From: Sutcliffiella horikoshii DSM 8719
Lineage (GTDB): Bacteria > Bacillota > Bacilli > Bacillales > Bacillaceae_I
Length of the DNA stretch: 64,000 nt
Reading direction: 5' to 3'
Assembly: GCA_001648575.1 (NCBI GenBank)
Contig: LQXN01000057.1
Span: forward strand, 62,001 to 126,000
Shown here: positions 1-64,000 of the stretch, one piece after another
How positions within the stretch are numbered: position 1 is the stretch's first letter
Layout of the letters: every line of letters begins with the position of its first letter
The notes under the pieces: model-generated
Told to the model about the DNA's origin: nothing
Seen by the model: the letters and a program-made list of their open reading frames with translations, nothing else
Databases searched by the model: none
Made by a program: the position numbers and the translations under genes

Positions 1-677
1 TCATTGTATTTAGAGTCTGCAAGCCCACGCCTTTTGTTGGTGTTGCCAATAACCAGTGTGGCATCCTTGAGGTGGATTGGACTGTATGTGTAGGAAAGTG
101 TATTGCAATCAAGGAGCAACGCATGATCTGCTCTCCCCATTCCAATGGAGAATTGATCCATGATGCCGCAGTTCACCTTCATGAATTCATTCTCTGCCTT
201 TTGACTCATCTTCACCATCTCGACCATTTCCACCTGCAAGCTGTACAAAGTCTTCAGGAGGACAGATGTAACAAGTTCAATGGATGCAGAGGAGGATAAA
301 CCCGCACCATTTGGGATGTTTCCGAAAAATAAAACGTCCAACCCGGCATCCGCCTCATGACCATTCTTCACAAATTCGCGGATGACACCCTTTGGGTAAT
401 TGGCCCAATTGTCTTTCTCATCGTAAACCAGGTGATCAAGCTGGAAATTAATGATTCCCGCATCAGGAAAATTCTTGGAATACATATTCACTTCCCTGTC
501 GTCCCTTTTCCTTGCGATCGCATACGTCCCAACGCTTAATGAACATGGAAAAACATGACCTCCATTGTAATCCGTATGCTCTCCAATCAAATTGACACGG
601 CCCGGTGCGAAGAATGCCCGGACATGTTGAGCATCACCAAAAACCTTTTCAAAATCCTTTACTAAACCTTCAAGCAT
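1..677 (-). CDS. galK: Galactokinase, N-terminal ~225 residues (runs off left edge)
   Basis: Phosphorylates galactose at C1 at the entry of the Leloir pathway in the cytoplasm. Reading the minus strand from the ATG at 677 gives an open frame to the window edge. Near residues 26-40 it has the galactokinase signature APGRVNLIGEHTDYN, then a GAGLSSSAS ATP-binding (GHMP motif 2) loop near 130 and a VNCGIMDQF segment. A GGAGG lies 8 nt before the ATG. The gene follows the GH43 gene by 28 nt, so it is probably the next gene of the glycan operon and would process released galactose. The C-terminal third and the stop are outside the window. Family call is secure. Confidence 0.95.
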   Translation of the reverse strand, partial: MLEGLVKDFEKVFGDAQHVRAFFAPGRVNLIGEHTDYNGGHVFPCSLSVGTYAIARKRDDREVNMYSKNFPDAGIINFQLDHLVYDEKDNWANYPKGVIREFVKNGHEADAGLDVLFFGNIPNGAGLSSSASIELVTSVLLKTLYSLQVEMVEMVKMSQKAENEFMKVNCGIMDQFSIGMGRADHALLLDCNTLSYTYSPIHLKDATLVIGNTNKRRGLADSKYN

Positions 678-705
678 CAAGGGCACCTCCTTTCCATTTA
701 AAGCA

Positions 706-2130
706 TCATTTTTCCTTCAAGGATGTCAATACTGTCCCTTCCACTTTAAGCCCTTCATCATCGTGAAACGGAAAATTAATAGTACCATCCCCCTCTCCCA
801 CCAGTTCAATGGAGCAGACAAGTAGCTGGTTTAAATAGAGAGAAAGGTTAGAATTCCTTTTCTTGACCTGAACAAAATGATAAGCAGAAAAATCATGGCC
901 ATCAGGCAATGGATATTCTTCCTCCACCTGTTCTGATTCGGACTCTCCTTGTATGATCGTTTTGAGAATGGATTTTTCCCTATCAAATGACCATCTCACC
1001 TTATTTCCGTCACCTTGGAGGAATGACAGGAAGCACACCAGTTTTTCTCCGTTACTTGGAAGAGAGATATTCGTCTCAAAATGAAAACTTGGATATTGAT
1101 GCGCTAACAGTCCGGCATTCAGCTCACTGATAGATGAAGTGAAGCGACCATCATATGTCGGCGCTGAAGGGAGCGGAAGTTCACCTTTCACTGGAGGCTC
1201 CAGCCATATGTGGTCCCCTTGCCATTGAAAGCGGCCAACCCTGACCCTTCTTTCCCCGACATTCTCTTCAGGTTCATAGCCGTGGTAGACGATATAGTCA
1301 TCTACACCATTCGGGCCTTTCACCACGACATGATGTCCCGGCCCATGACATGCATCATTGGTTTTTAAAATAGGCTCTCCGCCTTTCCATTTCGACCAGC
1401 TCTTATCTTCCATTCCGTGGTCCCCCATCGGTTTGGAAGATGTCGCATAATAGACACCGTACGTATCATCTCCAAAGAAGCCTGCACTGTACATCTGATA
1501 GTAAGTACCATCTTTCTTCAAAACAAACGGTCCTTCATTCCAGAAGAAGCTGTGCTCTTTGTTTCCCTCCCACAAATGCTCAGGAGCAACTACCATGGTC
1601 GGATTCCCGCTCAACGTTTCCAAATCAGTCATCCGATCGACCACATTTCCCGTTCCGATGACATTGTTTGGCCCCCTGGTGTACTCGTTGCGGACATTAT
1701 AAAACATATAATAGCTTCCATCCTCGTCCTTGAAAGGGTGGGCATCGATGGACCATTCATCTGTCAATGGCTCCTTTGCAAGCGTGAATGGTCCTGTCGG
1801 GCTTTTACTTTTAGCCACTCCTATTCTTCTTATCTCATCATTTCCGTGTCCATTCTCATCTCTGACGGCACCTGTCACATACATATAAAAAGTGCCGTTT
1901 TCATGGATGATTTCTGGCGCCCATAAATCTACCTGGGCCCAATGGCCATCTTCATCAGAGGCATGCAATGCGACCCCGCACGCCTCCCAGTTCACTAAGT
2001 CCGTTGAGGTATACACCCTTATTTCACTTGGACCTGTATGATAAAGAAAATAATTGCCGTTATATTTAAGTACCGCGGGATCTCCATGGTCCAATCCCGC
2101 TATGGAAATAACCGGATTTTGATAAGTCAT
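706..2130 (-). CDS. Intracellular GH43 glycosidase (arabinofuranosidase/xylosidase type)
   Basis: 474 residues without a signal peptide, so it probably acts on imported oligosaccharides. The five-blade GH43 propeller occupies about residues 1-330. The expected acids are visible: general base Asp17 in HGDP, pKa-tuning Asp near 127 in SIDAHPF, and general acid Glu near 197 in NEGPF. Residues ~340-474 form an extra beta-rich, concanavalin-like domain as in many GH43 arabinofuranosidases or xylosidases. The start at 2130 lies one base after the stop of the upstream GH2 gene, with GAGG 9 nt upstream; a longer start at 2175 would overlap GH2 by 44 bases and is less likely. Exact sugar specificity cannot be read from sequence. 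Confidence 0.88.
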   Translation of the reverse strand: MTYQNPVISIAGLDHGDPAVLKYNGNYFLYHTGPSEIRVYTSTDLVNWEACGVALHASDEDGHWAQVDLWAPEIIHENGTFYMYVTGAVRDENGHGNDEIRRIGVAKSKSPTGPFTLAKEPLTDEWSIDAHPFKDEDGSYYMFYNVRNEYTRGPNNVIGTGNVVDRMTDLETLSGNPTMVVAPEHLWEGNKEHSFFWNEGPFVLKKDGTYYQMYSAGFFGDDTYGVYYATSSKPMGDHGMEDKSWSKWKGGEPILKTNDACHGPGHHVVVKGPNGVDDYIVYHGYEPEENVGERRVRVGRFQWQGDHIWLEPPVKGELPLPSAPTYDGRFTSSISELNAGLLAHQYPSFHFETNISLPSNGEKLVCFLSFLQGDGNKVRWSFDREKSILKTIIQGESESEQVEEEYPLPDGHDFSAYHFVQVKKRNSNLSLYLNQLLVCSIELVGEGDGTINFPFHDDEGLKVEGTVLTSLKEK

Positions 2131-2131
2131 C

Positions 2132-3904
2132 TTACTTAACCTCGCTGGAAAAACGTTTGATGGAACGGCCTTCATTGATTTCCTTGATAATCTCTAAATC
2201 TATTTTCGGCTTGCGGTCATATGTTAACAGACCGTTTATTTCCTGCTCCACATCTGTCAGCTGGGTGTAGCAAAACCCTTGGACAAGGGGCGACTCCAAC
2301 AGAGCGGAAACAACATCGTAATAACGGTTGGCAAAATCCTGGTCATCAGATGCCCCGGAATATCCCCACCCTTCCCATTCACTCTTTTTATAGGCGATGC
2401 CGCCAAATTCGGATACTTGAATCGGCACCCCATCATAATGATGGCCAGGCACATAGATAAGCCGGCTGCCCGGGGTTGCCTCCATGATTTTCTCCACTGT
2501 GCTATATCGTTCCTTTAAGACTTCCTTGTTGCTTTCATAATCATGGATGGTGCAAATATCGGACTTTGTATGCTCCCAGCCGTCATTGGAAATGACCAAT
2601 CTGGTGGAATCCAGTGATTTAGTCAGATAATACATGGCAAGGGTGTGGTCTTGCTGCCTTTTGTCCGCCAAAAGCTTTGGAACACCCCAGCTTTCATTGA
2701 TAGGTACCCATGCAACGATGGATGGGTGGTTGTAATCCCGCTCAATTGCTTTTTGCCATTCATCCGTTATGCGGCGGACGGCGTCTTCGGTATAGGTATA
2801 GCTGTTGGCCATTTCTCCCCAAACCAACAATCCAAGTTTATCTGTCCAATAGAGATAGCGGGGGTCCTCAATCTTCTGGTGCTTCCTTGCTCCATTAAAG
2901 CCCATTTCTTTCGTAAGCTCGACGTCTTTTCGGATGGCATCATCTGATGGAGGTGTCAAAAGTCCATCAGGGAAATACCCTTGATCTAAAATCAGCTTCA
3001 TATAATATGGCCGGTTATTCAGCATGACTTTACCGTTTTCTACGGAGACCTTCCTCATTCCAAAGTAGCTGCTCACTTCATCCAAGACAGTACTGCCATC
3101 TTTCAGCCTGAAGACGACATCATAAAGATTTGGATGTTCCGGGCTCCATAAGCGCCCTTCGTCATGGACATGAAAATCATTTAGAAAGATGGAGCGTGCC
3201 CCATTATTATTAATCAATTTAAGAGATTCAGAGGCTACCAGACTTCCTTCAAATGAAATTTCCACTTCGAGGAACTGTGAATCGGAACCCCCATTCACCA
3301 CATATTCCATCATGATTTCATCTTTATCGATATCTGGAGTCATCTTCACTTTTTCAATATAGGAAGACTCTACCATCTCAAGCCATACAGTCTGCCAAAT
3401 GCCGGTGGTCCTTGTGTAAAAGATACCTTCTGACTTCTCTTTCCAGTATTGCTTTCCGCGTGGTTGATCTAAATCCTGCGTCACATCCTCCACTCGGACC
3501 ACCAATTCATTCTTACCAACATCCACCGCTTCGGTTACTTCCAATTGAAAAGGGACATGCCCTCCTTCATGGGAACCGATATACTTCCCGTTCACCCACA
3601 CAGATGCCCGGTAGTCCACAGCCCCGAAATGAAGAATGAGGCGTTTTTGATCCCATTCTTTCGGGATATCAAAGCTTCTTTTGTACCAGACAAGATCATG
3701 GAAATCCGTATCATGGATTCCGCTCAACTCACTTTGGTAGCTGAATGGTACAGTAATTTCCTTAGTGAATTCTTTTTGAAGATACCACTTCTCCAAAAGT
3801 CCCTTGTTTGCGTCATCATAATCAAATTGCCATTGGCCGTTAAGATTCTCCCAGTTTTTACGGATAAATTGCGGTCTTGGGTATTCAGATCTTGGAATAG
3901 ACAT
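2132..3904 (-). CDS. GH2 family glycoside hydrolase (beta-galactosidase-like)
   Basis: 590 residues, cytoplasmic. It begins with a GH2 sugar-binding jelly roll (NLNGQWQFDYDD, residues ~20-160), then an Ig-like domain (~165-280) and a TIM barrel. The acid/base Glu is near 404 in INESWG and the nucleophile Glu near 498 in VSEFGG. It is shorter than LacZ (about 1000 residues) and closer in size to beta-glucuronidase or small GH2 enzymes. AAAGGAG sits 9 nt before the ATG. With GH43 and galK downstream, beta-galactosidase action on arabinogalactan fragments is the best guess; beta-glucuronidase or beta-mannosidase cannot be excluded. Confidence 0.88.
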   Translation of the reverse strand: MSIPRSEYPRPQFIRKNWENLNGQWQFDYDDANKGLLEKWYLQKEFTKEITVPFSYQSELSGIHDTDFHDLVWYKRSFDIPKEWDQKRLILHFGAVDYRASVWVNGKYIGSHEGGHVPFQLEVTEAVDVGKNELVVRVEDVTQDLDQPRGKQYWKEKSEGIFYTRTTGIWQTVWLEMVESSYIEKVKMTPDIDKDEIMMEYVVNGGSDSQFLEVEISFEGSLVASESLKLINNNGARSIFLNDFHVHDEGRLWSPEHPNLYDVVFRLKDGSTVLDEVSSYFGMRKVSVENGKVMLNNRPYYMKLILDQGYFPDGLLTPPSDDAIRKDVELTKEMGFNGARKHQKIEDPRYLYWTDKLGLLVWGEMANSYTYTEDAVRRITDEWQKAIERDYNHPSIVAWVPINESWGVPKLLADKRQQDHTLAMYYLTKSLDSTRLVISNDGWEHTKSDICTIHDYESNKEVLKERYSTVEKIMEATPGSRLIYVPGHHYDGVPIQVSEFGGIAYKKSEWEGWGYSGASDDQDFANRYYDVVSALLESPLVQGFCYTQLTDVEQEINGLLTYDRKPKIDLEIIKEINEGRSIKRFSSEVK

Positions 3905-3918
3905 AATGTAATTCTCCT

Positions 3919-5019
3919 TTAATCACGTATTAGGATATCCGGTCGTTGATACTTTCGGCCTTGATGCTCTACTTCTATATATGGCCAGTTGCCGGTATGG
4001 GTAAGGAAAGTGTTCTCTTCCTCTTCTACTAAAATCGTATCTTCAGATTTAATCCCACGAATGGCAGGATTCCAGGCGTATGCTTGGTATAAAACAATCT
4101 TTTCTTCACTGTTCATGCTGGCTAAATATTCGCGGGAGGCAAAGCCGGTCAATCCACCCTGATGCAAAAGACGCCAATCCTCAGGGAATCCTGCCTCTGC
4201 ATACGCTTTCAATCCGATCTGAAACACATCCTTCACCTTACTGCCAGGCCGGGTCGAGGCATTCATCCATACATCAATCTTGGCAAGCTTCTCCTTATTT
4301 ATCTTCAAATGCTCTGGCAATGGACCAAAGTGTACAAAACGCGTCACATTAGCAACAAGTCCGCCTTTTTCTGCACAAAGGACCAACATTGCATATTTAT
4401 CAAGTTTTTTCTCGGTAGGGATAGGATGACGGTAATTGTCAATACGTTCATCTGTTGCAACAAGGATCACTTGAGGGTTCACTCCCTCTTTTATCGTTTT
4501 TGCTGCGACAAGTGAAGCTATCTCAAACTCTGACATGCCAGGCTGAATTTCCCTTGCAACACCTTCTAGGGTATTTGCAGCGAATTGACCAAGCAAGCGG
4601 TATTGTTCCCGCTCCTTATCTGATAATTGACTTCTTAACTGTATAAGTTCTGAAGAAGCATCCTTCAGGTCCGCCATCTCGAAATCAGCAACCACCTTTT
4701 TATCTTTACAAAGCCTGTTGATCAAGGGTGTTGTGCTTTCATACCATTCACATTCCACCAGTTCATATCCAAGGCCTTCTAACTCCTCTTCCATCAACCT
4801 TCTTGATTCCATTTTTACAGTAATACAATATTTTTTATCATCCAAAAACAAGAGATCTGCTACTCCATATTCACTGGTATTGACGATATGATTGACTTTT
4901 CCTTCTGTAAGCCAGGAGAAATTCTGCCTTCTGCGGACCAAAAGTCCGTCATATCCTTTTTCCTGAAGCCAATTTTTCACCTTTTGTTCTGGAGAAAGCG
5001 CGGAGATTTGAATGTTCAT
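3919..5019 (-). CDS. M24/creatinase-fold protein with degenerate metal site
   Basis: 366 residues. The N-terminal half resembles the creatinase N-terminal domain (LLVRRRQNFSWLTEG) and the C-terminal half the pita-bread fold of Xaa-Pro peptidases (ends KSEDTILVEEE). The five metal ligands of active M24 enzymes are mostly absent: the first Asp is not present, the second is Asn (NVTR for D-x-TR), the GHG motif is HQGG, and the EPG Glu becomes Asn (WNP). Only the Glu of SED is clear. It is therefore probably not a standard aminopeptidase. It has its own promoter and ROK-type operator (5063-5119) and precedes the GH2 gene by 14 nt, so its role is tied to glycan use. Function unknown. Confidence 0.75.
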   Translation of the reverse strand: MNIQISALSPEQKVKNWLQEKGYDGLLVRRRQNFSWLTEGKVNHIVNTSEYGVADLLFLDDKKYCITVKMESRRLMEEELEGLGYELVECEWYESTTPLINRLCKDKKVVADFEMADLKDASSELIQLRSQLSDKEREQYRLLGQFAANTLEGVAREIQPGMSEFEIASLVAAKTIKEGVNPQVILVATDERIDNYRHPIPTEKKLDKYAMLVLCAEKGGLVANVTRFVHFGPLPEHLKINKEKLAKIDVWMNASTRPGSKVKDVFQIGLKAYAEAGFPEDWRLLHQGGLTGFASREYLASMNSEEKIVLYQAYAWNPAIRGIKSEDTILVEEEENTFLTHTGNWPYIEVEHQGRKYQRPDILIRD

Positions 5020-5062
5020 ATAAAGATGTCCCCCCTCTATGAAAGGTTTTTATTTTGTTGTT

Positions 5063-5119
5063 AGTAAATTAACTTTATTAACTTGTTTTCATACTACGCT
5101 ACCACGCAAATGGTTTCAA
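5063..5119 (-). promoter_or_regulatory. Promoter plus ROK-type operator for the M24/GH2/GH43/galK operon
   Basis: On the minus strand, -35 TTGAAA (5119-5114), 17-nt spacer, -10 TAGTAT (5096-5091). Just downstream lies a 21-bp imperfect palindrome (5063-5083) that starts AGTAAATT and ends TTAACT. It matches two others at 6204-6224 and 6415-6435. Operators of ROK repressors such as XylR have the same AGT...ACT ends. A repressor bound here would block transcription start. Confidence 0.7.
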
Positions 5120-5145
5120 GATTTTTCTTAATATTCTATTAAAAA

Positions 5146-6183
5146 TCATCTGTTGGTCACAGGTCCTACAAGCGTTCCATCTCCAGGCTTCCCTCCTTCT
5201 ATACTTGGCCAACCGTCTTCCCATTTCACTTTATCCAACATTAACGGCCGCCTTGTTGTACCACTGCCAATCCACGGCGTATCTTTATCAATTGCATGAT
5301 AAATGATCCAATCATCATCTTTTCCATCCGTTATGATGGCATTATGTCCCGGCCCGACAAAACGATCTCCCCCTTCTAACAGGAGGGTTCCACTTGTACC
5401 CATGATGTCCTTGCCGTCCTTATCAAGATAAGGTCCTTTCAAGGTTTCAGCGCGTCCGACCGCCACTCGATATGTACTCCATTGCCCCTCACAGCAAGAA
5501 CCCATTGAACCAAAAAAGTAATAATGATCATCCCTTTTCACAATATAAGGTGCTTCGAAATCAGTGCCGGCAATCTGAAATTTCTCTCCGGTGTAGGTCA
5601 AGCCGTCTTCACTTAATTCAATCCCCCATATTCCATGCCAGCTCCCCCAAAAAAGATAGGCCGTCCCATCCTCCTCTACAAAAAGCTGCGGATCAATCGA
5701 GTTGTTCACACCGATTTCCTTACTATCAAATAACTTCCCCTTATCTTCAAAAGGCCCCTCGGGACTCTCCGCTACAGCAACACCAATAGCCGGGTTTGCG
5801 TCTCCCCAAGTGGATTGAGAATAGTACATATAATATTTATCATTAAAAAAGGAAACATCAGGTGCCCATATTCCCCCCTCTTCCTTCCAGGCTGGTTTTT
5901 CTGTAAATGCCTCGCCCGCATACTCCCATTCTACAAGATCCACTGAACGCACAATCGGGACAACCCTTGCACCCATTCCGTCCCCCCAATTGTCTTCGGT
6001 TCCATACGCATAATAATAACCATCCTTCCCTTCGACAATGGAAGGATCCGCTATTACCGGTTCAAATATCGGATTTTGATACTCCGGCCCTTTCGTTTGA
6101 AAAACATTATTGAATACAAGAAAGCTGATCCCAGCTAACACCACCAATGCCAGCCCACTACCAATCCACCATTTCCGCTTCAT
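5146..6183 (-). CDS. Secreted/membrane-anchored GH43 (endo-arabinanase type)
   Basis: 345 residues. The first ~28 residues are a positively charged start plus a hydrophobic segment (signal peptide or signal anchor), so the enzyme acts outside the membrane. The rest is a single GH43 propeller: general base Asp in IADPSI (~46), Asp in SIDPQLF (~162) and general acid Glu in FEAPYIV (~209). The compact one-domain form and the VGPGHN segment resemble arabinan endo-1,5-alpha-arabinosidases. A GGAGGGGG site precedes the ATG. It is the first gene of the minus arm and is likely to release oligosaccharides for the divergent ABC importer. Confidence 0.85.
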   Translation of the reverse strand: MKRKWWIGSGLALVVLAGISFLVFNNVFQTKGPEYQNPIFEPVIADPSIVEGKDGYYYAYGTEDNWGDGMGARVVPIVRSVDLVEWEYAGEAFTEKPAWKEEGGIWAPDVSFFNDKYYMYYSQSTWGDANPAIGVAVAESPEGPFEDKGKLFDSKEIGVNNSIDPQLFVEEDGTAYLFWGSWHGIWGIELSEDGLTYTGEKFQIAGTDFEAPYIVKRDDHYYFFGSMGSCCEGQWSTYRVAVGRAETLKGPYLDKDGKDIMGTSGTLLLEGGDRFVGPGHNAIITDGKDDDWIIYHAIDKDTPWIGSGTTRRPLMLDKVKWEDGWPSIEGGKPGDGTLVGPVTNR

Positions 6184-6203
6184 TCAACTACCCCCTCCAA
6201 GAA

Positions 6204-6270
6204 AGTAAATTTAATTAATAAACTTATTTTAGATAATACCAGTTACTTATGACTTTTGTAAGCGTTTATT
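6204..6270 (-). promoter_or_regulatory. Promoter, ROK-type operator and cre site of secreted GH43
   Basis: Minus strand: -35 TTACAA (6261-6256), 17-nt spacer, -10 TATTAT (6238-6233). A cre-like box TGTAAGCGTTTATT (6257-6270, plus-strand reading) overlaps the -35, which fits CcpA repression. A 21-bp palindrome (6204-6224, AGTAAATT...AAACT) lies just downstream of the -10 and matches those at 5063 and 6415. Glucose repression and substrate induction are both inferred from site placement. Confidence 0.7.
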
Positions 6271-6373
6271 TAAATATTGCGAATAATTCAACTGTTATCA
6301 AGGGAGACGCAGAGACAATACAGTTTATCCCCTTTATATTTTTATAATATTTAAATTTATTTGTAAATTAATG

Positions 6374-6435
6374 TTGCCAGCCAATAATGTATGCGTTATC
6401 ATAAATCCCAAGATAATAAATTTATTTAACAAACT
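6374..6435 (+). promoter_or_regulatory. Promoter and ROK-type operator of the ABC importer operon
   Basis: Plus strand: -35 TTGCCA (6374-6379), 17-nt spacer, -10 TATCAT (6397-6402). The third copy of the 21-bp palindrome (6415-6435, AATAAATT...AAACT) follows 12 nt downstream, in the same relative place as in the two minus-strand promoters. Confidence 0.7.
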
Positions 6436-6546
6436 ACTTTTAGCTTGCTGGCTTTTTGCGTAGCGAAACGGTTTATATGTAGGGAATACGGATGACTTCT
6501 CATCCTTCCATATATTTTTATCCAAAAGAACATAGGGGGTTATGTG

Positions 6547-7803
6547 ATGAAAGGGTTAAAAGTAATGCTCTTGTTACTGATCTGTTCGTCGTTGATATTT
6601 GCAGGTTGCAGCAATGGCGCTAACAGTGGCGGGAATGATGGGGAAATCACATTGGAGTTCTGGAATGGGTTTACTGGTCCGGACGGTGAGGACATCGGTA
6701 AAATCATCAACGAGTTTAACGAAGCACATAAAGGCGAGATCAAAATCAACACGCAAACGATGCCATGGGGGAATTTTTACGATCAGTACAGAACCGTTGT
6801 GACAAACGGGGAAGCACCTGATATCGCCATTATGCATTTAGACTCGATTGCTGGATATGCAAGATACGGGCTGTTGACTCCATTAGATGATCTGGCCGGT
6901 GACATTGGTTTAAGTGAAGGGGACTTTATAGAAGAAGTATGGGATGCTGGGGTTTATGAAGACCAAAGATATGGGATTCCATTGGATGTACATCCCCTGA
7001 CATTATTTTATAATGTCGACCTACTTGAACAAGCAGGCTACACAGAAGCACCAAAAACGTATGATGAACTATTGGAAATGTCTCTAGCAGTGCAAGAACA
7101 GACAGATGCCTGGGGAATCGCGATGCCTGTTTTCTGGCCAAGTAATATGATTTTCTATACTTCCTTAATGTCTCATGGAGGGCAATCGGTCAGTGAAGAC
7201 GGACTTACTCCTCTCTATAATTCACCAGAGGGCGAAGAAGCGCTTCAAAAGATGGTGGATCTTGTTTATGAACACAAGGTATCACCTTCAGACGTCCAAG
7301 CCGATGGGGAAGTGACACTATTCCGCCAAGGGAAAAGCGCATTCCATCTGAACGGCATCTGGATGATTGCAGGATTTGAAGAGCAAGATGGATTAAACTT
7401 TGCAACGGCTCCAGTTCCTGCTTTCGGAGATCAAGAAGCAGTCTGGGCAGGTTCTCATAACTTTGTCATCCCGGCCCAAAAGGACGAAGATCCAGAAAGA
7501 CTGGAAGCTGCGATGAAGTTCATCAAATATGTATCTGAAAACAGTTTACAGTGGGCAAAAGCCGGACAGGTACCTGCAAAATATTCTGTCCTTGAAAGCG
7601 AAGAATTCAAAGCACTTGAACACCAATACAAAGCATCACAACAAAACTTCGTCTTCCCTCCTGCCACTCCTTTCTACGGAGATGCTTGGGGCCCAACAGG
7701 ACCTGCAGTCGATGAAGCGATGCTGAATCAACTCTCCCCAGCGGACGCCTTGGAACGAGCAGCAAAAGAGGGAGAAGCCAACGCGAAAGAAGCGGCACAA
7801 TAG
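6547..7803 (+). CDS. ABC transporter sugar-binding lipoprotein
   Basis: 418 residues. A signal peptide ends in lipobox FAGC, giving lipidated Cys21, so it is anchored on the outer face of the membrane. The rest is a family 1 extracellular solute-binding protein (LEFWNGFTGPDG, then WGIAMP and FRQGKSAFHLNG segments). It should capture oligosaccharides released by the secreted GH43 for the two permeases downstream. The ATG at 6547 has GGGGG 7 nt upstream; a GTG one codon earlier is also possible. No ATPase gene is present in the locus, so a shared MsmX-type ATPase encoded elsewhere is likely, as in other Bacillus systems of this class. Confidence 0.92.
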   Translation: MKGLKVMLLLLICSSLIFAGCSNGANSGGNDGEITLEFWNGFTGPDGEDIGKIINEFNEAHKGEIKINTQTMPWGNFYDQYRTVVTNGEAPDIAIMHLDSIAGYARYGLLTPLDDLAGDIGLSEGDFIEEVWDAGVYEDQRYGIPLDVHPLTLFYNVDLLEQAGYTEAPKTYDELLEMSLAVQEQTDAWGIAMPVFWPSNMIFYTSLMSHGGQSVSEDGLTPLYNSPEGEEALQKMVDLVYEHKVSPSDVQADGEVTLFRQGKSAFHLNGIWMIAGFEEQDGLNFATAPVPAFGDQEAVWAGSHNFVIPAQKDEDPERLEAAMKFIKYVSENSLQWAKAGQVPAKYSVLESEEFKALEHQYKASQQNFVFPPATPFYGDAWGPTGPAVDEAMLNQLSPADALERAAKEGEANAKEAAQ

Positions 7804-7879
7804 GATTTATTACTAAAGTAAAAGGAGGGTCTCCATTCTTATACTTTGTAGAAAAAGTTCAAGATAATGAAATTCTCTA

Positions 7880-8193
7880 GTTGATCGCAGTGGAAGGCGC
7901 GAAGACTCCTGCGGGCGTAAATGAGGCCACTAAAAAACCAAATAACTTATCTGTATGATAATTTCTAGCTGTTGATTGCAGCAAAAGGCGAAGACTCCTG
8001 CGGGGGGATAGCGACAAACTTGAGACCCCCAAGCGTTGTGAGGAGGCTCAAGGTCGCCCCGCGGAAAGCGAAGCCGTTTGCGGAAATCAACAGCGGTATG
8101 AAACAGATAACTAAAATCTTGTGCTTTTTCAGTGGCCTTGGCGTAAGCCGAGTAAGCTGCTGGAAAGCGAAGCGCCTGCAACGAAGATCAACT
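7880..8193. repeat. Bacillaceae intergenic palindromic repeat, outer copy (split)
   Basis: The left arm (7880-7931) starts GTTGATCGCAGTGGAAGGCG, contains GAAGACTCCTGCGGG and ends AGGCCACT. The right arm (8131-8193) starts AGTGGCCT, contains GGAAAGCGAAGCGCCTG and ends GATCAACTG. Left and right ends are complementary. The two arms are one imperfect palindrome of a type that I recall as common between genes of Bacillus and relatives, here pushed apart by a second copy (7968-8094). It probably forms a long RNA hairpin. No coding content. Confidence 0.7.
7968..8094. repeat. Bacillaceae intergenic palindromic repeat, inner copy
   Basis: A 127-bp element with perfect 10-bp ends, GCTGTTGATT (7968-7977) and AATCAACAGC (8085-8094). 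Inside it has GAAGACTCCTGCGGGG pairing with CCCCGCGGAAAGC, and CTTGAGACC pairing with GGCTCAAGG. It sits inside the outer copy, so the insertions were sequential. Confidence 0.75.
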
Positions 8194-8274
8194 GTTTCAA
8201 CTGATAACCTAAATCAACATTCTGTAAGGAGGGTCTCCCTCCTTATATTCTTTATTCATAGGAGAGGATTGCAA

Positions 8275-9204
8275 ATGAATACCTTGGAAGCCAAAAACAG
8301 CCAGCCTTTCCGTAAAAGGAAAAGTTGGAAAGAAAAACTAATCCCCTTATTATTTATAGGTCCTCATCTATTCTTTTTTATCATTTTCCTTGCCTATCCA
8401 ACCTTGAACGGACTCTTTATCAGCTTTCACAATTGGAACTTCTTTACCGACATGAGGTTTGCGGGATTGGAGAACTATGCCAACATCCTGTGGAATAAGG
8501 ATAGCCTCTTTTTTACTTATTTCTGGTCTGCCTTCCGGGCCACTTTGCTATTCGTTGTAATTTCCGTGCCTTTTTTAGTTATCATTCCTTTATTCATCGC
8601 AGTTGCGATTAATGCTCGGCCTCCAGGGCATAACTTTTTCAGAGCACTATTTTATGCCCCAAGTTTATTTTCCGTTGTCACTGTAGTATTGATCTGGATT
8701 TGGCTGCTTGATACAAATGCAGGGCTGGTGAATTACTACATTGGGCAATTGGGTCTTGATAACATCCCTTGGCTCACAAGGACTCCTTGGGTTTGGATTT
8801 CACTTGTGGTCATGACGATTTGGTGGACGATCGGAACCAATATGATTTTGTTCTTGGCTGCCTTGGGTGAAATTCCGGATCATTTGTATGAAGCAGCAAA
8901 AATCGACGGTGCGAACAAGCTGCAGCAATTTTTCCATGTTACCTTGCCTGGCTTGAGGGGACCAATGGCCTTTGTCCTGATTATCACGACACTCGCCTCC
9001 TTCAACGTCATGGCACAGCCACAGCTTGCAACAGGCGGTGGGCCAGGGTATGAAACGAGAGTACTAATTTTATATATTTATGAAGTAGGTTTCACAGGCG
9101 GAAATCCAAGGGCAGGTTTGGCGGCAGCCATGTCTGTTGTGCTTGGACTGATACTTCTGAGCATCAGTATGATTCAATTTAAACTGATGATGAGAGAGAA
9201 ATAA
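8275..9204 (+). CDS. ABC sugar permease, MalF/LacF-type
   Basis: 309 residues with six predicted membrane segments and the binding-protein-dependent permease EAA loop (YEAAKIDGANKLQQFFHVTLPGL, near 205-227), which contacts the ATPase. The start at 8275 has AGGAGAGG 7 nt upstream. An open frame extends back to 7972, but that part is the intergenic repeat and is not coding. It pairs with the next permease and the 6547 lipoprotein to form one sugar importer of the CUT1 class. Confidence 0.93.
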   Translation: MNTLEAKNSQPFRKRKSWKEKLIPLLFIGPHLFFFIIFLAYPTLNGLFISFHNWNFFTDMRFAGLENYANILWNKDSLFFTYFWSAFRATLLFVVISVPFLVIIPLFIAVAINARPPGHNFFRALFYAPSLFSVVTVVLIWIWLLDTNAGLVNYYIGQLGLDNIPWLTRTPWVWISLVVMTIWWTIGTNMILFLAALGEIPDHLYEAAKIDGANKLQQFFHVTLPGLRGPMAFVLIITTLASFNVMAQPQLATGGGPGYETRVLILYIYEVGFTGGNPRAGLAAAMSVVLGLILLSISMIQFKLMMREK

Positions 9205-9221
9205 GACAGGAGGCAAAGAAA

Positions 9222-10055
9222 ATGGCTATAAAAGATAAATCATCCAAAAGATTCAGTTTCATCTTTTTATCTATCGCGGCTCTATTTTGGATCATCCCTT
9301 TCCTTTGGGTCATCTCCACATCTTTAAAGCCTGAGAGCCAAGCGATATCCTGGCCGATTCGCTGGATACCGGATACCATTACTTTTAAAAATTTTACAGA
9401 TGTATTTGCTAGGAATGACGTTCCGATCCTCCGATGGTTCTGGAACAGCTTTTTCATAGCAACCGTCCATACAGGATTGATGCTATTATTCAATTCCATG
9501 TCTGCATATGCCTTTGCCCGCCTGAAATTTAAAGGAAGAGACATGTTATTTTGGGCATTGATGGGAACCATGATGATCCCTCCTGTCATGAATCTCGTTC
9601 CTTTATATGGACTTGTAAGTTCACTTGGCTGGACCAACAACTATGCGGCCATGATCTTCCCAGGCCTTGCGAGTGTATTCGGCATCTTTCTTCTTCGCCA
9701 ATTTTTCATTGGAATTCCCATGGAACTCGAAGAAGCAGCGAGAATTGATGGAGCATCAAGCTTCACGATTTATTGGAAGATCATCCTTCCCCTTTCTAAA
9801 CCTGCCTTGATTGTATTGGCCCTGTTTACGTTCATGGGGAACTGGAATGACTATCTATGGCCATTGATCGTCACTTCAAGCGCAGAAATGAGGACATTAC
9901 CAGTAGGACTTGCCATCATGCAAGGACAATTCAATATACAGTTCGCCAAGTTGATGGCCGCAACGATTTTCTCTGCCCTTCCTGTTATCATCCTGTTTAT
10001 CTTTGCACAACGCTTCCTTGTAAAAGGTATTGCGTTATCAGGAATAAAAGGATAA
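9222..10055 (+). CDS. ABC sugar permease, MalG/LacG-type
   Basis: 277 residues, six membrane segments, EAA loop LEEAARIDGASSFTIYWKII near 170-190. AGGAGG lies 8 nt before the ATG and the gene follows the first permease by 17 nt. It is the second membrane half of the CUT1 importer, presumably for arabinose- or galactose-containing oligosaccharides. Confidence 0.93.
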   Translation: MAIKDKSSKRFSFIFLSIAALFWIIPFLWVISTSLKPESQAISWPIRWIPDTITFKNFTDVFARNDVPILRWFWNSFFIATVHTGLMLLFNSMSAYAFARLKFKGRDMLFWALMGTMMIPPVMNLVPLYGLVSSLGWTNNYAAMIFPGLASVFGIFLLRQFFIGIPMELEEAARIDGASSFTIYWKIILPLSKPALIVLALFTFMGNWNDYLWPLIVTSSAEMRTLPVGLAIMQGQFNIQFAKLMAATIFSALPVIILFIFAQRFLVKGIALSGIKG

Positions 10056-10058
10056 ACC

Positions 10059-10721
10059 ATGAAGAACGCATGGATTGTTTTTAACCGTTCTGTATTTGAT
10101 GGCTATCAACAGCTGGGTACGATCATTAAATTCACTATTCTTTGGTGGCTTTGTATGCTGCCAATCCTGACTTTTGGCCCGGCAACCGCTGGGCTGTTCT
10201 CCGTTATAATTAAAAGTAAGAAAGGTCACAGTATAACTGTAAAGGATTATTTCCAAGCAGTTCATCAACATATTGGAATCGGGATGAAACTATCCCTCCT
10301 GTATCTATTTATCATGGTACCTGGAACCGTTTATACTATAATCCTCTTTTCAAATGGAAGTGTTGCGCCCAATATTATTGGAATCCTTCTCATATATATA
10401 CTGATTATATGGAACCTCATTGTCCTGTATATGTTCCCATTAATGGTCATACAGGAAGAGCAAGATTTGGTCACCATTCTCAAACAATCTTGGAAGCTGG
10501 TAACGGAGAATTATTCGTTTACCTTTAATATCGCATTATATATATTAATCACTACCTTGATATGCAGCGTTTTGACCATCATGCTCGTTGCCTGGAGCGG
10601 ATTGCTGGCTTTAATATCCTATAATTCTCTTTCCTTTTTATTACACAAATATAACCCGGACGAATACAGTTTTGATTATAATGTTAAGTGGAGAGGGTTT
10701 ATCAGACCTTGGAATAACTAG
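10059..10721 (+). CDS. DUF624 / YesL-like membrane protein
   Basis: 220 residues with about five hydrophobic segments (WWLCMLPILTFGPATAGLF near 25-45 is typical of the family). DUF624 proteins such as Bacillus YesL travel with CUT1 sugar importers in plant-polysaccharide loci; their biochemical role is not established. It starts 3 nt after the permease stop with AAAAGGA upstream, so it is translated from the same mRNA. Confidence 0.85.
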   Translation: MKNAWIVFNRSVFDGYQQLGTIIKFTILWWLCMLPILTFGPATAGLFSVIIKSKKGHSITVKDYFQAVHQHIGIGMKLSLLYLFIMVPGTVYTIILFSNGSVAPNIIGILLIYILIIWNLIVLYMFPLMVIQEEQDLVTILKQSWKLVTENYSFTFNIALYILITTLICSVLTIMLVAWSGLLALISYNSLSFLLHKYNPDEYSFDYNVKWRGFIRPWNN

Positions 10722-10788
10722 GAATTCAATGTGCAGCGAATCGCCCTTTATTAGCATTTAAGAATTTTTATAGAATTGAGGAACAAAT

Positions 10789-12009
10789 ATGTCTTTTATA
10801 CCGAAAACTGGTAGCTTTGAAGGAATGAAATCACTTAACAAGTCTGCCATTATGAATTTGATCCGTTTACAGGGACCGATTTCCAGAGCCGAAATTGCAA
10901 AACTGACGAAATTAACTCCCCCTACGGTTGGCAGCATCGTTTCCGAACTGCTGGAGGCGGATTTTATTAAGGAAGAAACTGGCTTCGCGAAATCGCAGGG
11001 TGGAAGAAAGCCGATCATGCTGACCCTTAATTCGACAAACTACTTTATTATTGGCATATATGGATCTGCTGAGGTCATCACCACTGTCATCTCCAACCTT
11101 GATGGGGAGATCATTTACAGTAAAGATAAAGAGGTTTGGAATACTCCAAGTGAGGAAGAATTTCTAACCATGCTAAAAGAATGCATACAAGACACTTTAG
11201 ATGAAAATGACCTCCTCCACTCCTCCATCATCGGTATCGGAGTGGCCATGCACGGGCTAGTGGATCCAGTGAGCGGAATAGCCATTTTCGCACCGCATTT
11301 AAATTTATCGAATATCCCGATTAAGAATACCCTAGAGGATGAGTTCTCCATTCCGGTACTTATGGAAAACGATGTGAGGGCCCTGACACTGGCTGAGAGT
11401 TGGTACGGAAAAGGGAAAGATGTCTCCGATTTTATCTGTATAAGTGTAGGACGGGGTATCGGTTCAGGCATTGTCCTGAATCATAAAATCTATAATGGTG
11501 CATATAACAGCGCAGGAGAAATTGGGCATACCATCGTCGATGTGAATGGTCCCAGATGTAAATGCGGCAACTATGGATGCCTAGAAGCATTCTCTTCAGA
11601 GGCGGCAGTGCTCGAGCGTGTCAAGCGAGGCATCCGTTTGGGGCGCGATTCTATCTTAGCTGCCGAAATTAATGAAGACAACCGATGGGATATTGAAATG
11701 ATATTCCGCGCCGCTGAAAAAGGAGACCAGCTGGCACTAGAATCCCTTGAAGAATCTGGCCGCTATCTTGGCCTTGCCATCGCCAATTTCATTAATATCT
11801 TTACCCCATCTAAAGTTATCTTAGAAGGAAAGCTATTCGATGCAGGCGATCTCATTCTTTCCCCGATCCGCACAATGGTGGAAAGGAGCACCCTGAAAAG
11901 CTCCCCCGGCCCTGAAGCCATTGAATGCTCCACCTTAGGGAAAAAGGGGATGGCGGTTGGTGCTTGCACACTGGTTTTACGGAGTTTGTTTAAACCAGGG
12001 GGGTTTTAA
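10789..12009 (+). CDS. ROK family (XylR/NagC-type) transcriptional repressor
   Basis: 406 residues. A winged helix-turn-helix at ~15-65 (ISRAEIAKLTKLTPPTVGSIV) is followed by a ROK sugar-kinase-like domain with MENDVRALTLAE, the GRGIGSGIV glycine loop and the zinc motif CKCGNYGCLE near 258. Such proteins are released from DNA by a sugar inducer. It ends the plus arm of the glycan locus. The three AGT...ACT palindromes at 5063, 6204 and 6415 are the obvious candidate operators. No operator was seen in its own 67-nt upstream spacer. Confidence 0.9.
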   Translation: MSFIPKTGSFEGMKSLNKSAIMNLIRLQGPISRAEIAKLTKLTPPTVGSIVSELLEADFIKEETGFAKSQGGRKPIMLTLNSTNYFIIGIYGSAEVITTVISNLDGEIIYSKDKEVWNTPSEEEFLTMLKECIQDTLDENDLLHSSIIGIGVAMHGLVDPVSGIAIFAPHLNLSNIPIKNTLEDEFSIPVLMENDVRALTLAESWYGKGKDVSDFICISVGRGIGSGIVLNHKIYNGAYNSAGEIGHTIVDVNGPRCKCGNYGCLEAFSSEAAVLERVKRGIRLGRDSILAAEINEDNRWDIEMIFRAAEKGDQLALESLEESGRYLGLAIANFINIFTPSKVILEGKLFDAGDLILSPIRTMVERSTLKSSPGPEAIECSTLGKKGMAVGACTLVLRSLFKPGGF

Positions 12010-12084
12010 GGTAGGTAGATAGATACGGCGACAGCATTGAGGTATTTTGTAGAATTTTGGCGAACGGCATGTATTTTGTTTGTT

Positions 12085-12185
12085 TGGAAAATAAAATGTG
12101 CTGTTTGGAAAGTAAATGTGGTCCAATGGAAAGTAAAATGAGCGGTATGGAAAATAAATATGGCCCAACGGAAAGTAAAACGTAA
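12085..12185. repeat. 21-bp tandem repeat array, about five units
   Basis: The core TGGAAA(A/G)TAAA recurs at 12085, 12106, 12127, 12148 and 12169 (first C for T), with exact 21-base spacing and drifting flanks. It lies between two convergent genes. Stop codons interrupt the forward reading, so it is not coding there. The exact two-helical-turn phase is notable. Arrays of the same period but different sequence occur at 42605 and 50624. Confidence 0.8.
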
Positions 12186-12247
12186 GGTACGTGAAATAAC
12201 CTATAGCAAATCCTTAATCTACAAGCAAATAATGCCTGATAATAACG

Positions 12248-12290
12248 AAAAAGTGTGGCGGGATATTCCCCTGCCACACTTTTTGCTATT
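12248..12290. terminator. Bidirectional terminator between ROK gene and amylopullulanase
   Basis: Stem AAAAAGTGTGGC (12248-12259) pairs perfectly with GCCACACTTTTT (12273-12284), giving A/T tracts on both sides. It can end transcription from both convergent genes. Confidence 0.9.
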
Positions 12291-12291
12291 T

Positions 12292-15200
12292 TTATAAGGT
12301 TTTTTCTTTCAATCCTGCTTTTCTTCTGACCCCTAGATACAGCAGCGTTCCAAGAACCAACATTACTGCACCAAACAGGATGTAATTAAGTGTTCCGGTT
12401 GCGGTAAGTGGTAGCTTGTTCCCCTTACCTGGATTCTCCCCACCTTTGCCAGGCGGTGTTTTGTCGTTTTTGCCTTTACCAGGGTTTTCTCCACCCTTTC
12501 CTGGTGGTGTTCCTGGATTATTGCCATTACCGTTGCCTGGAGGAGGCGTGTTTCCATCGCCATCTCCATCTCCTGGAGGCGGCGTATTTCCATCGCCATC
12601 GCCGTCTCCTGGTGGCGGCGTGTTTCCATCGCCGTCCCCATCACCGGGGTCTGTCCCTTCCTGCTCACCTACACGGACGACAACTGTAGTCAATGGCTCA
12701 AGTGTGATGCCTTCTGCCGTCAATTCGAAACCAGCAGGCTCAGCTACACCGGCTACATTAGCCTCTTCTGCATCGACCACCACTACGCCCTCTGTCAAAT
12801 CCTGCCCAAAGGTCAATGTTCTACTGGAAGTGTCCGCATTCACGAATGTGTAATACTCCACACCGGCAGTCGAAACACTGCGGTAGGCAACAACGAGATC
12901 CTGCTCCTTGATTTCCGGGGCATCAACCATTGTCACATTGGAATCGACCAATTCACGAGAACCTAAACGGAAAGCATCAGATGAACGACGCAGCTCGATC
13001 AAGCCTGCCGTGTAGTCACGTGTCACATTGTTGACAGGGTATTTCTCGGCATCTGTCGCTTTTTCCCAATCAAAACGATTGATGATATCCGACGAATCAT
13101 AGGAATCGTGGATGAAATATGGATACACGAACGGATTACCATCAGCATCTGTCATATACGTAGACTTGTACGGTGCCTCCGTTGCAGGTGCTCTCCATTG
13201 CTTTGTACGACCAAATTCCTGTCCTGCGTGTAAGAATGCCGTACCTTGAGACGTCAAGACCATGGCATTACCCACGCGAATGCGCTTATGAATCTCTAAA
13301 TCGTTTTCCGCGATTTCCGGATCTTTTTTGATAGATTGTGCGATGACATCGTATAGTGTCAGGTTGTCATGGGCCTCGATGTATTGGACCACATCGCCTG
13401 GTTGATCAGCCATAAAGTTATAAGGCTGTGCTTTGATGTTATCGAAAATCTGTTGCACATTGCGCGCGCCACCTGTGATGAAACGTGGCTGTCCTTCGCT
13501 TCCGAAACCGGATTTCAGCTCGTTGCGGAATTCATCCGAGAAGCTACCCACTGCTTCGGTATATTGCATCCATTGTTGATCGGCCGCCTGGACCGGCTCG
13601 CCCTCGTCACCAGCAAATGTTACCCAGCCTTCCCCGATCATGACGATATTCGGGTTCAATTTTTTGGCTTCGTCAAAAGCAATCTGAATACTCTCTGCAT
13701 CATGGTCACCCATCATGTCAAAACGGAATCCGTCCACCTTATATTCATCCACCCAATGCTTGATGGAATCCACCAGCACACGGCGGGACATTTCATGTGT
13801 CGTTCCAAGACGTCCACCGCCAAAGCTAGTTCTTGGGGTTCCGTCCGCATCCATGAAGTGATAGTAGTTTGGTACAAGGTCCTCGAAAATGTGAACCTGT
13901 GCGGTGTGGTTGAACACTACATCTAGTACCACACCCATGTCACGCTTATGAATCTCGTTGATCAGATTCTTGAATTCTTTGATTCTCAGTTCCGGGTCCT
14001 CAGGGTTTTCGGAGTACATGCCGGATAAGGAGAAGTAATTGTGCGGGTCATAGCCCCAATTGTAATTAGTCCCCGTTGAAGCATACTCCAGCATGCGCTC
14101 CCCAGACTCAAATTCATTGCTGAAATAATAGCTCATCACAGGCAACAATTGAATGTGAGTGACACCTAACTCTTGAATGTAATCCAGCTTTTCCACGAAA
14201 GAAGCAAATGTACCGAACTGTGCCTTCAGGTCCTCACCGATATTCGGGTCGGAAGTGAAGTCACGTACATGCACCTCGTAGATGATGGTGTCTTCGCGCT
14301 TTTCAAAGCCAGGGATGTCGGCATAATCAAGCTCAGGCCCAATGGAGCCGATGTCCACGATCGCCGCTTTTCCTACCTTGTCCCCCGCTTCGTTATTCCA
14401 CGCCGCCATTGATTTGGCATACGGATCTAGAGCAAGATTCGTTACGTCACCATGCGTGATTTCATAGTGGTAATAGTAACCTTTTAAACTATCAAGGCCT
14501 GTATTATCCTTAGTTAGCTTTACAGACCAGACACCGCGGTCCCCTTTTACCATTTCAATGGTGTCTACAACCTCGTTCTGGTCAACTTTGTCATAAAGTA
14601 CGACAGATACATTGTCCGCTTTTGGCGACCATACTTTCAAAGTAGCCGTCCCGTCTTCATGCAATTCTGCCCCAAGCTTTCCATCATAGGCATACATTTC
14701 GTCGATCAGTTTCCAGCCTGATTTTACAGAAATGGTGCGGTCTAGATAGGTCACAGAGAACGGGATTTTCTCCAAGTCAAACTCGCCGTGGACATGGACC
14801 GTTTTCTCGCCTTCAATCGTCACATCTGTAAACGAAACATCGTTCCCGTCCACATCCTTGATTTCTAGCTGTTCTTTCAATTCTTCCAAATCCAATCCTT
14901 CTGTCCTGGTAAAAGTAAGACTGATCAACTTGTCTGACAATACCTCTCCAGACACAAGCGCCAATGGCACGGTCCCGTAAGGATTGGTGTAGACCTTGTC
15001 CTCGCCCTCTTTTACGAAAAGTTGGTTGTATTGTTTCAGCATATCAAACGTCATATCTCCCGTTTGGCCACCAGATTGTTTGTTCACAAAAAGGAAACCG
15101 ATTTTATTAGCATCTTCTTTCAGCTTGATGTCGTAGTAAGCACCGTATTTACCGATACCCGCAGCATCTGCGGCACCGTTCGGCCACCCGTCAGATGGGG

Positions 15201-18108
15201 ACTCGACATCCTCCCAGTTCCATAACCCCCAGCCTTCATAGTCGGCATTGGTTCTTTCATAATGAATGCGGACCGTATTTGCCGGAAGGTCCACCGGTTC
15301 ATATAAAAATACTTCATCAGAGCCTTGTTTGATCCAAATCTCATTTAAATCCGGACTGAACAATTCTACTGCTTTGTCGCCGCCGTCCTTGTCACCGTTT
15401 GTGGTGTTCAAAACAAGGAATCCAATGTTTTGAGCATCTTCTGCCAATTCCACATCGACATATGCACCATAGTCTGTTACATTACCTGCTTGGAACGGTG
15501 TGCCGCCTGATGGCCAGTTTTCAGATGGTGCCGCGACGTCTCCCCATAACCATAGACCAAGGTTTTCGTAGCTGTTGTCTGTGCGCTGGTAGTGAATGCG
15601 AAGCGTGTTTTCTTCGATTTCACCTGGCTCAGTTGGTTCTTCCTCCACAGGTGGCACTGCTCCATTTTCCACTTCAAGCAGGACCGTTCCCCCGTCTTCC
15701 ATCGCCGGAATGGAGAACGTCACTTGGCCTTCTTCATTTGCTTGGTACTCCTGACCGGAATAGCGGTCCGTCAGCACTGCTTCTGAGGAACCGAAATTCA
15801 AGGTTACGTCTTTCGCAGCAGCTTCCGTATTCAAACCTACATAAACGGAATTTTCCCCGTACGTCCGTGAAAATAAAAGATATCCTTCACTGTCAGATCC
15901 CGCTACCTTTTTGCGGTCTCCTTTAGCAAATGTGTTCGGATTATCATTACGGAATGCCAGTAATTTTTGATAATGCTCTAGAATTTCATTGCCATCCACA
16001 TCATCCCAAGGCATGTTCTGACGGTTGTCGTAATACGGATAATTATTTTCACCAGGCAAGCCCAGCTCTTCTCCGTAATAGATAACAGGCTGACCCTTTG
16101 CCGTCAGTTGAAGGGATGCAGCAACTTGATACTTGCCAAGGTCTCCTCCCACCATCTCATAGAAGCGGTCCTCGTCATGGCTTCCTAAAAATTGACCAAG
16201 TGTTGCAGTATTGTTCAACTTGCTGTTACGCGCCTCAAGCTTTTGCTGAACCGCATCCAGCTGTCCGTTTGCAAAGTCACGGGCATAATTTTTGAAATCA
16301 AAATCCAGTAAAGAATCCATCATTCCGCTGTTCAGATAACCTAGGTCGTCATTGACATTTGCTCCCCATGCTTCCCCAATCAGCTTGTGTTCCGGCATCG
16401 CTTTTGTCAAGGCATTTTTAAACGCCATCCAAGTGGTGTCTTCCACATGCTTGACGGTGTCGACACGGAAATAATCGATGGTGTTCCCCTTTGCCGTCCT
16501 GGACTTTTCGATCCAGTCCGTCTGCCATTGCACCACCTGTTCACGGACATCCGGGTTTTCCGTCAGAAAATCTGGAAGGCCAGCAAGCTCGCCTCGAACT
16601 TCACCAGATCCGCCATCACGAAGCATTCCGTCAAAGCGAGCTCGGTCCTCATCTGTCGGGAAGTTCGCCACACTGCTGCTGTCACCTGGTTTCAATCCAT
16701 AACCAGTGTGATTCAACACCACATCAACCATGATTTTAATGCCGCGTTCATGTGCCGCATCAATCATTTCATGGAAATCCGCCATGGAACCGAAATGCGG
16801 GTTCAATTCCCCGAAATTATCCGCCCAATAGCCGTGGTAAGCATAATATGGTGTATCAGGTCCTTCGCTGTGTCGAACATCAAATTTGATATTATCGACA
16901 ACCGGACTGATCCAGATCGTATTGATTCCAAGCTCGTCCAAGTAATCAAGCTTTTGCGTGATCCCCTTAAAATCTCCGCCTTGGTATGTACCAGACTTGC
17001 TTGTGTCATAGCCAATACCATGAGGGTCATTGTTCGATGAATCCCCATCAAAGAATCTATCTGTCAGCATAAAATAAACCACAGATTGATCCCAGTCGAA
17101 ATCTGCTTTTTCACCTGTTATAGTACGCGCCTGAACCTCTAATGTAGCAGATCCCTCATGGCGATTTCCGAATTCATCAATCGCAGTGATAGGCAAATTT
17201 TTCACACCTGCCGTCACACCTTGTTTGACCGCAACTGTCAATTCATTCAGCGCAGGATCAATGGTTGCTTTCTCTTTGCCGCCGATTTCTGATAGATTGA
17301 TAGACATCTCACGGATTTTTGTTTCCGTTTCTGATTCAATGTCTACCTTCACCACAGCGTTCTGGTTATAATCAACCTTTGCCGGTGTAAATGAAGCCGA
17401 TACTTGCACATCGGATGTCACATACTCCACAACAGACCTTCCATCCACCGTGTTATATGGATCGGTAACTTCCTCTGTCTGTCCATCCACTGTCACCAAA
17501 TAAGTATATTCATGCTCGCCTGTAGGAAGATCGCTTAATGTATATGTAAAACGCTCCTTTTCCGGCTCACCATTCATCTCGTATTTTTCGCCTAAAATGG
17601 ACAGTTCGACTTTCTCAACCTTATCCATTTCTCCTGCTGCGTACAGTTCTTTATCACGGAAAAAGAAGTCTGCACTCCCGTCCGCAACAACAGGTGGGCT
17701 GCCGTCAGGAATTTGCCCGAATTTTTCCTGCTGGCTTGTTACATGCACTTTGGTGATGTCATCGATCTTATTGATCGTAATCGACCTGTCCCCATCAAAG
17801 TCCTTTTCTTCCCAATCCCCTTTACGGATAATGAAACCGACTTTATCCGCATTATCGCTTACTGCTATGTCGGCATATGCCTTGCCTTCCTTGAATTCTG
17901 TAAAGTCTATCTGGTCATCCTTCACACCAGTTCCCCAGACCCATAAATTCCAGCCTTCATAATTTCCATCTGGTCGTTCATAACTGAATTCTATCCGCTT
18001 GTCTCCCGTTTCGGCCACTGCTCTTGCCGGTAGATAGCCTGCAAACATGGAAACAATAAGTAAAATAGAAAGTAAACCAGCCATACCCCTTTGAAACCTT
18101 TTCTTCAT
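12292..18108 (-). CDS. Cell-wall-anchored amylopullulanase (alpha-amylase + type I pullulanase fusion)
   Basis: 1938 residues. Signal peptide ~1-40, a CBM41-like module (~40-130), Ig-like modules, GH13 alpha-amylase barrel from ~346 (nucleophile Asp in FRVDTVKH ~550, acid Glu in GEAWG ~578, GSHDED ~644), two further CBM41 modules (~836 and ~945), a CBM48 (~1150), then a pullulanase barrel with YNWGYDPHNYF (~1349), FRFDMMGDHD (~1458), GEGW (~1488) and EAHDN (~1577). The C-terminus has GDGDGN/TPPP repeats, an LPLTATG sorting-like motif (~1899), a membrane helix and a basic tail. It cuts alpha-1,4 and alpha-1,6 bonds of starch and pullulan outside the cell. Size and order match the known alkaline Bacillus amylopullulanase type. 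The start at 18108 has AGGGGCAGGG upstream; a start at 18171 would overlap regulatory boxes. Confidence 0.95.
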   Translation of the reverse strand: MKKRFQRGMAGLLSILLIVSMFAGYLPARAVAETGDKRIEFSYERPDGNYEGWNLWVWGTGVKDDQIDFTEFKEGKAYADIAVSDNADKVGFIIRKGDWEEKDFDGDRSITINKIDDITKVHVTSQQEKFGQIPDGSPPVVADGSADFFFRDKELYAAGEMDKVEKVELSILGEKYEMNGEPEKERFTYTLSDLPTGEHEYTYLVTVDGQTEEVTDPYNTVDGRSVVEYVTSDVQVSASFTPAKVDYNQNAVVKVDIESETETKIREMSINLSEIGGKEKATIDPALNELTVAVKQGVTAGVKNLPITAIDEFGNRHEGSATLEVQARTITGEKADFDWDQSVVYFMLTDRFFDGDSSNNDPHGIGYDTSKSGTYQGGDFKGITQKLDYLDELGINTIWISPVVDNIKFDVRHSEGPDTPYYAYHGYWADNFGELNPHFGSMADFHEMIDAAHERGIKIMVDVVLNHTGYGLKPGDSSSVANFPTDEDRARFDGMLRDGGSGEVRGELAGLPDFLTENPDVREQVVQWQTDWIEKSRTAKGNTIDYFRVDTVKHVEDTTWMAFKNALTKAMPEHKLIGEAWGANVNDDLGYLNSGMMDSLLDFDFKNYARDFANGQLDAVQQKLEARNSKLNNTATLGQFLGSHDEDRFYEMVGGDLGKYQVAASLQLTAKGQPVIYYGEELGLPGENNYPYYDNRQNMPWDDVDGNEILEHYQKLLAFRNDNPNTFAKGDRKKVAGSDSEGYLLFSRTYGENSVYVGLNTEAAAKDVTLNFGSSEAVLTDRYSGQEYQANEEGQVTFSIPAMEDGGTVLLEVENGAVPPVEEEPTEPGEIEENTLRIHYQRTDNSYENLGLWLWGDVAAPSENWPSGGTPFQAGNVTDYGAYVDVELAEDAQNIGFLVLNTTNGDKDGGDKAVELFSPDLNEIWIKQGSDEVFLYEPVDLPANTVRIHYERTNADYEGWGLWNWEDVESPSDGWPNGAADAAGIGKYGAYYDIKLKEDANKIGFLFVNKQSGGQTGDMTFDMLKQYNQLFVKEGEDKVYTNPYGTVPLALVSGEVLSDKLISLTFTRTEGLDLEELKEQLEIKDVDGNDVSFTDVTIEGEKTVHVHGEFDLEKIPFSVTYLDRTISVKSGWKLIDEMYAYDGKLGAELHEDGTATLKVWSPKADNVSVVLYDKVDQNEVVDTIEMVKGDRGVWSVKLTKDNTGLDSLKGYYYHYEITHGDVTNLALDPYAKSMAAWNNEAGDKVGKAAIVDIGSIGPELDYADIPGFEKREDTIIYEVHVRDFTSDPNIGEDLKAQFGTFASFVEKLDYIQELGVTHIQLLPVMSYYFSNEFESGERMLEYASTGTNYNWGYDPHNYFSLSGMYSENPEDPELRIKEFKNLINEIHKRDMGVVLDVVFNHTAQVHIFEDLVPNYYHFMDADGTPRTSFGGGRLGTTHEMSRRVLVDSIKHWVDEYKVDGFRFDMMGDHDAESIQIAFDEAKKLNPNIVMIGEGWVTFAGDEGEPVQAADQQWMQYTEAVGSFSDEFRNELKSGFGSEGQPRFITGGARNVQQIFDNIKAQPYNFMADQPGDVVQYIEAHDNLTLYDVIAQSIKKDPEIAENDLEIHKRIRVGNAMVLTSQGTAFLHAGQEFGRTKQWRAPATEAPYKSTYMTDADGNPFVYPYFIHDSYDSSDIINRFDWEKATDAEKYPVNNVTRDYTAGLIELRRSSDAFRLGSRELVDSNVTMVDAPEIKEQDLVVAYRSVSTAGVEYYTFVNADTSSRTLTFGQDLTEGVVVVDAEEANVAGVAEPAGFELTAEGITLEPLTTVVVRVGEQEGTDPGDGDGDGNTPPPGDGDGDGNTPPPGDGDGDGNTPPPGNGNGNNPGTPPGKGGENPGKGKNDKTPPGKGGENPGKGNKLPLTATGTLNYILFGAVMLVLGTLLYLGVRRKAGLKEKTL

Positions 18109-18152
18109 ATCCCTGCCCCTTTCCATACAATGATTTGCATTTCTTGCTAAAA

Positions 18153-18297
18153 TGTGGAAGCGTTTGCACAAAGTTGCACAATAAATAATTTAAAAGATGC
18201 CAAGAATGTTTATGTAAATGTGAAATCGTTTGCGCAAAATTGCACATCTAGATTCTCAAACATCTAGCAAAGCCTGTCTTCTATTGCAAACGCTACC
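18153..18297. promoter_or_regulatory. Three cre/LacI-type boxes upstream of amylopullulanase
   Basis: A 28-bp segment at 18153-18180 is repeated at 18219-18246 with five mismatches; both contain CGTTTGC-CAAA-TTGCACA. A third GCAAACGCT box is at 18285-18293. The cores fit the CcpA consensus (for example TGAAATCGTTTGCG) or a MalR-like LacI operator. Two 28-bp copies 66 bp apart point to cooperative repression by glucose or a maltose regulator. The rest of 18300-18527 shows no gene. Confidence 0.6.
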
Positions 18298-18527
18298 AAC
18301 CTATCTAATATTAAAGATACTATGAGTTTTTTAAATAATCAATATTTTTATTAGGTTTGGTTTCGGGAATAGACCGATCATCCATTTAGATACTATCAAT
18401 TCTATTACCTTAAAGTTTTACCTTAAAGTTCCTCCACCGACAAAAACCGACAAAACACCCCAAAAGACCTATGTCATTACACCTTCTAAAAGACTACAAT
18501 AAGTAGGTACTTTTCATAAATCATGGA

Positions 18528-18612
18528 AAAAGGCAAAACTAGTGAAAGCTAGTGACGCAAAACTAAAGGGACTTAAGTTTGCCTTTGAAGCAGACCAGTT
18601 AGCCAGTTACCC
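18528..18612 (+). ncRNA. Cyclic-di-GMP-I (GEMM) riboswitch
   Basis: The conserved blocks are in order: AAAAAGGCAAA, the GTGAAA tetraloop hairpin, GACGCAAA, CTAAAGGG, a variable hairpin, then GACCAGTTAGCCAGTTACC. This is the GEMM-I aptamer. Downstream, ACCTCC (18619-18624) is complementary to the Shine-Dalgarno GGAGGT (18644-18649) of the next gene, so control is probably on translation. The direction of the switch is not known. Confidence 0.9.
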
Positions 18613-18655
18613 GCACCAACCTCCGTTGATTTATGAGCGAAAAGGAGGTCCTGCT

Positions 18656-18832
18656 ATGAAGGCCGTAAGAAACTTACAGTACTTCTGGCACTCTATGAGG
18701 TCCCATTATTACACTGTCATCGCTGAAGATTGTCTCGACAAGACAATGAAACAGCAGCTAGTGGAAAAAGCGGAATCACATAGGCTGGAAGCAATTCAAT
18801 GCAGAACGAAAATTCAAGATTTAACTTGTTAA
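18656..18832 (+). CDS. 58-residue protein under c-di-GMP riboswitch control
   Basis: Starts MKAVRNLQYFWHSMRSHYY; a hydrophilic, Cys-containing, helical small protein without a signal or membrane segment. AAAAGGAGG lies 7 nt before the ATG at 18656; the frame is open further up, but that part is the riboswitch. A terminator follows at 18862, so the gene is monocistronic. I do not recognise the family. Control by a GEMM-I aptamer suggests a role in the motile-sessile switch or envelope, but that is inference. Confidence 0.85.
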   Translation: MKAVRNLQYFWHSMRSHYYTVIAEDCLDKTMKQQLVEKAESHRLEAIQCRTKIQDLTC

Positions 18833-18861
18833 ACCTTGAGCGACAACTAAGAAGAACAGAT

Positions 18862-18897
18862 AAAAGAGGCCCGGATAATTTCTCGGCCTCTTTGTTT
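18862..18897 (+). terminator. Terminator after the 58-residue gene
   Basis: Stem AAAGAGGCC (18863-18871) with GGCCTCTTT (18885-18893), followed by TGTTT. Confidence 0.85.
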
Positions 18898-18970
18898 ATG
18901 GCTGTTTTTCTATACTTGTTCTTTTTCATAATTGCAATAATCTTTATGAAAAGAGCTTTGTTTATTTCAT

Positions 18971-18998
18971 AAAAAATAGAGGGGTCTCCCCCTCTCTT
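18971..18998 (-). terminator. Terminator of the DUF4064 gene
   Basis: On the minus strand, GAGGGGG and CCCCTC arms around GAGA, followed by ATTTTTT. Confidence 0.8.
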
Positions 18999-19006
18999 CT
19001 TAAAAT

Positions 19007-19435
19007 TTAGATATATGGTTGTTCTGTTACTTTAGGTTTGCGAGCAAACGCCATGATACCCGCAATCAAGAATAGAAGGGCTGGTATGAATCCAACTCCG
19101 AATGTACCGATTCCGATTACGACTGCAGCCAAAATCAACATGACTCCGGCAAGCACAGGCTTTTTGTTCCCTTTAATAGCAATGATTCCAATTACGCCAA
19201 GAACTAGCGAAATTAGTCCTACAGCTATCCAAATAGGGCCTGCCAATGCCACTAAGTCCATGAATTCTGCCATATCTACTCCTTGTGCCGCAGGGTCAGC
19301 TGCCGCTTCTTCCTCCACCATCCGTAAAAATTCAGGATCAGACATCCCAAAGTTCATCAGTAACCCAACCAATGCTGTAAGTCCACTGATAATCACTGCG
19401 ATAACAGCCATTACTATTTCTGCTGTACGTTTCAT
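19007..19435 (-). CDS. DUF4064-like small membrane protein
   Basis: 142 residues, four hydrophobic helices: ~5-28, ~65-85, ~92-110 and ~112-130. An acidic loop (SDPEFLRMVEEEAAADPAAQ) sits between helices 1 and 2. The layout matches the DUF4064 membrane family common in Firmicutes; function unknown. GAGGAGG lies 8 nt before the ATG. It is monocistronic with its own terminator. Confidence 0.8.
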   Translation of the reverse strand: MKRTAEIVMAVIAVIISGLTALVGLLMNFGMSDPEFLRMVEEEAAADPAAQGVDMAEFMDLVALAGPIWIAVGLISLVLGVIGIIAIKGNKKPVLAGVMLILAAVVIGIGTFGVGFIPALLFLIAGIMAFARKPKVTEQPYI

Positions 19436-19741
19436 TTCTTGTTCCTCCTCTATTCTATGTAGTTGTTGATTTTTGCTATATTAGTTTATACGGATTATAC
19501 CCCATGTTAGTTTCATTAAACTTGAAACTGCAAGATGTAATCCTACCAACAAATATTAATTCTATCATGATGACCAGCAGGATAAAATAGTAAAATATTA
19601 TATTATTTTTCCTTTATATTAACTTGGTAAATAAATCCTGTAAATACTATAAAGTACAAACATCTACTTTTTTCTACAGGAATCAAATAAATCTTCTCGT
19701 AAAACTTGCAATTCCACTCGGAAAATGTTGGTTTTTTTGTT
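19436..19741. other. AT-rich intergenic spacer
   Basis: Promoter-proximal region of the minus-strand DUF4064 gene and upstream of the plus-strand micropeptide. No ORF with a ribosome site, no clear repeat and no RNA gene were seen. Confidence 0.5.
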
Positions 19742-19767
19742 GTTTATATCATGTAAATTAAAGGTAT
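19742..19767 (+). promoter_or_regulatory. Possible SigB-type promoter
   Basis: GTTTAT (19742-19747), 14-nt spacer, AGGTAT (19762-19767), one base from the SigB consensus GTTT-N12..15-GGGTAT. It lies 49 nt upstream of the 33-residue ORF. Confidence 0.45.
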
Positions 19768-19815
19768 TTTCTAACTATAGAAGTTTAATCGGAAAAACGT
19801 TTGAGGGGGATTAAA

Positions 19816-19917
19816 ATGAAAATCAAAGTAAGAAGCTGGAGAATGCTGACAGCCCAAGATAAGATGTTCATTCTTAAAGCAATTAGTCGACAATCCCAAG
19901 CCAAAGTCAGTGCCTAA
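19816..19917 (+). CDS. 33-residue basic micropeptide
   Basis: Starts MKIKVRSWRMLTAQDKMF and ends AKVSA. It is basic and amphipathic, with no signal peptide. GAGGGGG lies 6 nt before the ATG, and a SigB-like promoter is 49 nt upstream. Too short for family assignment; I do not recognise it. The good ribosome site and promoter are the only support that it is made. Confidence 0.5.
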   Translation: MKIKVRSWRMLTAQDKMFILKAISRQSQAKVSA

Positions 19918-20040
19918 CCTATAAGCTCCTTAGACAGTACAGGTCACTTCCAACTATCATCCTCTGTTTAATATAGCTACCAGACTTCAACAATCAAGTG
20001 TAAAGCCACCTTTTCTACTTTTTTGACCTGTATACTAATT

Positions 20041-20078
20041 AATGCCAAGAGCCGGAATGATAAACGGCCTTGGCATTT
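20041..20078. terminator. Terminator near the VOC gene
   Basis: Inverted repeat AATGCCAAG...CTTGGCATT (20041-20049 with 20069-20077) plus inner GCCG/CGGC; plus side ends TTTTG, and the minus side runs into ATTAATT. It closes the minus-strand VOC gene and perhaps the micropeptide transcript. Confidence 0.7.
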
Positions 20079-20087
20079 TGTCGTTCT

Positions 20088-20474
20088 CTATTCCTCGTAT
20101 AGTTCAATGGGCAATCCATCGGGGTCAGAAAAGAATGTAAATTTTCTATTGGTATGCTCATCAATTCTTACCTTTTCAACCATTACACCTTTCCCTTCCA
20201 GTTCCTTTTTGACGGAGAAGATATCTGGAGTACTGAATGCAAGATGACGTAGTCCCTGTGCTTCCGGGTAACTTGGTCTGGCAGGTGCATCAGGAAAAGA
20301 AAAAAGCTCCAACTGGGTGCCGCCGGGAAGCTGGAGATCCAGTTTATAGGAATCCCGCTCTTCTCTGTAAACCTCGCGAATAACGGGGAACCCCAACATA
20401 TTGGTATAAAAATGCTTTGATTTTTCATAGTTGGAGCAGATGATGGCAATATGGTGTATTCCGGTCAAATTCAT
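20088..20474 (-). CDS. VOC/glyoxalase family protein (YaeR-like)
   Basis: 128 residues with the two beta-alpha-beta-beta-beta halves of the vicinal oxygen chelate fold. Expected metal ligands are His6/7 (GIHHIAI), Glu in QLELFSF, His in LRHLAFS and Glu in PIELYEE. It is close in length and motifs to small glyoxalase-I-like proteins of the YaeR/SMU1112c group. Substrate unknown; detoxification of an electrophile is a guess. The start at 20474 has AGGGGG 11 nt upstream; an in-frame extension to 20534 has no ribosome site. Confidence 0.85.
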   Translation of the reverse strand: MNLTGIHHIAIICSNYEKSKHFYTNMLGFPVIREVYREERDSYKLDLQLPGGTQLELFSFPDAPARPSYPEAQGLRHLAFSTPDIFSVKKELEGKGVMVEKVRIDEHTNRKFTFFSDPDGLPIELYEE

Positions 20475-20562
20475 TGGAGTGATCCCCCTTTTTTCTAAGA
20501 TTATCAAAGAAAAATAAAAAAGGACAGTTTTCACTATCCTCAGTGTGTAAACCTAGGGCCAT

Positions 20563-20718
20563 TCAGCAATGACCTTTCCCCCCGATATTGATGCTGATAC
20601 CGAAAATATTGATATTGAAATGGTTCTCGCATTTTTTACAATGGTGTTTATCTTTTTGTTTTGGCTTACAGTGCGTTTTGTGGTCATGTTTCGAGCCAAG
20701 GTAGTAATAACATTTCAT
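20563..20718 (-). CDS. 51-residue Cys/His-rich small protein, sporulation-type promoter
   Basis: Starts MKCYYYLGSKHDHKTHC, has HHCKKCENH in the middle and ends GGKGHC: five Cys, eight His and many Lys, followed by an INIFGISINIGG tail. AAAGGAGGTG lies 9 nt before the ATG. The promoter at 20784-20811 resembles SigK type and matches those of the three C1q-like genes next door, so a spore-coat or exosporium role, possibly metal binding or cross-linking, is inferred. The family is not recognised. Confidence 0.7.
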   Translation of the reverse strand: MKCYYYLGSKHDHKTHCKPKQKDKHHCKKCENHFNINIFGISINIGGKGHC

Positions 20719-20783
20719 AATGGTGTGACACCTCCTTTGAAAGATAGTTAGCTTGGATAAATCATTTCTTCTACCTTTTCTAT

Positions 20784-20811
20784 CATTCTATGTAGGTTAT
20801 GGTTGAATGTC
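20784..20811 (-). promoter_or_regulatory. SigK/SigE-type promoter of the 51-residue gene
   Basis: Minus strand: AC (20810-20809), 16-nt spacer, CATAGAATG (20792-20784). SigK -10 is CATAnnnTA with AC near -35; the final TA is TG here. Confidence 0.55.
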
Positions 20812-20891
20812 AGGGCTATTGTCATAATCGTTTGTGGATTTTGATAGATTAATAGTAGAAGGCAGAGAAGATGCCCCTGCCTTAAAAATTA

Positions 20892-21446
20892 TTATCTAAA
20901 CTTTGCTGCCTCAAAACGTGTACTGAAACCAGGCGTATCTAAATCAATAGAACCTGGTGTAGTACTTGTCAAGAACACCTCTACTAAATCACCCGCTTCT
21001 AGTTGAAGCACTGTATTGACGTTGATTGTGTTCACATAACGGAATTGTTGATCAATTTCTGCCCAATAGTCGTTGTCTGCTGCTACACTTACACCATTCA
21101 CACGGATTTCAACACGGACTCGGTAAGGAATGGTACCATCATCAGCTATAAACGTCACCGTTCCAGCAACATAATAGACACCAGATCTGCGAGGAACAAA
21201 CGTAGAATTGTTAGAGTTGTAGATATCACCAATATCGAATTGCTCATTTTGAAATAGTACTTTATAGAAAGTATCCACATCAGCAATTGTTTGAGGTTCC
21301 GTATTTACTGCGCGGAAAGCATCTGTTTCACGGTTGTCATCACCATTGCCATCATTACATTTCACTTTGATATTGATGTCTGTTTTACATTTTTGCACAT
21401 GATTTGCTGCATGGTTGTTGGAGCTGTATTTATAAAAGCATGCCAT
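20892..21446 (-). CDS. C1q/BclA-like jelly-roll spore surface protein, paralogue 1
   Basis: 184 residues. An N-terminal ~45-residue Lys/Cys/Asn-rich leader (DINIKVKCNDGNG) is followed by a beta-sandwich domain with FDIGDIYN, FVPRRSGVYYVAGTVTF, RVRVEIRVNGVSVAADNDYW and LQLEAGDLVEVFLTST, the pattern of C1q/TNF-like domains such as the BclA C-terminus. There is no collagen-like stretch. GGAGGTG lies before the ATG and CATAGAATA (21542-21534) supports mother-cell sporulation expression. The next two minus-strand genes are paralogues. Likely exosporium or outer coat; exact role unknown. Confidence 0.75.
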   Translation of the reverse strand: MACFYKYSSNNHAANHVQKCKTDINIKVKCNDGNGDDNRETDAFRAVNTEPQTIADVDTFYKVLFQNEQFDIGDIYNSNNSTFVPRRSGVYYVAGTVTFIADDGTIPYRVRVEIRVNGVSVAADNDYWAEIDQQFRYVNTINVNTVLQLEAGDLVEVFLTSTTPGSIDLDTPGFSTRFEAAKFR

Positions 21447-21533
21447 TATTTTTCACCTCCTTTAAAAGGGGAATGGGGAAGCACCTTATCTTGTATCTGG
21501 TATTCCGGGCATCTTGTCCTCTATTTTCTCTAC

Positions 21534-21542
21534 TATTCTATG
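21534..21542 (-). promoter_or_regulatory. SigK-type -10 element, paralogue 1
   Basis: CATAGAATA on the minus strand, a perfect CATAnnnTA, 88 nt before the start codon. A clear AC at the -35 was not seen. Confidence 0.5.
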
Positions 21543-21592
21543 TTTCTAAATGGAGTTTGACTGGGGATATGAAGGAGGATAATCGTACAATT

Positions 21593-22135
21593 TTAAAATT
21601 TAGAAGCTTCAAAACGAGTACTATAGGCTGGTTGAGTCTCAAAGTTTATCTGTATTGCACCCGGTGTGGTGCTTGTGAGGAATACTTCTACCAAATCACC
21701 TGCTTCTAACTGCAGAATTGTTGCCACATTGATAGTGTTCACCAAAAACCCTTCGCCCCAGTAATCATTATCCGCTGCCACGCTGACACCGTTCACATGA
21801 ATTTCAACCCGGACACGGTAAGGGTCCTCAATGTTATCAGGAAAGAAAGTAACCGTTCCTGCTACATAATAAATACCATCTTCCACAGGAACAAAAGTAG
21901 AGGTATTTGCATTGTAAATGTCACCAATATCAAACTGCTCTTCCTGAAACAAAACTTTATATTGTTCCCCGATGACATCAACCCGCTGAGTTGCATTATT
22001 GACTGCCCTGAACGCAGCTGAATCTTGTCCTTGATTACCATCTCCGCAATTCACCTTAATATTGATACTCTTATCAACTTTCTTGGAATGAGTGTTCTGC
22101 ATATTATCTTCGTTCTTATAATAAAAGTTTTTCAT
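21593..22135 (-). CDS. C1q/BclA-like jelly-roll spore surface protein, paralogue 2
   Basis: 180 residues, same layout as paralogue 1: a short leader with SINIKVNCGDGNQGQ, then FDIGDIYNANTSTFVPVEDG, RVRVEIHVNGVSVAADNDYW and LQLEAGDLVEVFLTSTTPG. Identity to paralogue 1 is high through the jelly roll and low in the leader. GGAGGTG lies 13 nt before the ATG. The promoter at 22169-22195 has both SigK boxes. Tandem duplication is evident. Confidence 0.75.
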   Translation of the reverse strand: MKNFYYKNEDNMQNTHSKKVDKSINIKVNCGDGNQGQDSAAFRAVNNATQRVDVIGEQYKVLFQEEQFDIGDIYNANTSTFVPVEDGIYYVAGTVTFFPDNIEDPYRVRVEIHVNGVSVAADNDYWGEGFLVNTINVATILQLEAGDLVEVFLTSTTPGAIQINFETQPAYSTRFEASKF

Positions 22136-22168
22136 TTAAACCATTTCACCTCCTCTCATCTCCCCTAT

Positions 22169-22195
22169 TATTCTATGAAAAATCACAAAAAGTGT
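22169..22195 (-). promoter_or_regulatory. SigK-type promoter, paralogue 2
   Basis: AC (22195-22194), 16-nt spacer, CATAGAATA (22177-22169) on the minus strand. Confidence 0.6.
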
Positions 22196-22275
22196 GAGGA
22201 AGGAGCAAATCATATTTTCCACACTATCGCCATATAAGTAGGTATAACTTTTTAATTATTGGAGGCTACTGGAAC

Positions 22276-22548
22276 ATGTGGTTGATTGTTATGGGGGTAA
22301 TGTTTTTGTTTTTTCTAATTCAAGGGAATATATGGGGGATAATCACCATTATCCTTTTAACAGTCGTTTTTCTCCCTGGCCTCAGCGGTACGAAAGTATT
22401 TAGAAAGCTCCAGGAAACAAATGATACAACAAAGGAGGAACGATACAAACAAGGGGATATTTACGGCTTTTATACCAACCCTATTGCTCTTCGCCAACAA
22501 AAAAAGGAACGGGAATTACTTGAACGCCAGGGCAGGGAAAGGATATAA
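22276..22548 (+). CDS. 90-residue membrane protein, unknown
   Basis: Two adjacent hydrophobic helices in residues ~2-45 (WLIVMGVMFLFFLIQG then IWGIITIILLTVVFLPG), followed by a charged cytoplasmic tail (KERELLERQGRERI). GGAGG lies 10 nt before the ATG. It is the only plus-strand gene in the spore-surface cluster and overlaps no other real frame. It ends 11 nt from the end of paralogue 3. I do not recognise the family. Confidence 0.65.
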   Translation: MWLIVMGVMFLFFLIQGNIWGIITIILLTVVFLPGLSGTKVFRKLQETNDTTKEERYKQGDIYGFYTNPIALRQQKKERELLERQGRERI

Positions 22549-22558
22549 AAAAACGACA

Positions 22559-23116
22559 TTAAAACTTTGCGGCTTCAAATCGAGTGCTTAAACCGTTTAT
22601 CGGTACGTCAGCTTCAACCTGGCCAGAGGTGGAGCTTGTAACAAAGATTTCAACAAGATCACCCGCCTGCAAATTCAAAATGGTGGATGTTTGGATGACA
22701 TTCAACCGCAAAAGCCCTCCGGCAAGCGGACCAAAGAAATCGTTGTCCGCCGCAACCGTCTCCCCGTTCACACGGATCTCAACTCGTACACGATAATCAA
22801 TTTCCGTATCATCCGGAAAAAAAGAAATCAGCCCAGAAACATAATAGACCCCTTCTTCACGCGGTACTAGAGTGGAAGTATTAACATTGTAGATATTCCC
22901 TATGTCAAACTGCTCGTTTTGGAAAAAAATCTTATACGGGGTATCCGCTTCTATCGAGAATGTATTCGTTTTAGTAGCGCGAAAAGCTGCCGTTTCATTC
23001 CTATCCCCGCCACCATTGCAGTTGATGGTGATGTCAATATTCTTCCCTGGCTTTTTGGCATTCTGACCGTATATGCTATTGGAAAAGTTTTCGATGTTTT
23101 TGTAATAACGTATCAT
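22559..23116 (-). CDS. C1q/BclA-like jelly-roll spore surface protein, paralogue 3
   Basis: 185 residues. Leader with NIDITINCNGGGDRN, then FDIGNIYNVNTSTLVPREEG, RVRVEIRVNGETVAADNDFF and LNLQAGDLVEIFVTSS. It is the most divergent of the three. GGGGGTG lies before the ATG and CATAAAATA (23179-23171) upstream fits a SigK -10. It probably joins the other two on the spore surface. Confidence 0.75.
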   Translation of the reverse strand: MIRYYKNIENFSNSIYGQNAKKPGKNIDITINCNGGGDRNETAAFRATKTNTFSIEADTPYKIFFQNEQFDIGNIYNVNTSTLVPREEGVYYVSGLISFFPDDTEIDYRVRVEIRVNGETVAADNDFFGPLAGGLLRLNVIQTSTILNLQAGDLVEIFVTSSTSGQVEADVPINGLSTRFEAAKF

Positions 23117-23170
23117 ACAGATTCACCCCCTTTATTAAATAAAGATCCATTGGTACTCTATTTTCTCTAT

Positions 23171-23179
23171 TATTTTATG
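23171..23179 (-). promoter_or_regulatory. SigK-type -10 element, paralogue 3
   Basis: CATAAAATA on the minus strand, in the same sequence setting (TAATAGAGAAAATAGAG follows) as at paralogue 1. Confidence 0.5.
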
Positions 23180-23239
23180 TGAGATTTTCGAGAATGCGTG
23201 GGTGGATGACTACGGCTTTAGAATTTCTAGATGAAAGCA

Positions 23240-23274
23240 CAAAAAGGCACAGGGAATGTTCCTCCCTGTGCCTA
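23240..23274 (-). terminator. Terminator of the yhf-type operon
   Basis: AGGCACAGGGA (23245-23255) pairs with TCCCTGTGCCT (23263-23273); the minus strand continues TTTTTGTGC. Confidence 0.85.
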
Positions 23275-23277
23275 AAA

Positions 23278-24462
23278 TCAGAATAAATTTAGAAAGCTCT
23301 CTCCATACTCAGGTTTGTCCACTTCCATATATTCTGCAATGGTCGCAGCAAGATCAGCCATCGTTTTTCTTGTGCCAAAGTCAACCGGGGAGACACCCTC
23401 TCCTACAATAAGAACCGGTGTCTGTTCACGTGTATGGTTGGAATGGCCGATGGTCGGATCGTTTCCATGGTCGGCGGTGATGATCAGTAACTCCCCTTTT
23501 CCTAAAGTAGGGATGAACTCAGAAAGAAAACGATCCACCTCTTCCAATACTTCTTTGTACCATTTGCTGTCCTCTTTGTGGCCGGCGAGGTCTGTTTCCT
23601 GGACATTCACGAGGAAGAGGGCATCTTCTTTCGTTGAGTTGTACTTGTCTTGGAATTGACGTAACACCTCTTTTGTTTCGACCACACCGTCTGCATACCC
23701 TTCCGCTTGGATGACATCTGCTGTTTTCCCTATTCGAAAGACTGGCAGCCCCTTTTTTTCTGCAAGATATGCAAGCTGTTTGGTGCTGTCTACTCCATAG
23801 CCGAGGTGCAACACACGGTACCCCGGGCCGTACACCTTTGCTTTAGGTGAGTCCACTCCCCATTGTCCCGGATTTTTTTCATGTACGGTGGAGAGGATGA
23901 TTTCTTTGGTGGTGGTAGTGTTGCCGAATATGATGACCCTGCTTGTATCCACATTGCTTCGCACCACTTTTCCAATCTCACAGGCATCCTCAAAAGTAAT
24001 CTGATTGAGGTCGCATACCACGTTGATGATATTACCGAGCTGAGATTCGAGATTATCACCAATGACCACGGAATTCTCCACTAAAAGAACAGGTACACCA
24101 TCTAATGGATACTCCACTTTATACTCGCTTGCTTCCAATGCAGCCTTCAGTCCAGGAGATATATCCTTCATCAATCTCTCTTGCGGTCTGCCTGGTTTGC
24201 TCCCCATCAGCTCTTGATGACCCATATAAGTGTCTGCTCCATAATGGGCAAGATTGCTTTTTCCATGGGCAGCAGTCGGGACACCAGTTCCATCCACTAA
24301 TTTCTCAAGTCCGAGACGGTAAAGGTTAGGAATCTTCAAATCTACCGTTTCACGAATGCTTTTATACGTGTTCGCTTCCGCATCCTCGGGTTTGACAGTC
24401 TTACAATCTTCCATTGCACCAACACCAAAACCATCCAGAATCAATAATGTGACTTTCTTCAT
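23278..24462 (-). CDS. yhfW: YhfW homologue, phosphopentomutase-like metalloenzyme
   Basis: 394 residues of the alkaline-phosphatase/phosphopentomutase fold. Metal-site motifs are LDGFGVG (residues 8-14), ADTYMGHQELMG (~75-86, with the Thr that is phosphorylated in DeoB) and ADHGNDPTIGHSNHTRE near 325. The order and spacing match DeoB, but the gene sits in a yhf operon rather than with nucleoside genes, so it is the YhfW type whose substrate is unknown. It is the last gene, 3 nt after yhfX, and is followed by a terminator. Confidence 0.85.
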   Translation of the reverse strand: MKKVTLLILDGFGVGAMEDCKTVKPEDAEANTYKSIRETVDLKIPNLYRLGLEKLVDGTGVPTAAHGKSNLAHYGADTYMGHQELMGSKPGRPQERLMKDISPGLKAALEASEYKVEYPLDGVPVLLVENSVVIGDNLESQLGNIINVVCDLNQITFEDACEIGKVVRSNVDTSRVIIFGNTTTTKEIILSTVHEKNPGQWGVDSPKAKVYGPGYRVLHLGYGVDSTKQLAYLAEKKGLPVFRIGKTADVIQAEGYADGVVETKEVLRQFQDKYNSTKEDALFLVNVQETDLAGHKEDSKWYKEVLEEVDRFLSEFIPTLGKGELLIITADHGNDPTIGHSNHTREQTPVLIVGEGVSPVDFGTRKTMADLAATIAEYMEVDKPEYGESFLNLF

Positions 24463-24465
24463 CGA

Positions 24466-25629
24466 TTACAGCCCCCTTTTCTGGAAATAGACAACTTCAG
24501 GGCTAGATGTGCGAACCCCTCGGACAAATGCCACATGTGCACGTGTGACAAAAATTTGGGTGCGGAAAGCGTACACCACAGTATCCCCGACGTTCATGTT
24601 CTCCCTTTTCTCAAGAGCCCCGTAATAGTCGATGTTCTCAGGAGAAACAAGTGCTGTCTTTGCGCGCTGAGTAAGAAGCGTTGTTTCTTCACTTCCATAT
24701 AGAGCAGATTCCATATTCCCTCTCGCGTAAAACCCGCCTGCAATGGTATAGGCAAAATCTTGGTCCATATGAGAAATTTCAGAGACGTACACCATGGATG
24801 GGACTTCTGCAAGATCTTCCCTAAACGCGTGCAACGGGGTAGTCCCTGTTATGGCATGGCCAGGCTCTCCGTGTGTCACACCTTTCTTTTTTAAAAGGGG
24901 CATGGTATAGCAACTTGTGGCACTTGGAGCGTTCACCTGGAGGACTTCGAGATTATGCTGTTCCAAAATGGACTTTGCTTTACTAAGCGTCTGAATATTG
25001 GAGGTAAAGTCCATACCATCCTTCTCTTCATTCAGTTGAAAGACCGGAAAACTCGTGATCCCGATTACCCTGATCCCCGGTAGCGTAATGAGTCGCTTGA
25101 TTTCATCCTCCAGTTCTTTTAAAAGAAACCCGCCGAACTGACCTGGGAACACCTGATCAGAAGGTTTGATGACCCTTAAGATGACATCCTGCCTTCTTTC
25201 AAGCTCCATAGCGGCATTTGATAATTGTTGTGCCCTTTCATATGAAAATAACGTGACCACTTCTGGTTGGAGCTCATCAAGCATATACTTCCACTGGCTG
25301 TTGGAAGGCTGGACAAGATGGCCCAGGTTTCCGATCCGGCAACCGCCGCTCTTTAGTATGGCTGCCTCATCAATATCCACTCCTACAGCTTTTCCAATCC
25401 CATTCTGCTCGATGATCTGCCCAATAAACGGGCTTCTTCCTAATTGTTTGGTCATATAATAGAGCGTTATACCATGTTTGGAAGCAGAGCGTGAGAGTGC
25501 TTGGACATTTTCTTCGATCTGGTCCAGATCCAACACATAAGTATTGGCTGGAATATCGCCATTTCGATGAAGCAAGGTCGCGGTCCTCACCAGCTCCTCA
25601 TTTCTTTTCAGTGTCATATCAAGAAACAT
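24466..25629 (-). CDS. yhfX: YhfX homologue, PLP-dependent alanine-racemase-fold enzyme
   Basis: 387 residues. The N-terminal barrel of the alanine racemase/D-threonine aldolase type starts YVLDLDQIEENVQAL, with the PLP-binding Lys probably in YYMTKQLGR (~60). GVDIDEAAIL and the C-terminal beta domain (NVGDTVVYAFRTQIF) follow. It should be cytoplasmic and act on an amino acid or amine centre; substrate unknown. It lies 6 nt after yhfS. Confidence 0.85.
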   Translation of the reverse strand: MFLDMTLKRNEELVRTATLLHRNGDIPANTYVLDLDQIEENVQALSRSASKHGITLYYMTKQLGRSPFIGQIIEQNGIGKAVGVDIDEAAILKSGGCRIGNLGHLVQPSNSQWKYMLDELQPEVVTLFSYERAQQLSNAAMELERRQDVILRVIKPSDQVFPGQFGGFLLKELEDEIKRLITLPGIRVIGITSFPVFQLNEEKDGMDFTSNIQTLSKAKSILEQHNLEVLQVNAPSATSCYTMPLLKKKGVTHGEPGHAITGTTPLHAFREDLAEVPSMVYVSEISHMDQDFAYTIAGGFYARGNMESALYGSEETTLLTQRAKTALVSPENIDYYGALEKRENMNVGDTVVYAFRTQIFVTRAHVAFVRGVRTSSPEVVYFQKRGL

Positions 25630-25635
25630 GTTTGC

Positions 25636-26745
25636 TCACCTCAATGCTACTTTCTCAAGCACACTGTTCAAAATACGGATGACCGTGCTTGCAGAGGATT
25701 TCATAGGATTGATTCGCAGACCATACTCTTTAAGCTCAGGCTGGCTTTCCAAAAAGCTCCCAGAAACACGATAGATCATCGGTATAAGTTCAAAACGAGA
25801 TTCCGCTCCGACAGGGTAAGTAGCTGCACCGAAGTCTGAAGCTACCTTAATCACTTCCTGAGCGACCGGCTGCTCAAGTTCCACAATGACATTTTTGGAT
25901 TGGGAATTGGTGATATACACCTCTTTGACATGGGGAACTTCCCCTGAAGCAATCCGTTCCCGCAACTCTTCCACCTGCTCGTTTTGAGTAGCGAGCATTA
26001 CCGGTGCAAAGACAAGGCTCCTTAACAGTTCATGTGCCTCAAACCCTTGAACCTGGCCTCCACCTGAGTAATTACGATGATGAATTTGTTCAATTGCTTC
26101 TTTTTTGCCCAAAAGAATACCTATCCCCTGTGGACCAAGTAGTTTAAAGCCGGAAAAAGTGGAATACTCCGCCCCATGCTGAACTCCTATTTTAGGCATT
26201 TTCATTGCACAGTAATTATCATCCACAACAATGGGAAGGTCTGGGCGTACTTCTTTTACAAGTCGGATAACTTCATCTAATCGATAAGAATCTGTTGGTT
26301 GCTGCCTTGCGTGCTGTACATAAAAGACTCTGGAATCGTTATCAGAATTCAAGTGCGCGCGCAACTTTTCCAAGTCATTGAAGTCCACTTGCTTTTGTTT
26401 TATTCCCATCATCCTGAATGTTTCCTTGGTTGTCATATAGACCGGTGCTGTATGAACGATGCAAGCATCACCAGGTTCCAACAGCTGGCTCAAGATAATC
26501 CGAATCGCTCCAGTCCCGCTCCCCCTGACCAAAGCACATGCCTCTGCATCAAATGTTTCTGCAAGGACCCTTTCCACGCGGGCTGTTACATATGGTCGGT
26601 TAAATACAGGGTGAAGACCGACATCCCCGGTTTGGAAAAATTCATTATTCTTAAATTCCCTCGTTATCTCGTCAATCAGGCGGAACTGAAGTTGTTGTGC
26701 TTCTTTCAAAGACAAATTCGGTAATATGGAACGTTCATATCTCAT
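25636..26745 (-). CDS. yhfS: YhfS homologue, PLP fold-type I aminotransferase-like enzyme
   Basis: 369 residues. The PLP Lys is probably in FSGFKLLGPQGIG (~197), Asp in VVDDNYCAMK (~177), and the substrate-end GSGTGAIRIIL helix is near 75. It matches the class V/Met-gamma-lyase-like YhfS family of the enterobacterial yhf operon. Substrate unknown. The start ATG overlaps the stop of the php gene by 4 nt, so translation is coupled. Confidence 0.85.
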   Translation of the reverse strand: MRYERSILPNLSLKEAQQLQFRLIDEITREFKNNEFFQTGDVGLHPVFNRPYVTARVERVLAETFDAEACALVRGSGTGAIRIILSQLLEPGDACIVHTAPVYMTTKETFRMMGIKQKQVDFNDLEKLRAHLNSDNDSRVFYVQHARQQPTDSYRLDEVIRLVKEVRPDLPIVVDDNYCAMKMPKIGVQHGAEYSTFSGFKLLGPQGIGILLGKKEAIEQIHHRNYSGGGQVQGFEAHELLRSLVFAPVMLATQNEQVEELRERIASGEVPHVKEVYITNSQSKNVIVELEQPVAQEVIKVASDFGAATYPVGAESRFELIPMIYRVSGSFLESQPELKEYGLRINPMKSSASTVIRILNSVLEKVALR

Positions 26746-27668
26746 AAGCTCGCCTCTTTTCGTATGCTGAATGCCTGCTGAGGATTTTTGGTGAGTAGTT
26801 TCTGAATTATTTTTTCATCCACCCCATATTCCTTAAGCCTTGGAATGAACCTGCGGAGCACTACGTCATAACCTTGACCTCCGTTTACCCGCATATGGGA
26901 GTTCCGTGTCAGATCACTCGATAGTAACAACTGGTTTTCATAGCCTTTTTCTAAAAATTTCATGAGTGACGTGAGGCGGTCTTCATCTGAACGGTAGTTT
27001 TCTTTGCCGATGGTGTCAAGCGCAACAAAAGCACCTGAAGCAAGTACCTCCAGAACGACTTCATCTTGTTGATTCAGGTCCTGGTGACCAATGATTACCT
27101 GATTCAGCGGGAGGCCTTCTTTTACAAACAGTTCGATCTGCTCCAAGGGCATCGTCCCAAGGGTGGTGTGCGTGGATAATGGAAGCTTCGTAACTTTTGC
27201 AGCTTCGATTGCCCCGTGGAAAAGCTCCAACTCAATCGGTTCAAACTTATTGAAACTGCTTCCGATTTCCCCAATAACACCGGGAAGTACATCCGTGCCG
27301 TCCATTCCATGCCTAATTTCATCGATCATCCATTGGCGAAAATCATCCCGCGTGTAGCTTGTCCGATCCTCCGGGATAAAAGGATCTTTATAACAACCAG
27401 TACTTGCTACAATCTGCAAGTCTAGCTCACGGCCTATTTGGAGAAGGGCAGGAATATTCCTGCCCATCCCATAATTGGTTACTTCAATAACGGCTTTTCC
27501 TCCGTGTGCTTTAAAGCTTCTAAGGTCTTCTGTTACAAGCCTTACATCTTGCAGGGCAGTATCCGGATCGCCTTTGATCCTGCTAAGATCAATACTTAGA
27601 TGCTCATGACAGGCACATACCCCCAACTCTTCCGGAGCAATCGGGCCAAAGATAGTTTGAATATACAT
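26742..27668 (-). CDS. php: Phosphotriesterase homology protein (Php)
   Basis: 308 residues of the amidohydrolase fold. Binuclear metal ligands are visible: His21 and His23 in CHEH, bridging Glu in GEIGSS (~132) as in E. coli Php in place of a carboxylated Lys, His in STHTT (~166), His in GHQD (~192) and Asp in SSDLTR (~247). Enzymes of this group are mostly lactonases. It lies between the transporter gene and yhfS, and probably opens a ring or cleaves an ester in the same pathway. GGAGACG lies before the ATG. Confidence 0.88.
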   Translation of the reverse strand: MYIQTIFGPIAPEELGVCACHEHLSIDLSRIKGDPDTALQDVRLVTEDLRSFKAHGGKAVIEVTNYGMGRNIPALLQIGRELDLQIVASTGCYKDPFIPEDRTSYTRDDFRQWMIDEIRHGMDGTDVLPGVIGEIGSSFNKFEPIELELFHGAIEAAKVTKLPLSTHTTLGTMPLEQIELFVKEGLPLNQVIIGHQDLNQQDEVVLEVLASGAFVALDTIGKENYRSDEDRLTSLMKFLEKGYENQLLLSSDLTRNSHMRVNGGQGYDVVLRRFIPRLKEYGVDEKIIQKLLTKNPQQAFSIRKEASL

Positions 27669-27693
27669 GTAGATCGTCTCCTTCTAATCAAGT

Positions 27694-28992
27694 TTATTGA
27701 GGCGGTGTGAAGAGACCGAGTAACACTAAAATGTTTCCGATGACACCTACTGCAATGGCACCAAGAGGACCAACCGCCATACGGACGATCGGGCGCCCAG
27801 CCGCTTCATTTAGTAAGTAAATCCCTGCAATAGCGAAGAACCCGAAACCAGGTACAATCGCATTTGCCGCGTTCGCTCCACCAATCAGCAATGCCACTTC
27901 AAGCACCCGTGTCATGGCAGTACGGATATTTTCACCAGAGGCACGCACTCCAGGGTAGCGATCCAAAAACTTAGCCAAGTACGTCAACAACCAAACTTCC
28001 GCAAAAATAATCAGCGCCCCGGCAACGGCCGCAACCAGTGGGTTAGGTGACAGGATCCCTGCCCCAAAGACGAACGTGAACCCTGCTGGACCATACACTC
28101 CTGTTGCAATGGCCGTACTTGCGATTAGCGGCACAAACCCGATTGCTTTTGCAAAAGAAGCAATCGCACCCTCGGAGATTTTCCCTTCTGATAATAGGTT
28201 AAGAGATATTGGGTCTCCTGCAACAATCAAATAATTGGCAGCTGCAGAAATGAGTCCACCACTGACCATTAAAATCCAGACATGCTTTTTAATTCGATTC
28301 ACACGGTCTACAAACAGACTCGCAAGTGTAGACAAGCTCGTATCATCCGATTTCTCCCGAATGGCAAACGTCATCAAGAAAATCATTCCAACCACAAGGG
28401 CAATCCCTTCAGGACTAAGGACAACAGGCGTGCCACCGATTGAAATTAACTGCTCTGTGTTTGTGAATACAATAATCTGACGCGCAATGGCAGCGACTAA
28501 AAAGGCGATGATACCTTTCTTTACGCCAAACTGCAAAGCAATCGCAATCGCCGGGAACACCATGAAAGAAACTACAACCGGCGCTCCTACCAGGTTGAAT
28601 CCGTCAACAAAATTCAATGGCAGTTTTTCAAACCCTGCCACCACAAATTGAAGACCAAAATAGACCCCGGCACCATAAAGTCCACCAATTAGACCCGCTA
28701 TGGCAGTCGACACCTTCCCCTTGTTCAACGAAAGACCAATGATATCCGTTCCAAGCAAAATACTATGGATCAACAAAATCCCGCCAGCAATGGAGATTGG
28801 AATCCCAAATCCGATTACAAGCCCAAAGCTCATCGCAAATGCAGTAACAGAAAGTTCTTTCCGCGACATGCGACCTTCCAAATTTTCCGGCACTACCGGC
28901 CTCAAACCATCATTAAAAACAGCAATCCCCATATTCGCCATGACGGCTCCTACTACCCCTAGTAAAATTAATATTCCTGCTTCTAATACCAT
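27694..28992 (-). CDS. yhfT: YhfT homologue, polytopic membrane transporter
   Basis: 432 residues with about eleven hydrophobic segments and many small-residue helices (MSFGLVIGFGIPISIAGG, IAGLIGGLYGAGVYFG). It matches the YhfT family in length and position directly after the DUF2620 gene. It is the only transporter of the operon and should import the substrate. Energy coupling is unknown. GGGGGAG lies 8 nt before the ATG. Confidence 0.82.
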   Translation of the reverse strand: MVLEAGILILLGVVGAVMANMGIAVFNDGLRPVVPENLEGRMSRKELSVTAFAMSFGLVIGFGIPISIAGGILLIHSILLGTDIIGLSLNKGKVSTAIAGLIGGLYGAGVYFGLQFVVAGFEKLPLNFVDGFNLVGAPVVVSFMVFPAIAIALQFGVKKGIIAFLVAAIARQIIVFTNTEQLISIGGTPVVLSPEGIALVVGMIFLMTFAIREKSDDTSLSTLASLFVDRVNRIKKHVWILMVSGGLISAAANYLIVAGDPISLNLLSEGKISEGAIASFAKAIGFVPLIASTAIATGVYGPAGFTFVFGAGILSPNPLVAAVAGALIIFAEVWLLTYLAKFLDRYPGVRASGENIRTAMTRVLEVALLIGGANAANAIVPGFGFFAIAGIYLLNEAAGRPIVRMAVGPLGAIAVGVIGNILVLLGLFTPPQ

Positions 28993-29016
28993 GAAAAACT
29001 CCCCCGTTTCTCCCTA

Positions 29017-29373
29017 CTATTTTAAAAGTTCAGCCAACAGCAATTCTACCGCTTTTTCCTTATGATCCCCTGTAAAGCCGAAAGCCGTCGCCCCTTTTTC
29101 CACGGCCTCCTGCACTTTCGCCTGCACAGGCGGTTTGCCTGGCATGGAGATGGTGGCACATTTGTTTTTCCCCAGAAGCGCAATGGCCATCGCAAGTGCA
29201 CCGCCTCCACCTGTATGGCAAGCACCAACATAATAGTCCGCCTGTCCATTCTTCAACATCATGGCAGCCTCTAAATCCGGCTTGACTTGTGTTTCAACCT
29301 TTCCGTTGCCATGCTCGATTACCAACTTTTCAATTTCACTTTTCTCCACTTGCCCGCCAATTACAATTTTCAT
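29017..29373 (-). CDS. yhfU: YhfU homologue, DUF2620 glycine-rich protein
   Basis: 118 residues, Rossmann-like alternation with the glycine-rich CHTGGGGALAMAIALLG loop (~52-68), typical of DUF2620. It is cytoplasmic, and its constant pairing with YhfT suggests a soluble partner of the transporter, somewhat like a PTS EIIB; this is inference. AGGAGGGG lies 8 nt before the ATG. 24 nt upstream of yhfT. Confidence 0.85.
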   Translation of the reverse strand: MKIVIGGQVEKSEIEKLVIEHGNGKVETQVKPDLEAAMMLKNGQADYYVGACHTGGGGALAMAIALLGKNKCATISMPGKPPVQAKVQEAVEKGATAFGFTGDHKEKAVELLLAELLK

Positions 29374-29397
29374 AGTAAACCCCTCCTGAATAGTAAA

Positions 29398-29742
29398 TTA
29401 ATTGTTTAATACACTTACAAAATGCATTTGTAAGAAGGCTTTTTCTTCTTGAGGCAAAGGCTCCCCTAGTTGCTGTTCTATCCATGCGATTCGATTATTG
29501 GCTTCATGGATATAAGGGGATTGTTGCACTTCGTCCATAATTATCTCGGGTGGTGCCGAAAGCTCTTCCCCTCTGTCCATCCTCGTCACCGCCATGGCCA
29601 AATGGGTGATGAGCATTTGGTATCTCTCTTCTTGCGCGGAACTCACATAAGCTTCCATTGTTTTTAAAGTGATTGACTGTGCACGTTCAGTAATTGTTTC
29701 TGTCGACACGAGGATATCAACCCGTTCTTTAAGCATGCTCAC
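29398..29742 (-). CDS. yhfY: YhfY homologue, single PRD-domain protein
   Basis: About 112-114 residues, one helical PTS-regulation domain (LITHLAMAVTRMDRGE with the His in the usual place, then RIAWIEQQLGEPLPQEE and a second conserved stretch). There is no DNA-binding part. PRD domains are targets of HPr/EIIB phosphorylation, so it may link the operon to PTS status. The start is either GTG 29742 or ATG 29736; neither has a strong Shine-Dalgarno site. A palindrome shared with the yhfZ promoter lies 30 nt upstream. Confidence 0.78.
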   Translation of the reverse strand: MSMLKERVDILVSTETITERAQSITLKTMEAYVSSAQEERYQMLITHLAMAVTRMDRGEELSAPPEIIMDEVQQSPYIHEANNRIAWIEQQLGEPLPQEEKAFLQMHFVSVLNN

Positions 29743-29771
29743 TTAATTTCACGACCCTTCTTTTGAAAATC

Positions 29772-29793
29772 AAAATACAAAAAATTGTATTTT
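29772..29793. promoter_or_regulatory. Candidate YhfZ operator 2 (before yhfY)
   Basis: Inverted repeat AAAATACAA (29772-29780), spacer AAAA, TTGTATTTT (29785-29793). The core ATACAA-N4-TTGTAT and the spacer length equal those of the larger palindrome at the yhfZ start. Confidence 0.7.
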
Positions 29794-29833
29794 AGAATTC
29801 TAGTAGTTTAAAAGCTTTTACTTCAAGCACACT

Positions 29834-29866
29834 GCGGGGTCTTCTTTCTCCAACTGAAGACTCCGC
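29834..29866. terminator. Hairpin between yhfZ and yhfY
   Basis: GCGGGGTCTTC (29834-29844) and GAAGACTCCGC (29856-29866) pair with one mismatch. The T-rich flank is on the plus-strand side, so as a minus-strand terminator it is weak; it may act as an attenuator that sets the ratio of regulator to operon mRNA. Confidence 0.5.
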
Positions 29867-29884
29867 CCTTTTCTTTCTTTGAAA

Positions 29885-30823
29885 TTAATACCGTGGTATA
29901 ACCTCATTTCTCTCCACTTGTTGCTGGACTTCTCTTACCTCTTCCATAGAAATGAGATTTAAAAGATATTCCAGTTTTCTATTACCTTTGTTCATCAAAC
30001 ATACAGCTTCGGTCATTTCCTCTTCCATTTGCAGAGCAGCAGAAGTAGTCAGAGGGCGGATGTTGATCTGATATTGATTCCTTTCATCTACATTCCAGAC
30101 TGTCGCATCGATTTTCCCTGCTTGGAGATTGGATAATAGATGCATATAGTTTAAAGAAATCAACTCGACGTCTTTCCCTTCTGTTTCTGCCAGTATCAAC
30201 GTCTTTTGGTCTGTGGATGACGGATCTACCCCTATCTTCATTCCATCCATGATTGATTCGGAAGCTTCATCGGCAAACATAAGGGCATGATTGGATACAT
30301 ATGATTGAGGACCAAAAGCCAGTCCAAATTCAAAGTTGTTATCTTCAGCCATATGCTGTCCGGCAGAGAACTTCGATACCAAAGCAAGATCATATCTTCC
30401 TTCACGGAGAGCCCCAATCCGCAGACTCGAACCTCTCATGAACGCAATGTTAAAGAAGATGTTCAATTTTTCGAAGGCAAAGGTCAGACCGGTCGCCATC
30501 CCTTCATACTTTCTCGAATAAGGCAAAGGCATAACAGCTGTTACCTGATTGACTCCCGCACATTTTAATAATTCATTCGTATCCTTATAACGGAGAAACG
30601 TTCCAAGATGTCCGCGTGACTCCAAGGAAATAGCCTCAAGCTTTACAAGTCTCTGTAGAGTTGTCTGAATGGTCCCACGACCAACCTCAAGCTCTTTAGA
30701 AAGATCCTCCACTCTCGGAATTCTTTCATTTACTTCCATAAAAAGAAGCTTTTCACTAAGCTTCTGCAGAATAATCCCGCTTTTCAAATACAAATTAACA
30801 TTCTTTTTCAATAGCTTCACCAT
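29885..30823 (-). CDS. yhfZ: YhfZ homologue, GntR-type HTH regulator with binding-protein-like domain
   Basis: 312 residues from the ATG at 30823. The N-terminal winged helix (RVEDLSKELEVGRGTIQTTLQRL, ~44-66) is followed by a C-terminal domain like periplasmic type II binding proteins (VTAVMPLPYSRKYEGMA, LAFGPQSYVSNHAL), the YhfZ arrangement. The C-terminal domain should sense a small ligand. The start was chosen by alignment in my memory with E. coli YhfZ (about 300 residues); a TTG at 30880 would add 19 residues translated from the operator. No Shine-Dalgarno site is visible because the palindrome covers the start. Confidence 0.82.
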   Translation of the reverse strand: MVKLLKKNVNLYLKSGIILQKLSEKLLFMEVNERIPRVEDLSKELEVGRGTIQTTLQRLVKLEAISLESRGHLGTFLRYKDTNELLKCAGVNQVTAVMPLPYSRKYEGMATGLTFAFEKLNIFFNIAFMRGSSLRIGALREGRYDLALVSKFSAGQHMAEDNNFEFGLAFGPQSYVSNHALMFADEASESIMDGMKIGVDPSSTDQKTLILAETEGKDVELISLNYMHLLSNLQAGKIDATVWNVDERNQYQINIRPLTTSAALQMEEEMTEAVCLMNKGNRKLEYLLNLISMEEVREVQQQVERNEVIPRY

Positions 30824-30856
30824 CACAATATACAATTTGTTGTATATTGTGATGGT
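30819..30856. promoter_or_regulatory. Perfect 17-bp palindrome over the yhfZ start (operator 1)
   Basis: ACCATCACAATATACAA (30819-30835) and its exact complement TTGTATATTGTGATGGT (30840-30856) with a TTTG spacer. The proposed yhfZ ATG (30823) lies inside the left arm. It fits an autoregulatory operator or an mRNA hairpin over the start. Confidence 0.8.
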
Positions 30857-30930
30857 AACATGTGGATAAGGGGGTTGCAAGCGTTTTCTTTTTTTTTGTG
30901 AAGGGGGAAGGATAAGCTTGGAGTGAATTG

Positions 30931-31386
30931 TTAAATCCCCACTATAATGATGATGCTCCCCTCTTCCATTTTATAATTCTTAATTTTCCCAATTGGTATC
31001 TTACGAACAATCTCCCAACTATTAAAATCCATTCTGATATGACCCTTCTTATACGTGAGGTGAGGCGGCTTATCGAAAATACGCTTATTAAGTATACTAA
31101 GGTTCAAGGGTTTGAGTTTTGCAATCTTAAAGATCAGCTCTCTACCTTCTATCTGAACGGGTTGGAGGGTTATGGAAAAGGAGAGGTCCTTCGTTGTCAC
31201 CTTTAAGTCCGCGTTAGCTTTCCCGGTGATATGGATCTCCCCCTCCTTTATTTCTAAAGTGACATCCTGGAGCCTGTCATTTCTTCTAAGAACTTCTTGA
31301 AGCATGTTTGCTGTAACCGGGACTGGAATACCCTTTCCTTCCTTGATATGATTGACTCCGCTCTTAATTTTATCTAGAAAATCCAT
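30931..31386 (-). CDS. Conserved hypothetical protein, 151 residues
   Basis: Soluble, alternating beta strands and basic (KEGEIHITGKANADLKVTT, SIILQPVQIEGRELIFKI). The pattern of short amphipathic strands resembles lipid-binding LmeA/DUF2993-like beta sheets, but there is no signal peptide and I do not recognise the family. AGGCG precedes the ATG at weak spacing. The gene stands alone between yhfZ and an acetyltransferase. Confidence 0.6.
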   Translation of the reverse strand: MDFLDKIKSGVNHIKEGKGIPVPVTANMLQEVLRRNDRLQDVTLEIKEGEIHITGKANADLKVTTKDLSFSITLQPVQIEGRELIFKIAKLKPLNLSILNKRIFDKPPHLTYKKGHIRMDFNSWEIVRKIPIGKIKNYKMEEGSIIIIVGI

Positions 31387-31494
31387 GGTGGGTTCGCCTG
31401 CTTTCTTGGAGTTTGGGTCGTTGCATTACTCATATGCTTCCATACCCCAATTCATACTAAAATCCCCCTCTAAGTGTGCTCTAGGTGTGGGACT

Positions 31495-31956
31495 TTAACT
31501 TAGCTTATATATAAATATCTCCTCATCAAACTCCTCATCCACTAATCCTGTATTTTCAAATCCATGTCGTTCGTAAAAAGCTTTTGCTCCTGGATTGTCT
31601 TTTGTAACGCTAAGGACAATTTCGCCAACTTCAAAGTGCTCGGAGATTAATTCAATCGTTAGTTGGAGAAAAGCAGCACCAAGGCCTCTTCCTTGTAAGT
31701 TAGCGTCAATCATAAATCGATCAAGCCAAATATAGCGTTCTACTTTATTCTCAGCACCAATCATGACAAAGCCAACCGCTATGCCGCCATCAAACAACCC
31801 ATAGCATTTCCAATCGTGTTTTCTGTCATATACAGATTCCAAGATGGAAATCTCATTTTTTTCGATGAATTTTTGTTGACTGTCCGCAACTTTAAGAGCG
31901 ATGATATCCCGCCAGTTTGAAGAGTCCACTGGGTGTATTGTTAATGAATGTTGCAT
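31495..31956 (-). CDS. GNAT family N-acetyltransferase
   Basis: 153 residues. The acetyl-CoA loop is NLQGRGLGAAFL (~92-103), preceded by the strand IWLDRFMID and followed by VTKDNPGAKAFYERHGFEN. The layout resembles diamine/spermidine acetyltransferases of the BltD/PaiA group; substrate not defined. It has AGGTAAAAC before the ATG, is monocistronic, and lies next to the first 52-bp repeat array. Confidence 0.85.
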   Translation of the reverse strand: MQHSLTIHPVDSSNWRDIIALKVADSQQKFIEKNEISILESVYDRKHDWKCYGLFDGGIAVGFVMIGAENKVERYIWLDRFMIDANLQGRGLGAAFLQLTIELISEHFEVGEIVLSVTKDNPGAKAFYERHGFENTGLVDEEFDEEIFIYKLS

Positions 31957-32015
31957 GTTTTACCTCCAATAACTATTATTCAGACTAGGTCATTTATGAT
32001 GACACTTTCTCATTT

Positions 32016-32311
32016 TTTCCCTCTCAGCATTGTCTTCATCCACCTTATGAAGACAGTGCCATGTCTTTCGTTTCCCTCTCAACATTGTCTTCATCCACCT
32101 TATGAAGACAGGACCATGCTTGTTTCCCTCTCAACATTGTCTTCATCCACCTTGTGAAGACAGTGCCTTGCTTGTTTCCCTCTCAGCATTGTCTTCATCC
32201 ACCTTGTGAAGACAGTACCATGCTTGTTTCCCTCTCAACATTGTCTTCATCCACCTTGTGAAGACAGTACCATGCTTGTTTCCCTCTCAGCATTGTCTTC
32301 ATCCACTCTAC
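32016..32311. repeat. 52-bp tandem repeat array, about 5.6 units, hairpin in each
   Basis: Units begin TTTCCCTCTCA(A/G)CATTG at 32016, 32071, 32123, 32175, 32227 and 32279; spacing is 55 then 52 four times. Each has TGTCTTCAT, a 7-nt CCACCTT loop and (A/G)TGAAGACA, a 8-9 bp hairpin. The units are nearly identical over the full 52 bases, so there are no CRISPR-like spacers. 52 is not a multiple of 3, so the frame is not kept. It lies immediately downstream of the NERD gene. Confidence 0.92.
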
Positions 32312-32341
32312 AATCGAAAAACACCCGATACAAGTACTAAT

Positions 32342-33256
32342 TCAAAACTCATAATGCCTCCATTGATGTTCTCCCTTACAATTCATGTGCCTCTTTAAAG
32401 TTCGCCCAATAGTGCGCTTGGGTAGTACTTTATCACACCACTCAAAAATGGTATTTGTGGTAATTATCATTTCAGGAAACAGCAACATAAGTTCTTTCAC
32501 ATTCCTCATTATGAGATCTTCTGATAATTCTTTCTCCCCACAACTTTTACAAATACATTTCGTACCTTTAACTGTAATCTCATAAGAACCACAATTCCTA
32601 CATATATTACCTTTTTTAAGATCATGATATTGATAGGAAGGAGGGATATATAAAGGTGGATCCTGAATATGAAGGGAAATTAATTGATTGGCTAATGTCT
32701 TGTGTTCATTAGTGATTTTTTGTGATGTGGATTGTACTTTTTGAAGGAATCTATTAATTTGCCCTGGCAAAAGGAAAGGCTTATTAATTGGTGTTTGGTA
32801 GAGGGTAAATTCAGGATTGATGAAAACAATCAATGCTTGAATAGTTAATTTGCAACCGAGATTATGGAGTAGCTGGCGTAGCAATGATTCACTTCTGTGT
32901 AATTGAATTAATGGGTTATTTACTTCTGAATTTGGAGGTACTTGCGTGTATAAGCGGTCTGAATCGTAGAAATAATCACCTTCAAAGTTCTTGACCTCAA
33001 ATAAGTAAACAGTATCGGGGAGAATAATTAGAGTGTCAATTTGAAAGATGTTTCTATTATTAGATAGTAGTAAATCGTTGAGGATTAGGCAATCGGATCT
33101 AATTGTTGCTGTCAAACTATCAAATTGCAGTTCTCCTTCATAGCCTTTTTGTAGGTTGAATAGATGCTTCCTTTCTTTTCCTGATAACTTTACACGTAAG
33201 TTTAAATATTGGTATATCTGCAATTCACGTGGCATGATTCGAGATTTATATAACAT
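32342..33256 (-). CDS. NERD-domain (PD-(D/E)XK nuclease-like) protein with zinc ribbon
   Basis: 304 residues. The NERD fold has all four expected residues: Glu42 in GYEGEL, Asp74 in QIDTLII, Glu87 and Lys89 in LFEVKNF. Near 208-230 there is a four-Cys zinc ribbon (CRNCGS, CKSCG), then a basic helical C-terminus. It is probably a DNA nuclease or DNA-associated enzyme. AAAGGAG lies 7 nt before the ATG at 33256; the longer frame to 33298 has no ribosome site. The gene is alone and both ends face 52-bp repeat arrays. Confidence 0.82.
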   Translation of the reverse strand: MLYKSRIMPRELQIYQYLNLRVKLSGKERKHLFNLQKGYEGELQFDSLTATIRSDCLILNDLLLSNNRNIFQIDTLIILPDTVYLFEVKNFEGDYFYDSDRLYTQVPPNSEVNNPLIQLHRSESLLRQLLHNLGCKLTIQALIVFINPEFTLYQTPINKPFLLPGQINRFLQKVQSTSQKITNEHKTLANQLISLHIQDPPLYIPPSYQYHDLKKGNICRNCGSYEITVKGTKCICKSCGEKELSEDLIMRNVKELMLLFPEMIITTNTIFEWCDKVLPKRTIGRTLKRHMNCKGEHQWRHYEF

Positions 33257-33385
33257 TGCACACTCCTTTCTGTATAAATATATCAGAACAGTTATCATTA
33301 GTGTGAATTTTTAATATATTTTTATTTTGAATTTAATATTATGAAGATATGATATGTCTAAATCAGACTCATGAAGGTAATTCTT

Positions 33386-33540
33386 TGCTCACTTTTTCAT
33401 TGAGATTGTCTTCATATCGCATTTAAAGACAATCCCATGCTAATTTCTTTATTAAGATTGTCTTCATCACACTCGTGAAGACAATCCCACTCACTTTTTC
33501 TTAACGAGATTGTCTTCAACTACCAAGAGTGCTTTCAATA
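33386..33540. repeat. 52-bp tandem repeat array, three units, upstream of NERD gene
   Basis: GATTGTCTTCA occurs at 33404, 33456 and 33508, exactly 52 bases apart, each (the last imperfect) followed by a loop and (T)GAAGACAATC. Pyrimidine-rich CACTTTTTC-type leaders separate the hairpins. The sequence differs from the 32016 array, but the period, the core TGTCTTCA...TGAAGACA and the layout are the same. Confidence 0.88.
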
Positions 33541-33557
33541 AAGACCAAACTATAACC

Positions 33558-34496
33558 TCAGACCCCCTTATTTACTGCAACAGAACGCTTCAAACGCCAC
33601 CCTCTCATCAACGTATACGTATAAATCCCTAGCGCCATCCAAATACACGCAAAAGCTATAAGGTGAGCATCAGTAAATGGTTCATGAAACAAATACACAC
33701 CCATGATCAACTTGATTGTCGGGGCAAAATACTGCAGCAAACCGACCATAGAAAGCGGTATCCTCTTCGCTCCACTTGCAAATAAAAGCAACGGGATGGC
33801 TGTGACCACACCGGACAGCAACAGAAGCAATGTGATCCCGACTTCTCCACCAAACGCTCCGCCAACGCCACTCACTCCATGCACATAGCTCAAAAACAAT
33901 AATGCAAATGGTGTAATCAAAAGCGTTTCAATCGCAAGCCCGACCAGCGCTCCCACCTGGACCATTTTCTTAATGAGTCCATAAAAAGCAAAGCTCAATG
34001 CAAGCATGATCGCCACCCATGGAAAGGTACCGAAGCTGAAAGTCAGCACAAGTACCCCGGCTCCTGCTAGAATAATAGACACTGTCTGAAGGCCAGACAG
34101 TTTTTCCTTTAAAACGATGACAGCAAGTAAAATGCTTACAAGCGGGTTGATGTAGTAACCAAGGCTCGCTTCGATGACCCGGTCGGCGTTTACCGCCCAA
34201 ATATAGAGCCCCCAGTTAATGCTGATGAAAATGGAGGCAAGACTGATACCGATCAGACGCTTGCGGTTTTTTATAAGTGCCTTGAGCTCCCCTGCAAAAG
34301 AAGGGATTTTCCGTAACGCAGCCAAAATAAGCAGCATGAACACAAGCGACCAGACAATCCTGTGCGCAAGGATCTCACCAGCTGGGACACCGTCCACCAT
34401 TTTCCAAAATAAAGGAAGAACCCCCCATAATATGTAGGATAAGCCCGCAAAGACAACTCCTATTCCAAACTCCCTGTTTTCTGATGTTTGATTCAT
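33558..34496 (-). CDS. rarD: RarD-type EamA (DMT) permease
   Basis: 312 residues, ten hydrophobic segments in two EamA repeats. The start region GIGVVFAGLSYILWGVLPLFWK and the LAHRIVWSL segment are typical of RarD, named for chloramphenicol sensitivity in E. coli; transported compound unknown. GAGG lies 8 nt before the ATG at 34496; a frame to 34565 is also open but lacks a ribosome site. Confidence 0.88.
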   Translation of the reverse strand: MNQTSENREFGIGVVFAGLSYILWGVLPLFWKMVDGVPAGEILAHRIVWSLVFMLLILAALRKIPSFAGELKALIKNRKRLIGISLASIFISINWGLYIWAVNADRVIEASLGYYINPLVSILLAVIVLKEKLSGLQTVSIILAGAGVLVLTFSFGTFPWVAIMLALSFAFYGLIKKMVQVGALVGLAIETLLITPFALLFLSYVHGVSGVGGAFGGEVGITLLLLLSGVVTAIPLLLFASGAKRIPLSMVGLLQYFAPTIKLIMGVYLFHEPFTDAHLIAFACIWMALGIYTYTLMRGWRLKRSVAVNKGV

Positions 34497-34678
34497 GGCA
34501 GTACCTCTTTTATCTAGTCTATTTTCGTAAGCTTTGTTACTTTTACGAATAGTTGATTCAGCCATTATATGCTTTACTGTCGGGCTCTTTTCCCTTAACC
34601 CTAAAGAAAAGATCCTGAATGTTTGATATTAGTTTAGTAGGGCTTAGAAAAAATTGCAACGATATTGTTTCGGGATAC

Positions 34679-34711
34679 GAAAAAAAGTGAGAGGCATATA
34701 GCCAAACTCAC
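34679..34711 (-). terminator. Terminator of the lipase-like module
   Basis: Minus strand: GTGAG...CTCAC arms (34711-34707 and 34691-34687) followed by seven T. It overlaps the stop of the 106-residue gene. Confidence 0.6.
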
Positions 34712-35028
34712 TCCTCTTCATAATAAAGCTTATAATCCCTCACATGAGCCTCTTTAAGAAAAGCTGCAAATCGGGAATGGTGTTCAAATAGTAGACGATG
34801 CTGATCTTGGGCTTGGGAAGTTGTGATGCGGCTGTACATTTCGAGGAATTTTTCAAGTGAATCGATGTATTCGCCTGCTTGGTTGGAAAGGTGTTTTTTA
34901 GATTGGACAATGCTTTCATTTATCTCTTCGTTTCTTCCCAGGAGGTTTTTCAAGGTAGGTGATGCATTATGCAAAAACTCACCGGAGGAAAACGGAAATT
35001 TATATGTATCTTTTATTACTGGACTCAT
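34708..35028 (-). CDS. 106-residue helical protein, partner of the lipase-like protein
   Basis: Predicted mostly alpha-helical, two long helices around ~25-90 (LLGRNEEINESIVQSKKHL, AGEYIDSLEKFLEMYSRI), like small T7SS-associated WXG/LXG-operon proteins, but without a WXG motif. Its ATG overlaps the lipase stop by 4 nt, so the two are made together. Chaperone, immunity or co-secreted partner are all possible; not recognised by name. Confidence 0.65.
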   Translation of the reverse strand: MSPVIKDTYKFPFSSGEFLHNASPTLKNLLGRNEEINESIVQSKKHLSNQAGEYIDSLEKFLEMYSRITTSQAQDQHRLLFEHHSRFAAFLKEAHVRDYKLYYEEE

Positions 35029-36629
35029 CTGCTTCCTCCTGTCACAACTTGTGCGGAACGAATGGTACCGGCAAGCTCCTTGTCTCTATCGAAAAGAACA
35101 TCCAATGTCACCACAACATCTTGAATGAATTTCTCTAGGTGCTTGATCTCCTGTTCAATCGTTTGAATGATTTCCTCTAGCGGCCCCAATACCCCATGCT
35201 CGATCGGTTCAAAGCTCTCATCAAAAACGATACTCCTCGCTTTTCGCTCTTTCGGTATTCCCCCAAGGATCCCGTAACTTGGCATCCTATTTTTAGGAAG
35301 CAATACACCGGGGTTAGCCTCCAAAGCACTTATGCCCATGCCTATGTCGAACTTAACTGCTGAATAAATCTCTTCAAGCTCACTATGAATATAGCCCCTT
35401 AACTCCCGGATGATTTGCTGCTTATCCCCCACACCATTCTGGCATTTTTCCATGAACAGCAACAGCTCTTCCCTATCAAGGAGAATCGGCATACCACCAA
35501 TTGGATCAAGCATATTGAAATATGTCTTCATATGGCCTGTCCTGTAAAGCTCCGTTAGATGAGCAATCCCATGATACTCTAGCTGATCACGCTGCTGATA
35601 CCCTTGAGCCAACTGATATCCAAAATACGGGTTAAACAATATTGGCTTTGCAGACTTATTTGCTTCTCTTGCAATATTTACTCCTAAAATGAACCTCCCT
35701 AACGGACTCTCATACATCTCTTTCGCCTTCTCCAACCCAATCTTCCTATCAAAATTTCCAAACCCTTCTATGAATGAAGAAATTCCAGCATTATACCGTA
35801 ATTCCTGCAACTTAAAAAAAGGCATCCAGGACAGATGGGAAAAAGGGTACTGCGCAACATTCGTGAATTCCTCTGTCTCCAAGTCACCCAAATAATGAAT
35901 CTGCGAACCTATGTAAAGCTTCCCCCTGAAATCTTGAGCATACAGAGGCTCCCCTTTGACACGAACATGTTCGATGATTTGGGCAGGTTCGCTGTAGTAT
36001 TCTTTGGTGTATTGGATAAGTTGGCTTTCTGATATTTTCTTGAAATTACTCACACCATACTTTTCCTTTAAATAAATCCGGAATTCTTCGTCAAAATCTA
36101 TTAAAGAATATATGTTCACGGGAGCATCATTTAATCCCCTTACATTTGCAAAGGAAATATCTCCAAAGTCGGTTGAAGTATTCATTTTTAATGCAAGATT
36201 AATTACTACATGACCGCCCAAAGAATGACCATCTCCAAAAGTATCAGGGTTATTACCATCCTTTGATATCGCAGCATTAACTTTCTTCAAAAAATTTTCT
36301 GCATCGGCTAACTGTGAAGTGTTAGAAGCTGCAGCTATTCCCGTAGTGTCGTAGTAAATATCTTCTAAACCATGGGTACCACGGAAAATGTAATATACTT
36401 GGTTTATTTGTTGTTCTGGATAATTGATATGAATAGCTAAACTATCCATCCCACTTGATTGGCCTATACCCATACTTTGACTATCGAACAAGGATACGTG
36501 CTTTGTATCTAACGGTAACCCAGTGTCCTTGGTCACTATCTCTAAAACATCTTCAATGGAAACATCTCCATACTGAATTTGAGTAATATGATTTCTTGCA
36601 TCATTAGATAGTACAGATAGGGTAGTCAT
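35025..36629 (-). CDS. Lipase-fold protein (DUF6792/SA1320-like), possible secreted effector
   Basis: 534 residues, no signal peptide. Residues ~1-190 form an alpha/beta-hydrolase region with YYIFRGTHG (oxyanion strand) and nucleophile Ser ~136 in GHSLGGH. The middle part is helical, and the C-terminus (residues ~430-534) has an amphipathic helical stretch (LEEIIQTIEQEIKHLEKFI) as in LXG-type partners. Such lipase-like proteins often occur in Firmicute secretion loci. The start shares one base with the stop of the upstream gene (TAATG). Effector status is inference. Confidence 0.65.
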   Translation of the reverse strand: MTTLSVLSNDARNHITQIQYGDVSIEDVLEIVTKDTGLPLDTKHVSLFDSQSMGIGQSSGMDSLAIHINYPEQQINQVYYIFRGTHGLEDIYYDTTGIAAASNTSQLADAENFLKKVNAAISKDGNNPDTFGDGHSLGGHVVINLALKMNTSTDFGDISFANVRGLNDAPVNIYSLIDFDEEFRIYLKEKYGVSNFKKISESQLIQYTKEYYSEPAQIIEHVRVKGEPLYAQDFRGKLYIGSQIHYLGDLETEEFTNVAQYPFSHLSWMPFFKLQELRYNAGISSFIEGFGNFDRKIGLEKAKEMYESPLGRFILGVNIAREANKSAKPILFNPYFGYQLAQGYQQRDQLEYHGIAHLTELYRTGHMKTYFNMLDPIGGMPILLDREELLLFMEKCQNGVGDKQQIIRELRGYIHSELEEIYSAVKFDIGMGISALEANPGVLLPKNRMPSYGILGGIPKERKARSIVFDESFEPIEHGVLGPLEEIIQTIEQEIKHLEKFIQDVVVTLDVLFDRDKELAGTIRSAQVVTGGSR

Positions 36630-37303
36630 TAGTCTTTCTCCGTTAATGAAATACGTTTGTCAAAGCGAATGTTTTCCAACAAAACTTTCATAAATTCTTC
36701 TTCCTTTTTAACATGGATGGAACAGCCATCAGGACACACAATGGAGTAATCTAATTTTAAGGTCCGATTCGACTGCTCATCAGCAATAAACCCATAATAG
36801 ACATTTGCTTCTTCGTTATTCGGATCGCCTTTTACTATTTTATCTTGAGCACGATCATACTTTTTTACTGCCTTAGCCAAAAAGATTGTTTGGTCATTAT
36901 ACTCATACATTTCATAGTTATCTATATGTTGATTTGCTAACATCTCATATTCGCCTTTAATTTGTCCTTCTCCTATCTCCCTGAATGTAGCCTTTAGTTC
37001 GATGAAATTCCCATCATTAGTTTTCTTATTTGCTATCCAAGTTTCGTAGAAATTCCCCTGCCTCCCATAAAACTCAGGCGGATCACTAACTAACTGAAAA
37101 TCACTTGGAAACAACATCGTATATGTATCAATCTTTGATTCAAATACATGAAACCCCTCAGGCGCCTGCTCATCTTGTATGATAAAATCCCTTGTAAAGG
37201 AATCCTTTAATGCAGGTGTATCGTATTGCATCCCCTTCACCACGAAGCCTCCTCCAATCAGTAAAACTCCAATAAAGCCAAGCGCTATCCATTTCTTATA
37301 CAA
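36629..37303 (-). CDS. Membrane-anchored 224-residue protein, paralogue B
   Basis: TTG start with GAAAGGAG 9 nt upstream. One N-terminal membrane helix (~4-24), then a predicted extracellular domain with FIIQDEQAPEGFHVFESKI, DTYTMLFPSDFQLVSDPPEF and two Cys (CPDGC) near the end. About half identical to the next upstream gene. Position directly before the lipase-like gene, surface location and duplication would fit an immunity-type lipoprotein substitute, but no function is known. Confidence 0.7.
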   Translation of the reverse strand: MYKKWIALGFIGVLLIGGGFVVKGMQYDTPALKDSFTRDFIIQDEQAPEGFHVFESKIDTYTMLFPSDFQLVSDPPEFYGRQGNFYETWIANKKTNDGNFIELKATFREIGEGQIKGEYEMLANQHIDNYEMYEYNDQTIFLAKAVKKYDRAQDKIVKGDPNNEEANVYYGFIADEQSNRTLKLDYSIVCPDGCSIHVKKEEEFMKVLLENIRFDKRISLTEKD

Positions 37304-37444
37304 GTATTATCGCTCCTTTCTATAAGAGCTTTTTTCAAAATTATACCATGAAGTTGCTTTTCGGGCCTTTTTTGTTTTATTACGGTCAAAAGTTAGAGCG
37401 AAAGTCCTATTCAAGACTTTCACTAGAAAATGAGAAAAAAAGTT

Positions 37445-38110
37445 TTAATTATTAAATTCTACGCTCTCTAACAATGTCTTCATAAATATCAACTCTTTTT
37501 CTACATCTATGGAACAATTATCTTTACAGTTAATAGAATAAACTAACTCCAATGATTGATTAGTCTTTTTATTTGCTACAAATCCGTAATAATTATTTGC
37601 TTCTTGTTTATTTGGATCACCTAGTACCATTTTCTTCTGAATAGAATCGTAGTTTTTAACCACCTTCTCTAGAAAAATAATATTACCCTCATTTTCATAC
37701 GTCTCATAATACTTCGTTCGATCTCTTTCCGACTTTAAAATCTCCAATTCCTTTTCCACGTTTCCTTTTCCTAGCAATCTAAATGTCCCTTTTAAATTCA
37801 CCATTTTTTTAGCACCCTTAGAAGAGTTTTCTAAATCAGCTATCCATAACTCAAAAAAATTCCCCTGCCTCCCATAAAACTCAGGCGGATTACTAACTAA
37901 CTGAAAATCACTCGGAAACAACATCGTGTATGTATCAATTTTAGATTTAAAAAGGTGAAAACCTTCTGGTGCCTGCTCGTCCTGTAAAATAAAGTTCCTT
38001 GTAAAAGAATCCTTCAATGCAGGTGTGGAAAACTGCCCTTCTCTAAATATAAAACTTGCACCTATCAGTAACGTACCAATCAAACTTAGAGCAATCATTT
38101 TTTTATACAA
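37445..38110 (-). CDS. Membrane-anchored 221-residue protein, paralogue A
   Basis: TTG start with GAGG 9 nt upstream. Same plan as paralogue B: helix ~4-23, FILQDEQAPEGFHLFKSKI, a shared FPSDFQLVSNPPEFYGRQG block and a C-terminal CKDNC pair that could form a disulfide. First gene of the four-gene module; a 141-nt AT-rich spacer separates it from B, which may hold a second promoter. Confidence 0.7.
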   Translation of the reverse strand: MYKKMIALSLIGTLLIGASFIFREGQFSTPALKDSFTRNFILQDEQAPEGFHLFKSKIDTYTMLFPSDFQLVSNPPEFYGRQGNFFELWIADLENSSKGAKKMVNLKGTFRLLGKGNVEKELEILKSERDRTKYYETYENEGNIIFLEKVVKNYDSIQKKMVLGDPNKQEANNYYGFVANKKTNQSLELVYSINCKDNCSIDVEKELIFMKTLLESVEFNN

Positions 38111-38334
38111 GAATATTACCTCTTCTCAAATAAGATCACTTCAAAATCATACCATTTTTAATCTGACTGGGAAAATCAGGACTCCTTAATTAAAATATCT
38201 TTCCTCCACCCACATATTACTGTATAAATCAGTCAACAATAGTTTTTAGTTTCTAAATCCTTTAAGCAATATCGATGGTATAATATAGATAATTAGGTCT
38301 TAGTACCCAAACTAATAAAAGGAGCACCTTAAAA

Positions 38335-39153
38335 ATGGGAATCTATAACCCTGAACAAAACCTCAGAACTCAAATACTCAAGCACTTCCACTCACATCTA
38401 AAGTCAATCGAACACATCATAAAAGACTACCATACGAACTCCTCCCTAAACCATGCACTAGTTACGAGTTTAAAGGAGAAAATACTAATGAATTTAAGAA
38501 ACTATCGAGTATGGGATAGGTTTCAGGATGCAGAAATTGAGAGATTGATTGAGTTGGAATTGCATAATCATATTGAAAGATCCAAGTCCATCCCTCAAAA
38601 GCGAAACTTAAATTCAGGCGCCATTATTTCCTATTTTCCAATTCGATACTGGGGAACTGCGCTACTTATTGTTTCTCTATTGCTTTACACCATATATCAG
38701 GTAATGGTGAAGGATTTCTCCCCTGCTACCAACAATGTTCAACCTATCAAAGTTGTTATAGATTCCTCAGATGGTTTTTTTCTCCTATTCATCGGGATTG
38801 TCTGCGTGCTAATGGCTGGCCCACGGCTTGAAAAATTGTATGGTCCTGTGAAATTCATATACCTGTTTCTCCTCCCGGGTCTTATAGTTTTTCCTTTTCA
38901 ACACGGAACAATAGTTGAGCTTTTATGTGGGTGTATTTGTGGAATGATGGGGGTATACCTCGGATTGACTTTATTAAGAAGGGGTAGAGGAAGCTTAAGT
39001 AAGGCTTGGATGGTATGGGGATGCTTTATCATTTTCCTAGCAACATCTTATTATATTGGAGCATTGTTTAATCCTTTTCCACTTATTGTTGCAGCTGTAA
39101 TCGGGTTACTTTTTTCGGTATTTATTAAATTTAAAGTACGTGGTGTTAAGTAA
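38335..39153 (+). CDS. Rhomboid-like membrane protein, catalytic motif degenerate
   Basis: 272 residues: a charged helical N-terminus (~1-95), then about six membrane helices. GPRLEKLYGPVKFIYLFLLPGL (~160-182) resembles the rhomboid L1 loop. Where rhomboid proteases have GxSG, this has GCICGMMG with no Ser, and the second-dyad His (HLGG) is missing. It is therefore probably an inactive rhomboid-like protein (as in iRhoms/Derlins), possibly binding membrane substrates. AAAGGAG lies before the ATG. Confidence 0.65.
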   Translation: MGIYNPEQNLRTQILKHFHSHLKSIEHIIKDYHTNSSLNHALVTSLKEKILMNLRNYRVWDRFQDAEIERLIELELHNHIERSKSIPQKRNLNSGAIISYFPIRYWGTALLIVSLLLYTIYQVMVKDFSPATNNVQPIKVVIDSSDGFFLLFIGIVCVLMAGPRLEKLYGPVKFIYLFLLPGLIVFPFQHGTIVELLCGCICGMMGVYLGLTLLRRGRGSLSKAWMVWGCFIIFLATSYYIGALFNPFPLIVAAVIGLLFSVFIKFKVRGVK

Positions 39154-39234
39154 GCACAGTTTCTAAACTAATAAGCGATATACCCCTTGCAAAATCCCTA
39201 TAAAACCATCATATTAAAAGATAGGAGGTGCGAT

Positions 39235-39945
39235 ATGCGAAACGATATACAACAAAATGAACGGGCATATTCGACCAAAGAAGTTGCGGAAGAAGTGGGG
39301 ATTGCCACACCTACAGTACGTAAATATGGACAGATATTAGAGCGCAATGGGTACGAGTTTTTAAAAGATGGTGACAGGCGCATCTTTGTTGAATCGGATA
39401 TCGAAGCCCTCATAGCGCTACGCGATACTGACAAGCCACTTGACAGCACGGCACGAAATTTAGTGGATTTACAAAAAGAGCGGTTAGAAAACCCAGCAGA
39501 AACGGATATAGCGCTACCCGATACAGGCGATACTCTACCGAGCGATCCAAACCAGATAAAAGAAGCATTTAGATATTTAGTTAATGAGCTGGCAGTTGCA
39601 CGAGAAATGAATGTTCAGCTCAAAAACGATATGACACATATCAAGACGACCGTTGCCCAGCTTCAACAAGACCATCATGTAATTAGTTCTAGCATTGGAA
39701 ACTCTGCACAAAGAACCAATAACAAGATTGAAAGATTAACTGAACAGCAAAGAACTAACTATGAAGCTTTACTTGAACAAGAAAGAGAAAGAACGGAACT
39801 CTTACAGGAAGAAATACAAAAGATGCGGGACGATCAGAAAAAAGAATGGGTCTCTCAGAATGATTTTAATAAACGATTAGAGGAAGAAATGCAAAAACGT
39901 AATGGCGGCAATTGGAGTTGGCTGTTTTCCCTTTTCAAGAAATAA
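39235..39945 (+). CDS. MerR-type HTH plus coiled-coil protein (DUF3967-like)
   Basis: 236 residues. MerR-type helix-turn-helix at ~9-60 (YSTKEVAEEVGIATPTVRKY), a linker, then a long coiled coil (~115-215: LVNELAVAREMNVQLKND, LLEQERERTELLQEEIQKM) and a short aromatic end (NWSWLFSLFKK) that could touch the membrane. The plan recalls RacA and plasmid-type DUF3967 proteins, so a DNA-anchoring or partition role is possible. GGAGGTG lies 5 nt before the ATG at 39235. Confidence 0.75.
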   Translation: MRNDIQQNERAYSTKEVAEEVGIATPTVRKYGQILERNGYEFLKDGDRRIFVESDIEALIALRDTDKPLDSTARNLVDLQKERLENPAETDIALPDTGDTLPSDPNQIKEAFRYLVNELAVAREMNVQLKNDMTHIKTTVAQLQQDHHVISSSIGNSAQRTNNKIERLTEQQRTNYEALLEQERERTELLQEEIQKMRDDQKKEWVSQNDFNKRLEEEMQKRNGGNWSWLFSLFKK

Positions 39946-40065
39946 AACATTCTAGAACGTATCGGCCGACGATATGCCGATGATAGAGCACGGATAAGCT
40001 TCAGAGTTATTACATATTGCACATTTCTATTATATCGGTGTACGATACGATCAATTCAATACTAG

Positions 40066-40111
40066 AAAAATCGCCTGTGATACAGATAATGATATCATAG
40101 GCGATTTTTTT
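40066..40111. terminator. Bidirectional terminator
   Basis: AAAAATCGCCT (40066-40076) with AGGCGATTTTTTT (40099-40111), plus an inner TGTGAT/ATCATA pair. It lies between convergent genes. Confidence 0.88.
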
Positions 40112-40222
40112 AACTATTTCCGTCCTTTAGTGTCGCATCTTGATTATTTCGCTATCAATATTCAACAATTTCCCGAGAAATATCGCTGAAAAGACTTTAT
40201 GTCGACAATTTCAGACGGCTCA

Positions 40223-41719
40223 TTATTTATTTAAGGTTATTTCTTTTTCATACGGAATCCATTTAGTGATTTTTTGGATATCTAGGTTATATATTTCGGT
40301 GCTGTTTGGCATATTTGTTTGAAGAACAAATTCACCTTCGGAGGTTACACGGTTACTAATGCTTTCGGTGGTGAACCGTTTATTATCTCCTTTCACCTCT
40401 ATAATGAAATCTTCTATACTTTCTATAGAAGTTCTCCCTTTAATTGTTACTATTTTGGAATTCGATGTCTCAGGTTCTGTTGTTACAGATTCAATAATCC
40501 AGTCATTTACCTGCACATTCTCTGATTGATCTGTAAGTTCAAATTGTGTATTTTCAGGCTCATGTAGGCGGAAACCCTCTATTATCAATAACAGATCTTC
40601 ATCAACAGGGAGATTTTCTTTTGACCCCATTCCCTTTATACGGTTAGCGAACTCAAATTCAGTTGTAAAGGATTGACCCATATAGGAGTGCAGGGTGGTT
40701 CCATTTGTTAAAAGATGTTGCTTATAATTCTTTGTCACAACCATTACTTCTGGCATAATCATCGAGTATTCTTCACCATCTTCCCCGCGAGCCATCATAA
40801 TATCAACCAGTCGCTCCTTTTCAGATTCTGAGTACTCCGATTTTATAGTTATCCTATGAGCATTTTCAGAAGATTCCCCTTCCAGCAAGTTAACGGAAAA
40901 ATCATCAAATTGAAAATCACTTTGCATGGAATATTTGCTAGTATTTGCTTTCGCTTCCTTGATATCAATAGGGATTTCCAAGTTCCAACTTCCATCCTGC
41001 AAAAACAGCTCTTCAAAATCCACCTGCATCTTGAAGGTATCGGGCAAATTTTCCACGTCCCCAGGCTTTATAACGATAGAATTTTCTAATCTGTCATTTC
41101 CCCCAAAAGATACTTCTCTAAAGGGTAAATCTTCTCCATTCATATCAACTATCTTTCCATTTGGGGGCAAGGTCTCGTATTCGACCCTTACTTGACTCAG
41201 GTGTTCCACATTATGCTTCTTTAAAAATTCATCTATAACTGATTCTTCGGGCTTTAATCGATAAAAGACTTCTATTTTCAAAGGACTTGCACTTATATCG
41301 GTAACTTCCAACAGGATACCTTGGTCCTCTACCGAATATAATGCGGGTGACTCCTCTTCCTCAATTACATTATGCTGGGTATTGCCCCCATCACTTTCCT
41401 GAGTACCGCTATAAAAGGCTGCTCCCAATCCCATTGCAAGGATAATGCTTGCAGCAGTCAACAACTGATATGGCCAGTTTCGCTTTTTCTTTTTCACCTT
41501 ATACGGTTCGAGCTTGCTTAACACTTCGTCGTCAAATCCTGCGGGCAATACCGGCGACTGGACTACTTCTTGGAGAAAGGCATCCTCTTTTTTTAGCGCG
41601 GCCACCACCTCTCGACAGGATGGGCAGAATTCTATATGATTTTCAACTTCCTTCTTTTCATCTTGAGACAGCACTTCATCTACATAAGCAGCCAGTTGAT
41701 TAAATTCGAAACATTTCAT
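40223..41719 (-). CDS. Anti-sigma factor with zf-HC2 and large extracellular domain
   Basis: 498 residues. Cytoplasmic zinc-binding anti-sigma domain with H-x3-C-x2-C in HIEFCPSCREV (~28-38), a membrane helix at ~84-104 (LLTAASIILAMGLGAAF), then a ~390-residue extracellular beta-rich domain of the DUF4179-like kind. It should hold the ECF sigma factor inactive until an envelope signal is felt outside. It overlaps the sigma gene by 20 nt, so they are co-translated. The outer domain is much longer than in RsiW-type proteins. Confidence 0.85.
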   Translation of the reverse strand: MKCFEFNQLAAYVDEVLSQDEKKEVENHIEFCPSCREVVAALKKEDAFLQEVVQSPVLPAGFDDEVLSKLEPYKVKKKKRNWPYQLLTAASIILAMGLGAAFYSGTQESDGGNTQHNVIEEEESPALYSVEDQGILLEVTDISASPLKIEVFYRLKPEESVIDEFLKKHNVEHLSQVRVEYETLPPNGKIVDMNGEDLPFREVSFGGNDRLENSIVIKPGDVENLPDTFKMQVDFEELFLQDGSWNLEIPIDIKEAKANTSKYSMQSDFQFDDFSVNLLEGESSENAHRITIKSEYSESEKERLVDIMMARGEDGEEYSMIMPEVMVVTKNYKQHLLTNGTTLHSYMGQSFTTEFEFANRIKGMGSKENLPVDEDLLLIIEGFRLHEPENTQFELTDQSENVQVNDWIIESVTTEPETSNSKIVTIKGRTSIESIEDFIIEVKGDNKRFTTESISNRVTSEGEFVLQTNMPNSTEIYNLDIQKITKWIPYEKEITLNK

Positions 41720-42266
41720 GAAAATAGCCCCCTTCCTCCCGTTTTATGTTTTTCCTCAATTGATTTTTTGCCCGGTGAATTTTGTTTGCGACCGTGTGTA
41801 CGGGTATGTTCAGCACTTCTCCGATTTCCTCATAACTCAAGTCGTTCGTGTATTTGAGAAGGACAATGATACGGTCCTCTTTTTTTAATGTAGCCAATAG
41901 ATTTTCAAGCTGCCTATACTTTTCTTTTTGAAGATAGACAACTTCCGGGGTCAGGCTCCCGCTCCCTGTTTCGTCCGAATATTCCACTGTATCTACTTTC
42001 TTTTTGCGAAAAGTATCCATGCAATGATTGACGGAAACCCGGTACAACCAGCTTGCAAAAGTTCCCTTTCGATCATATTTTTCAAGTTGTCCATATACCT
42101 TGATAAAGCACTCTTGGACAAGATCCTTCGCGTCTTCAGGATTTTTCACCATCCGAAGAACCATGCCATAAAGCCTGTTTTTGTATCGATTTATAATAAA
42201 CGCAAACGCCTGCTTATTTCCTTCCAGCACCTGCTCGACAAAATACAAATCATCCTGCTGTTCCAA
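41700..42266 (-). CDS. ECF-type RNA polymerase sigma factor
   Basis: 188 residues. Region 2 (DAKDLVQECFIKVYGQL, FASWLYRVSVNHCMDTFR) and region 4 (LKYTNDLSYEEIGEVLNIPVHTVANKIHRAKNQLRK) are complete. The start is TTG at 42266 with GGAGGTGG 4-6 nt upstream. With its anti-sigma partner it should respond to envelope stress. An ECF-like promoter upstream suggests autoregulation. Confidence 0.92.
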   Translation of the reverse strand: MEQQDDLYFVEQVLEGNKQAFAFIINRYKNRLYGMVLRMVKNPEDAKDLVQECFIKVYGQLEKYDRKGTFASWLYRVSVNHCMDTFRKKKVDTVEYSDETGSGSLTPEVVYLQKEKYRQLENLLATLKKEDRIIVLLKYTNDLSYEEIGEVLNIPVHTVANKIHRAKNQLRKNIKREEGGYFHEMFRI

Positions 42267-42305
42267 AAGCCCACCTCCTCTGCACTCTGATTGTGCTATT
42301 TAATT

Positions 42306-42337
42306 ATTATAACGTGTTGAGCATGGAGAAAATTTCA
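42306..42337 (-). promoter_or_regulatory. Possible autoregulated ECF promoter
   Basis: Minus strand: TGAAAT (42337-42332), 17-nt spacer, CGTT (42314-42311), partly overlapped by TATAAT (42311-42306). Both an ECF and a SigA reading are possible. Confidence 0.4.
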
Positions 42338-42338
42338 A

Positions 42339-42600
42339 GAAACGAGAAAAGAATTTTTGGGGAAAGGGAATGGATTAGAAAGTGTCTAGGTACTCAGTTT
42401 GCAAATGATGGTGCTGAACCAATTATTTTTGATCAACTTCCCTATAGTTTTGGCCTCAAATATAGTAATTTCTTTCTAAGTTTATTGTTTCAGCGCCTAG
42501 GGTGGATTCCAAAGTGGAAAAATTTAAGAAAAATCCAAATTGAACTCTCTTTTCCAAGCTCTCGTGTTTAAATATAGGGCTTGTCGTTAATTTGATTTCG
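42339..42600. other. Intergenic spacer without recognised gene
   Basis: A 92-codon plus-strand frame runs through 42293-42571, but it overlaps the sigma promoter, lacks a ribosome site and resembles nothing known. It may be a decayed gene. No other structure seen. Confidence 0.4.
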
Positions 42601-42604
42601 TTTC

Positions 42605-42661
42605 TTGAATACTTCAGTGGATTTATTGTATAATTCAGCAGTTTTATTGAATACTTCAGTA
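42605..42661. repeat. 21-bp tandem repeat array, three units
   Basis: TTGAATACTTCAG at 42605, TTGTATAATTCAG at 42626 and TTGAATACTTCAG at 42647, exactly 21 bases apart. Same core and period as the array at 50624. Confidence 0.8.
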
Positions 42662-42738
42662 AACTTATCAGCAGCTTTTTCATTACTTTTACCCTTCATT
42701 TAAATAATGTAAGTTTTTCCTGAAGGAGACACCATAAT

Positions 42739-42784
42739 AAAAGGAGCCCGAAGTTATAGAAGATAACCTCGGGCTCCTTTGTGT
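42739..42784 (-). terminator. Terminator of the thioredoxin-like gene
   Basis: AAAGGAGCCCGA (42740-42751) with TCGGGCTCCTTT (42769-42780); the minus strand continues TATTATGG after the stem. Confidence 0.88.
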
Positions 42785-42785
42785 T

Positions 42786-43355
42786 CTATCTGTTCCCTTT
42801 TTCCAATATATTCAATAATGTCTCTTTGAAACTCTCATAGACGTATGTCCATAACGTTTCTTCGGTTACATATCGCTCCCTTAAAGTAGCAATGACTTCC
42901 TTTTGTTTTTCTGGAAAGGAAGGATCTGCTTTAGATGGAAGAGCGCCTCGCAGATTATCCACAATCTGCTGGACTTCAGGTGCGCGCGGCCCCCATTTTC
43001 CCAAAAGCTCGCCTTGTTCGTTCAAGATTAAGATCATTGGAATCGCTCGTCCACCATTAGTCAAATGGCGGTCGATCAGGCTTGTGTCAGCATCTCTTAG
43101 AGCAACCCGAAAATCAATGTCTGCAGCTTCAGCAAGCTTGCGGATGACTGGATTGATCATCATTGCGTCGCCGCACCAATCTTCTGTGATAGTCAGGAAG
43201 TGCAGGTTTTGAGTTTGCAACTTTTCTACCAATCCATCATCTGGCAAGTGAAACTTTTCATAGACTGTGAAGCTTTCTTCCTTTAATGAACTCATTTCCT
43301 CCATATAAGTCTGAATGGATTTTCCTTCTTGGAAAAATTGCTGTTCTGTTTTCAT
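42786..43355 (-). CDS. Thioredoxin-fold family protein
   Basis: 189 residues. The active-site region is EDWCGDAMM (~60-68), with one Cys only; the resolving Cys of CxxC is missing. RAIPMILIL holds the cis-Pro. It matches a Bacillaceae thioredoxin-like family with a C-terminal helical extension (~130-189). With one Cys it could be a monothiol reductase or a binding protein. Its ATG overlaps the stop of the upstream nucleotidyltransferase by 4 nt. Confidence 0.85.
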   Translation of the reverse strand: MKTEQQFFQEGKSIQTYMEEMSSLKEESFTVYEKFHLPDDGLVEKLQTQNLHFLTITEDWCGDAMMINPVIRKLAEAADIDFRVALRDADTSLIDRHLTNGGRAIPMILILNEQGELLGKWGPRAPEVQQIVDNLRGALPSKADPSFPEKQKEVIATLRERYVTEETLWTYVYESFKETLLNILEKGNR

Positions 43356-44164
43356 GATTGAATTCCTCCTAATTTAGCTTCTTTCATAAAGTGGTTCACG
43401 GCCCACTTACTTTCCTTTTCCATAAATCCCAATGCCTCTGTCCTATCTGCAGGTGCTTTTTCTATCCATGCTTGGAGCGTTTTCACCACTTCTTCCTTAT
43501 CAGGAAAATATTGAAGGAAGATCTCAGCTTGCTCTTCTAGCTTGGTAGACCAAATTTGGGAGCGGGCCATTACCATGGAATAGAAGGTTCTTATCAATTT
43601 TCTTGCAAAGCCTTGTATGGTTGGGTGAAATTCGGTTTCAGTAGCTACCTTTATTTTTTGCAAATATCGTTCAGAAACTTCAGCTATATCTCCATTAAAA
43701 CTTATCGCTATATCCTTTGTCAGCTTATAAGGCCCGAATTGGTCGCTAAGATCCTCACCGTCCACACAAACACAAAGTTCACGCAGGAATGCCTGCTCGT
43801 AATAGTTTTCCGGATCCAAACAATAATTCAATGTAGTTTTCGCTATGCCTATATCTCGTACCAAGGAGAGATATATTTGAGACAAAGCTTCTCCAAGCTT
43901 TTTCACGGCTAGATGTTCGCTAGAATCCAGGTCTCGATTAAATATAGCCAAAACATCAAGGTCGGACTTGCCTATCTTGGCATCCCCCCTTGCTACGCTG
44001 CCGTAGACATAAATACTGTGCAACAGTTTAGGAAACTGCATGTGAAGGGTTTCGATGGTTTCTTTGATGCATTCCTGATAGAGAGGTGCTATTTTTTCTA
44101 CTACAACATCCCGGACAATGAACCCATTCTCATCTAGCCCATAACCTTTTCGCAAGTAGTTCAT
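43352..44164 (-). CDS. Nucleotidyltransferase-domain protein
   Basis: 270 residues. The minimal nucleotidyltransferase motif is intact: YGSVARGDAKIGKSDLDVLAIF (~54-75) with G-S and D-x-D for metal and NTP. A helical C-terminal half (~160-270) resembles aminoglycoside-type adenylyltransferase tails. Substrate unknown; either antibiotic modification or protein/tRNA modification. It is co-transcribed with the thioredoxin-like gene. Confidence 0.82.
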   Translation of the reverse strand: MNYLRKGYGLDENGFIVRDVVVEKIAPLYQECIKETIETLHMQFPKLLHSIYVYGSVARGDAKIGKSDLDVLAIFNRDLDSSEHLAVKKLGEALSQIYLSLVRDIGIAKTTLNYCLDPENYYEQAFLRELCVCVDGEDLSDQFGPYKLTKDIAISFNGDIAEVSERYLQKIKVATETEFHPTIQGFARKLIRTFYSMVMARSQIWSTKLEEQAEIFLQYFPDKEEVVKTLQAWIEKAPADRTEALGFMEKESKWAVNHFMKEAKLGGIQS

Positions 44165-44188
44165 TAAGCATCCCCTCTCTATTTCTTA

Positions 44189-44560
44189 TCAACTTGATTC
44201 AGTTTTTTTCGGTAAGAAGACCATGTCGAAAAAAGATAATCCAAGCGACATCCCCAAAGCGATGGAGATAGATTTAAAGTAATTGGGGTCACTCAAGTTC
44301 ATTAGAAAGCTCAACCCAAAAAATATCACAAAATAAAGAATGAATCGTCGTGCTCTCCTTTGCAATTCCGGACGCGGCAATTTCCTTGCTTGCCATAAGC
44401 TAGCAAAAAGGAAGTAAAATAATGAAGCTATCAGGAAAATCGCATAGCCGCCAACCATCGCAGTGGCAAGTGGATGATTTACATCCTGATAAACAATGAA
44501 AATTGTAAGGATGGTGCTGATGCTGAATAATATTAAGTATGTTATTGAAAATTTCCGCAT
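44189..44560 (-). CDS. 123-residue membrane protein, unknown
   Basis: Four hydrophobic helices (~5-25, ~33-57, ~70-88, ~93-115) with a basic loop RKLPRPELQRRARR between the second and third. GAGG lies 7 nt before the ATG. It is 24 nt upstream of the nucleotidyltransferase gene and could share its transcript. I do not recognise the family. Confidence 0.7.
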   Translation of the reverse strand: MRKFSITYLILFSISTILTIFIVYQDVNHPLATAMVGGYAIFLIASLFYFLFASLWQARKLPRPELQRRARRFILYFVIFFGLSFLMNLSDPNYFKSISIALGMSLGLSFFDMVFLPKKTESS

Positions 44561-44649
44561 GGTTTGACCTCAGTTCTGGTAATTTACTTCTAAATATGAT
44601 TATTTCAGAGTTTTGTCGCCTGCTCAAGTAGGGAACATGAAATTAATTT

Positions 44650-45015
44650 TCACTTGGGCTGTAACTTTCTAATTTTCAGAGCAGTCGTCTTTGCAGGATA
44701 TGACTCTAGAATCATTCCATCATTCCAAACCTCCACCATGTCCCCTTTTTTCAACTTAGTAAGCGTAGTTTCTTCCTGTTGATCCGTAAAAATATCGGTT
44801 TCATCGTTAATCGTGATCCATATATGGGAGAGAGGCTGGTTAAAATGTGTGTAGCGTTCTTCTATGAGGACCGATTCCCCCTTCTTTTGAATGATTTCCC
44901 CTACATGATTAGCATTGCCGGTGGTCACTTGTTTAAAGTCGACCTCCGGTGATTCTTGATTATATACCGTAATAATAGTGACGAAAGCTGTGATAAGTAA
45001 GATGGCGAATCGCAT
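44650..45015 (-). CDS. DUF3221-like secreted protein
   Basis: 121 residues. Short N-terminal hydrophobic segment (~3-18; signal peptide or anchor). The rest matches the DUF3221 pattern: HIWITINDETDIF, LKKGDMVEVW and ILESYPAKTTALKI, a small OB-like beta fold. AGGAGG lies 6 nt before the ATG. Function unknown. Confidence 0.75.
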   Translation of the reverse strand: MRFAILLITAFVTIITVYNQESPEVDFKQVTTGNANHVGEIIQKKGESVLIEERYTHFNQPLSHIWITINDETDIFTDQQEETTLTKLKKGDMVEVWNDGMILESYPAKTTALKIRKLQPK

Positions 45016-45148
45016 TTTTGCCTCCTATTAGTTTAATTGATATTGCTGCAGTCATTGATGAAGATTAGTAGCGGATTTGATTATTCTCTAAACTCCTCTG
45101 TTTATCATTTCCTACTCCTGCCCATAATGGTAAGTAGAGGTGATTAGT

Positions 45149-45703
45149 ATGTTTGAAGAGCTGCAGAGCCAGATCAGGCGCATCAATCAGGTCGAGATGG
45201 CGTATTGGTCTGAATATGATTTTTTGAGTGTTAGATGGTGGGCTATCGTAATTTTAAGTATATTGTTCTTACTACTCTTGTTCATGTTAATTGATCGAAG
45301 TAGAATCTTGCACATAACTGTTGCATTTTTCGTCAGTTTCTTTTTGGTGGGGATAGTCAACGAATTAGGATATTTTTTCGGCCTTTGGAGCTATCCGCAT
45401 CAATTTATTCCAAGCACCAAAACAATGAACGCTGTTGATTTTATAACAGTACCAGTAATTTTAACTCTGCTTTATCAATACTTCAGCAAATGGAAGTACT
45501 TTCTTTACGCCAATGTGATCGTGTTCTTATTTATTGGTTATGTGATTGTGCCGCTGTTTGTCTATTTTAAATTTTACATCCTATACAATTGGAATTACAC
45601 CCTATCTTTTATAACGCTTTTGATAGTCAGTATCCTTGTGAAGATAATTGTAGATTGGATTTACAAGAAATCGCAAGCTCATCGTTCATTTAGTAGTTAC
45701 TAA
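45149..45703 (+). CDS. CBO0543-family membrane protein
   Basis: 184 residues, five hydrophobic helices. A charged start is followed by WWAIVILSILFLLLLFMLIDR, NELGYFFGLWSYPHQFIPS and the TVPVILTLLYQYF stretch, the layout of the CBO0543 family in spore-formers. Function unknown. The ATG at 45149 has GAGG 8 nt upstream; a GTG three codons earlier is too close to it. Confidence 0.75.
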   Translation: MFEELQSQIRRINQVEMAYWSEYDFLSVRWWAIVILSILFLLLLFMLIDRSRILHITVAFFVSFFLVGIVNELGYFFGLWSYPHQFIPSTKTMNAVDFITVPVILTLLYQYFSKWKYFLYANVIVFLFIGYVIVPLFVYFKFYILYNWNYTLSFITLLIVSILVKIIVDWIYKKSQAHRSFSSY

Positions 45704-45710
45704 AGAATTA

Positions 45711-45753
45711 AGAGGTTTTCCATTTCGATTTAGTTGTGGAAAACCTCTTTTTC
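45711..45753. terminator. Terminator after the CBO0543-like gene
   Basis: AGAGGTTTTCCA (45711-45722) with TGGAAAACCTCT (45737-45748), then TTTTC. Confidence 0.9.
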
Positions 45754-45812
45754 TTGTGGAAGTGTGTTTACTTTCACATATGAAAACCTCAAATCACAGA
45801 TCAGCTTGCTTA

Positions 45813-45844
45813 TGATTGCTAGCAAAAGAAGTAGACTCCTGACC
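45813..45844. repeat. Decayed fragment of the Bacillaceae palindromic repeat
   Basis: GATTGCTAGCAAAAGAAGT then AGACTCCTGACC resembles the left arm of the element at 7968 (GATTGCAGCAAAAGGCGAAGACTCCTG). The right arm is absent. Confidence 0.4.
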
Positions 45845-45986
45845 CATTTTCCTCTTGTCCATTTCCTGTTTCTGTAATATAATCTATTCAGCTATTTAGT
45901 TTTACTAATATAAGGAATTATTTTCTTGTTGATTCTATAAGAGGAAGAATCTAGACACTTGGTGTCCGGATGCAAGGTGAGCGATT

Positions 45987-47453
45987 GTGAGTTCTGCTGT
46001 TTTACGTATTTTGGAGAGATTTATTGTCATCATCTTTTTCATGGTGGCAGGGATACTTGTTGGACTTAATGTTTTTGTGACACGGGGACATCATTCCATT
46101 AGTTCCGAGTATCCAATGTACTTTAAATTAATTACCATTATTATTTCATTATTATTTATTGCGGGTTTGTTTACACTTCGCCAACATATTGTCAGATTAC
46201 TAGAGAAGATTCCGGTGACCTTTTGGGTTGCCGGGTTTTTAGGATTTAGCGTTATTCTTCAGCTGGTGGTGGTCAAGCTATTTGCGGTCAGGCCTTCATG
46301 GGATTTCGGTGCACTCATAAATGGGGCAAGGCTTTATCTTGATAGCGGCGAGGTCAGCGCCTACTTTTCCATTTATCCTAACAACATCTTTTTATTTTGC
46401 TTGTTAGTTGTGATCGGAAAAGTATTAACCCCTTCCGTGATCATCTATCTTCTTTTTAATATTTTCATCATCACCATCAGTCAGTATTTGATTTTCTCGA
46501 TTGCACGAAAGGTAGCAGGGCAATCTATCGCGATGGTCACCTTGGCAGTTAGTGTATTGTTTTTCCCATATATCTTTTTTGCCCCGGTTGTTTATACGGA
46601 TACCATATCGCTCGTGTTTTTGCTTCTGCCATTAAACATGCTGTTGGATAAGGACGGAGAATTCAAGAGTGGGCTTCCTAATATATTGGGGGCTGCGGTC
46701 ATATTCGCTTTCGGGATGTTGTTAAAAGGATCCCTTATCATTTTCATTATCGCTTTTGCTATTACGCTTTTCTTTTACATGAAAGGCTGGAAAAAGGCAT
46801 ATGTGCTTCTACCTTTTGTGGTGTTAATCATCGTAAAAACTATATTCAACAGCGCTCTCTATCAGTTAGAGATCTTGGATGAAAGACAACTTCAGCAAAC
46901 TAGTTTCCCTGTTTCGCATTGGTTGGTCATGGCACAAAACGGCGAGAGATTCGGGAAGTACTCAGGAGACGATGTGGAGTGGACAAAGCAGCTGCTGGCA
47001 AACAATCCACGTGATCAGGTATCCGAAATTCACTATCAGGAGCTTCGTGATCGCGTGGAGGAAAAAGGACTTTATGGGAATTTAGCCTTTAACCTGGAGA
47101 AATTAAAACATACATGGACAGATGGAACCTACTATTCTTTGAATAAAATTAAGCGGAACCCGGTTGAGCCTGAGAATATTACCAGCTTGCTTGATTATAA
47201 GTCCGGAGATCTGCTCCAGGGCTATGCAAGGGTACAGCATTTGATTTTAATTATCGGCTTGCTTTTCGCTGCAAGTCTTCTGAAAGAAAAAAGGTCCTTC
47301 GTGATGTTCTGCATGCTTGCAATTGTGGGCTACTTTCTTTTCTTTCTTTTATGGGAGACGCGTTCGCGTTATCTGGTAAGTGTGACGCCACTTATTATCC
47401 TGTTGAGTTGCATGGGTTATTTTAAAATAAGGATTAGGAGATTCATAGGATGA
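45987..47453 (+). CDS. GT-C fold (PMT/GT39-like) membrane glycosyltransferase
   Basis: 488 residues with 11-13 hydrophobic helices. A WDFGALINGARLYLDSGEVS loop (~104-123) holds acidic residues in the place of the GT-C catalytic loop, and an outer domain lies at ~295-410. It should transfer a lipid-linked sugar to a wall or lipoteichoic polymer outside the membrane. GTG start with AAGGTGAG 5 nt upstream. It overlaps the GtrA gene by 4 nt; GtrA and GT2 complete the three-part system. Confidence 0.82.
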   Translation: MSSAVLRILERFIVIIFFMVAGILVGLNVFVTRGHHSISSEYPMYFKLITIIISLLFIAGLFTLRQHIVRLLEKIPVTFWVAGFLGFSVILQLVVVKLFAVRPSWDFGALINGARLYLDSGEVSAYFSIYPNNIFLFCLLVVIGKVLTPSVIIYLLFNIFIITISQYLIFSIARKVAGQSIAMVTLAVSVLFFPYIFFAPVVYTDTISLVFLLLPLNMLLDKDGEFKSGLPNILGAAVIFAFGMLLKGSLIIFIIAFAITLFFYMKGWKKAYVLLPFVVLIIVKTIFNSALYQLEILDERQLQQTSFPVSHWLVMAQNGERFGKYSGDDVEWTKQLLANNPRDQVSEIHYQELRDRVEEKGLYGNLAFNLEKLKHTWTDGTYYSLNKIKRNPVEPENITSLLDYKSGDLLQGYARVQHLILIIGLLFAASLLKEKRSFVMFCMLAIVGYFLFFLLWETRSRYLVSVTPLIILLSCMGYFKIRIRRFIG

Positions 47454-47827
47454 AGCGATTCCTTAAATTCGGGACGGTTGGGGTCTTCAACACGTTGATT
47501 ACATTACTTAGTTTTACGTTGTTTTATTATATTGGGATAAATTATTTACTGGCCCATGTGATGGGTTATGCCCTTGGGGTATTGAACAGCTTTTATTGGA
47601 ATAAGAAATGGGTGTTCAAGGATAACAGGAAGAAATCAGCCACTTTTTATAAATTTATTGCAGTCAATCTGGTGACGCTTGGCATTCATACCCTTCTGTT
47701 GTATCTATTGGTGAGTAATGCCGGTCTGCAGCCTGTACTGGCAAACCTATTGGCAACTGGTGCAAGCTTATTGATTAACTTTTTCTTGAATTCAAAATGG
47801 ACATTTCAACAACAGCAAGTAGGATAA
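47450..47827 (+). CDS. GtrA-family flippase-like protein
   Basis: 125 residues, four membrane helices (FGTVGVFNTLITLLSFTLFYY, then GYALGVLNSFYWNKKWVF, typical GtrA NxxWxF ends in both halves). It is thought to turn undecaprenyl-phosphate-sugar across the membrane, linking the cytoplasmic GT2 to the outer GT-C enzyme. Confidence 0.9.
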   Translation: MKRFLKFGTVGVFNTLITLLSFTLFYYIGINYLLAHVMGYALGVLNSFYWNKKWVFKDNRKKSATFYKFIAVNLVTLGIHTLLLYLLVSNAGLQPVLANLLATGASLLINFFLNSKWTFQQQQVG

Positions 47828-47838
47828 TGGAGGATATT

Positions 47839-48819
47839 ATGCGCGAGTTAATTTCTATTGTGGTACCCATGTATTTTGAGGAAGAAGTTGCCCAAGAGTG
47901 CTATAACAGGTTGAAGATTGTGATGGATGAAAATTATATTAATTATGAGTTTGTTTTTGTAAATGATGGCAGCACAGATAGGACGATGGAGATATTATCG
48001 AATATCTCAAGCTTTGATCCACAGGTGAAGATAGTGAATTTCGCCCGTAATTTCGGACACCAAACGGCTGTGACTGCGGGTATTGATTATGCTTCAGGGG
48101 ATGCAATTGTGATTATTGATGCAGACCTGCAGGATCCGCCAGAGGTGATTCCTGAGCTTATCGGAAAATGGCATGATGGGTTTGAGGTCGTTTATGCCAA
48201 GCGTAAGAAGCGTGTCGGGGAAACAAAATTCAAATTACTTACTGCAAAGTACTTCTACAAGTTCCTAAATTATATGTCGGATATAGATATACCCAAGGAT
48301 ACTGGCGACTTCCGCCTTATTGACCGGAAAGTGGCGGATGTGTTCAAGCAGATGACTGAGCGCAATCGCTTCGTGCGGGGCATGTTCTCTTGGATCGGTT
48401 TTAAACAAACCTTTATTGAGTATGAGCGTGATGAGCGGTTTGCCGGCGAAACAAAGTACCCTTTGAAAAAGATGATCCGTTTTGCATCAGACGGGATAGT
48501 CGCATTCTCGACAAAACCATTGAAACTTGTGATGTCCCTCGGATTCTTTTCGGTATTAATTTCGTTTGGGGTCCTGGTATACACTATACTTGTGAAGCTT
48601 TTCGGACATGAGGTCGAAGCCGGGTGGGCCTCCATCATGGTAGCTATCACCTTTTTCAGCGGCATCCAACTCCTCGGCATGGGAATAGTCGGCGAATACA
48701 TTGCACGTATTTATGATGAAAGCAAAAACCGGCCTATTTATGTGGTCAAGGAGACAGTGGGCTTTGGAGACAGGAGTCATGAACCACTTTCCCGGACTAA
48801 AGTGGAGGCTGAGAACTGA
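47839..48819 (+). CDS. GT2 polyprenyl-phosphate glycosyltransferase (CsbB/GtrB-like)
   Basis: 326 residues. GT-A domain with FVNDGSTDRT (~35), IIDADLQDPPEV (~94, D-x-D metal motif) and DTGDFRLIDRKV (~155), then two membrane helices (~230-300). It should load a sugar from a nucleotide donor on undecaprenyl phosphate. The ATG at 47839 has GGAGG 5 nt upstream; the frame is open to 47797 inside gtrA. The set recalls Bacillus CsbB with its flippase and YfhO, which glycosylate lipoteichoic acid. Confidence 0.9.
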   Translation: MRELISIVVPMYFEEEVAQECYNRLKIVMDENYINYEFVFVNDGSTDRTMEILSNISSFDPQVKIVNFARNFGHQTAVTAGIDYASGDAIVIIDADLQDPPEVIPELIGKWHDGFEVVYAKRKKRVGETKFKLLTAKYFYKFLNYMSDIDIPKDTGDFRLIDRKVADVFKQMTERNRFVRGMFSWIGFKQTFIEYERDERFAGETKYPLKKMIRFASDGIVAFSTKPLKLVMSLGFFSVLISFGVLVYTILVKLFGHEVEAGWASIMVAITFFSGIQLLGMGIVGEYIARIYDESKNRPIYVVKETVGFGDRSHEPLSRTKVEAEN

Positions 48820-48857
48820 ATTTAGAGTATGTAAGGACGGACTAAAAAAGCATAAAT

Positions 48858-48895
48858 TAAAGCGCAAAGGATGATTTCCTTTGCGCTTTATTTGT
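48858..48895. terminator. Bidirectional terminator
   Basis: TAAAGCGCAAAGGA (48858-48871) pairs perfectly with TCCTTTGCGCTTTA (48877-48890), then TTTG. Convergent genes on both sides. Confidence 0.9.
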
Positions 48896-48896
48896 T

Positions 48897-49406
48897 TTAT
48901 TTTAATGAAGTAATATACTCTTCCAAACGATCCCAAGTTTCTGTGATACCTTGCTCCATTCCCATGTCCAATACTGTTTTCAATGACTCTGGTGTATCAT
49001 ATTCCGCACGATTGATAAGTTTTGTCTTGCCGTCCTGCTCATGAAACATCACCGTCGATAGTGTAGCCGGCATATCAGGAGACTCATTTCCTTCTGCATC
49101 GGAGAAATAGTCTGTGTACTCAATTTTCTCATCCTGAATGATATTGTGATATACCGCCTTGCCCCATGACTCAAATCCAAAGAAGTCGCCCAGGTTCTCA
49201 TCCACACCCTTCATGCAATAATGCCAAGCTCCACCTTCTCTGAAATCAAGGTCACAGACGGTAAGCTCCCATCCGCGCGGCCCCCACCATCGTTTGAGAT
49301 GCTCTGCTTCAGAGAACGCTTTAAATATCATTTCCTTCGGGGCATCGAATTCACGCTCTAAAACAAGTACATTCCCTTCCACTTTCGAAATCATTTTGGT
49401 TGTCAT
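48897..49406 (-). CDS. SRPBCC/AHSA1-like domain protein
   Basis: 169 residues, START-like beta-alpha fold: REFDAPKEMIFKAFSEAEHLKRWWGPRG at ~15-42, then MFHEQDGKTKLI, and a C-terminal helix GMEQGITETWDRLEEYI. It matches Aha1-domain proteins common in soil bacteria, which bind small hydrophobic ligands; role unknown. GGAGG lies 8 nt before the ATG at 49406; the longer form from 49424 would contain that site. Confidence 0.85.
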   Translation of the reverse strand: MTTKMISKVEGNVLVLEREFDAPKEMIFKAFSEAEHLKRWWGPRGWELTVCDLDFREGGAWHYCMKGVDENLGDFFGFESWGKAVYHNIIQDEKIEYTDYFSDAEGNESPDMPATLSTVMFHEQDGKTKLINRAEYDTPESLKTVLDMGMEQGITETWDRLEEYITSLK

Positions 49407-49609
49407 GTATCGTTCCTCCATCACATTTTTTGACGATTAGTTCTGGATGAGTGTCTTTTAGTAAATTTCTCTTTCGGTTGGTCATTTACCTTTTTATTTG
49501 ATTGTTTATTTTTTAAAACCCTAAGGATTAATATCACCCCCCCTTCAAGCATCAAACAATTGATAGGCTCATATACTTAGTAATAATGTTTGGCTTAGGA
49601 GCGTTGAAA

Positions 49610-50536
49610 ATGGCCATAAAATCACTTGTACTGCAAAGCGGAGATACAATTGGACTGATTACACCGGGAAGTCCAATTAATGCGGAAATTATTAATGCGA
49701 GGGCACAATTTTTAAGAGATATGGGATTTAACGTGGTTTTCGGCAATAATGTTTATTCCATTGACGGCATTGTATCTGCCCCTGCGGATAAACGGGCTGA
49801 GGATATCATGGGTATGTTTCAGAATCCTGACGTGAAGCTGATTTTGCCTACCCGCGGAGGGACAGGGGTTCAAGGCGTCCTACCTTTTCTCGATTTTGAC
49901 ATTATCCGAAAAAACCCTAAGCTTATTTCAGGTTACAGTGATAACACTGTCCTTTTGAACAGCCTTTATCAGTTCAGTGATCTCATTACTTTTCACAGTT
50001 TGATGCTCATTGATTTTCGTGCCGAAACTCCAGAATATAATTTTAATCAATTTTTCGCAGCTACCTCTACATTCACATCGCCGCGAGTGATTCAAAATCC
50101 ACCAGAAATGACACTGATGAGTGTCACCCCAGGGAATGTGACAGGCCCAATCGTTGGTGGTAATATGACATCCATCGTGAATACACTAGGGACTCCATAT
50201 GAAATCGATACAAAAGGAAAAATACTATTCCTAGAAGAAGTCCACTCACCTGCCACGATGATATTCCGTTACTTGACCCAGCTGTCCATGGCCGGGAAAC
50301 TCAATGACTGCCTCGGCATCATCATGGGCGAATGCACAGATTGTGCCGCATCCTATAATACTACATACTCAAACCTGATTAATTATTTCTTAGTTCCTTT
50401 AGGAAAACCACTAATGACCAACCTCGCAACAGGCCACGGCAGATACAAAGCGGCCATTCCAATTGGCGCCACCGTGAATCTGAACACCATCAATAATACA
50501 TTGACGGTGTTGGAGCCGACTGTTTCATGGAGGTAG
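49610..50536 (+). CDS. S66 LD-carboxypeptidase / MccF-like peptidase
   Basis: 308 residues. The nucleophile Ser is ~111 in SGYSDNT, the Glu is in FLEEVH (~208) and the His in ATGHGRYKAAIPIG (~274), the serine peptidase S66 triad. LD-carboxypeptidases trim murein tetrapeptides; MccF cleaves microcin C. No signal peptide, so murein recycling or immunity in the cytoplasm. The ATG at 49610 has TAGGAG 9 nt upstream. Confidence 0.88.
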   Translation: MAIKSLVLQSGDTIGLITPGSPINAEIINARAQFLRDMGFNVVFGNNVYSIDGIVSAPADKRAEDIMGMFQNPDVKLILPTRGGTGVQGVLPFLDFDIIRKNPKLISGYSDNTVLLNSLYQFSDLITFHSLMLIDFRAETPEYNFNQFFAATSTFTSPRVIQNPPEMTLMSVTPGNVTGPIVGGNMTSIVNTLGTPYEIDTKGKILFLEEVHSPATMIFRYLTQLSMAGKLNDCLGIIMGECTDCAASYNTTYSNLINYFLVPLGKPLMTNLATGHGRYKAAIPIGATVNLNTINNTLTVLEPTVSWR

Positions 50537-51045
50537 GAAGAGTGGGCCACTAGAGAGGAACTCGTGGGATTTAGGGGTTATTTAATGTAAATATATGGGT
50601 TGCGGTCAATTTGAACGTGTTTATTGAATAATTCGGAGTGTTTATTGTATACTTTTGCAGCTTTAATGTATAATTCTTCTGTTTTATTGAATAATTCACT
50701 TCTCTTATCTGATTTGGCCCCTTTCTGGACAGCCTCAATGGTAATCGCTCTGCTCCTCTGATGTTATACCAATAAACCTTTCGAGATTAGTCGATATATG
50801 TCATAGTCTTCTTATTCCTAATCCAATGAAGTTGAAAAAAGTTTTATTCAAACGTTTGATTAAAAATAATTATCTTAAAAAATCATATGCCTAACTATCT
50901 CTATTAGACCTTAAAAGTCAATCTAGAAAAAACTAGTTTCAAAAACCAATTTTCACTATTAAAACAGTCTTTCCCAAACAAAATCCCCATACTAAAACTA
51001 ATCCACCAACAAATGGGCACTATACATACTATTGGAGGGATTAAC
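50537..51045. other. Long AT-rich spacer with tandem repeat and palindrome
   Basis: Apart from the 21-bp array at 50624-50700, it holds a 12-bp palindrome TCAAACGTTTGA (50848-50859) and the upstream region of the DUF3889 gene. No ORF with a ribosome site seen. Confidence 0.5.
50624..50704. repeat. 21-bp tandem repeat array, four units
   Basis: TTGAATAATTC (50624), TTGTATACTTT (50645), ATGTATAATTC (50666) and TTGAATAATTC (50687), exactly 21 bases apart, each preceded by TTTAT or TTTA. Closely related to the array at 42605. Confidence 0.8.
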
Positions 51046-51402
51046 ATGAAAAAAACTATACTGCTTTCAAGTCTTGCATTTTTACTGCTAGTTGGATTCC
51101 AACCAGCCTCATATGTAGAAGCAACACAGGACACCATTGCACAAATCCCCGGTTATGCAAAATGGGGACAGCTTGCAATGAAAAGGACAAAAGATAAGTA
51201 TCCAAAAGCGAAGATAGTCGACTACCAACATTTGGGCAAGCAAGAAGCCCCGATACTGACAACCGAAAAATTTAGATTTTGGTTGAAAGAGGGGGACAAA
51301 GAGTTCGGAGTCGACGTGACGATTCATTTTTATAAGGAGTCGGAAGCCGTAAAAGAGGTTAAATTGGAAGAAATAAAACGAAAAACCAATAAGCACAGAT
51401 AG
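51046..51402 (+). CDS. DUF3889-like secreted protein
   Basis: 118 residues. Signal peptide ~1-26 (MKKTILLSSLAFLLLVGFQP). The mature part GYAKWGQLAMKRTKDKYP, VDYQHLG and VDVTIHFYKESE matches the DUF3889 family of small Bacillus exported proteins, function unknown. GGAGGG lies 8 nt before the ATG at 51046. Confidence 0.8.
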   Translation: MKKTILLSSLAFLLLVGFQPASYVEATQDTIAQIPGYAKWGQLAMKRTKDKYPKAKIVDYQHLGKQEAPILTTEKFRFWLKEGDKEFGVDVTIHFYKESEAVKEVKLEEIKRKTNKHR

Positions 51403-51403
51403 A

Positions 51404-51440
51404 AAAAAGGCCATAGGTTAAACCTCGGGCCTTCTCTGTT
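51404..51440. terminator. Terminator between DUF3889 gene and swrC
   Basis: AAAAAAGGCC (51406-51414 region) pairs with GGCCTT (51428-51433); the minus-strand side ends GGCCTTTTTT, so it best serves swrC. Confidence 0.7.
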
Positions 51441-51502
51441 CCTATTCTCTTTTCAGGTGGTTCCATAGTGAACGCGGGTCAGCGTACCCGACCCTCACTC
51501 TC

Positions 51503-54500
51503 CTAGTTCTCTTGAACTTCCCTGCGATTTTTCTTGAAAATCTTCGACAATACTTCATAAACGATCGGTACTATAATCAGTGTCAACAGCGTTGAACTTG
51601 TCAGTCCACCAATAACGGTAATTGCGAGTCCTTTTGAAATCAGGCCTCCACCACCGTCGATTGCCAGTGGGATTAGCGCTCCGATGGTTGCGATGGCTGT
51701 CATCAAGATTGGACGCAAACGGGTTGCGCCTGCTTCTAGGATAGCTTCGCGCATCGTCAAGCCGTCTCGTTCCATGTGAAGAATTCTATCTACAAGTACG
51801 ATGGCATTCGTTACGACGATACCTATCAGCATGAGCAGCCCCATCATGACTGGTACGGAGATCGTTTCTCCTGCCCAAAGTAGGCCGACAAAGGCACCGA
51901 TTACTGCGAATGGCAAGGAGAATAGGATGGAGAATGGTGCTACTCCTTCACCAAATGTCACAACAAGGATGAAGTAAACGATCGCAATCGCTGCAAGCAT
52001 CGCAAGCCCGAGCTGTGTGAACGTTTCTTCCATGTCAGCTGTCACACCGGCAACTTCCATCGTTACGCCGTTTGGCAGTTCCACATCACTAATCGCTTCA
52101 TCAACTTCTGCGGTTGCTTTGGAGATGTCATCACCAATGACCGTTCCGCTGACAGAAGCATAGTATTCGCCTTTTGATCTAGCAAGGGTATTAAGCGTCG
52201 TTCCTTCTTCCACCTCAACAAGCTCAGATAAAGGCATCGTTGTTCCCATGGCCGTCGGAACTTCTGTTGCTAATAATTCATCAATTGATTTTGGCTGCTC
52301 TTGTTGTTCTTGTTTTACAATCACATCAAGGGTTTTGCCGTCTTTTTCTACATTTGTCAGTACTTCTTCAAATTGCGGGCTAAGCATCATCACGATTTGC
52401 CCAGCTGTAAGACCGTATTGGAGCAGCTCATCCTGACTCACTTTTAACGTGTGCTCGACAAAAGCTTCTTCAGCAGTTGATGAAACATTTTCTAATGAAT
52501 CCGTGCCGCTCATCGCGTCTTCCACCATTTTTACTGCGTCATTTAAGTTATCAAGGTTTTCACTTGAGAATGTATAACTGATTTCATTGGATGCCATGGC
52601 TCCAGTGGTGAAGTTTTGGCTCTTCCATTCACCAGATTGACCGATGTTGAACACATAGTCTTCCACTTCACTACGTGCTTCAGGGAAGTCCTCCATGTCC
52701 GGATCAAAAATGAGGTACATCAACACTCCGTCAGATCCGCCGCCCATCATGGCCATTTGAGCATCTGCACCATCTGTGACAGAAAGCTGCACAATGTCAA
52801 TATCGTCACGATCCATCATGGTTGCTTCTACTTCTTCCACATTCGCAAGGGTCTCATCTCTGAGTTCCCCGGCTTTAGGTGTGTACGTTAAATACATCAC
52901 TTTGTCTTCTTCGCTTCCTAAAAAGCTGAATCCGATAAGCGGAGTCAGACCAAGACTTCCGACCAAGAGCACAACCGCTAAAATGGATGTAATGATTTTG
53001 TGGTTCAAAGACCAATTCAAGGCACCTTTGTACCAATTAGCAAGTTTGCCGACTTCCTTATGACCGCTTTCTGTCTTTTCGCTATAAAGCTTTTTCCTGA
53101 AAAGGAAGTGCGACATCGCAGGAACGATGGTTACCGCTACGATCAGTGACGCTCCAAGCGCGAAGGTCATTGTCAGGGCGAACGGCATGAACAACTCCCC
53201 AACCATTCCGCCAACAAAGATTAACGGTGCAAATACCGCAACCGTTACAAGCGTTGAAGAAAGAATAGGCTTGAACATTTCAAGGGTTGCTTCCCGGACA
53301 AGTGCGCGGCCTGTTAACATTTCTTCTTTCAAATGCAATCTTCGGTATATATTTTCCACAACAACAATCGAGTCATCGATAACACGACCGATTGCGACGG
53401 TTACCGCCCCTAGTGTCATGATATTTAACGTAATATCCATCCAGTTCAATAGTAAAAATGCCATGAAAATCGACACCGGAATGGATACGATGGAAATCAG
53501 GGTTGATTTGACATCCCTTAAGAATAGTAGGATGATCAAGATGGCAATTGCGCCACCAAACAATGCTTTTTCCACCATTGTTGCAACGGATTTCTCGATT
53601 GGTTCCCCTTGATCAAGGGTCACATCAACCACTAAACCGTCAATGCGTTCCTGCTCTTCTTCCATTAATGATTTCACTTCATTTACAACATCCACTGTGT
53701 TAGCCTGCGGATGCTTCAATACTTGAATCGCAATGGCATCTGCCCCGTTCGTTCTTGAAACGGATTCCACTTTTCCGATCACTTCGATTTCGGCTATATC
53801 ACTTAATTTTACAAAAGGAACTTGAACCGTTTCGGATGGAGTGACAGGGATCAGCATTTCCTCTAGTTCCGCTGCGGTCATGAATTTCCCGTCAACAGAA
53901 ACTGCTTCTTCTCCCTCTTCAAACTCGTAAAGCCCTAGAGAAACATCCAAGTTGCTTGCTTGAATCATTTGTTTGACATCATCTTCTGTTAACCCAAGCT
54001 CTTCCATCTGTTCTGTGTCATAGCGAAGCTCGACTTCTTCTATATGCTGTCCGGCAATGGTCGCGGACGCAACGCCTTCAAGCTTCTGGATTTTCGGAAG
54101 CAAGGATTCCTCCACAGTTGCCGATAATTCTACAATGTCTTCTGTTTCGCTGCTTGCACTTAAAGCCACAACAGGCATCATATTCATACTTATTGATGTA
54201 ACCATTGGTTCTTGGGCACCCTCAGGGAGTTCCACATCATTCAAGGCAGCGGTTAATGCACGCTTCGCCTCATCCATATCTGTTCCATACTCATATTCGA
54301 TTTGCAAATTTGCCATGTTGGAATACGAGTTGGAATAAACCGATTTTACATCGTCTAAACCTTCCGCCACCTGTTCAAGCGGGATCGAGACACTCTCCAT
54401 CACCTCTTCAGGCGTTGCACCAGGATAAACATCCATCACCATTAAAAACGGGATTGAGATATCTGGAATCGTTTCCGTTTTCATTTTTGTACCTGAATAG

Positions 54501-54580
54501 ATTCCTGCTACGGTAATAATAATAGTCAGTAACCATACTGCCAACTTATTTCTTATAACAAAATTGACTAACCCTCTCAC
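51503..54580 (-). CDS. swrC: RND/AcrB-family efflux pump, SwrC-like
   Basis: 1025 residues. Membrane helix at ~10-28, two large outer loops (~30-330 and ~540-830) and two groups of six helices. RND motifs are TIPDISIPFLMV, GRVIDDSIVVVENIYRRL and VTNAIVLVDRI. In Bacillus subtilis SwrC (YerP) exports surfactin and supports swarming; the pump is H+ driven. The start is set to GTG 54580 (AGGGTAGG upstream), because the ATG at 54652 lies on the -35 box. Divergent TetR gene next door, as in yerO-yerP. Confidence 0.9.
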   Translation of the reverse strand: MRGLVNFVIRNKLAVWLLTIIITVAGIYSGTKMKTETIPDISIPFLMVMDVYPGATPEEVMESVSIPLEQVAEGLDDVKSVYSNSYSNMANLQIEYEYGTDMDEAKRALTAALNDVELPEGAQEPMVTSISMNMMPVVALSASSETEDIVELSATVEESLLPKIQKLEGVASATIAGQHIEEVELRYDTEQMEELGLTEDDVKQMIQASNLDVSLGLYEFEEGEEAVSVDGKFMTAAELEEMLIPVTPSETVQVPFVKLSDIAEIEVIGKVESVSRTNGADAIAIQVLKHPQANTVDVVNEVKSLMEEEQERIDGLVVDVTLDQGEPIEKSVATMVEKALFGGAIAILIILLFLRDVKSTLISIVSIPVSIFMAFLLLNWMDITLNIMTLGAVTVAIGRVIDDSIVVVENIYRRLHLKEEMLTGRALVREATLEMFKPILSSTLVTVAVFAPLIFVGGMVGELFMPFALTMTFALGASLIVAVTIVPAMSHFLFRKKLYSEKTESGHKEVGKLANWYKGALNWSLNHKIITSILAVVLLVGSLGLTPLIGFSFLGSEEDKVMYLTYTPKAGELRDETLANVEEVEATMMDRDDIDIVQLSVTDGADAQMAMMGGGSDGVLMYLIFDPDMEDFPEARSEVEDYVFNIGQSGEWKSQNFTTGAMASNEISYTFSSENLDNLNDAVKMVEDAMSGTDSLENVSSTAEEAFVEHTLKVSQDELLQYGLTAGQIVMMLSPQFEEVLTNVEKDGKTLDVIVKQEQQEQPKSIDELLATEVPTAMGTTMPLSELVEVEEGTTLNTLARSKGEYYASVSGTVIGDDISKATAEVDEAISDVELPNGVTMEVAGVTADMEETFTQLGLAMLAAIAIVYFILVVTFGEGVAPFSILFSLPFAVIGAFVGLLWAGETISVPVMMGLLMLIGIVVTNAIVLVDRILHMERDGLTMREAILEAGATRLRPILMTAIATIGALIPLAIDGGGGLISKGLAITVIGGLTSSTLLTLIIVPIVYEVLSKIFKKNRREVQEN

Positions 54581-54623
54581 GGTTGCACCTACCCTTTTAT
54601 TGACTTTATATACTCCATTCCAT

Positions 54624-54652
54624 ATACTAATGACTATCCGGTCATATGTCAA
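54624..54652 (-). promoter_or_regulatory. swrC promoter with internal TetR operator
   Basis: Minus strand: TTGACA (54652-54647), 17-nt spacer, TAGTAT (54629-54624). The spacer holds a palindrome ATGAC-tatccg-GTCAT (54630-54645), probably bound by the adjacent TetR protein. Confidence 0.75.
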
Positions 54653-54674
54653 CGATTTAGATAGGGGAAACTAT

Positions 54675-55508
54675 ATGTCAAAAAAACAACTAATCATGGA
54701 AAAAGCCACAGAGCTTTTCGCCAATCAAGGCTTTGAAGCGACTTCCATCCAACAAATAACAGAGAAATGCGGCATATCCAAAGGGTCTTTCTACCTGTCT
54801 TTTAAATCAAAAGATGAGTTGATCATGGAGATGCTTGACTACTTTTTCATAGAAGTAACGACCGAAACTGACCAGTTAGTCAATTTACATAAAAGCGATA
54901 AAGATTTACTCTTTAGATTCTACCAATTGACGTTTCAATTCTTTGCAAAGCATGCCGATTTTGCAAAAGTCCTTATAAAAGAAATGCCCCATTCCCTGAA
55001 CCAGGAACTACTGATGAAGTCCATGACCTATGATGTTCAAACTTCTAAGAACATTTTGAAGATGGTGGAGAGTATTTATGGAGACAGGGTTCAGGCAACC
55101 AAGTATGACCTTGTTTATTGTATAAAAGGCTTTTTGCGTATTTATTCAGAACTGTTTCTTTTTTACGAGGTGGAGCTGGATATGAACTTATTATGTCAGT
55201 CACTAGTGGAAAAGACGGATAGCTTGGCGAAGCATTCTAACATCCCATTTATTACCGAGGAACTCGAGTTCTATTTGAAAAATGCCGATAAAATCGTGGA
55301 TTCTAAAGAAGAGGTGCTTGCCTTGGTGGATAGGCAGGCAGAAGAAATGGAAGATTCAGTGGTCAAAGAGTCTTTAGAGATGTTGCGGGAAGACATTTTG
55401 ACGCCTTCCCTGCCGCTTGCAGTTCGAAGAGGCTTGATTGAAAATGTGCGTGTGCATGCTGATGGAAAGTGGCTGGCGTTGGTGTTGGATAAGTGGTTTG
55501 AATCTTAG
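54675..55508 (+). CDS. TetR-family repressor (YerO-like)
   Basis: 277 residues. TetR helix-turn-helix at ~10-50 (ATELFANQGFEATSIQQI, ISKGSFYLSFKSKDEL), then a ligand-binding helical domain, longer than the usual ~200 residues by an acidic C-terminal part. AGGGG lies 7 nt before the ATG at 54675. It is divergent from swrC and 94 nt away, and likely represses the pump and itself. Confidence 0.9.
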   Translation: MSKKQLIMEKATELFANQGFEATSIQQITEKCGISKGSFYLSFKSKDELIMEMLDYFFIEVTTETDQLVNLHKSDKDLLFRFYQLTFQFFAKHADFAKVLIKEMPHSLNQELLMKSMTYDVQTSKNILKMVESIYGDRVQATKYDLVYCIKGFLRIYSELFLFYEVELDMNLLCQSLVEKTDSLAKHSNIPFITEELEFYLKNADKIVDSKEEVLALVDRQAEEMEDSVVKESLEMLREDILTPSLPLAVRRGLIENVRVHADGKWLALVLDKWFES

Positions 55509-55522
55509 AAAAGTGGATTTTA

Positions 55523-55605
55523 GGGACAGGCACCGTGTCACAGTTTGGGGCGGCTTGCCTGTCCTCTCAGTCCTTGTTTAGTCAAAAGTCCAAAGTGCCT
55601 GTCCC
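55523..55605. repeat. GGGACAGGCAC inverted repeat element
   Basis: GGGACAGGCAC (55523-55533) and GTGCCTGTCCC (55595-55605) are exact inverted copies, with a further CTTGCCTGTCC (55554-55564) between. I recall REP-like sequences of this kind in Bacillus, often tied to tyrosine (Y1) transposases; none is encoded here. It may also end TetR and pRiA4b-like transcripts. Confidence 0.65.
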
Positions 55606-55630
55606 GGCACCCCCTTTGTCCCCGAAGCCC

Positions 55631-56728
55631 TTAAATCTTCTTCAACAGCCAATTAATTTTTTGTCTATCAAACTTCTCATATCCCTGCATCTCTCCCCAT
55701 TCCTTTGTTTGGTGGTTATCTTCATGCGAGGGATCGTTTATGATAGCCAGAAACGTCTCAAAGCCCATTTCTCCTCCTACATCTTCGGGCGGTGCATCTC
55801 CTTCACCCTCATTACAAGTCGAATAGTTAACATTGTAGTCGTTTATGATTTCTTCTACTTCAATTATGTGTTTCCAGCCATCACCGAAATCATAATTGTA
55901 AACAATATGGGACTTTGCAAAATCCTTCAGTCTAAGTCCGGTTTCCATTTTCATCGGAACCTCGCCCTGATAGGATAATGATTCCTCACTACAGACCAGA
56001 TTAAGGTCCGGGCGGTCTTTCCATCCAGAGCCATCATCTTTCTTTTCAAATACCTCATAGTCATGGAGATGGCTGTTTTGCCAAGAGAAAGCAGTCTGCA
56101 AAACCTCATGCAGTTCGGGAAAAGTAATGGCTACAGGAACTGTGATCCTCCTCCAAACCGAGTGGTGTTCAAGTTCTAATGTGACTTTCAGCACCAGCGC
56201 TTCCGTGTCAAAAATTGGCTTACCTAAAAAATCCTGTAAGTCTTTATACATCTTTTCATTGGGTTTGAAATAGGCATTCTTACCTTCTCCAACCAACATC
56301 GAGCTGATCCATTTGCTCATTCCGACCTGCACGATTACATTTGGATCCCATAGCCTCTCACCAAAATGCACCTCTTCACAAGCCTTATTCAGCCGTGCGA
56401 CCAACTTGCGATCCTTGGTTTTTGCATAGTTCATACTGGATGTAGTCTGAAGATACTTATCGATGACCTCATCTTTAATCGACTCAGCCTGAAACATCTC
56501 CCGGATTGCATCCTTGATCAGGGTGTCAAAACGCTTCTTATCTTTCGCTTTCAATCCATAAAGAACAATAGCATAACGGTTCTTATCATTAACCAAGACA
56601 AAAAACTTTTCCCTGCCAAACTTTAAAAAATTCGCGTGCCATGCGAGAAGTGGCTCGTATTCACCATCCGGCTCACCAGGAATCATTTTCAATTCATCGA
56701 ACAGCTTCTTCGTGCACTGAATTAACAT
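55631..56728 (-). CDS. DUF6933 + pRiA4b ORF-3-like protein
   Basis: 365 residues. The N-terminal ~150 residues match the DUF6933 type (LLAWHANFLKFGREKFFVLVND); the C-terminal ~190 form the plasmid pRiA4b ORF-3 domain (LELEHHSVWRRITVP, FSWQNSHLHDYEVF, YDFGDGWKHIIEVE). The combination is frequent in Bacillaceae and Clostridia; function unknown, mobile-element history possible. GGAGAG lies before the ATG. Confidence 0.85.
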   Translation of the reverse strand: MLIQCTKKLFDELKMIPGEPDGEYEPLLAWHANFLKFGREKFFVLVNDKNRYAIVLYGLKAKDKKRFDTLIKDAIREMFQAESIKDEVIDKYLQTTSSMNYAKTKDRKLVARLNKACEEVHFGERLWDPNVIVQVGMSKWISSMLVGEGKNAYFKPNEKMYKDLQDFLGKPIFDTEALVLKVTLELEHHSVWRRITVPVAITFPELHEVLQTAFSWQNSHLHDYEVFEKKDDGSGWKDRPDLNLVCSEESLSYQGEVPMKMETGLRLKDFAKSHIVYNYDFGDGWKHIIEVEEIINDYNVNYSTCNEGEGDAPPEDVGGEMGFETFLAIINDPSHEDNHQTKEWGEMQGYEKFDRQKINWLLKKI

Positions 56729-56867
56729 CGAGACTCTCCTTTAAATACATTTTGTTGCTTTGATTCTATCATAGTGGTGGGGTGGGGAGGCAAATGGGGG
56801 GAGTGAGCACGTTTATGCGAGAAGTGACATAAAGCAGAATATATCAGAGGAAAATGTCCTTACTACT

Positions 56868-57725
56868 TCACCCTGCCTTGGTATACCTGCAAACAGGATA
56901 TCCACTGCAGCCATAAAACAAACCAAATTTGCCTTTCTTAATTGCGAGTTGGCCACCACATTTAGGGCATATTTCGGCACTTTTATGGATATCTGACTGA
57001 TGCTTAGTCACCGGCTTATGCACAAGGTTTTCCCGTTTCTTATCTTTTATCGCATCCACATGTCTTCTATAAATAAGTTTCTTTTGTTTTCTATCTTTTA
57101 TAATCAATTGTTCTAAAGCCTTGTTAATATTCTGCAATTCTTCCTCACTTACTTGACGCTCTAAAGACTCTTTTATAACCTTGTTCAGCTGGGGAATTTG
57201 TATAACCCTTGCCGTGCTGAAATCATCTTCAAATTTCAACGTAGATCTGCTTGAGAAAGCAACAACTGATTGAAAATTATGATGTTCTCCAAGGTATCCC
57301 CTCAAAGCTTGAATATGTCCATAATTCTGCCAAATTGGGTTAAAAAATTTCTCTTTCCGCTTATAGATCACCTGTGTCCAATGACGCTGGTTCTCCTTCC
57401 CGAAAATCCATCCATCATAATGCTTTGTTTCGATAACAAAGATTCCTGTCGGAGATGTTACCACATGATCCACTTGGGCAGTTCCGCCTTTTTCATTTGG
57501 TACATATAAATCATGATACACCTTAAACAAAGGACCCAACTTCTCTAATTCCCTGTTCACAGCCCTCTCCCCAATTGCCCCTTTTATCCGTGGAAAGTTG
57601 ACTCTTAAATAAATCATTCCTGCAAAAAGGAAAAACGGCAAAACTATTGGAACTATCGCAAACAATAATGGAAATAAAATAATAATTCCTATTGATTTAA
57701 CTACGGCCTTCTGCAGATTTGACAA
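56868..57725 (-). CDS. Membrane-bound NERD-domain protein with topoisomerase-type zinc finger
   Basis: 285 residues. One or two membrane helices (~8-40), then a NERD nuclease-like domain with Glu53 (GAIGERA), Asp86 (AQVDHVV), Glu99 and Lys101 (VIETKHYDGW), and a C-terminal four-Cys topoisomerase zinc finger (CPKCGG...YGCSGYPVCRY, ~255-280). TTG start with GAGGTG upstream. It is a different subfamily from the 32342 gene and has no repeat arrays nearby. A nuclease role at the membrane is possible. Confidence 0.85.
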   Translation of the reverse strand: MSNLQKAVVKSIGIIILFPLLFAIVPIVLPFFLFAGMIYLRVNFPRIKGAIGERAVNRELEKLGPLFKVYHDLYVPNEKGGTAQVDHVVTSPTGIFVIETKHYDGWIFGKENQRHWTQVIYKRKEKFFNPIWQNYGHIQALRGYLGEHHNFQSVVAFSSRSTLKFEDDFSTARVIQIPQLNKVIKESLERQVSEEELQNINKALEQLIIKDRKQKKLIYRRHVDAIKDKKRENLVHKPVTKHQSDIHKSAEICPKCGGQLAIKKGKFGLFYGCSGYPVCRYTKAG

Positions 57726-57850
57726 CCCGGCACCTCATTTTTTGGAATATTTTTATACAATTCCAATAATAGGGTATCAGGTAAGATTAATCTAGTATTT
57801 TTTGTAAAATTAATAGTAGTAAAGGACTACCCTAAAGGTGGCGAAACGTG

Positions 57851-58012
57851 ATGTTTGGGATTCTAAAACCGTCTAAAACCTCAGCGCATAAAACAAATAC
57901 AATGAGGAAAAATATCACAATATCTTTTCGTCAAGGTTGGTTAGTTTTTAATGATGAAATAACCACAATCTTTGAGAAAAGAGCCTTTCCTAAAGGAGAA
58001 CAGCATGGATAA
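57851..58012 (+). CDS. 53-residue basic protein, first gene of a three-gene operon
   Basis: Starts MFGILKPSKTSAHKTN and ends KRAFPKGEQHG. AAGGTGG lies 8 nt before the ATG at 57851. Its stop (58010-58012) overlaps the start region of the next gene by 8 nt, and that gene's ribosome site lies within it, so translation may be coupled. Not recognised. Confidence 0.5.
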   Translation: MFGILKPSKTSAHKTNTMRKNITISFRQGWLVFNDEITTIFEKRAFPKGEQHG

Positions 58013-58793
58013 TTTCAGCAATGACAACACAGCAAGAAGATATAGAGCCCATGTCAGTATACTAGGAACAACTCAGCTTCATCTTAAAAACCCTTATATC
58101 ATGGCTTGGTGGAGTGCTGCTTTTCCTGGGTTTGGACATCTTCTTTTATCCAAATATATTAGGGGATTCGTACTGTTTATCTGGGAGGTTTTGGTCAATA
58201 TTAAATCCCATGTTAATTCTGCAATGATTTATTCTTTTCAAGGCGATATTGATAAAGCAAAAGAGGTTTTGGATACCCAATGGTTATTAATTTATATTCC
58301 AGTCTATATATTTGCAATCTGGGATAGTTATCGGACAACTGTTGATATGAATAAAGTTTTTGTATTGGCAGAACGAGAAGAGCATAGGTTCAATACTTTT
58401 AGTATAGGTGCACTTGAAGTGAATTATTTAGATAGAAGAAATCCCATAATGGCAGTCATATGGTCATTTTTCATTCCAGGTTTAGGACAGCTTTATATAC
58501 ATAGAATTGTAACGGCATTTTTCGTCATCATATGGCTGGTTGTCTTTTTTTATTATTCCCACGGTCTGGAGGCTATTTCCTTATTGTTTTTAGGAGAAAT
58601 TGAAAAGGCTACGGCGGCCATTGATCCAGAATGGCTCTTGTTCTTACCATCTTTATATGGTTTTGCCATTTATGATTCTTATATTAATTCGGTTGAAAAT
58701 AATAAATTATACGATAAAGAACAACGCAGTTTTTTTATTGATAAGTATCAATCTTCATCCTTTAAGGTATTAAAAGGAAAAAAGGTGGAATAA
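58005..58793 (+). CDS. Polytopic membrane protein with two TM2-like repeats
   Basis: 262 residues. Two similar halves, each with a Pro-Gly-Phe/Leu-Gly motif: WWSAAFPGFGHLLLSKYIRG (~29-48) and IWSFFIPGLGQLYIHR (~150-165), as in TM2-type domains. Each is followed by a membrane helix and a WLL...YDSY segment, so an internal duplication is likely. AAAGGAG lies 7 nt before the ATG at 58005. Function unknown. Confidence 0.75.
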   Translation: MDNFSNDNTARRYRAHVSILGTTQLHLKNPYIMAWWSAAFPGFGHLLLSKYIRGFVLFIWEVLVNIKSHVNSAMIYSFQGDIDKAKEVLDTQWLLIYIPVYIFAIWDSYRTTVDMNKVFVLAEREEHRFNTFSIGALEVNYLDRRNPIMAVIWSFFIPGLGQLYIHRIVTAFFVIIWLVVFFYYSHGLEAISLLFLGEIEKATAAIDPEWLLFLPSLYGFAIYDSYINSVENNKLYDKEQRSFFIDKYQSSSFKVLKGKKVE

Positions 58794-58794
58794 A

Positions 58795-59259
58795 ATGATG
58801 CAATTATTTTCAACTTTTGAACATTCTACACAAATAGAAATGGCTATATCCACCCTTGAAAAGAAGGGTATTGAAAGGGAAAATATATTTGTGGTCCCCC
58901 TTGATAACAGACAGGAGAATCATAAGTTGTTTGATACCCTTAATCGTTCGGACGGAACTTCTCTTATTGATATCGGAGCGGCACTCGGGACGGCTCTTTC
59001 CGTTATTGGCGCAAGTATTGGGTTCAAACTGGCATGGGGACCAATCTACTGGGGATTAATAGGTGCAACTGGAGGGTTTATTATAGGTCTTGCCATTCGC
59101 CTCTTTACCGAAAAGGTTGTAAAAAAGAAACGCAGGCTGTTAAAAGGATTTCACTCCGAAATAATTGTGATTGTCGATTGCGATGTTGCACAGGCAGAGC
59201 TTGTTGAAAACATCCTTTTTGGCCACTATGCTCTGGGAGTAGCAAAAATAAAGGGATAA
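58795..59259 (+). CDS. 154-residue glycine-zipper-type membrane protein
   Basis: Soluble N-terminal part like general-stress/YflT-type domains (STFEHSTQIEMAISTLEKKGIERENIFVVPL), a Gly-rich double membrane helix (~57-100: IGAALGTALSVIGASIG, GLIGATGGFIIGLA), and a C-terminal segment with IIVIVDCD that may pair with the N-terminal part. It starts 1 nt after the previous stop, with AAAGGTGG upstream. Likely works with the 58005 protein. Confidence 0.7.
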   Translation: MMQLFSTFEHSTQIEMAISTLEKKGIERENIFVVPLDNRQENHKLFDTLNRSDGTSLIDIGAALGTALSVIGASIGFKLAWGPIYWGLIGATGGFIIGLAIRLFTEKVVKKKRRLLKGFHSEIIVIVDCDVAQAELVENILFGHYALGVAKIKG

Positions 59260-59467
59260 ATAATAGTTGATATTATTTCAATATATCATGCACAGATAGT
59301 CGATATATAACGAATGGTTTTTTGTCTCTATACACCAACAACTAATAAGTGATTAATCAAACGTTTGTTTGAAAATTATTATATAATACTGATTTTCTAT
59401 GACTTCATCTGGGTAGTATTGTTCAAGTTTGCAGAGATAACCCTCCCTGCAAATCCCACTTCTATGT
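59260..59467. other. AT-rich spacer with TCAAACGTTTG box
   Basis: Holds TCAAACGTTTG (59357-59367) that matches the palindrome at 50848, followed by an AT-rich tract with TATAAT (59381 region). No gene downstream on the plus strand, so its role is unclear. Confidence 0.4.
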
Positions 59468-59512
59468 AAAAAAGAAGTGGCGGGTCAAGGTACTTATTTC
59501 CCTTGACCCGTC
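59468..59512 (-). terminator. Terminator of the cell-wall sugar operon
   Basis: CGGGTCAAGG (59481-59490) with CCTTGACCCG (59501-59510); the minus strand continues CCACTTCTTTTTT. Confidence 0.88.
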
Positions 59513-59513
59513 T

Positions 59514-60443
59514 TCATTCCCCCAGCATTCCTGCTCCGATAAGTCCGCTTTCTGTGCTCATTTGTGATAGTTCAATTTTTACATCATTAATTAATGACTG
59601 TAAGCCGATGGTTTGGATCTTCTTTTGTAAAAGTTCAATGATCCATTGACCGTTTTCCATGACGCCTCCACCGAGCACAATGATTTGTGGATTGAAGGTA
59701 TGGATGAGATTGACTACACCATGTGCCAAACCTGTAATCATTGTATGCACAACCTGTTTCGCCATCGCATCCCCTTCATGGTAAAGCTGGAACGTTTGTT
59801 GGCTAGTAATAGGGAGAGATGATCCGCTACTTGGATTTTGAAGTTGCATAAGGTTTTCCATCCTTTTCGCCACCCATGTCCCTGATGCATATGTCTCAAG
59901 GCACCCCCGCATTCCACAGTTACATTGTTCTCCATTCATATCAAGTGTCATATGCCCAAGTTCTGCTGCCCCGCCCCATGCACCACGTAAAAGAGCGCCA
60001 TTTGATATGACTCCACCGCCGACACCAGTACCAAGGGCAAGGCATACAACTTCTTTATATCCTTGCGCTGCACCAAGTTGATGCTCTGCTAAAGTTAATA
60101 CATTCACATCGTTATCTATGTAGATAGGTAAATGGGTATATTTCTCCACTTCTTCACGTAAAAAAACATCCCCCCAATCTTTAATATTGGTCGTGCCGGA
60201 CAACACAACTCCCTTAATGAAATCTACTTGGCCAGCAGTGCCTATGCCAATCTTCTCAAGTGGGATTGTCTCTGTATTTGCCCATTCGGTCATTTTCAAG
60301 ATTGCTTCCTTTAAGAGAATTAATATCTCGTCCCTCCCAAGTTCAGGGGTTGGAATTTTTCGTTTATATAGAACCTCACCGTTTTTACTTACAATACCTG
60401 CAAGAATTTTGGTGCCACCTATATCAACGCCAATGGAATACAT
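59514..60443 (-). CDS. ROK-family sugar kinase
   Basis: 309 residues. ATP loop VDIGGTKILAGIV (~5-17), catalytic Asp in IDNDVNVLTLAE (~104), GTGVGGGVI, and the zinc motif CNCGMRGCLE (~167-176). Without a DNA-binding part it is a kinase of glucose, GlcNAc or related amino sugar, using ATP in the cytoplasm. The ATG at 60443 has AGGAGGG 6 nt upstream. Last gene of the NagZ operon, so GlcNAc/MurNAc-type sugars are the likely substrates. Confidence 0.9.
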   Translation of the reverse strand: MYSIGVDIGGTKILAGIVSKNGEVLYKRKIPTPELGRDEILILLKEAILKMTEWANTETIPLEKIGIGTAGQVDFIKGVVLSGTTNIKDWGDVFLREEVEKYTHLPIYIDNDVNVLTLAEHQLGAAQGYKEVVCLALGTGVGGGVISNGALLRGAWGGAAELGHMTLDMNGEQCNCGMRGCLETYASGTWVAKRMENLMQLQNPSSGSSLPITSQQTFQLYHEGDAMAKQVVHTMITGLAHGVVNLIHTFNPQIIVLGGGVMENGQWIIELLQKKIQTIGLQSLINDVKIELSQMSTESGLIGAGMLGE

Positions 60444-60463
60444 TCCTGTCCCTCCTTTCCCCT

Positions 60464-61402
60464 CTAGATGATTTTTTTGGCATGCACATATTTTTTCCAA
60501 GGTTGGAAGCCAAACTTCCCATAATAGCTTAATAGTATGGTCCAATCGACTACCATATCCTCTACCCCATCCTGCTGGAGGGAAAGGACTATTTTTTCGA
60601 AAAACGCGGTACCAAGCCCTTTTCTCTGGTAAGCTTTTGCGACTCCAATGGGACCGAGACCACCGTATTTCTCTCCAAGAAGACCTTTCCAATAAACACT
60701 TGGACCCAACCCATCTTCCTGAAAGGAGTAGGTATGGGCAAAGCCAATAAGGGAACCTTCTTTAAAAAGGCCCATCGTCCCCCTTACACTTCCTTCCCGT
60801 TCAAGCAAGGTAACAGTGTCCTCGTACCAACGCAAACTAAAATTCTTTTTGATTAAAAAAAGCAGATTTTCCTTTTCTTCTTCTCTTAATCTTCTAGCCG
60901 TATATTTTTCATCAAGTTCATATTTTGGATGATAAGCAGAGATGTTAGCGATTAAATCAAACGCATTCCCTTCAACTCTATAGCCCTTTTGCGAAAAGAA
61001 ACGAATGGTTTCTGCTTTTTCGTCCGGAAGACCCGGAAACAAATGTCCGGGATCTGTCCCTATTAATATCTCTGCATCAGAAGATAAATGCTCTTCAAAG
61101 GCCAGGAGCAGGCGGCTTCCAATCCCTTTTCTTTGGAAGTCCCTTTCGACAAGCATGGCACTGATCCACACTTTTTTTCCGGAAGGATGCTTCTTGGCCA
61201 TTAAAAATCCTACCAACTTCTTCCCTGCAAAAGCAAGGAAGGATCGGTTCAAGTCAAGTAAGGGATGGTCCAATAAATTTTGATTTAATAATCTTTTAGA
61301 GATAGGAAAATCATGTTTCAGGTTACGATTCCAAAGGTGGAATATTGCTGCGCTTGGATTATTTTTAGCTTTTGACAGAGGATAAAGGTGAATATCACTC
61401 AT
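60464..61402 (-). CDS. Tandem GNAT acetyltransferase
   Basis: 312 residues, two GNAT domains. The first has RDFQRKGIGSRLLLAFEEHL (~89-108), the second AYQRKGLGTAFFEKIV (~262-277). Both keep the acetyl-CoA loop R/Q-x2-G-x-G. Its ATG overlaps the nagZ stop by 4 nt. It may acetylate or sense an amino sugar of the pathway; substrate unknown. Confidence 0.85.
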   Translation of the reverse strand: MSDIHLYPLSKAKNNPSAAIFHLWNRNLKHDFPISKRLLNQNLLDHPLLDLNRSFLAFAGKKLVGFLMAKKHPSGKKVWISAMLVERDFQRKGIGSRLLLAFEEHLSSDAEILIGTDPGHLFPGLPDEKAETIRFFSQKGYRVEGNAFDLIANISAYHPKYELDEKYTARRLREEEKENLLFLIKKNFSLRWYEDTVTLLEREGSVRGTMGLFKEGSLIGFAHTYSFQEDGLGPSVYWKGLLGEKYGGLGPIGVAKAYQRKGLGTAFFEKIVLSLQQDGVEDMVVDWTILLSYYGKFGFQPWKKYVHAKKII

Positions 61403-62991
61403 GACTTTACCTTTGACTCTAATAATGTTACTGGTGATGTTCCTTTAAAGGGCTGGTCTCCTTCCAAAAGGTTTTTCAATCCCTTCATTACCTGATCTGT
61501 GTAACTGAAGGTGGTAATATAGGTGCTCAGATCAACTGGAAGGTATTCGATAATTTGCGGATTCCATAAAGAAACGACGATTATGTTCTTGGTTTTCTTT
61601 TTCAAAGCCAGTATTAGATCCACCCAAGTTTTACTTAGTTCTCTTCGTTCATTGATCATTAGAACCACATACTGGTTATGATTAACCGTTGTTGGTAATT
61701 CCAGAATTTCTCTTGAATCTGGATTCGCACCTGCTAGATAATAGACGTCGTACTTATCTTTGTTGAACAGCTTATGCACAATGGATTGGCGGTCCCCCGT
61801 GTAATTCTCATCATTATAGGATTTTTGACTGATAATGCTGATTGTTTCATTTACAGGCAGTGGTAAAAGGGGCGTCCGATCAAAATGTAAGGTGATCCCT
61901 TCTAAAGCGATTTGATACATTTTATCTTGGAAATCATGTTGTTGAAAGTAAGCAAGGTCTACATTGGACCCTGCTGTATCTGCAATCCACTTTTCTTTTG
62001 AGGTAAGGATTCTATTTACCGCCAAATCCACGACAGCTTCATCAAGGGTTCCTTCGTTCACTGCATGTTCCACCGCCTCCATCATCTTCTGCTGTGATTC
62101 GACATCTTTCCCACATGCAAGGATGATATCCGCTCCCGCCTTAACCGCTTTTACAGTACCTGCCTCTCTCCCGAAAAACTTGGATATGGCATGCATCTCC
62201 ATTGAGTCGGTAATAATAAGCCCCTCAAACCTATACTTTGTCCGAAGAAGATCCTTTAAAAAGTAGGAACTTAATGTAGCCGGATTTTCCGGGTCAAGCA
62301 ACGGATATAGAATATGAGCGGTCATAATGGCCTCCATGCCATCATTCATGCAATCAAGAAACGGAAGCAGCTCAAATTGCTCCAGTTTCTCTAGATCCTT
62401 CTCCACTTTCGGCAGGCTTAGATGGGAATCCAAGGCTGTATCCCCATGTCCGGGAAAATGCTTTCCTACCGCAAGCACCCCAGAGTCATGATAGCCCCGG
62501 ACACTCTCTCTTCCGAGTTCACTTACTTTCTCTGGTGATTCCCCATAAGAACGCGCACCAATGACAGGGTTTTTAGGATTATTATTTACATCAATATTGG
62601 GAGCAAAGTTCATGTTAAAGCCCAGTTTTTTCAATTGTAAGCCCATTATATAGGAGGCATCGTAGGCATTTTGTGTATGTTGCGCAGCTCCTATAATCAT
62701 ATTCCCTGGAGACAGCGTCATGCCTTTCCATAGATAGGCGATCCCCCCTCCTTCTTGATCAATGGAAATCCATAGTGGGGGTCTTCCATGTTCCCTTGCT
62801 ACTCGCTGGATATTTTTATTCAGTTGGATTACTTTTTCAAAGTCCCTCAAATTCCGTTGAAAAAGAATGACACCCCCGACATTCAACTCGATGATGGCCA
62901 TTTCTAACTCGCGAGACATTTCCTCTCCACCAAAGGCAATGATAAACATCTGACCGATTCTCTCTTTTAAAGACCAACCTTTCGTTTCCAC
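61399..62991 (-). CDS. nagZ: GH3 beta-N-acetylhexosaminidase, NagZ-like
   Basis: 530 residues. GH3 barrel with ISIDQEGGGIAYLW (~76-89), KHFPGHGDT (~175-183, the flexible His/Asp acid-base dyad that marks NagZ-type enzymes) and nucleophile Asp in ITDSMEM (~262). A C-terminal domain (~370-530) with a Rossmann-like look is present, as in Bacillus NagZ. No signal peptide is seen, so it acts on imported muropeptide sugars or is exported otherwise. It removes GlcNAc from muropeptides. 12 nt after the DUF4127 gene. Confidence 0.9.
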   Translation of the reverse strand: METKGWSLKERIGQMFIIAFGGEEMSRELEMAIIELNVGGVILFQRNLRDFEKVIQLNKNIQRVAREHGRPPLWISIDQEGGGIAYLWKGMTLSPGNMIIGAAQHTQNAYDASYIMGLQLKKLGFNMNFAPNIDVNNNPKNPVIGARSYGESPEKVSELGRESVRGYHDSGVLAVGKHFPGHGDTALDSHLSLPKVEKDLEKLEQFELLPFLDCMNDGMEAIMTAHILYPLLDPENPATLSSYFLKDLLRTKYRFEGLIITDSMEMHAISKFFGREAGTVKAVKAGADIILACGKDVESQQKMMEAVEHAVNEGTLDEAVVDLAVNRILTSKEKWIADTAGSNVDLAYFQQHDFQDKMYQIALEGITLHFDRTPLLPLPVNETISIISQKSYNDENYTGDRQSIVHKLFNKDKYDVYYLAGANPDSREILELPTTVNHNQYVVLMINERRELSKTWVDLILALKKKTKNIIVVSLWNPQIIEYLPVDLSTYITTFSYTDQVMKGLKNLLEGDQPFKGTSPVTLLESKVKS

Positions 62992-63003
62992 CGCTATTCC
63001 TCC

Positions 63004-64000
63004 TTATAAACTTTTTTCTACTTTCTCCATTTTCTCATTGAGGGAGAGCGTAAACCCTACCTCAAACATCCGTTTCCAAGGTAGATGGACATCATTTATT
63101 TGAATCGACCCTTCATTCAGGTCGAATAAGTATTTTTCTATGAAGCCTTCCATTTTTCGGTTCACAAGCTCTGTTACCTCTTCCAAGTGACCGCCCAAAT
63201 AACGTGGTGTCAGACCCATCGTCGGCAACACTTCATAGGAGACATATTTTCGGACAACGGACTGGTAACCCCAGTCCTCGACAAGACGGGAATAAAAGAA
63301 AGTCCTGCTGGCTTTTTCATGGTACGGCAGTGTTTCTTCACCTTTATAGTAGGAAGCAATAATGGCATGCGCAACAACAGTACCCATTGTATTTCCATTC
63401 GTATTCCAACCCGCATAAGCAAGTAAATCACCTAGTATACCCTGCTTTTGCAGCAGCTGAAGCAAAGAATGATCACCGCCATTACAAATCGCCACATCAG
63501 CAAGGGCCACATTTATCCCCTTGCCTAATTGGTGTTTCATAGCTTGAACGAATTCCCTGATATTTACCTCTGAAAAATAGGAACGATGCCTCTTTTCCAT
63601 GGCAAAGCTTGATTCAGCCATATATTTTTGGCCTTCTGCAGGGGAATGGACCATTAACAACACATTGTTTTGGTTCTCATCCCTGACAATGACCCCTCCT
63701 GCAGCCGTAATATGAGATTTAATACTTTCCGAGAGGCTTCTGTCCTCATATCGAGGAATAATGAAGGGACCTTTTGTTGAAGAGTAGCGCAATGCTATTT
63801 CAGGTGTATAACTGTGTGATTCACAAAATACCCGGGCAAAGAGCGTGCAGGCAATTTCATCTGCACCAGGATAGATCGCTATTCGATCAAGTAGATTTTT
63901 CCGATCGACCTCAAGCATAAGCTGACGTTGTTCTTTGGCGGTAAAGCCGTATTCGGAATTATCATCTAATGGAATAATAAGATAATCAATCAACTCGCTA
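63004..64000 (-). CDS. DUF4127 protein, C-terminal ~332 residues (runs off right edge)
   Basis: The open frame continues past 64000; the first codons inside are SELIDYLIIPLDDNSEYGF. DYLIIPLDD, CNGGDHSL and YAGWNTNGNTMGTVVAHAI are typical DUF4127 blocks; full-length members are about 500 residues. An internal TTG at 63993 is unlikely to be the start. DUF4127 proteins occur with sugar and cell-wall recycling genes; activity unknown. First gene seen of the NagZ operon. Confidence 0.88.
   Translation of the reverse strand, partial: SELIDYLIIPLDDNSEYGFTAKEQRQLMLEVDRKNLLDRIAIYPGADEIACTLFARVFCESHSYTPEIALRYSSTKGPFIIPRYEDRSLSESIKSHITAAGGVIVRDENQNNVLLMVHSPAEGQKYMAESSFAMEKRHRSYFSEVNIREFVQAMKHQLGKGINVALADVAICNGGDHSLLQLLQKQGILGDLLAYAGWNTNGNTMGTVVAHAIIASYYKGEETLPYHEKASRTFFYSRLVEDWGYQSVVRKYVSYEVLPTMGLTPRYLGGHLEEVTELVNRKMEGFIEKYLFDLNEGSIQINDVHLPWKRMFEVGFTLSLNEKMEKVEKSL

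Follow-up and report, generated by a model that had tools for sequence, protein, structure and literature searches.

NERD-domain nuclease genes of Bacillus-like bacteria adjoin 52-bp inverted-repeat arrays: a proposed repeat-binding nuclease with cognate chromosomal sites

A solitary gene for a NERD-domain nuclease lying between two tandem arrays of hairpin repeats raises the question of whether the enzyme and the repeats belong together. This gene lies in the window (the whole 64,000-nucleotide stretch of Sutcliffiella horikoshii DSM 8719 DNA that was analysed; host genome 4.68 Mb), and the features are listed in Table 1. The original prediction placed 52-bp arrays of hairpin units on both sides of the gene and inferred a functional link, possibly as a selfish or defence unit. 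Both arrays were recovered. TRF called the 3' array, about 30 bp from the end of the gene, at 32016-32306 with a period of 52, 5.5 copies and 93% matches; the 5' array, which was not called by TRF at a score of 50, is made up of partial units and a pair of palindromes spaced 52 bp apart, with 1 and 0 mismatches. The hairpin motif was likewise borne out: TGTCTTCA-loop-TGAAGACA occurs 21 times genome-wide and its reversed control 0 times, so the motif lies beyond chance. The same kind of array also adjoins unrelated genes elsewhere in the genome.

Table 1. Features of the window at and around the NERD locus, and one array of a second repeat class
Feature	Position	Strand	Basis or remark
3' array of the NERD gene, type TGTCTTCAT-N7-ATGAAGACA	32016..32311	.	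TRF and palindrome search
5' array, about 3 degenerate units, same period, other interior	33386..33540	.	
NERD nuclease gene, 304 aa	32342..33256	-	Pfam PF08378 E 6e-18, 21-protein alignment, AlphaFold2 model
rarD-like EamA transporter gene	33558..34565	-	site marker
GNAT acetyltransferase gene, other flank	31495..31956	-	ordinary neighbour
21-bp-spaced TGGAAARTAAA array	12081..12199	.	between two convergent genes

A scan of the window gave three terminator-like sites against 0.9 expected, two of them inside the array on the strand opposite the NERD gene, and promoter-like sites at chance level. Rfam returned one microRNA match, also at chance level. An intrinsic terminator was considered for the repeat and rejected, because the element in the rho region comes after a separate terminator-like hairpin (by eye). 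In genome G000, the start of one contig (G000:C38:1-6000) repeats the yitT region of a second (G000:C14), likely an assembly break or a duplication at an array, and a third contig (C47) also starts within an array.

The Pfam NERD match to the encoded protein is full-length (65.8 bits against a curated cut-off of 22.1) and covers residues 37-146, and a zinc ribbon follows at C219, C222, C236 and C239. In an alignment of 21 proteins, E42, D74, K89 and the four cysteines show no variation and E87 reaches at least 90% conservation, in agreement with the claim that the nuclease residues are intact. The AlphaFold2 model (mean pLDDT 91.4, pTM 0.83) is predicted to end with three helices and small strands, and by eye we read this segment of the model, about residues 245-304, as winged-helix-like. 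Foldseek matches were weak (TM to query mostly 0.2-0.3) and mostly to restriction-like nucleases; they included R2 retrotransposon proteins, the nickase Nt.BspD6I, Bax1 and Can2/Card1. Pfam found no transposase domain in the protein, finding NERD instead. The type-1 NERD gene, the kind present at the window locus, adjoins a rarD-like EamA gene in 5 of 16 genus genomes. A second NERD gene in the window (56868-57725) encodes a topoisomerase-type zinc finger; TRF called no array beside it, and it serves as an internal negative control.

A profile of the 21 proteins, blind to arrays, was used to scan a genome collection, and the best 80 of 476 relatives, which carry 26 genus names, were combined with 22 genus loci into a survey set of 102 loci. 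Eight of the 30 genus loci were left out of this set, seven being present under other numbers and one (L065) uncounted. With an array defined as a repeat of period 49-54 bp within 1.2 kb 3' of the NERD gene, 97 of the 102 loci carry one, or 94 of 99 when duplicates (three proteins) are removed; homologues mostly free of arrays, the outcome that the original prediction had named as its refutation, were thus not found. Of the 97 arrays, 82 have a period of 52 and 13 a period of 51; the array starts at a median of 62 bp past the NERD stop codon, and copy number ranges from 1.9 to 22.9 in this same set. Three of the five misses reach a contig end 44-179 bp past the stop codon, L162 has degenerate units by eye, and L179 has a NERD gene with no array within 1.2 kb 3'. 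Among comparison genes of at least 150 aa on two contigs, 73 of 974 have an array; the Fisher p value of 7e-84 for NERD loci against these genes is indicative only, because related loci are not independent. The same arrays beside unrelated genes had been the other refuting outcome named, and this one was partly seen: such arrays do occur, but they are rarer per gene and match the types of the resident NERD genes. The original prediction is partly supported, and the gene-array link that it inferred proves strong. Bounding by repeats on both sides holds at the window but is not general, as TRF called an upstream array at 8 of the 102 loci (the degenerate upstream array of the window is not among them).

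All 30 genus loci (16 genomes, homologues of 37-100% identity) have a flank array with a period of 51-53, and the unit sequences are unrelated between clades. A CRISPR array consists of identical repeats with unique spacers; this candidate was rejected because the units of a NERD-adjacent array resemble one another over their full length, typically with 80-95% matches. At the 69 loci with both neighbours called, the genes directly on either side make up 62 different pairs, so there is no constant partner gene. This variety fits the suggestion of a selfish unit, while the maintained appearance of dispersed half-sites, described below, speaks against it. At two loci (L054 and L063) the NERD gene has an internal stop codon and the array is short (3.3-3.5 copies) and less regular (76-79% matches); gene and array are possibly decaying together in these two cases.

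Dispersed elements in related genomes reveal the natural unit as a 45-bp inverted unit, ATGAAGACA...TGTCTTCAT, with a 7-bp linker. Twenty dispersed loci of genomes G004 and G006 were picked by exact match to the inner palindrome, with a unit finder that allowed at most 3 mismatches per unit. Eighteen of them are exactly 149 bp long, that is, three 45-bp units and two 7-bp linkers; one of the others has 8 units (414 bp) and one has 2 called units. The half-sites are nearly invariant, and the interior varies and is rich in A/T at its centre. Part of the inner conservation follows from how the loci were picked; the outer half-sites lie outside the selecting pattern. At position 10, the base adjoining the half-site, 30 of 40 possible pairs across the linker are complementary (13.2 expected), as are 27 of 61 inside the unit (19.8 expected).

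A census of arrays was taken on two contigs, G004:C12 (619 kb) and G006:C7 (766 kb), in which genes were called crudely and arrays were typed by motif, the type-3 motifs having been taken by eye from arrays beside type-3 NERD genes and elsewhere on the two contigs. The first motif-search controls gave 0 and 0 matches; a second control (6 and 9 matches) was left unused, as the mismatches permitted in the search make it coincide with the real motif. On the first contig, 26 merged arrays have a period of 49-54; three types account for eight each, and two are untyped. The second contig holds 24, with 22 typed and two untyped; one untyped array lies within an ORF on each contig. In all, 47 arrays of this period are intergenic, and 45 of them were typed to the three kinds that adjoin resident NERD genes. 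All three types adjoin NERD genes fetched from the two genomes. None of the 46 intergenic arrays with two called neighbours lies in a gap between divergent genes, compared with 145 of 616 gaps longer than 100 bp (p 4e-6). A 400-kb sample of a further genome (G011) held two 52-bp arrays that by eye resemble the array of its own NERD gene at L062.

Conservation was measured, for one array type, on the eight orthologous 149-bp pairs whose two members were of the same length and both passed the unit search. Their 9-bp half-sites are identical at 420 of 432 positions (97%), comprising 142 of 144 in outer and 278 of 288 in inner half-sites. Beyond the half-site, identity is 33/48 at position 10, 47/48 at position 11 and 105/144 at positions 12-14; the core (282/408) and linkers (68/112) are less conserved, with most non-half-site positions at 61-73%, and the 80-bp flanks are identical at 900 of 1381 positions (65%). 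Because half-sites stand so far above most other positions and the flanks, the dispersed sites seem to be maintained, which indicates selection on the half-sites or active rewriting of them. When the genomes are compared, pairing of the arms at position 10 is not clearly conserved (7 changed pairs, 1 fully compensated), so the hairpin is uncertain as the working form. The two outermost half-sites of the 149-bp element showed no clear co-variation by eye.

Turnover was assessed in orthologous intervals. For 23 of 28 arrays or elements of G004:C12 an interval exists in G006:C7, with the same type in 17, two types in one and no array in 5 (two of these five arrays being untyped); the 5 without an interval are all type 2. 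In the reverse direction, 15 of 18 intervals have the same type, 2 another call and 1 none, and 8 arrays of G006:C7 have no orthologous interval. All 11 type-1 arrays of G004:C12 have an interval in G006, each with a type-1 array; both interval-bearing type-2 arrays are missing there, as is one G004 NERD gene with its array (an interval of about 1.9 kb against 34 bp). One G006 array corresponds to an apparent single unit in G004. No clean target-site duplication was seen at three sites checked, one of which is a single remaining unit, not an empty site.

Unit sequences differ between NERD clades, and across 94 loci their similarity tracks the C-terminal part of the protein more than the nuclease part. 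The Mantel correlation of repeat similarity with C-terminal distance is r -0.54; the partial correlation is -0.35 (p 0.001) for the C-terminal part given the N-terminal part and -0.11 (p 0.004) for the reverse. This co-variation indirectly suggests that the zinc-ribbon/C-terminal part may recognise the repeat. Counts of dispersed palindromes follow the resident NERD array type in three tests, with exceptions. For the GGTCTTCAT type, 15-40 palindromes occur in each of the four genomes in which exact copies are present in the fetched NERD array, compared with 0-3 in 46 other genomes (p 1e-5), although L143 (0) and L171 (2), among those 46, are loosely of that type. The GTCCTTCAT type shows a weaker trend (p 0.007), with genomes of that type having as many as 214 dispersed copies; two such genomes have no palindromes beyond the adjacent array, and L126, L136, L175, L186 and L194, whose fetched NERD array is of another type, have 13-30. 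In Sutcliffiella, the type-1 motif has 21, 24, 46, 21 and 9 copies where a type-1 NERD gene (at least 69% identity) is present and 0-13 copies in 11 genomes where it is absent (p 0.002); two of the latter have 11 and 13. Other paralogues or lost genes could explain these exceptions, and the cognate pairing of NERD gene with array type is well supported.

The pairing suggests that the enzyme and these DNA sites are partners in a way hitherto undescribed, and we propose a repeat-binding nuclease with cognate chromosomal sites. The window locus is probably a member of a large enzyme-repeat family in which a NERD nuclease would recognise its own arrayed half-sites; the system resembles RAYT-REP, but its nuclease is unrelated. 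Recognition of the short half-site would fall to the NERD protein with its zinc ribbon and winged-helix-like C-terminal segment, and the half-sites are arranged as 45-bp inverted units with 7-bp linkers to give the 52-bp period. A DNA helical turn is 10.4 bp; 52 bp is about five turns, so half-sites of one orientation would share one face of the DNA. One array stands just 3' of the NERD gene, with more of the same type at the 3' ends of unrelated genes. The protein likely binds the arrays, probably as an oligomer, and such binding would be the simplest cause of both the co-variation and the half-site conservation. Less certainly, the nuclease may nick or cut palindromes in the arrays, and repair with unequal recombination may lengthen, homogenise and occasionally seed them. 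Old sites might persist because the complexes bound there are useful to the cell, for instance in organising the chromosome or where transcription ends.

Several other explanations were weighed against this one. A generic minisatellite, with 52-bp arrays common and NERD genes merely near some of them, would fit the abundance of arrays (26 called in 0.62 Mb and 24 in 0.77 Mb), but the excess at NERD loci over other genes (97/102 versus 73/974) and the agreement of array type with protein make it practically negligible. It is doubtful, though a serious alternative, that the arrays serve chiefly as nucleoprotein sites of benefit to the host, with NERD as a DNA-binding protein for structure or surveillance whose nuclease activity is secondary. 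The 11 of 11 matched type-1 arrays, half-sites conserved while the rest drifts like the flanks, and the empty divergent gaps (0/46) agree with this; the loss of both interval-bearing type-2 arrays and of one NERD-array segment in G006 does not, and a core host function would not predict array types that differ between species.

An RNA-based explanation is unlikely. The array would be a transcribed 3' extension of the NERD mRNA, its hairpins binding and restraining the nuclease as in type III toxin-antitoxin systems, with dispersed copies as by-products. The closeness of array and stop codon (median 62 bp, best 80 of 476 plus 22 genus loci), the folding of the window 3' array (z -3.2 against shuffles) and the position-10 co-variation across the linker speak for it, but tandem palindromes by themselves raise a folding score, the half-sites are also kept at dispersed sites by unrelated genes, and outer unpaired half-sites are as conserved as inner ones (142/144 and 278/288). 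The position of the arrays, mainly downstream, also counts against it. Type III systems such as ToxIN have a nuclease gene beside short tandem repeats, with the array upstream of the toxin gene; the NERD loci share the adjoining array but differ in its near-constant 3' place (upstream 8/102), in the nuclease fold and in having many dispersed arrays. Still less probable is anti-phage defence, in which the nuclease would attack invaders and chromosomal arrays would mark self or hold the enzyme. The NERD domain does occur in the BREX PglW and MADS6 models (weak matches), but neighbourhoods vary and no defence family in PADLOC or NCBIfam was matched over its length, so the predicted defence unit found nothing beyond weak matches through the NERD domain. 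Searches of 50,697 phage records and 72,556 plasmid records yielded no protein match, which counts against both defence and mobile carriage.

We compare the proposed repeat-binding nuclease with described systems. The hallmarks given for RAYT in the accessible part of PMC2817692 are flanking repeats, enzyme-repeat co-evolution and abundance that follows the gene; co-evolution is also stated in the accessible part of PMC8266576. The NERD loci resemble RAYT (TnpA-REP) with REP/BIME/REPIN, as far as the consulted portions of these sources describe it, in a gene flanked by cognate palindromic repeats, in co-evolution (Mantel test, 94 loci), in abundance following the gene (p 0.002, 0.007 and 1e-5, with exceptions) and in dispersed palindromes outside genes. 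They differ in that RAYT is an HUH Y1 transposase related to IS200/IS605, whereas these proteins have NERD, a zinc ribbon and a winged-helix-like end; in their period-locked 52-bp arrays of 45-bp inverted units; and in an array mainly 3', with flanking on both sides being unusual (upstream 8/102). The system stands outside the RAYT/REP family because the defining enzyme differs. The bcr1 elements of the Bacillus cereus group are also dispersed stem-loop repeats in Bacillus, but they are single elements of about 150-170 bp, and the accessible part of PMC2267715 mentions no associated nuclease. SmdA is a membrane protein of staphylococci with a link to cell division; several of the conserved NERD residues are missing from it, and it shares the Pfam NERD domain only in part and is not mentioned with repeats in the available part of PMC9040797, whose authors stated in 2022 that, to their knowledge, the role of NERD in bacteria had never been studied. 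No published description of NERD genes with repeats was found in a search that included the accessible parts of PMC10910872, PMC12802215 and PMC9040797, most subscription journals lying outside it. The partnership would give a partner and a testable role to a common bacterial nuclease domain of largely unknown function, and likewise to a major class of intergenic repeats in Bacillus-like bacteria. It would also show that enzyme-tied dispersed palindromic repeats arose more than once and, if the protein binds the repeats, single genomes would hold several naturally matched protein-site pairs.

Twenty more distant NERD loci (24-37% identity in the matched part, 278-369 aa) were also read. TRF repeats of period 20-21 lie upstream of the start within 150 bp at 11 of the 20 and within 250 bp at 13; three loci have no repeats, one has a 41-bp array downstream, and the remaining loci have repeats further upstream or by eye only. 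Two such motifs recur at 21-bp spacing in their own genome (13 matches each, controls 0). The TGGAAARTAAA array of the window is one of these: a dispersed copy of a repeat that also lies upstream of a different NERD gene in the same genome (C67:241727). This second class needs more care because a 21-bp period can also reflect heptad-coding DNA. A tentative generalisation, for which we would give somewhat less than even odds, is a class of sequence-specific NERD proteins with several paralogues per genome, each with its own repeat: 52-bp 3' arrays in class 1 and 10-11-bp direct repeats every 20-22 bp, mostly upstream, in class 2. Such a class would both write and maintain most non-coding tandem arrays on the chromosomes concerned, as a second, independently evolved counterpart of RAYT-REP based on a restriction-like nuclease and periodic nucleoprotein arrays.

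Two further arrays of 21-bp period (TTTATTGAATA) lie in the window at 42601-42668 and 50620-50697. Read on the opposite strand, they are similar to the TATTCAATAAA repeat that lies upstream of a NERD gene (C58:85556), and they are absent from the exact matches of that 21-bp motif search; small open frames cross them, and coding heptads are possible. The rho-rpmE gap, read in L215-L230, contains another, GGAGCACAGGGCGAAGACTCC-like repeat in several Sutcliffiella (for example L218, L221, L222, L225 and L226) and a 21-bp array instead in L216, and it seems to be a repeat hotspot.
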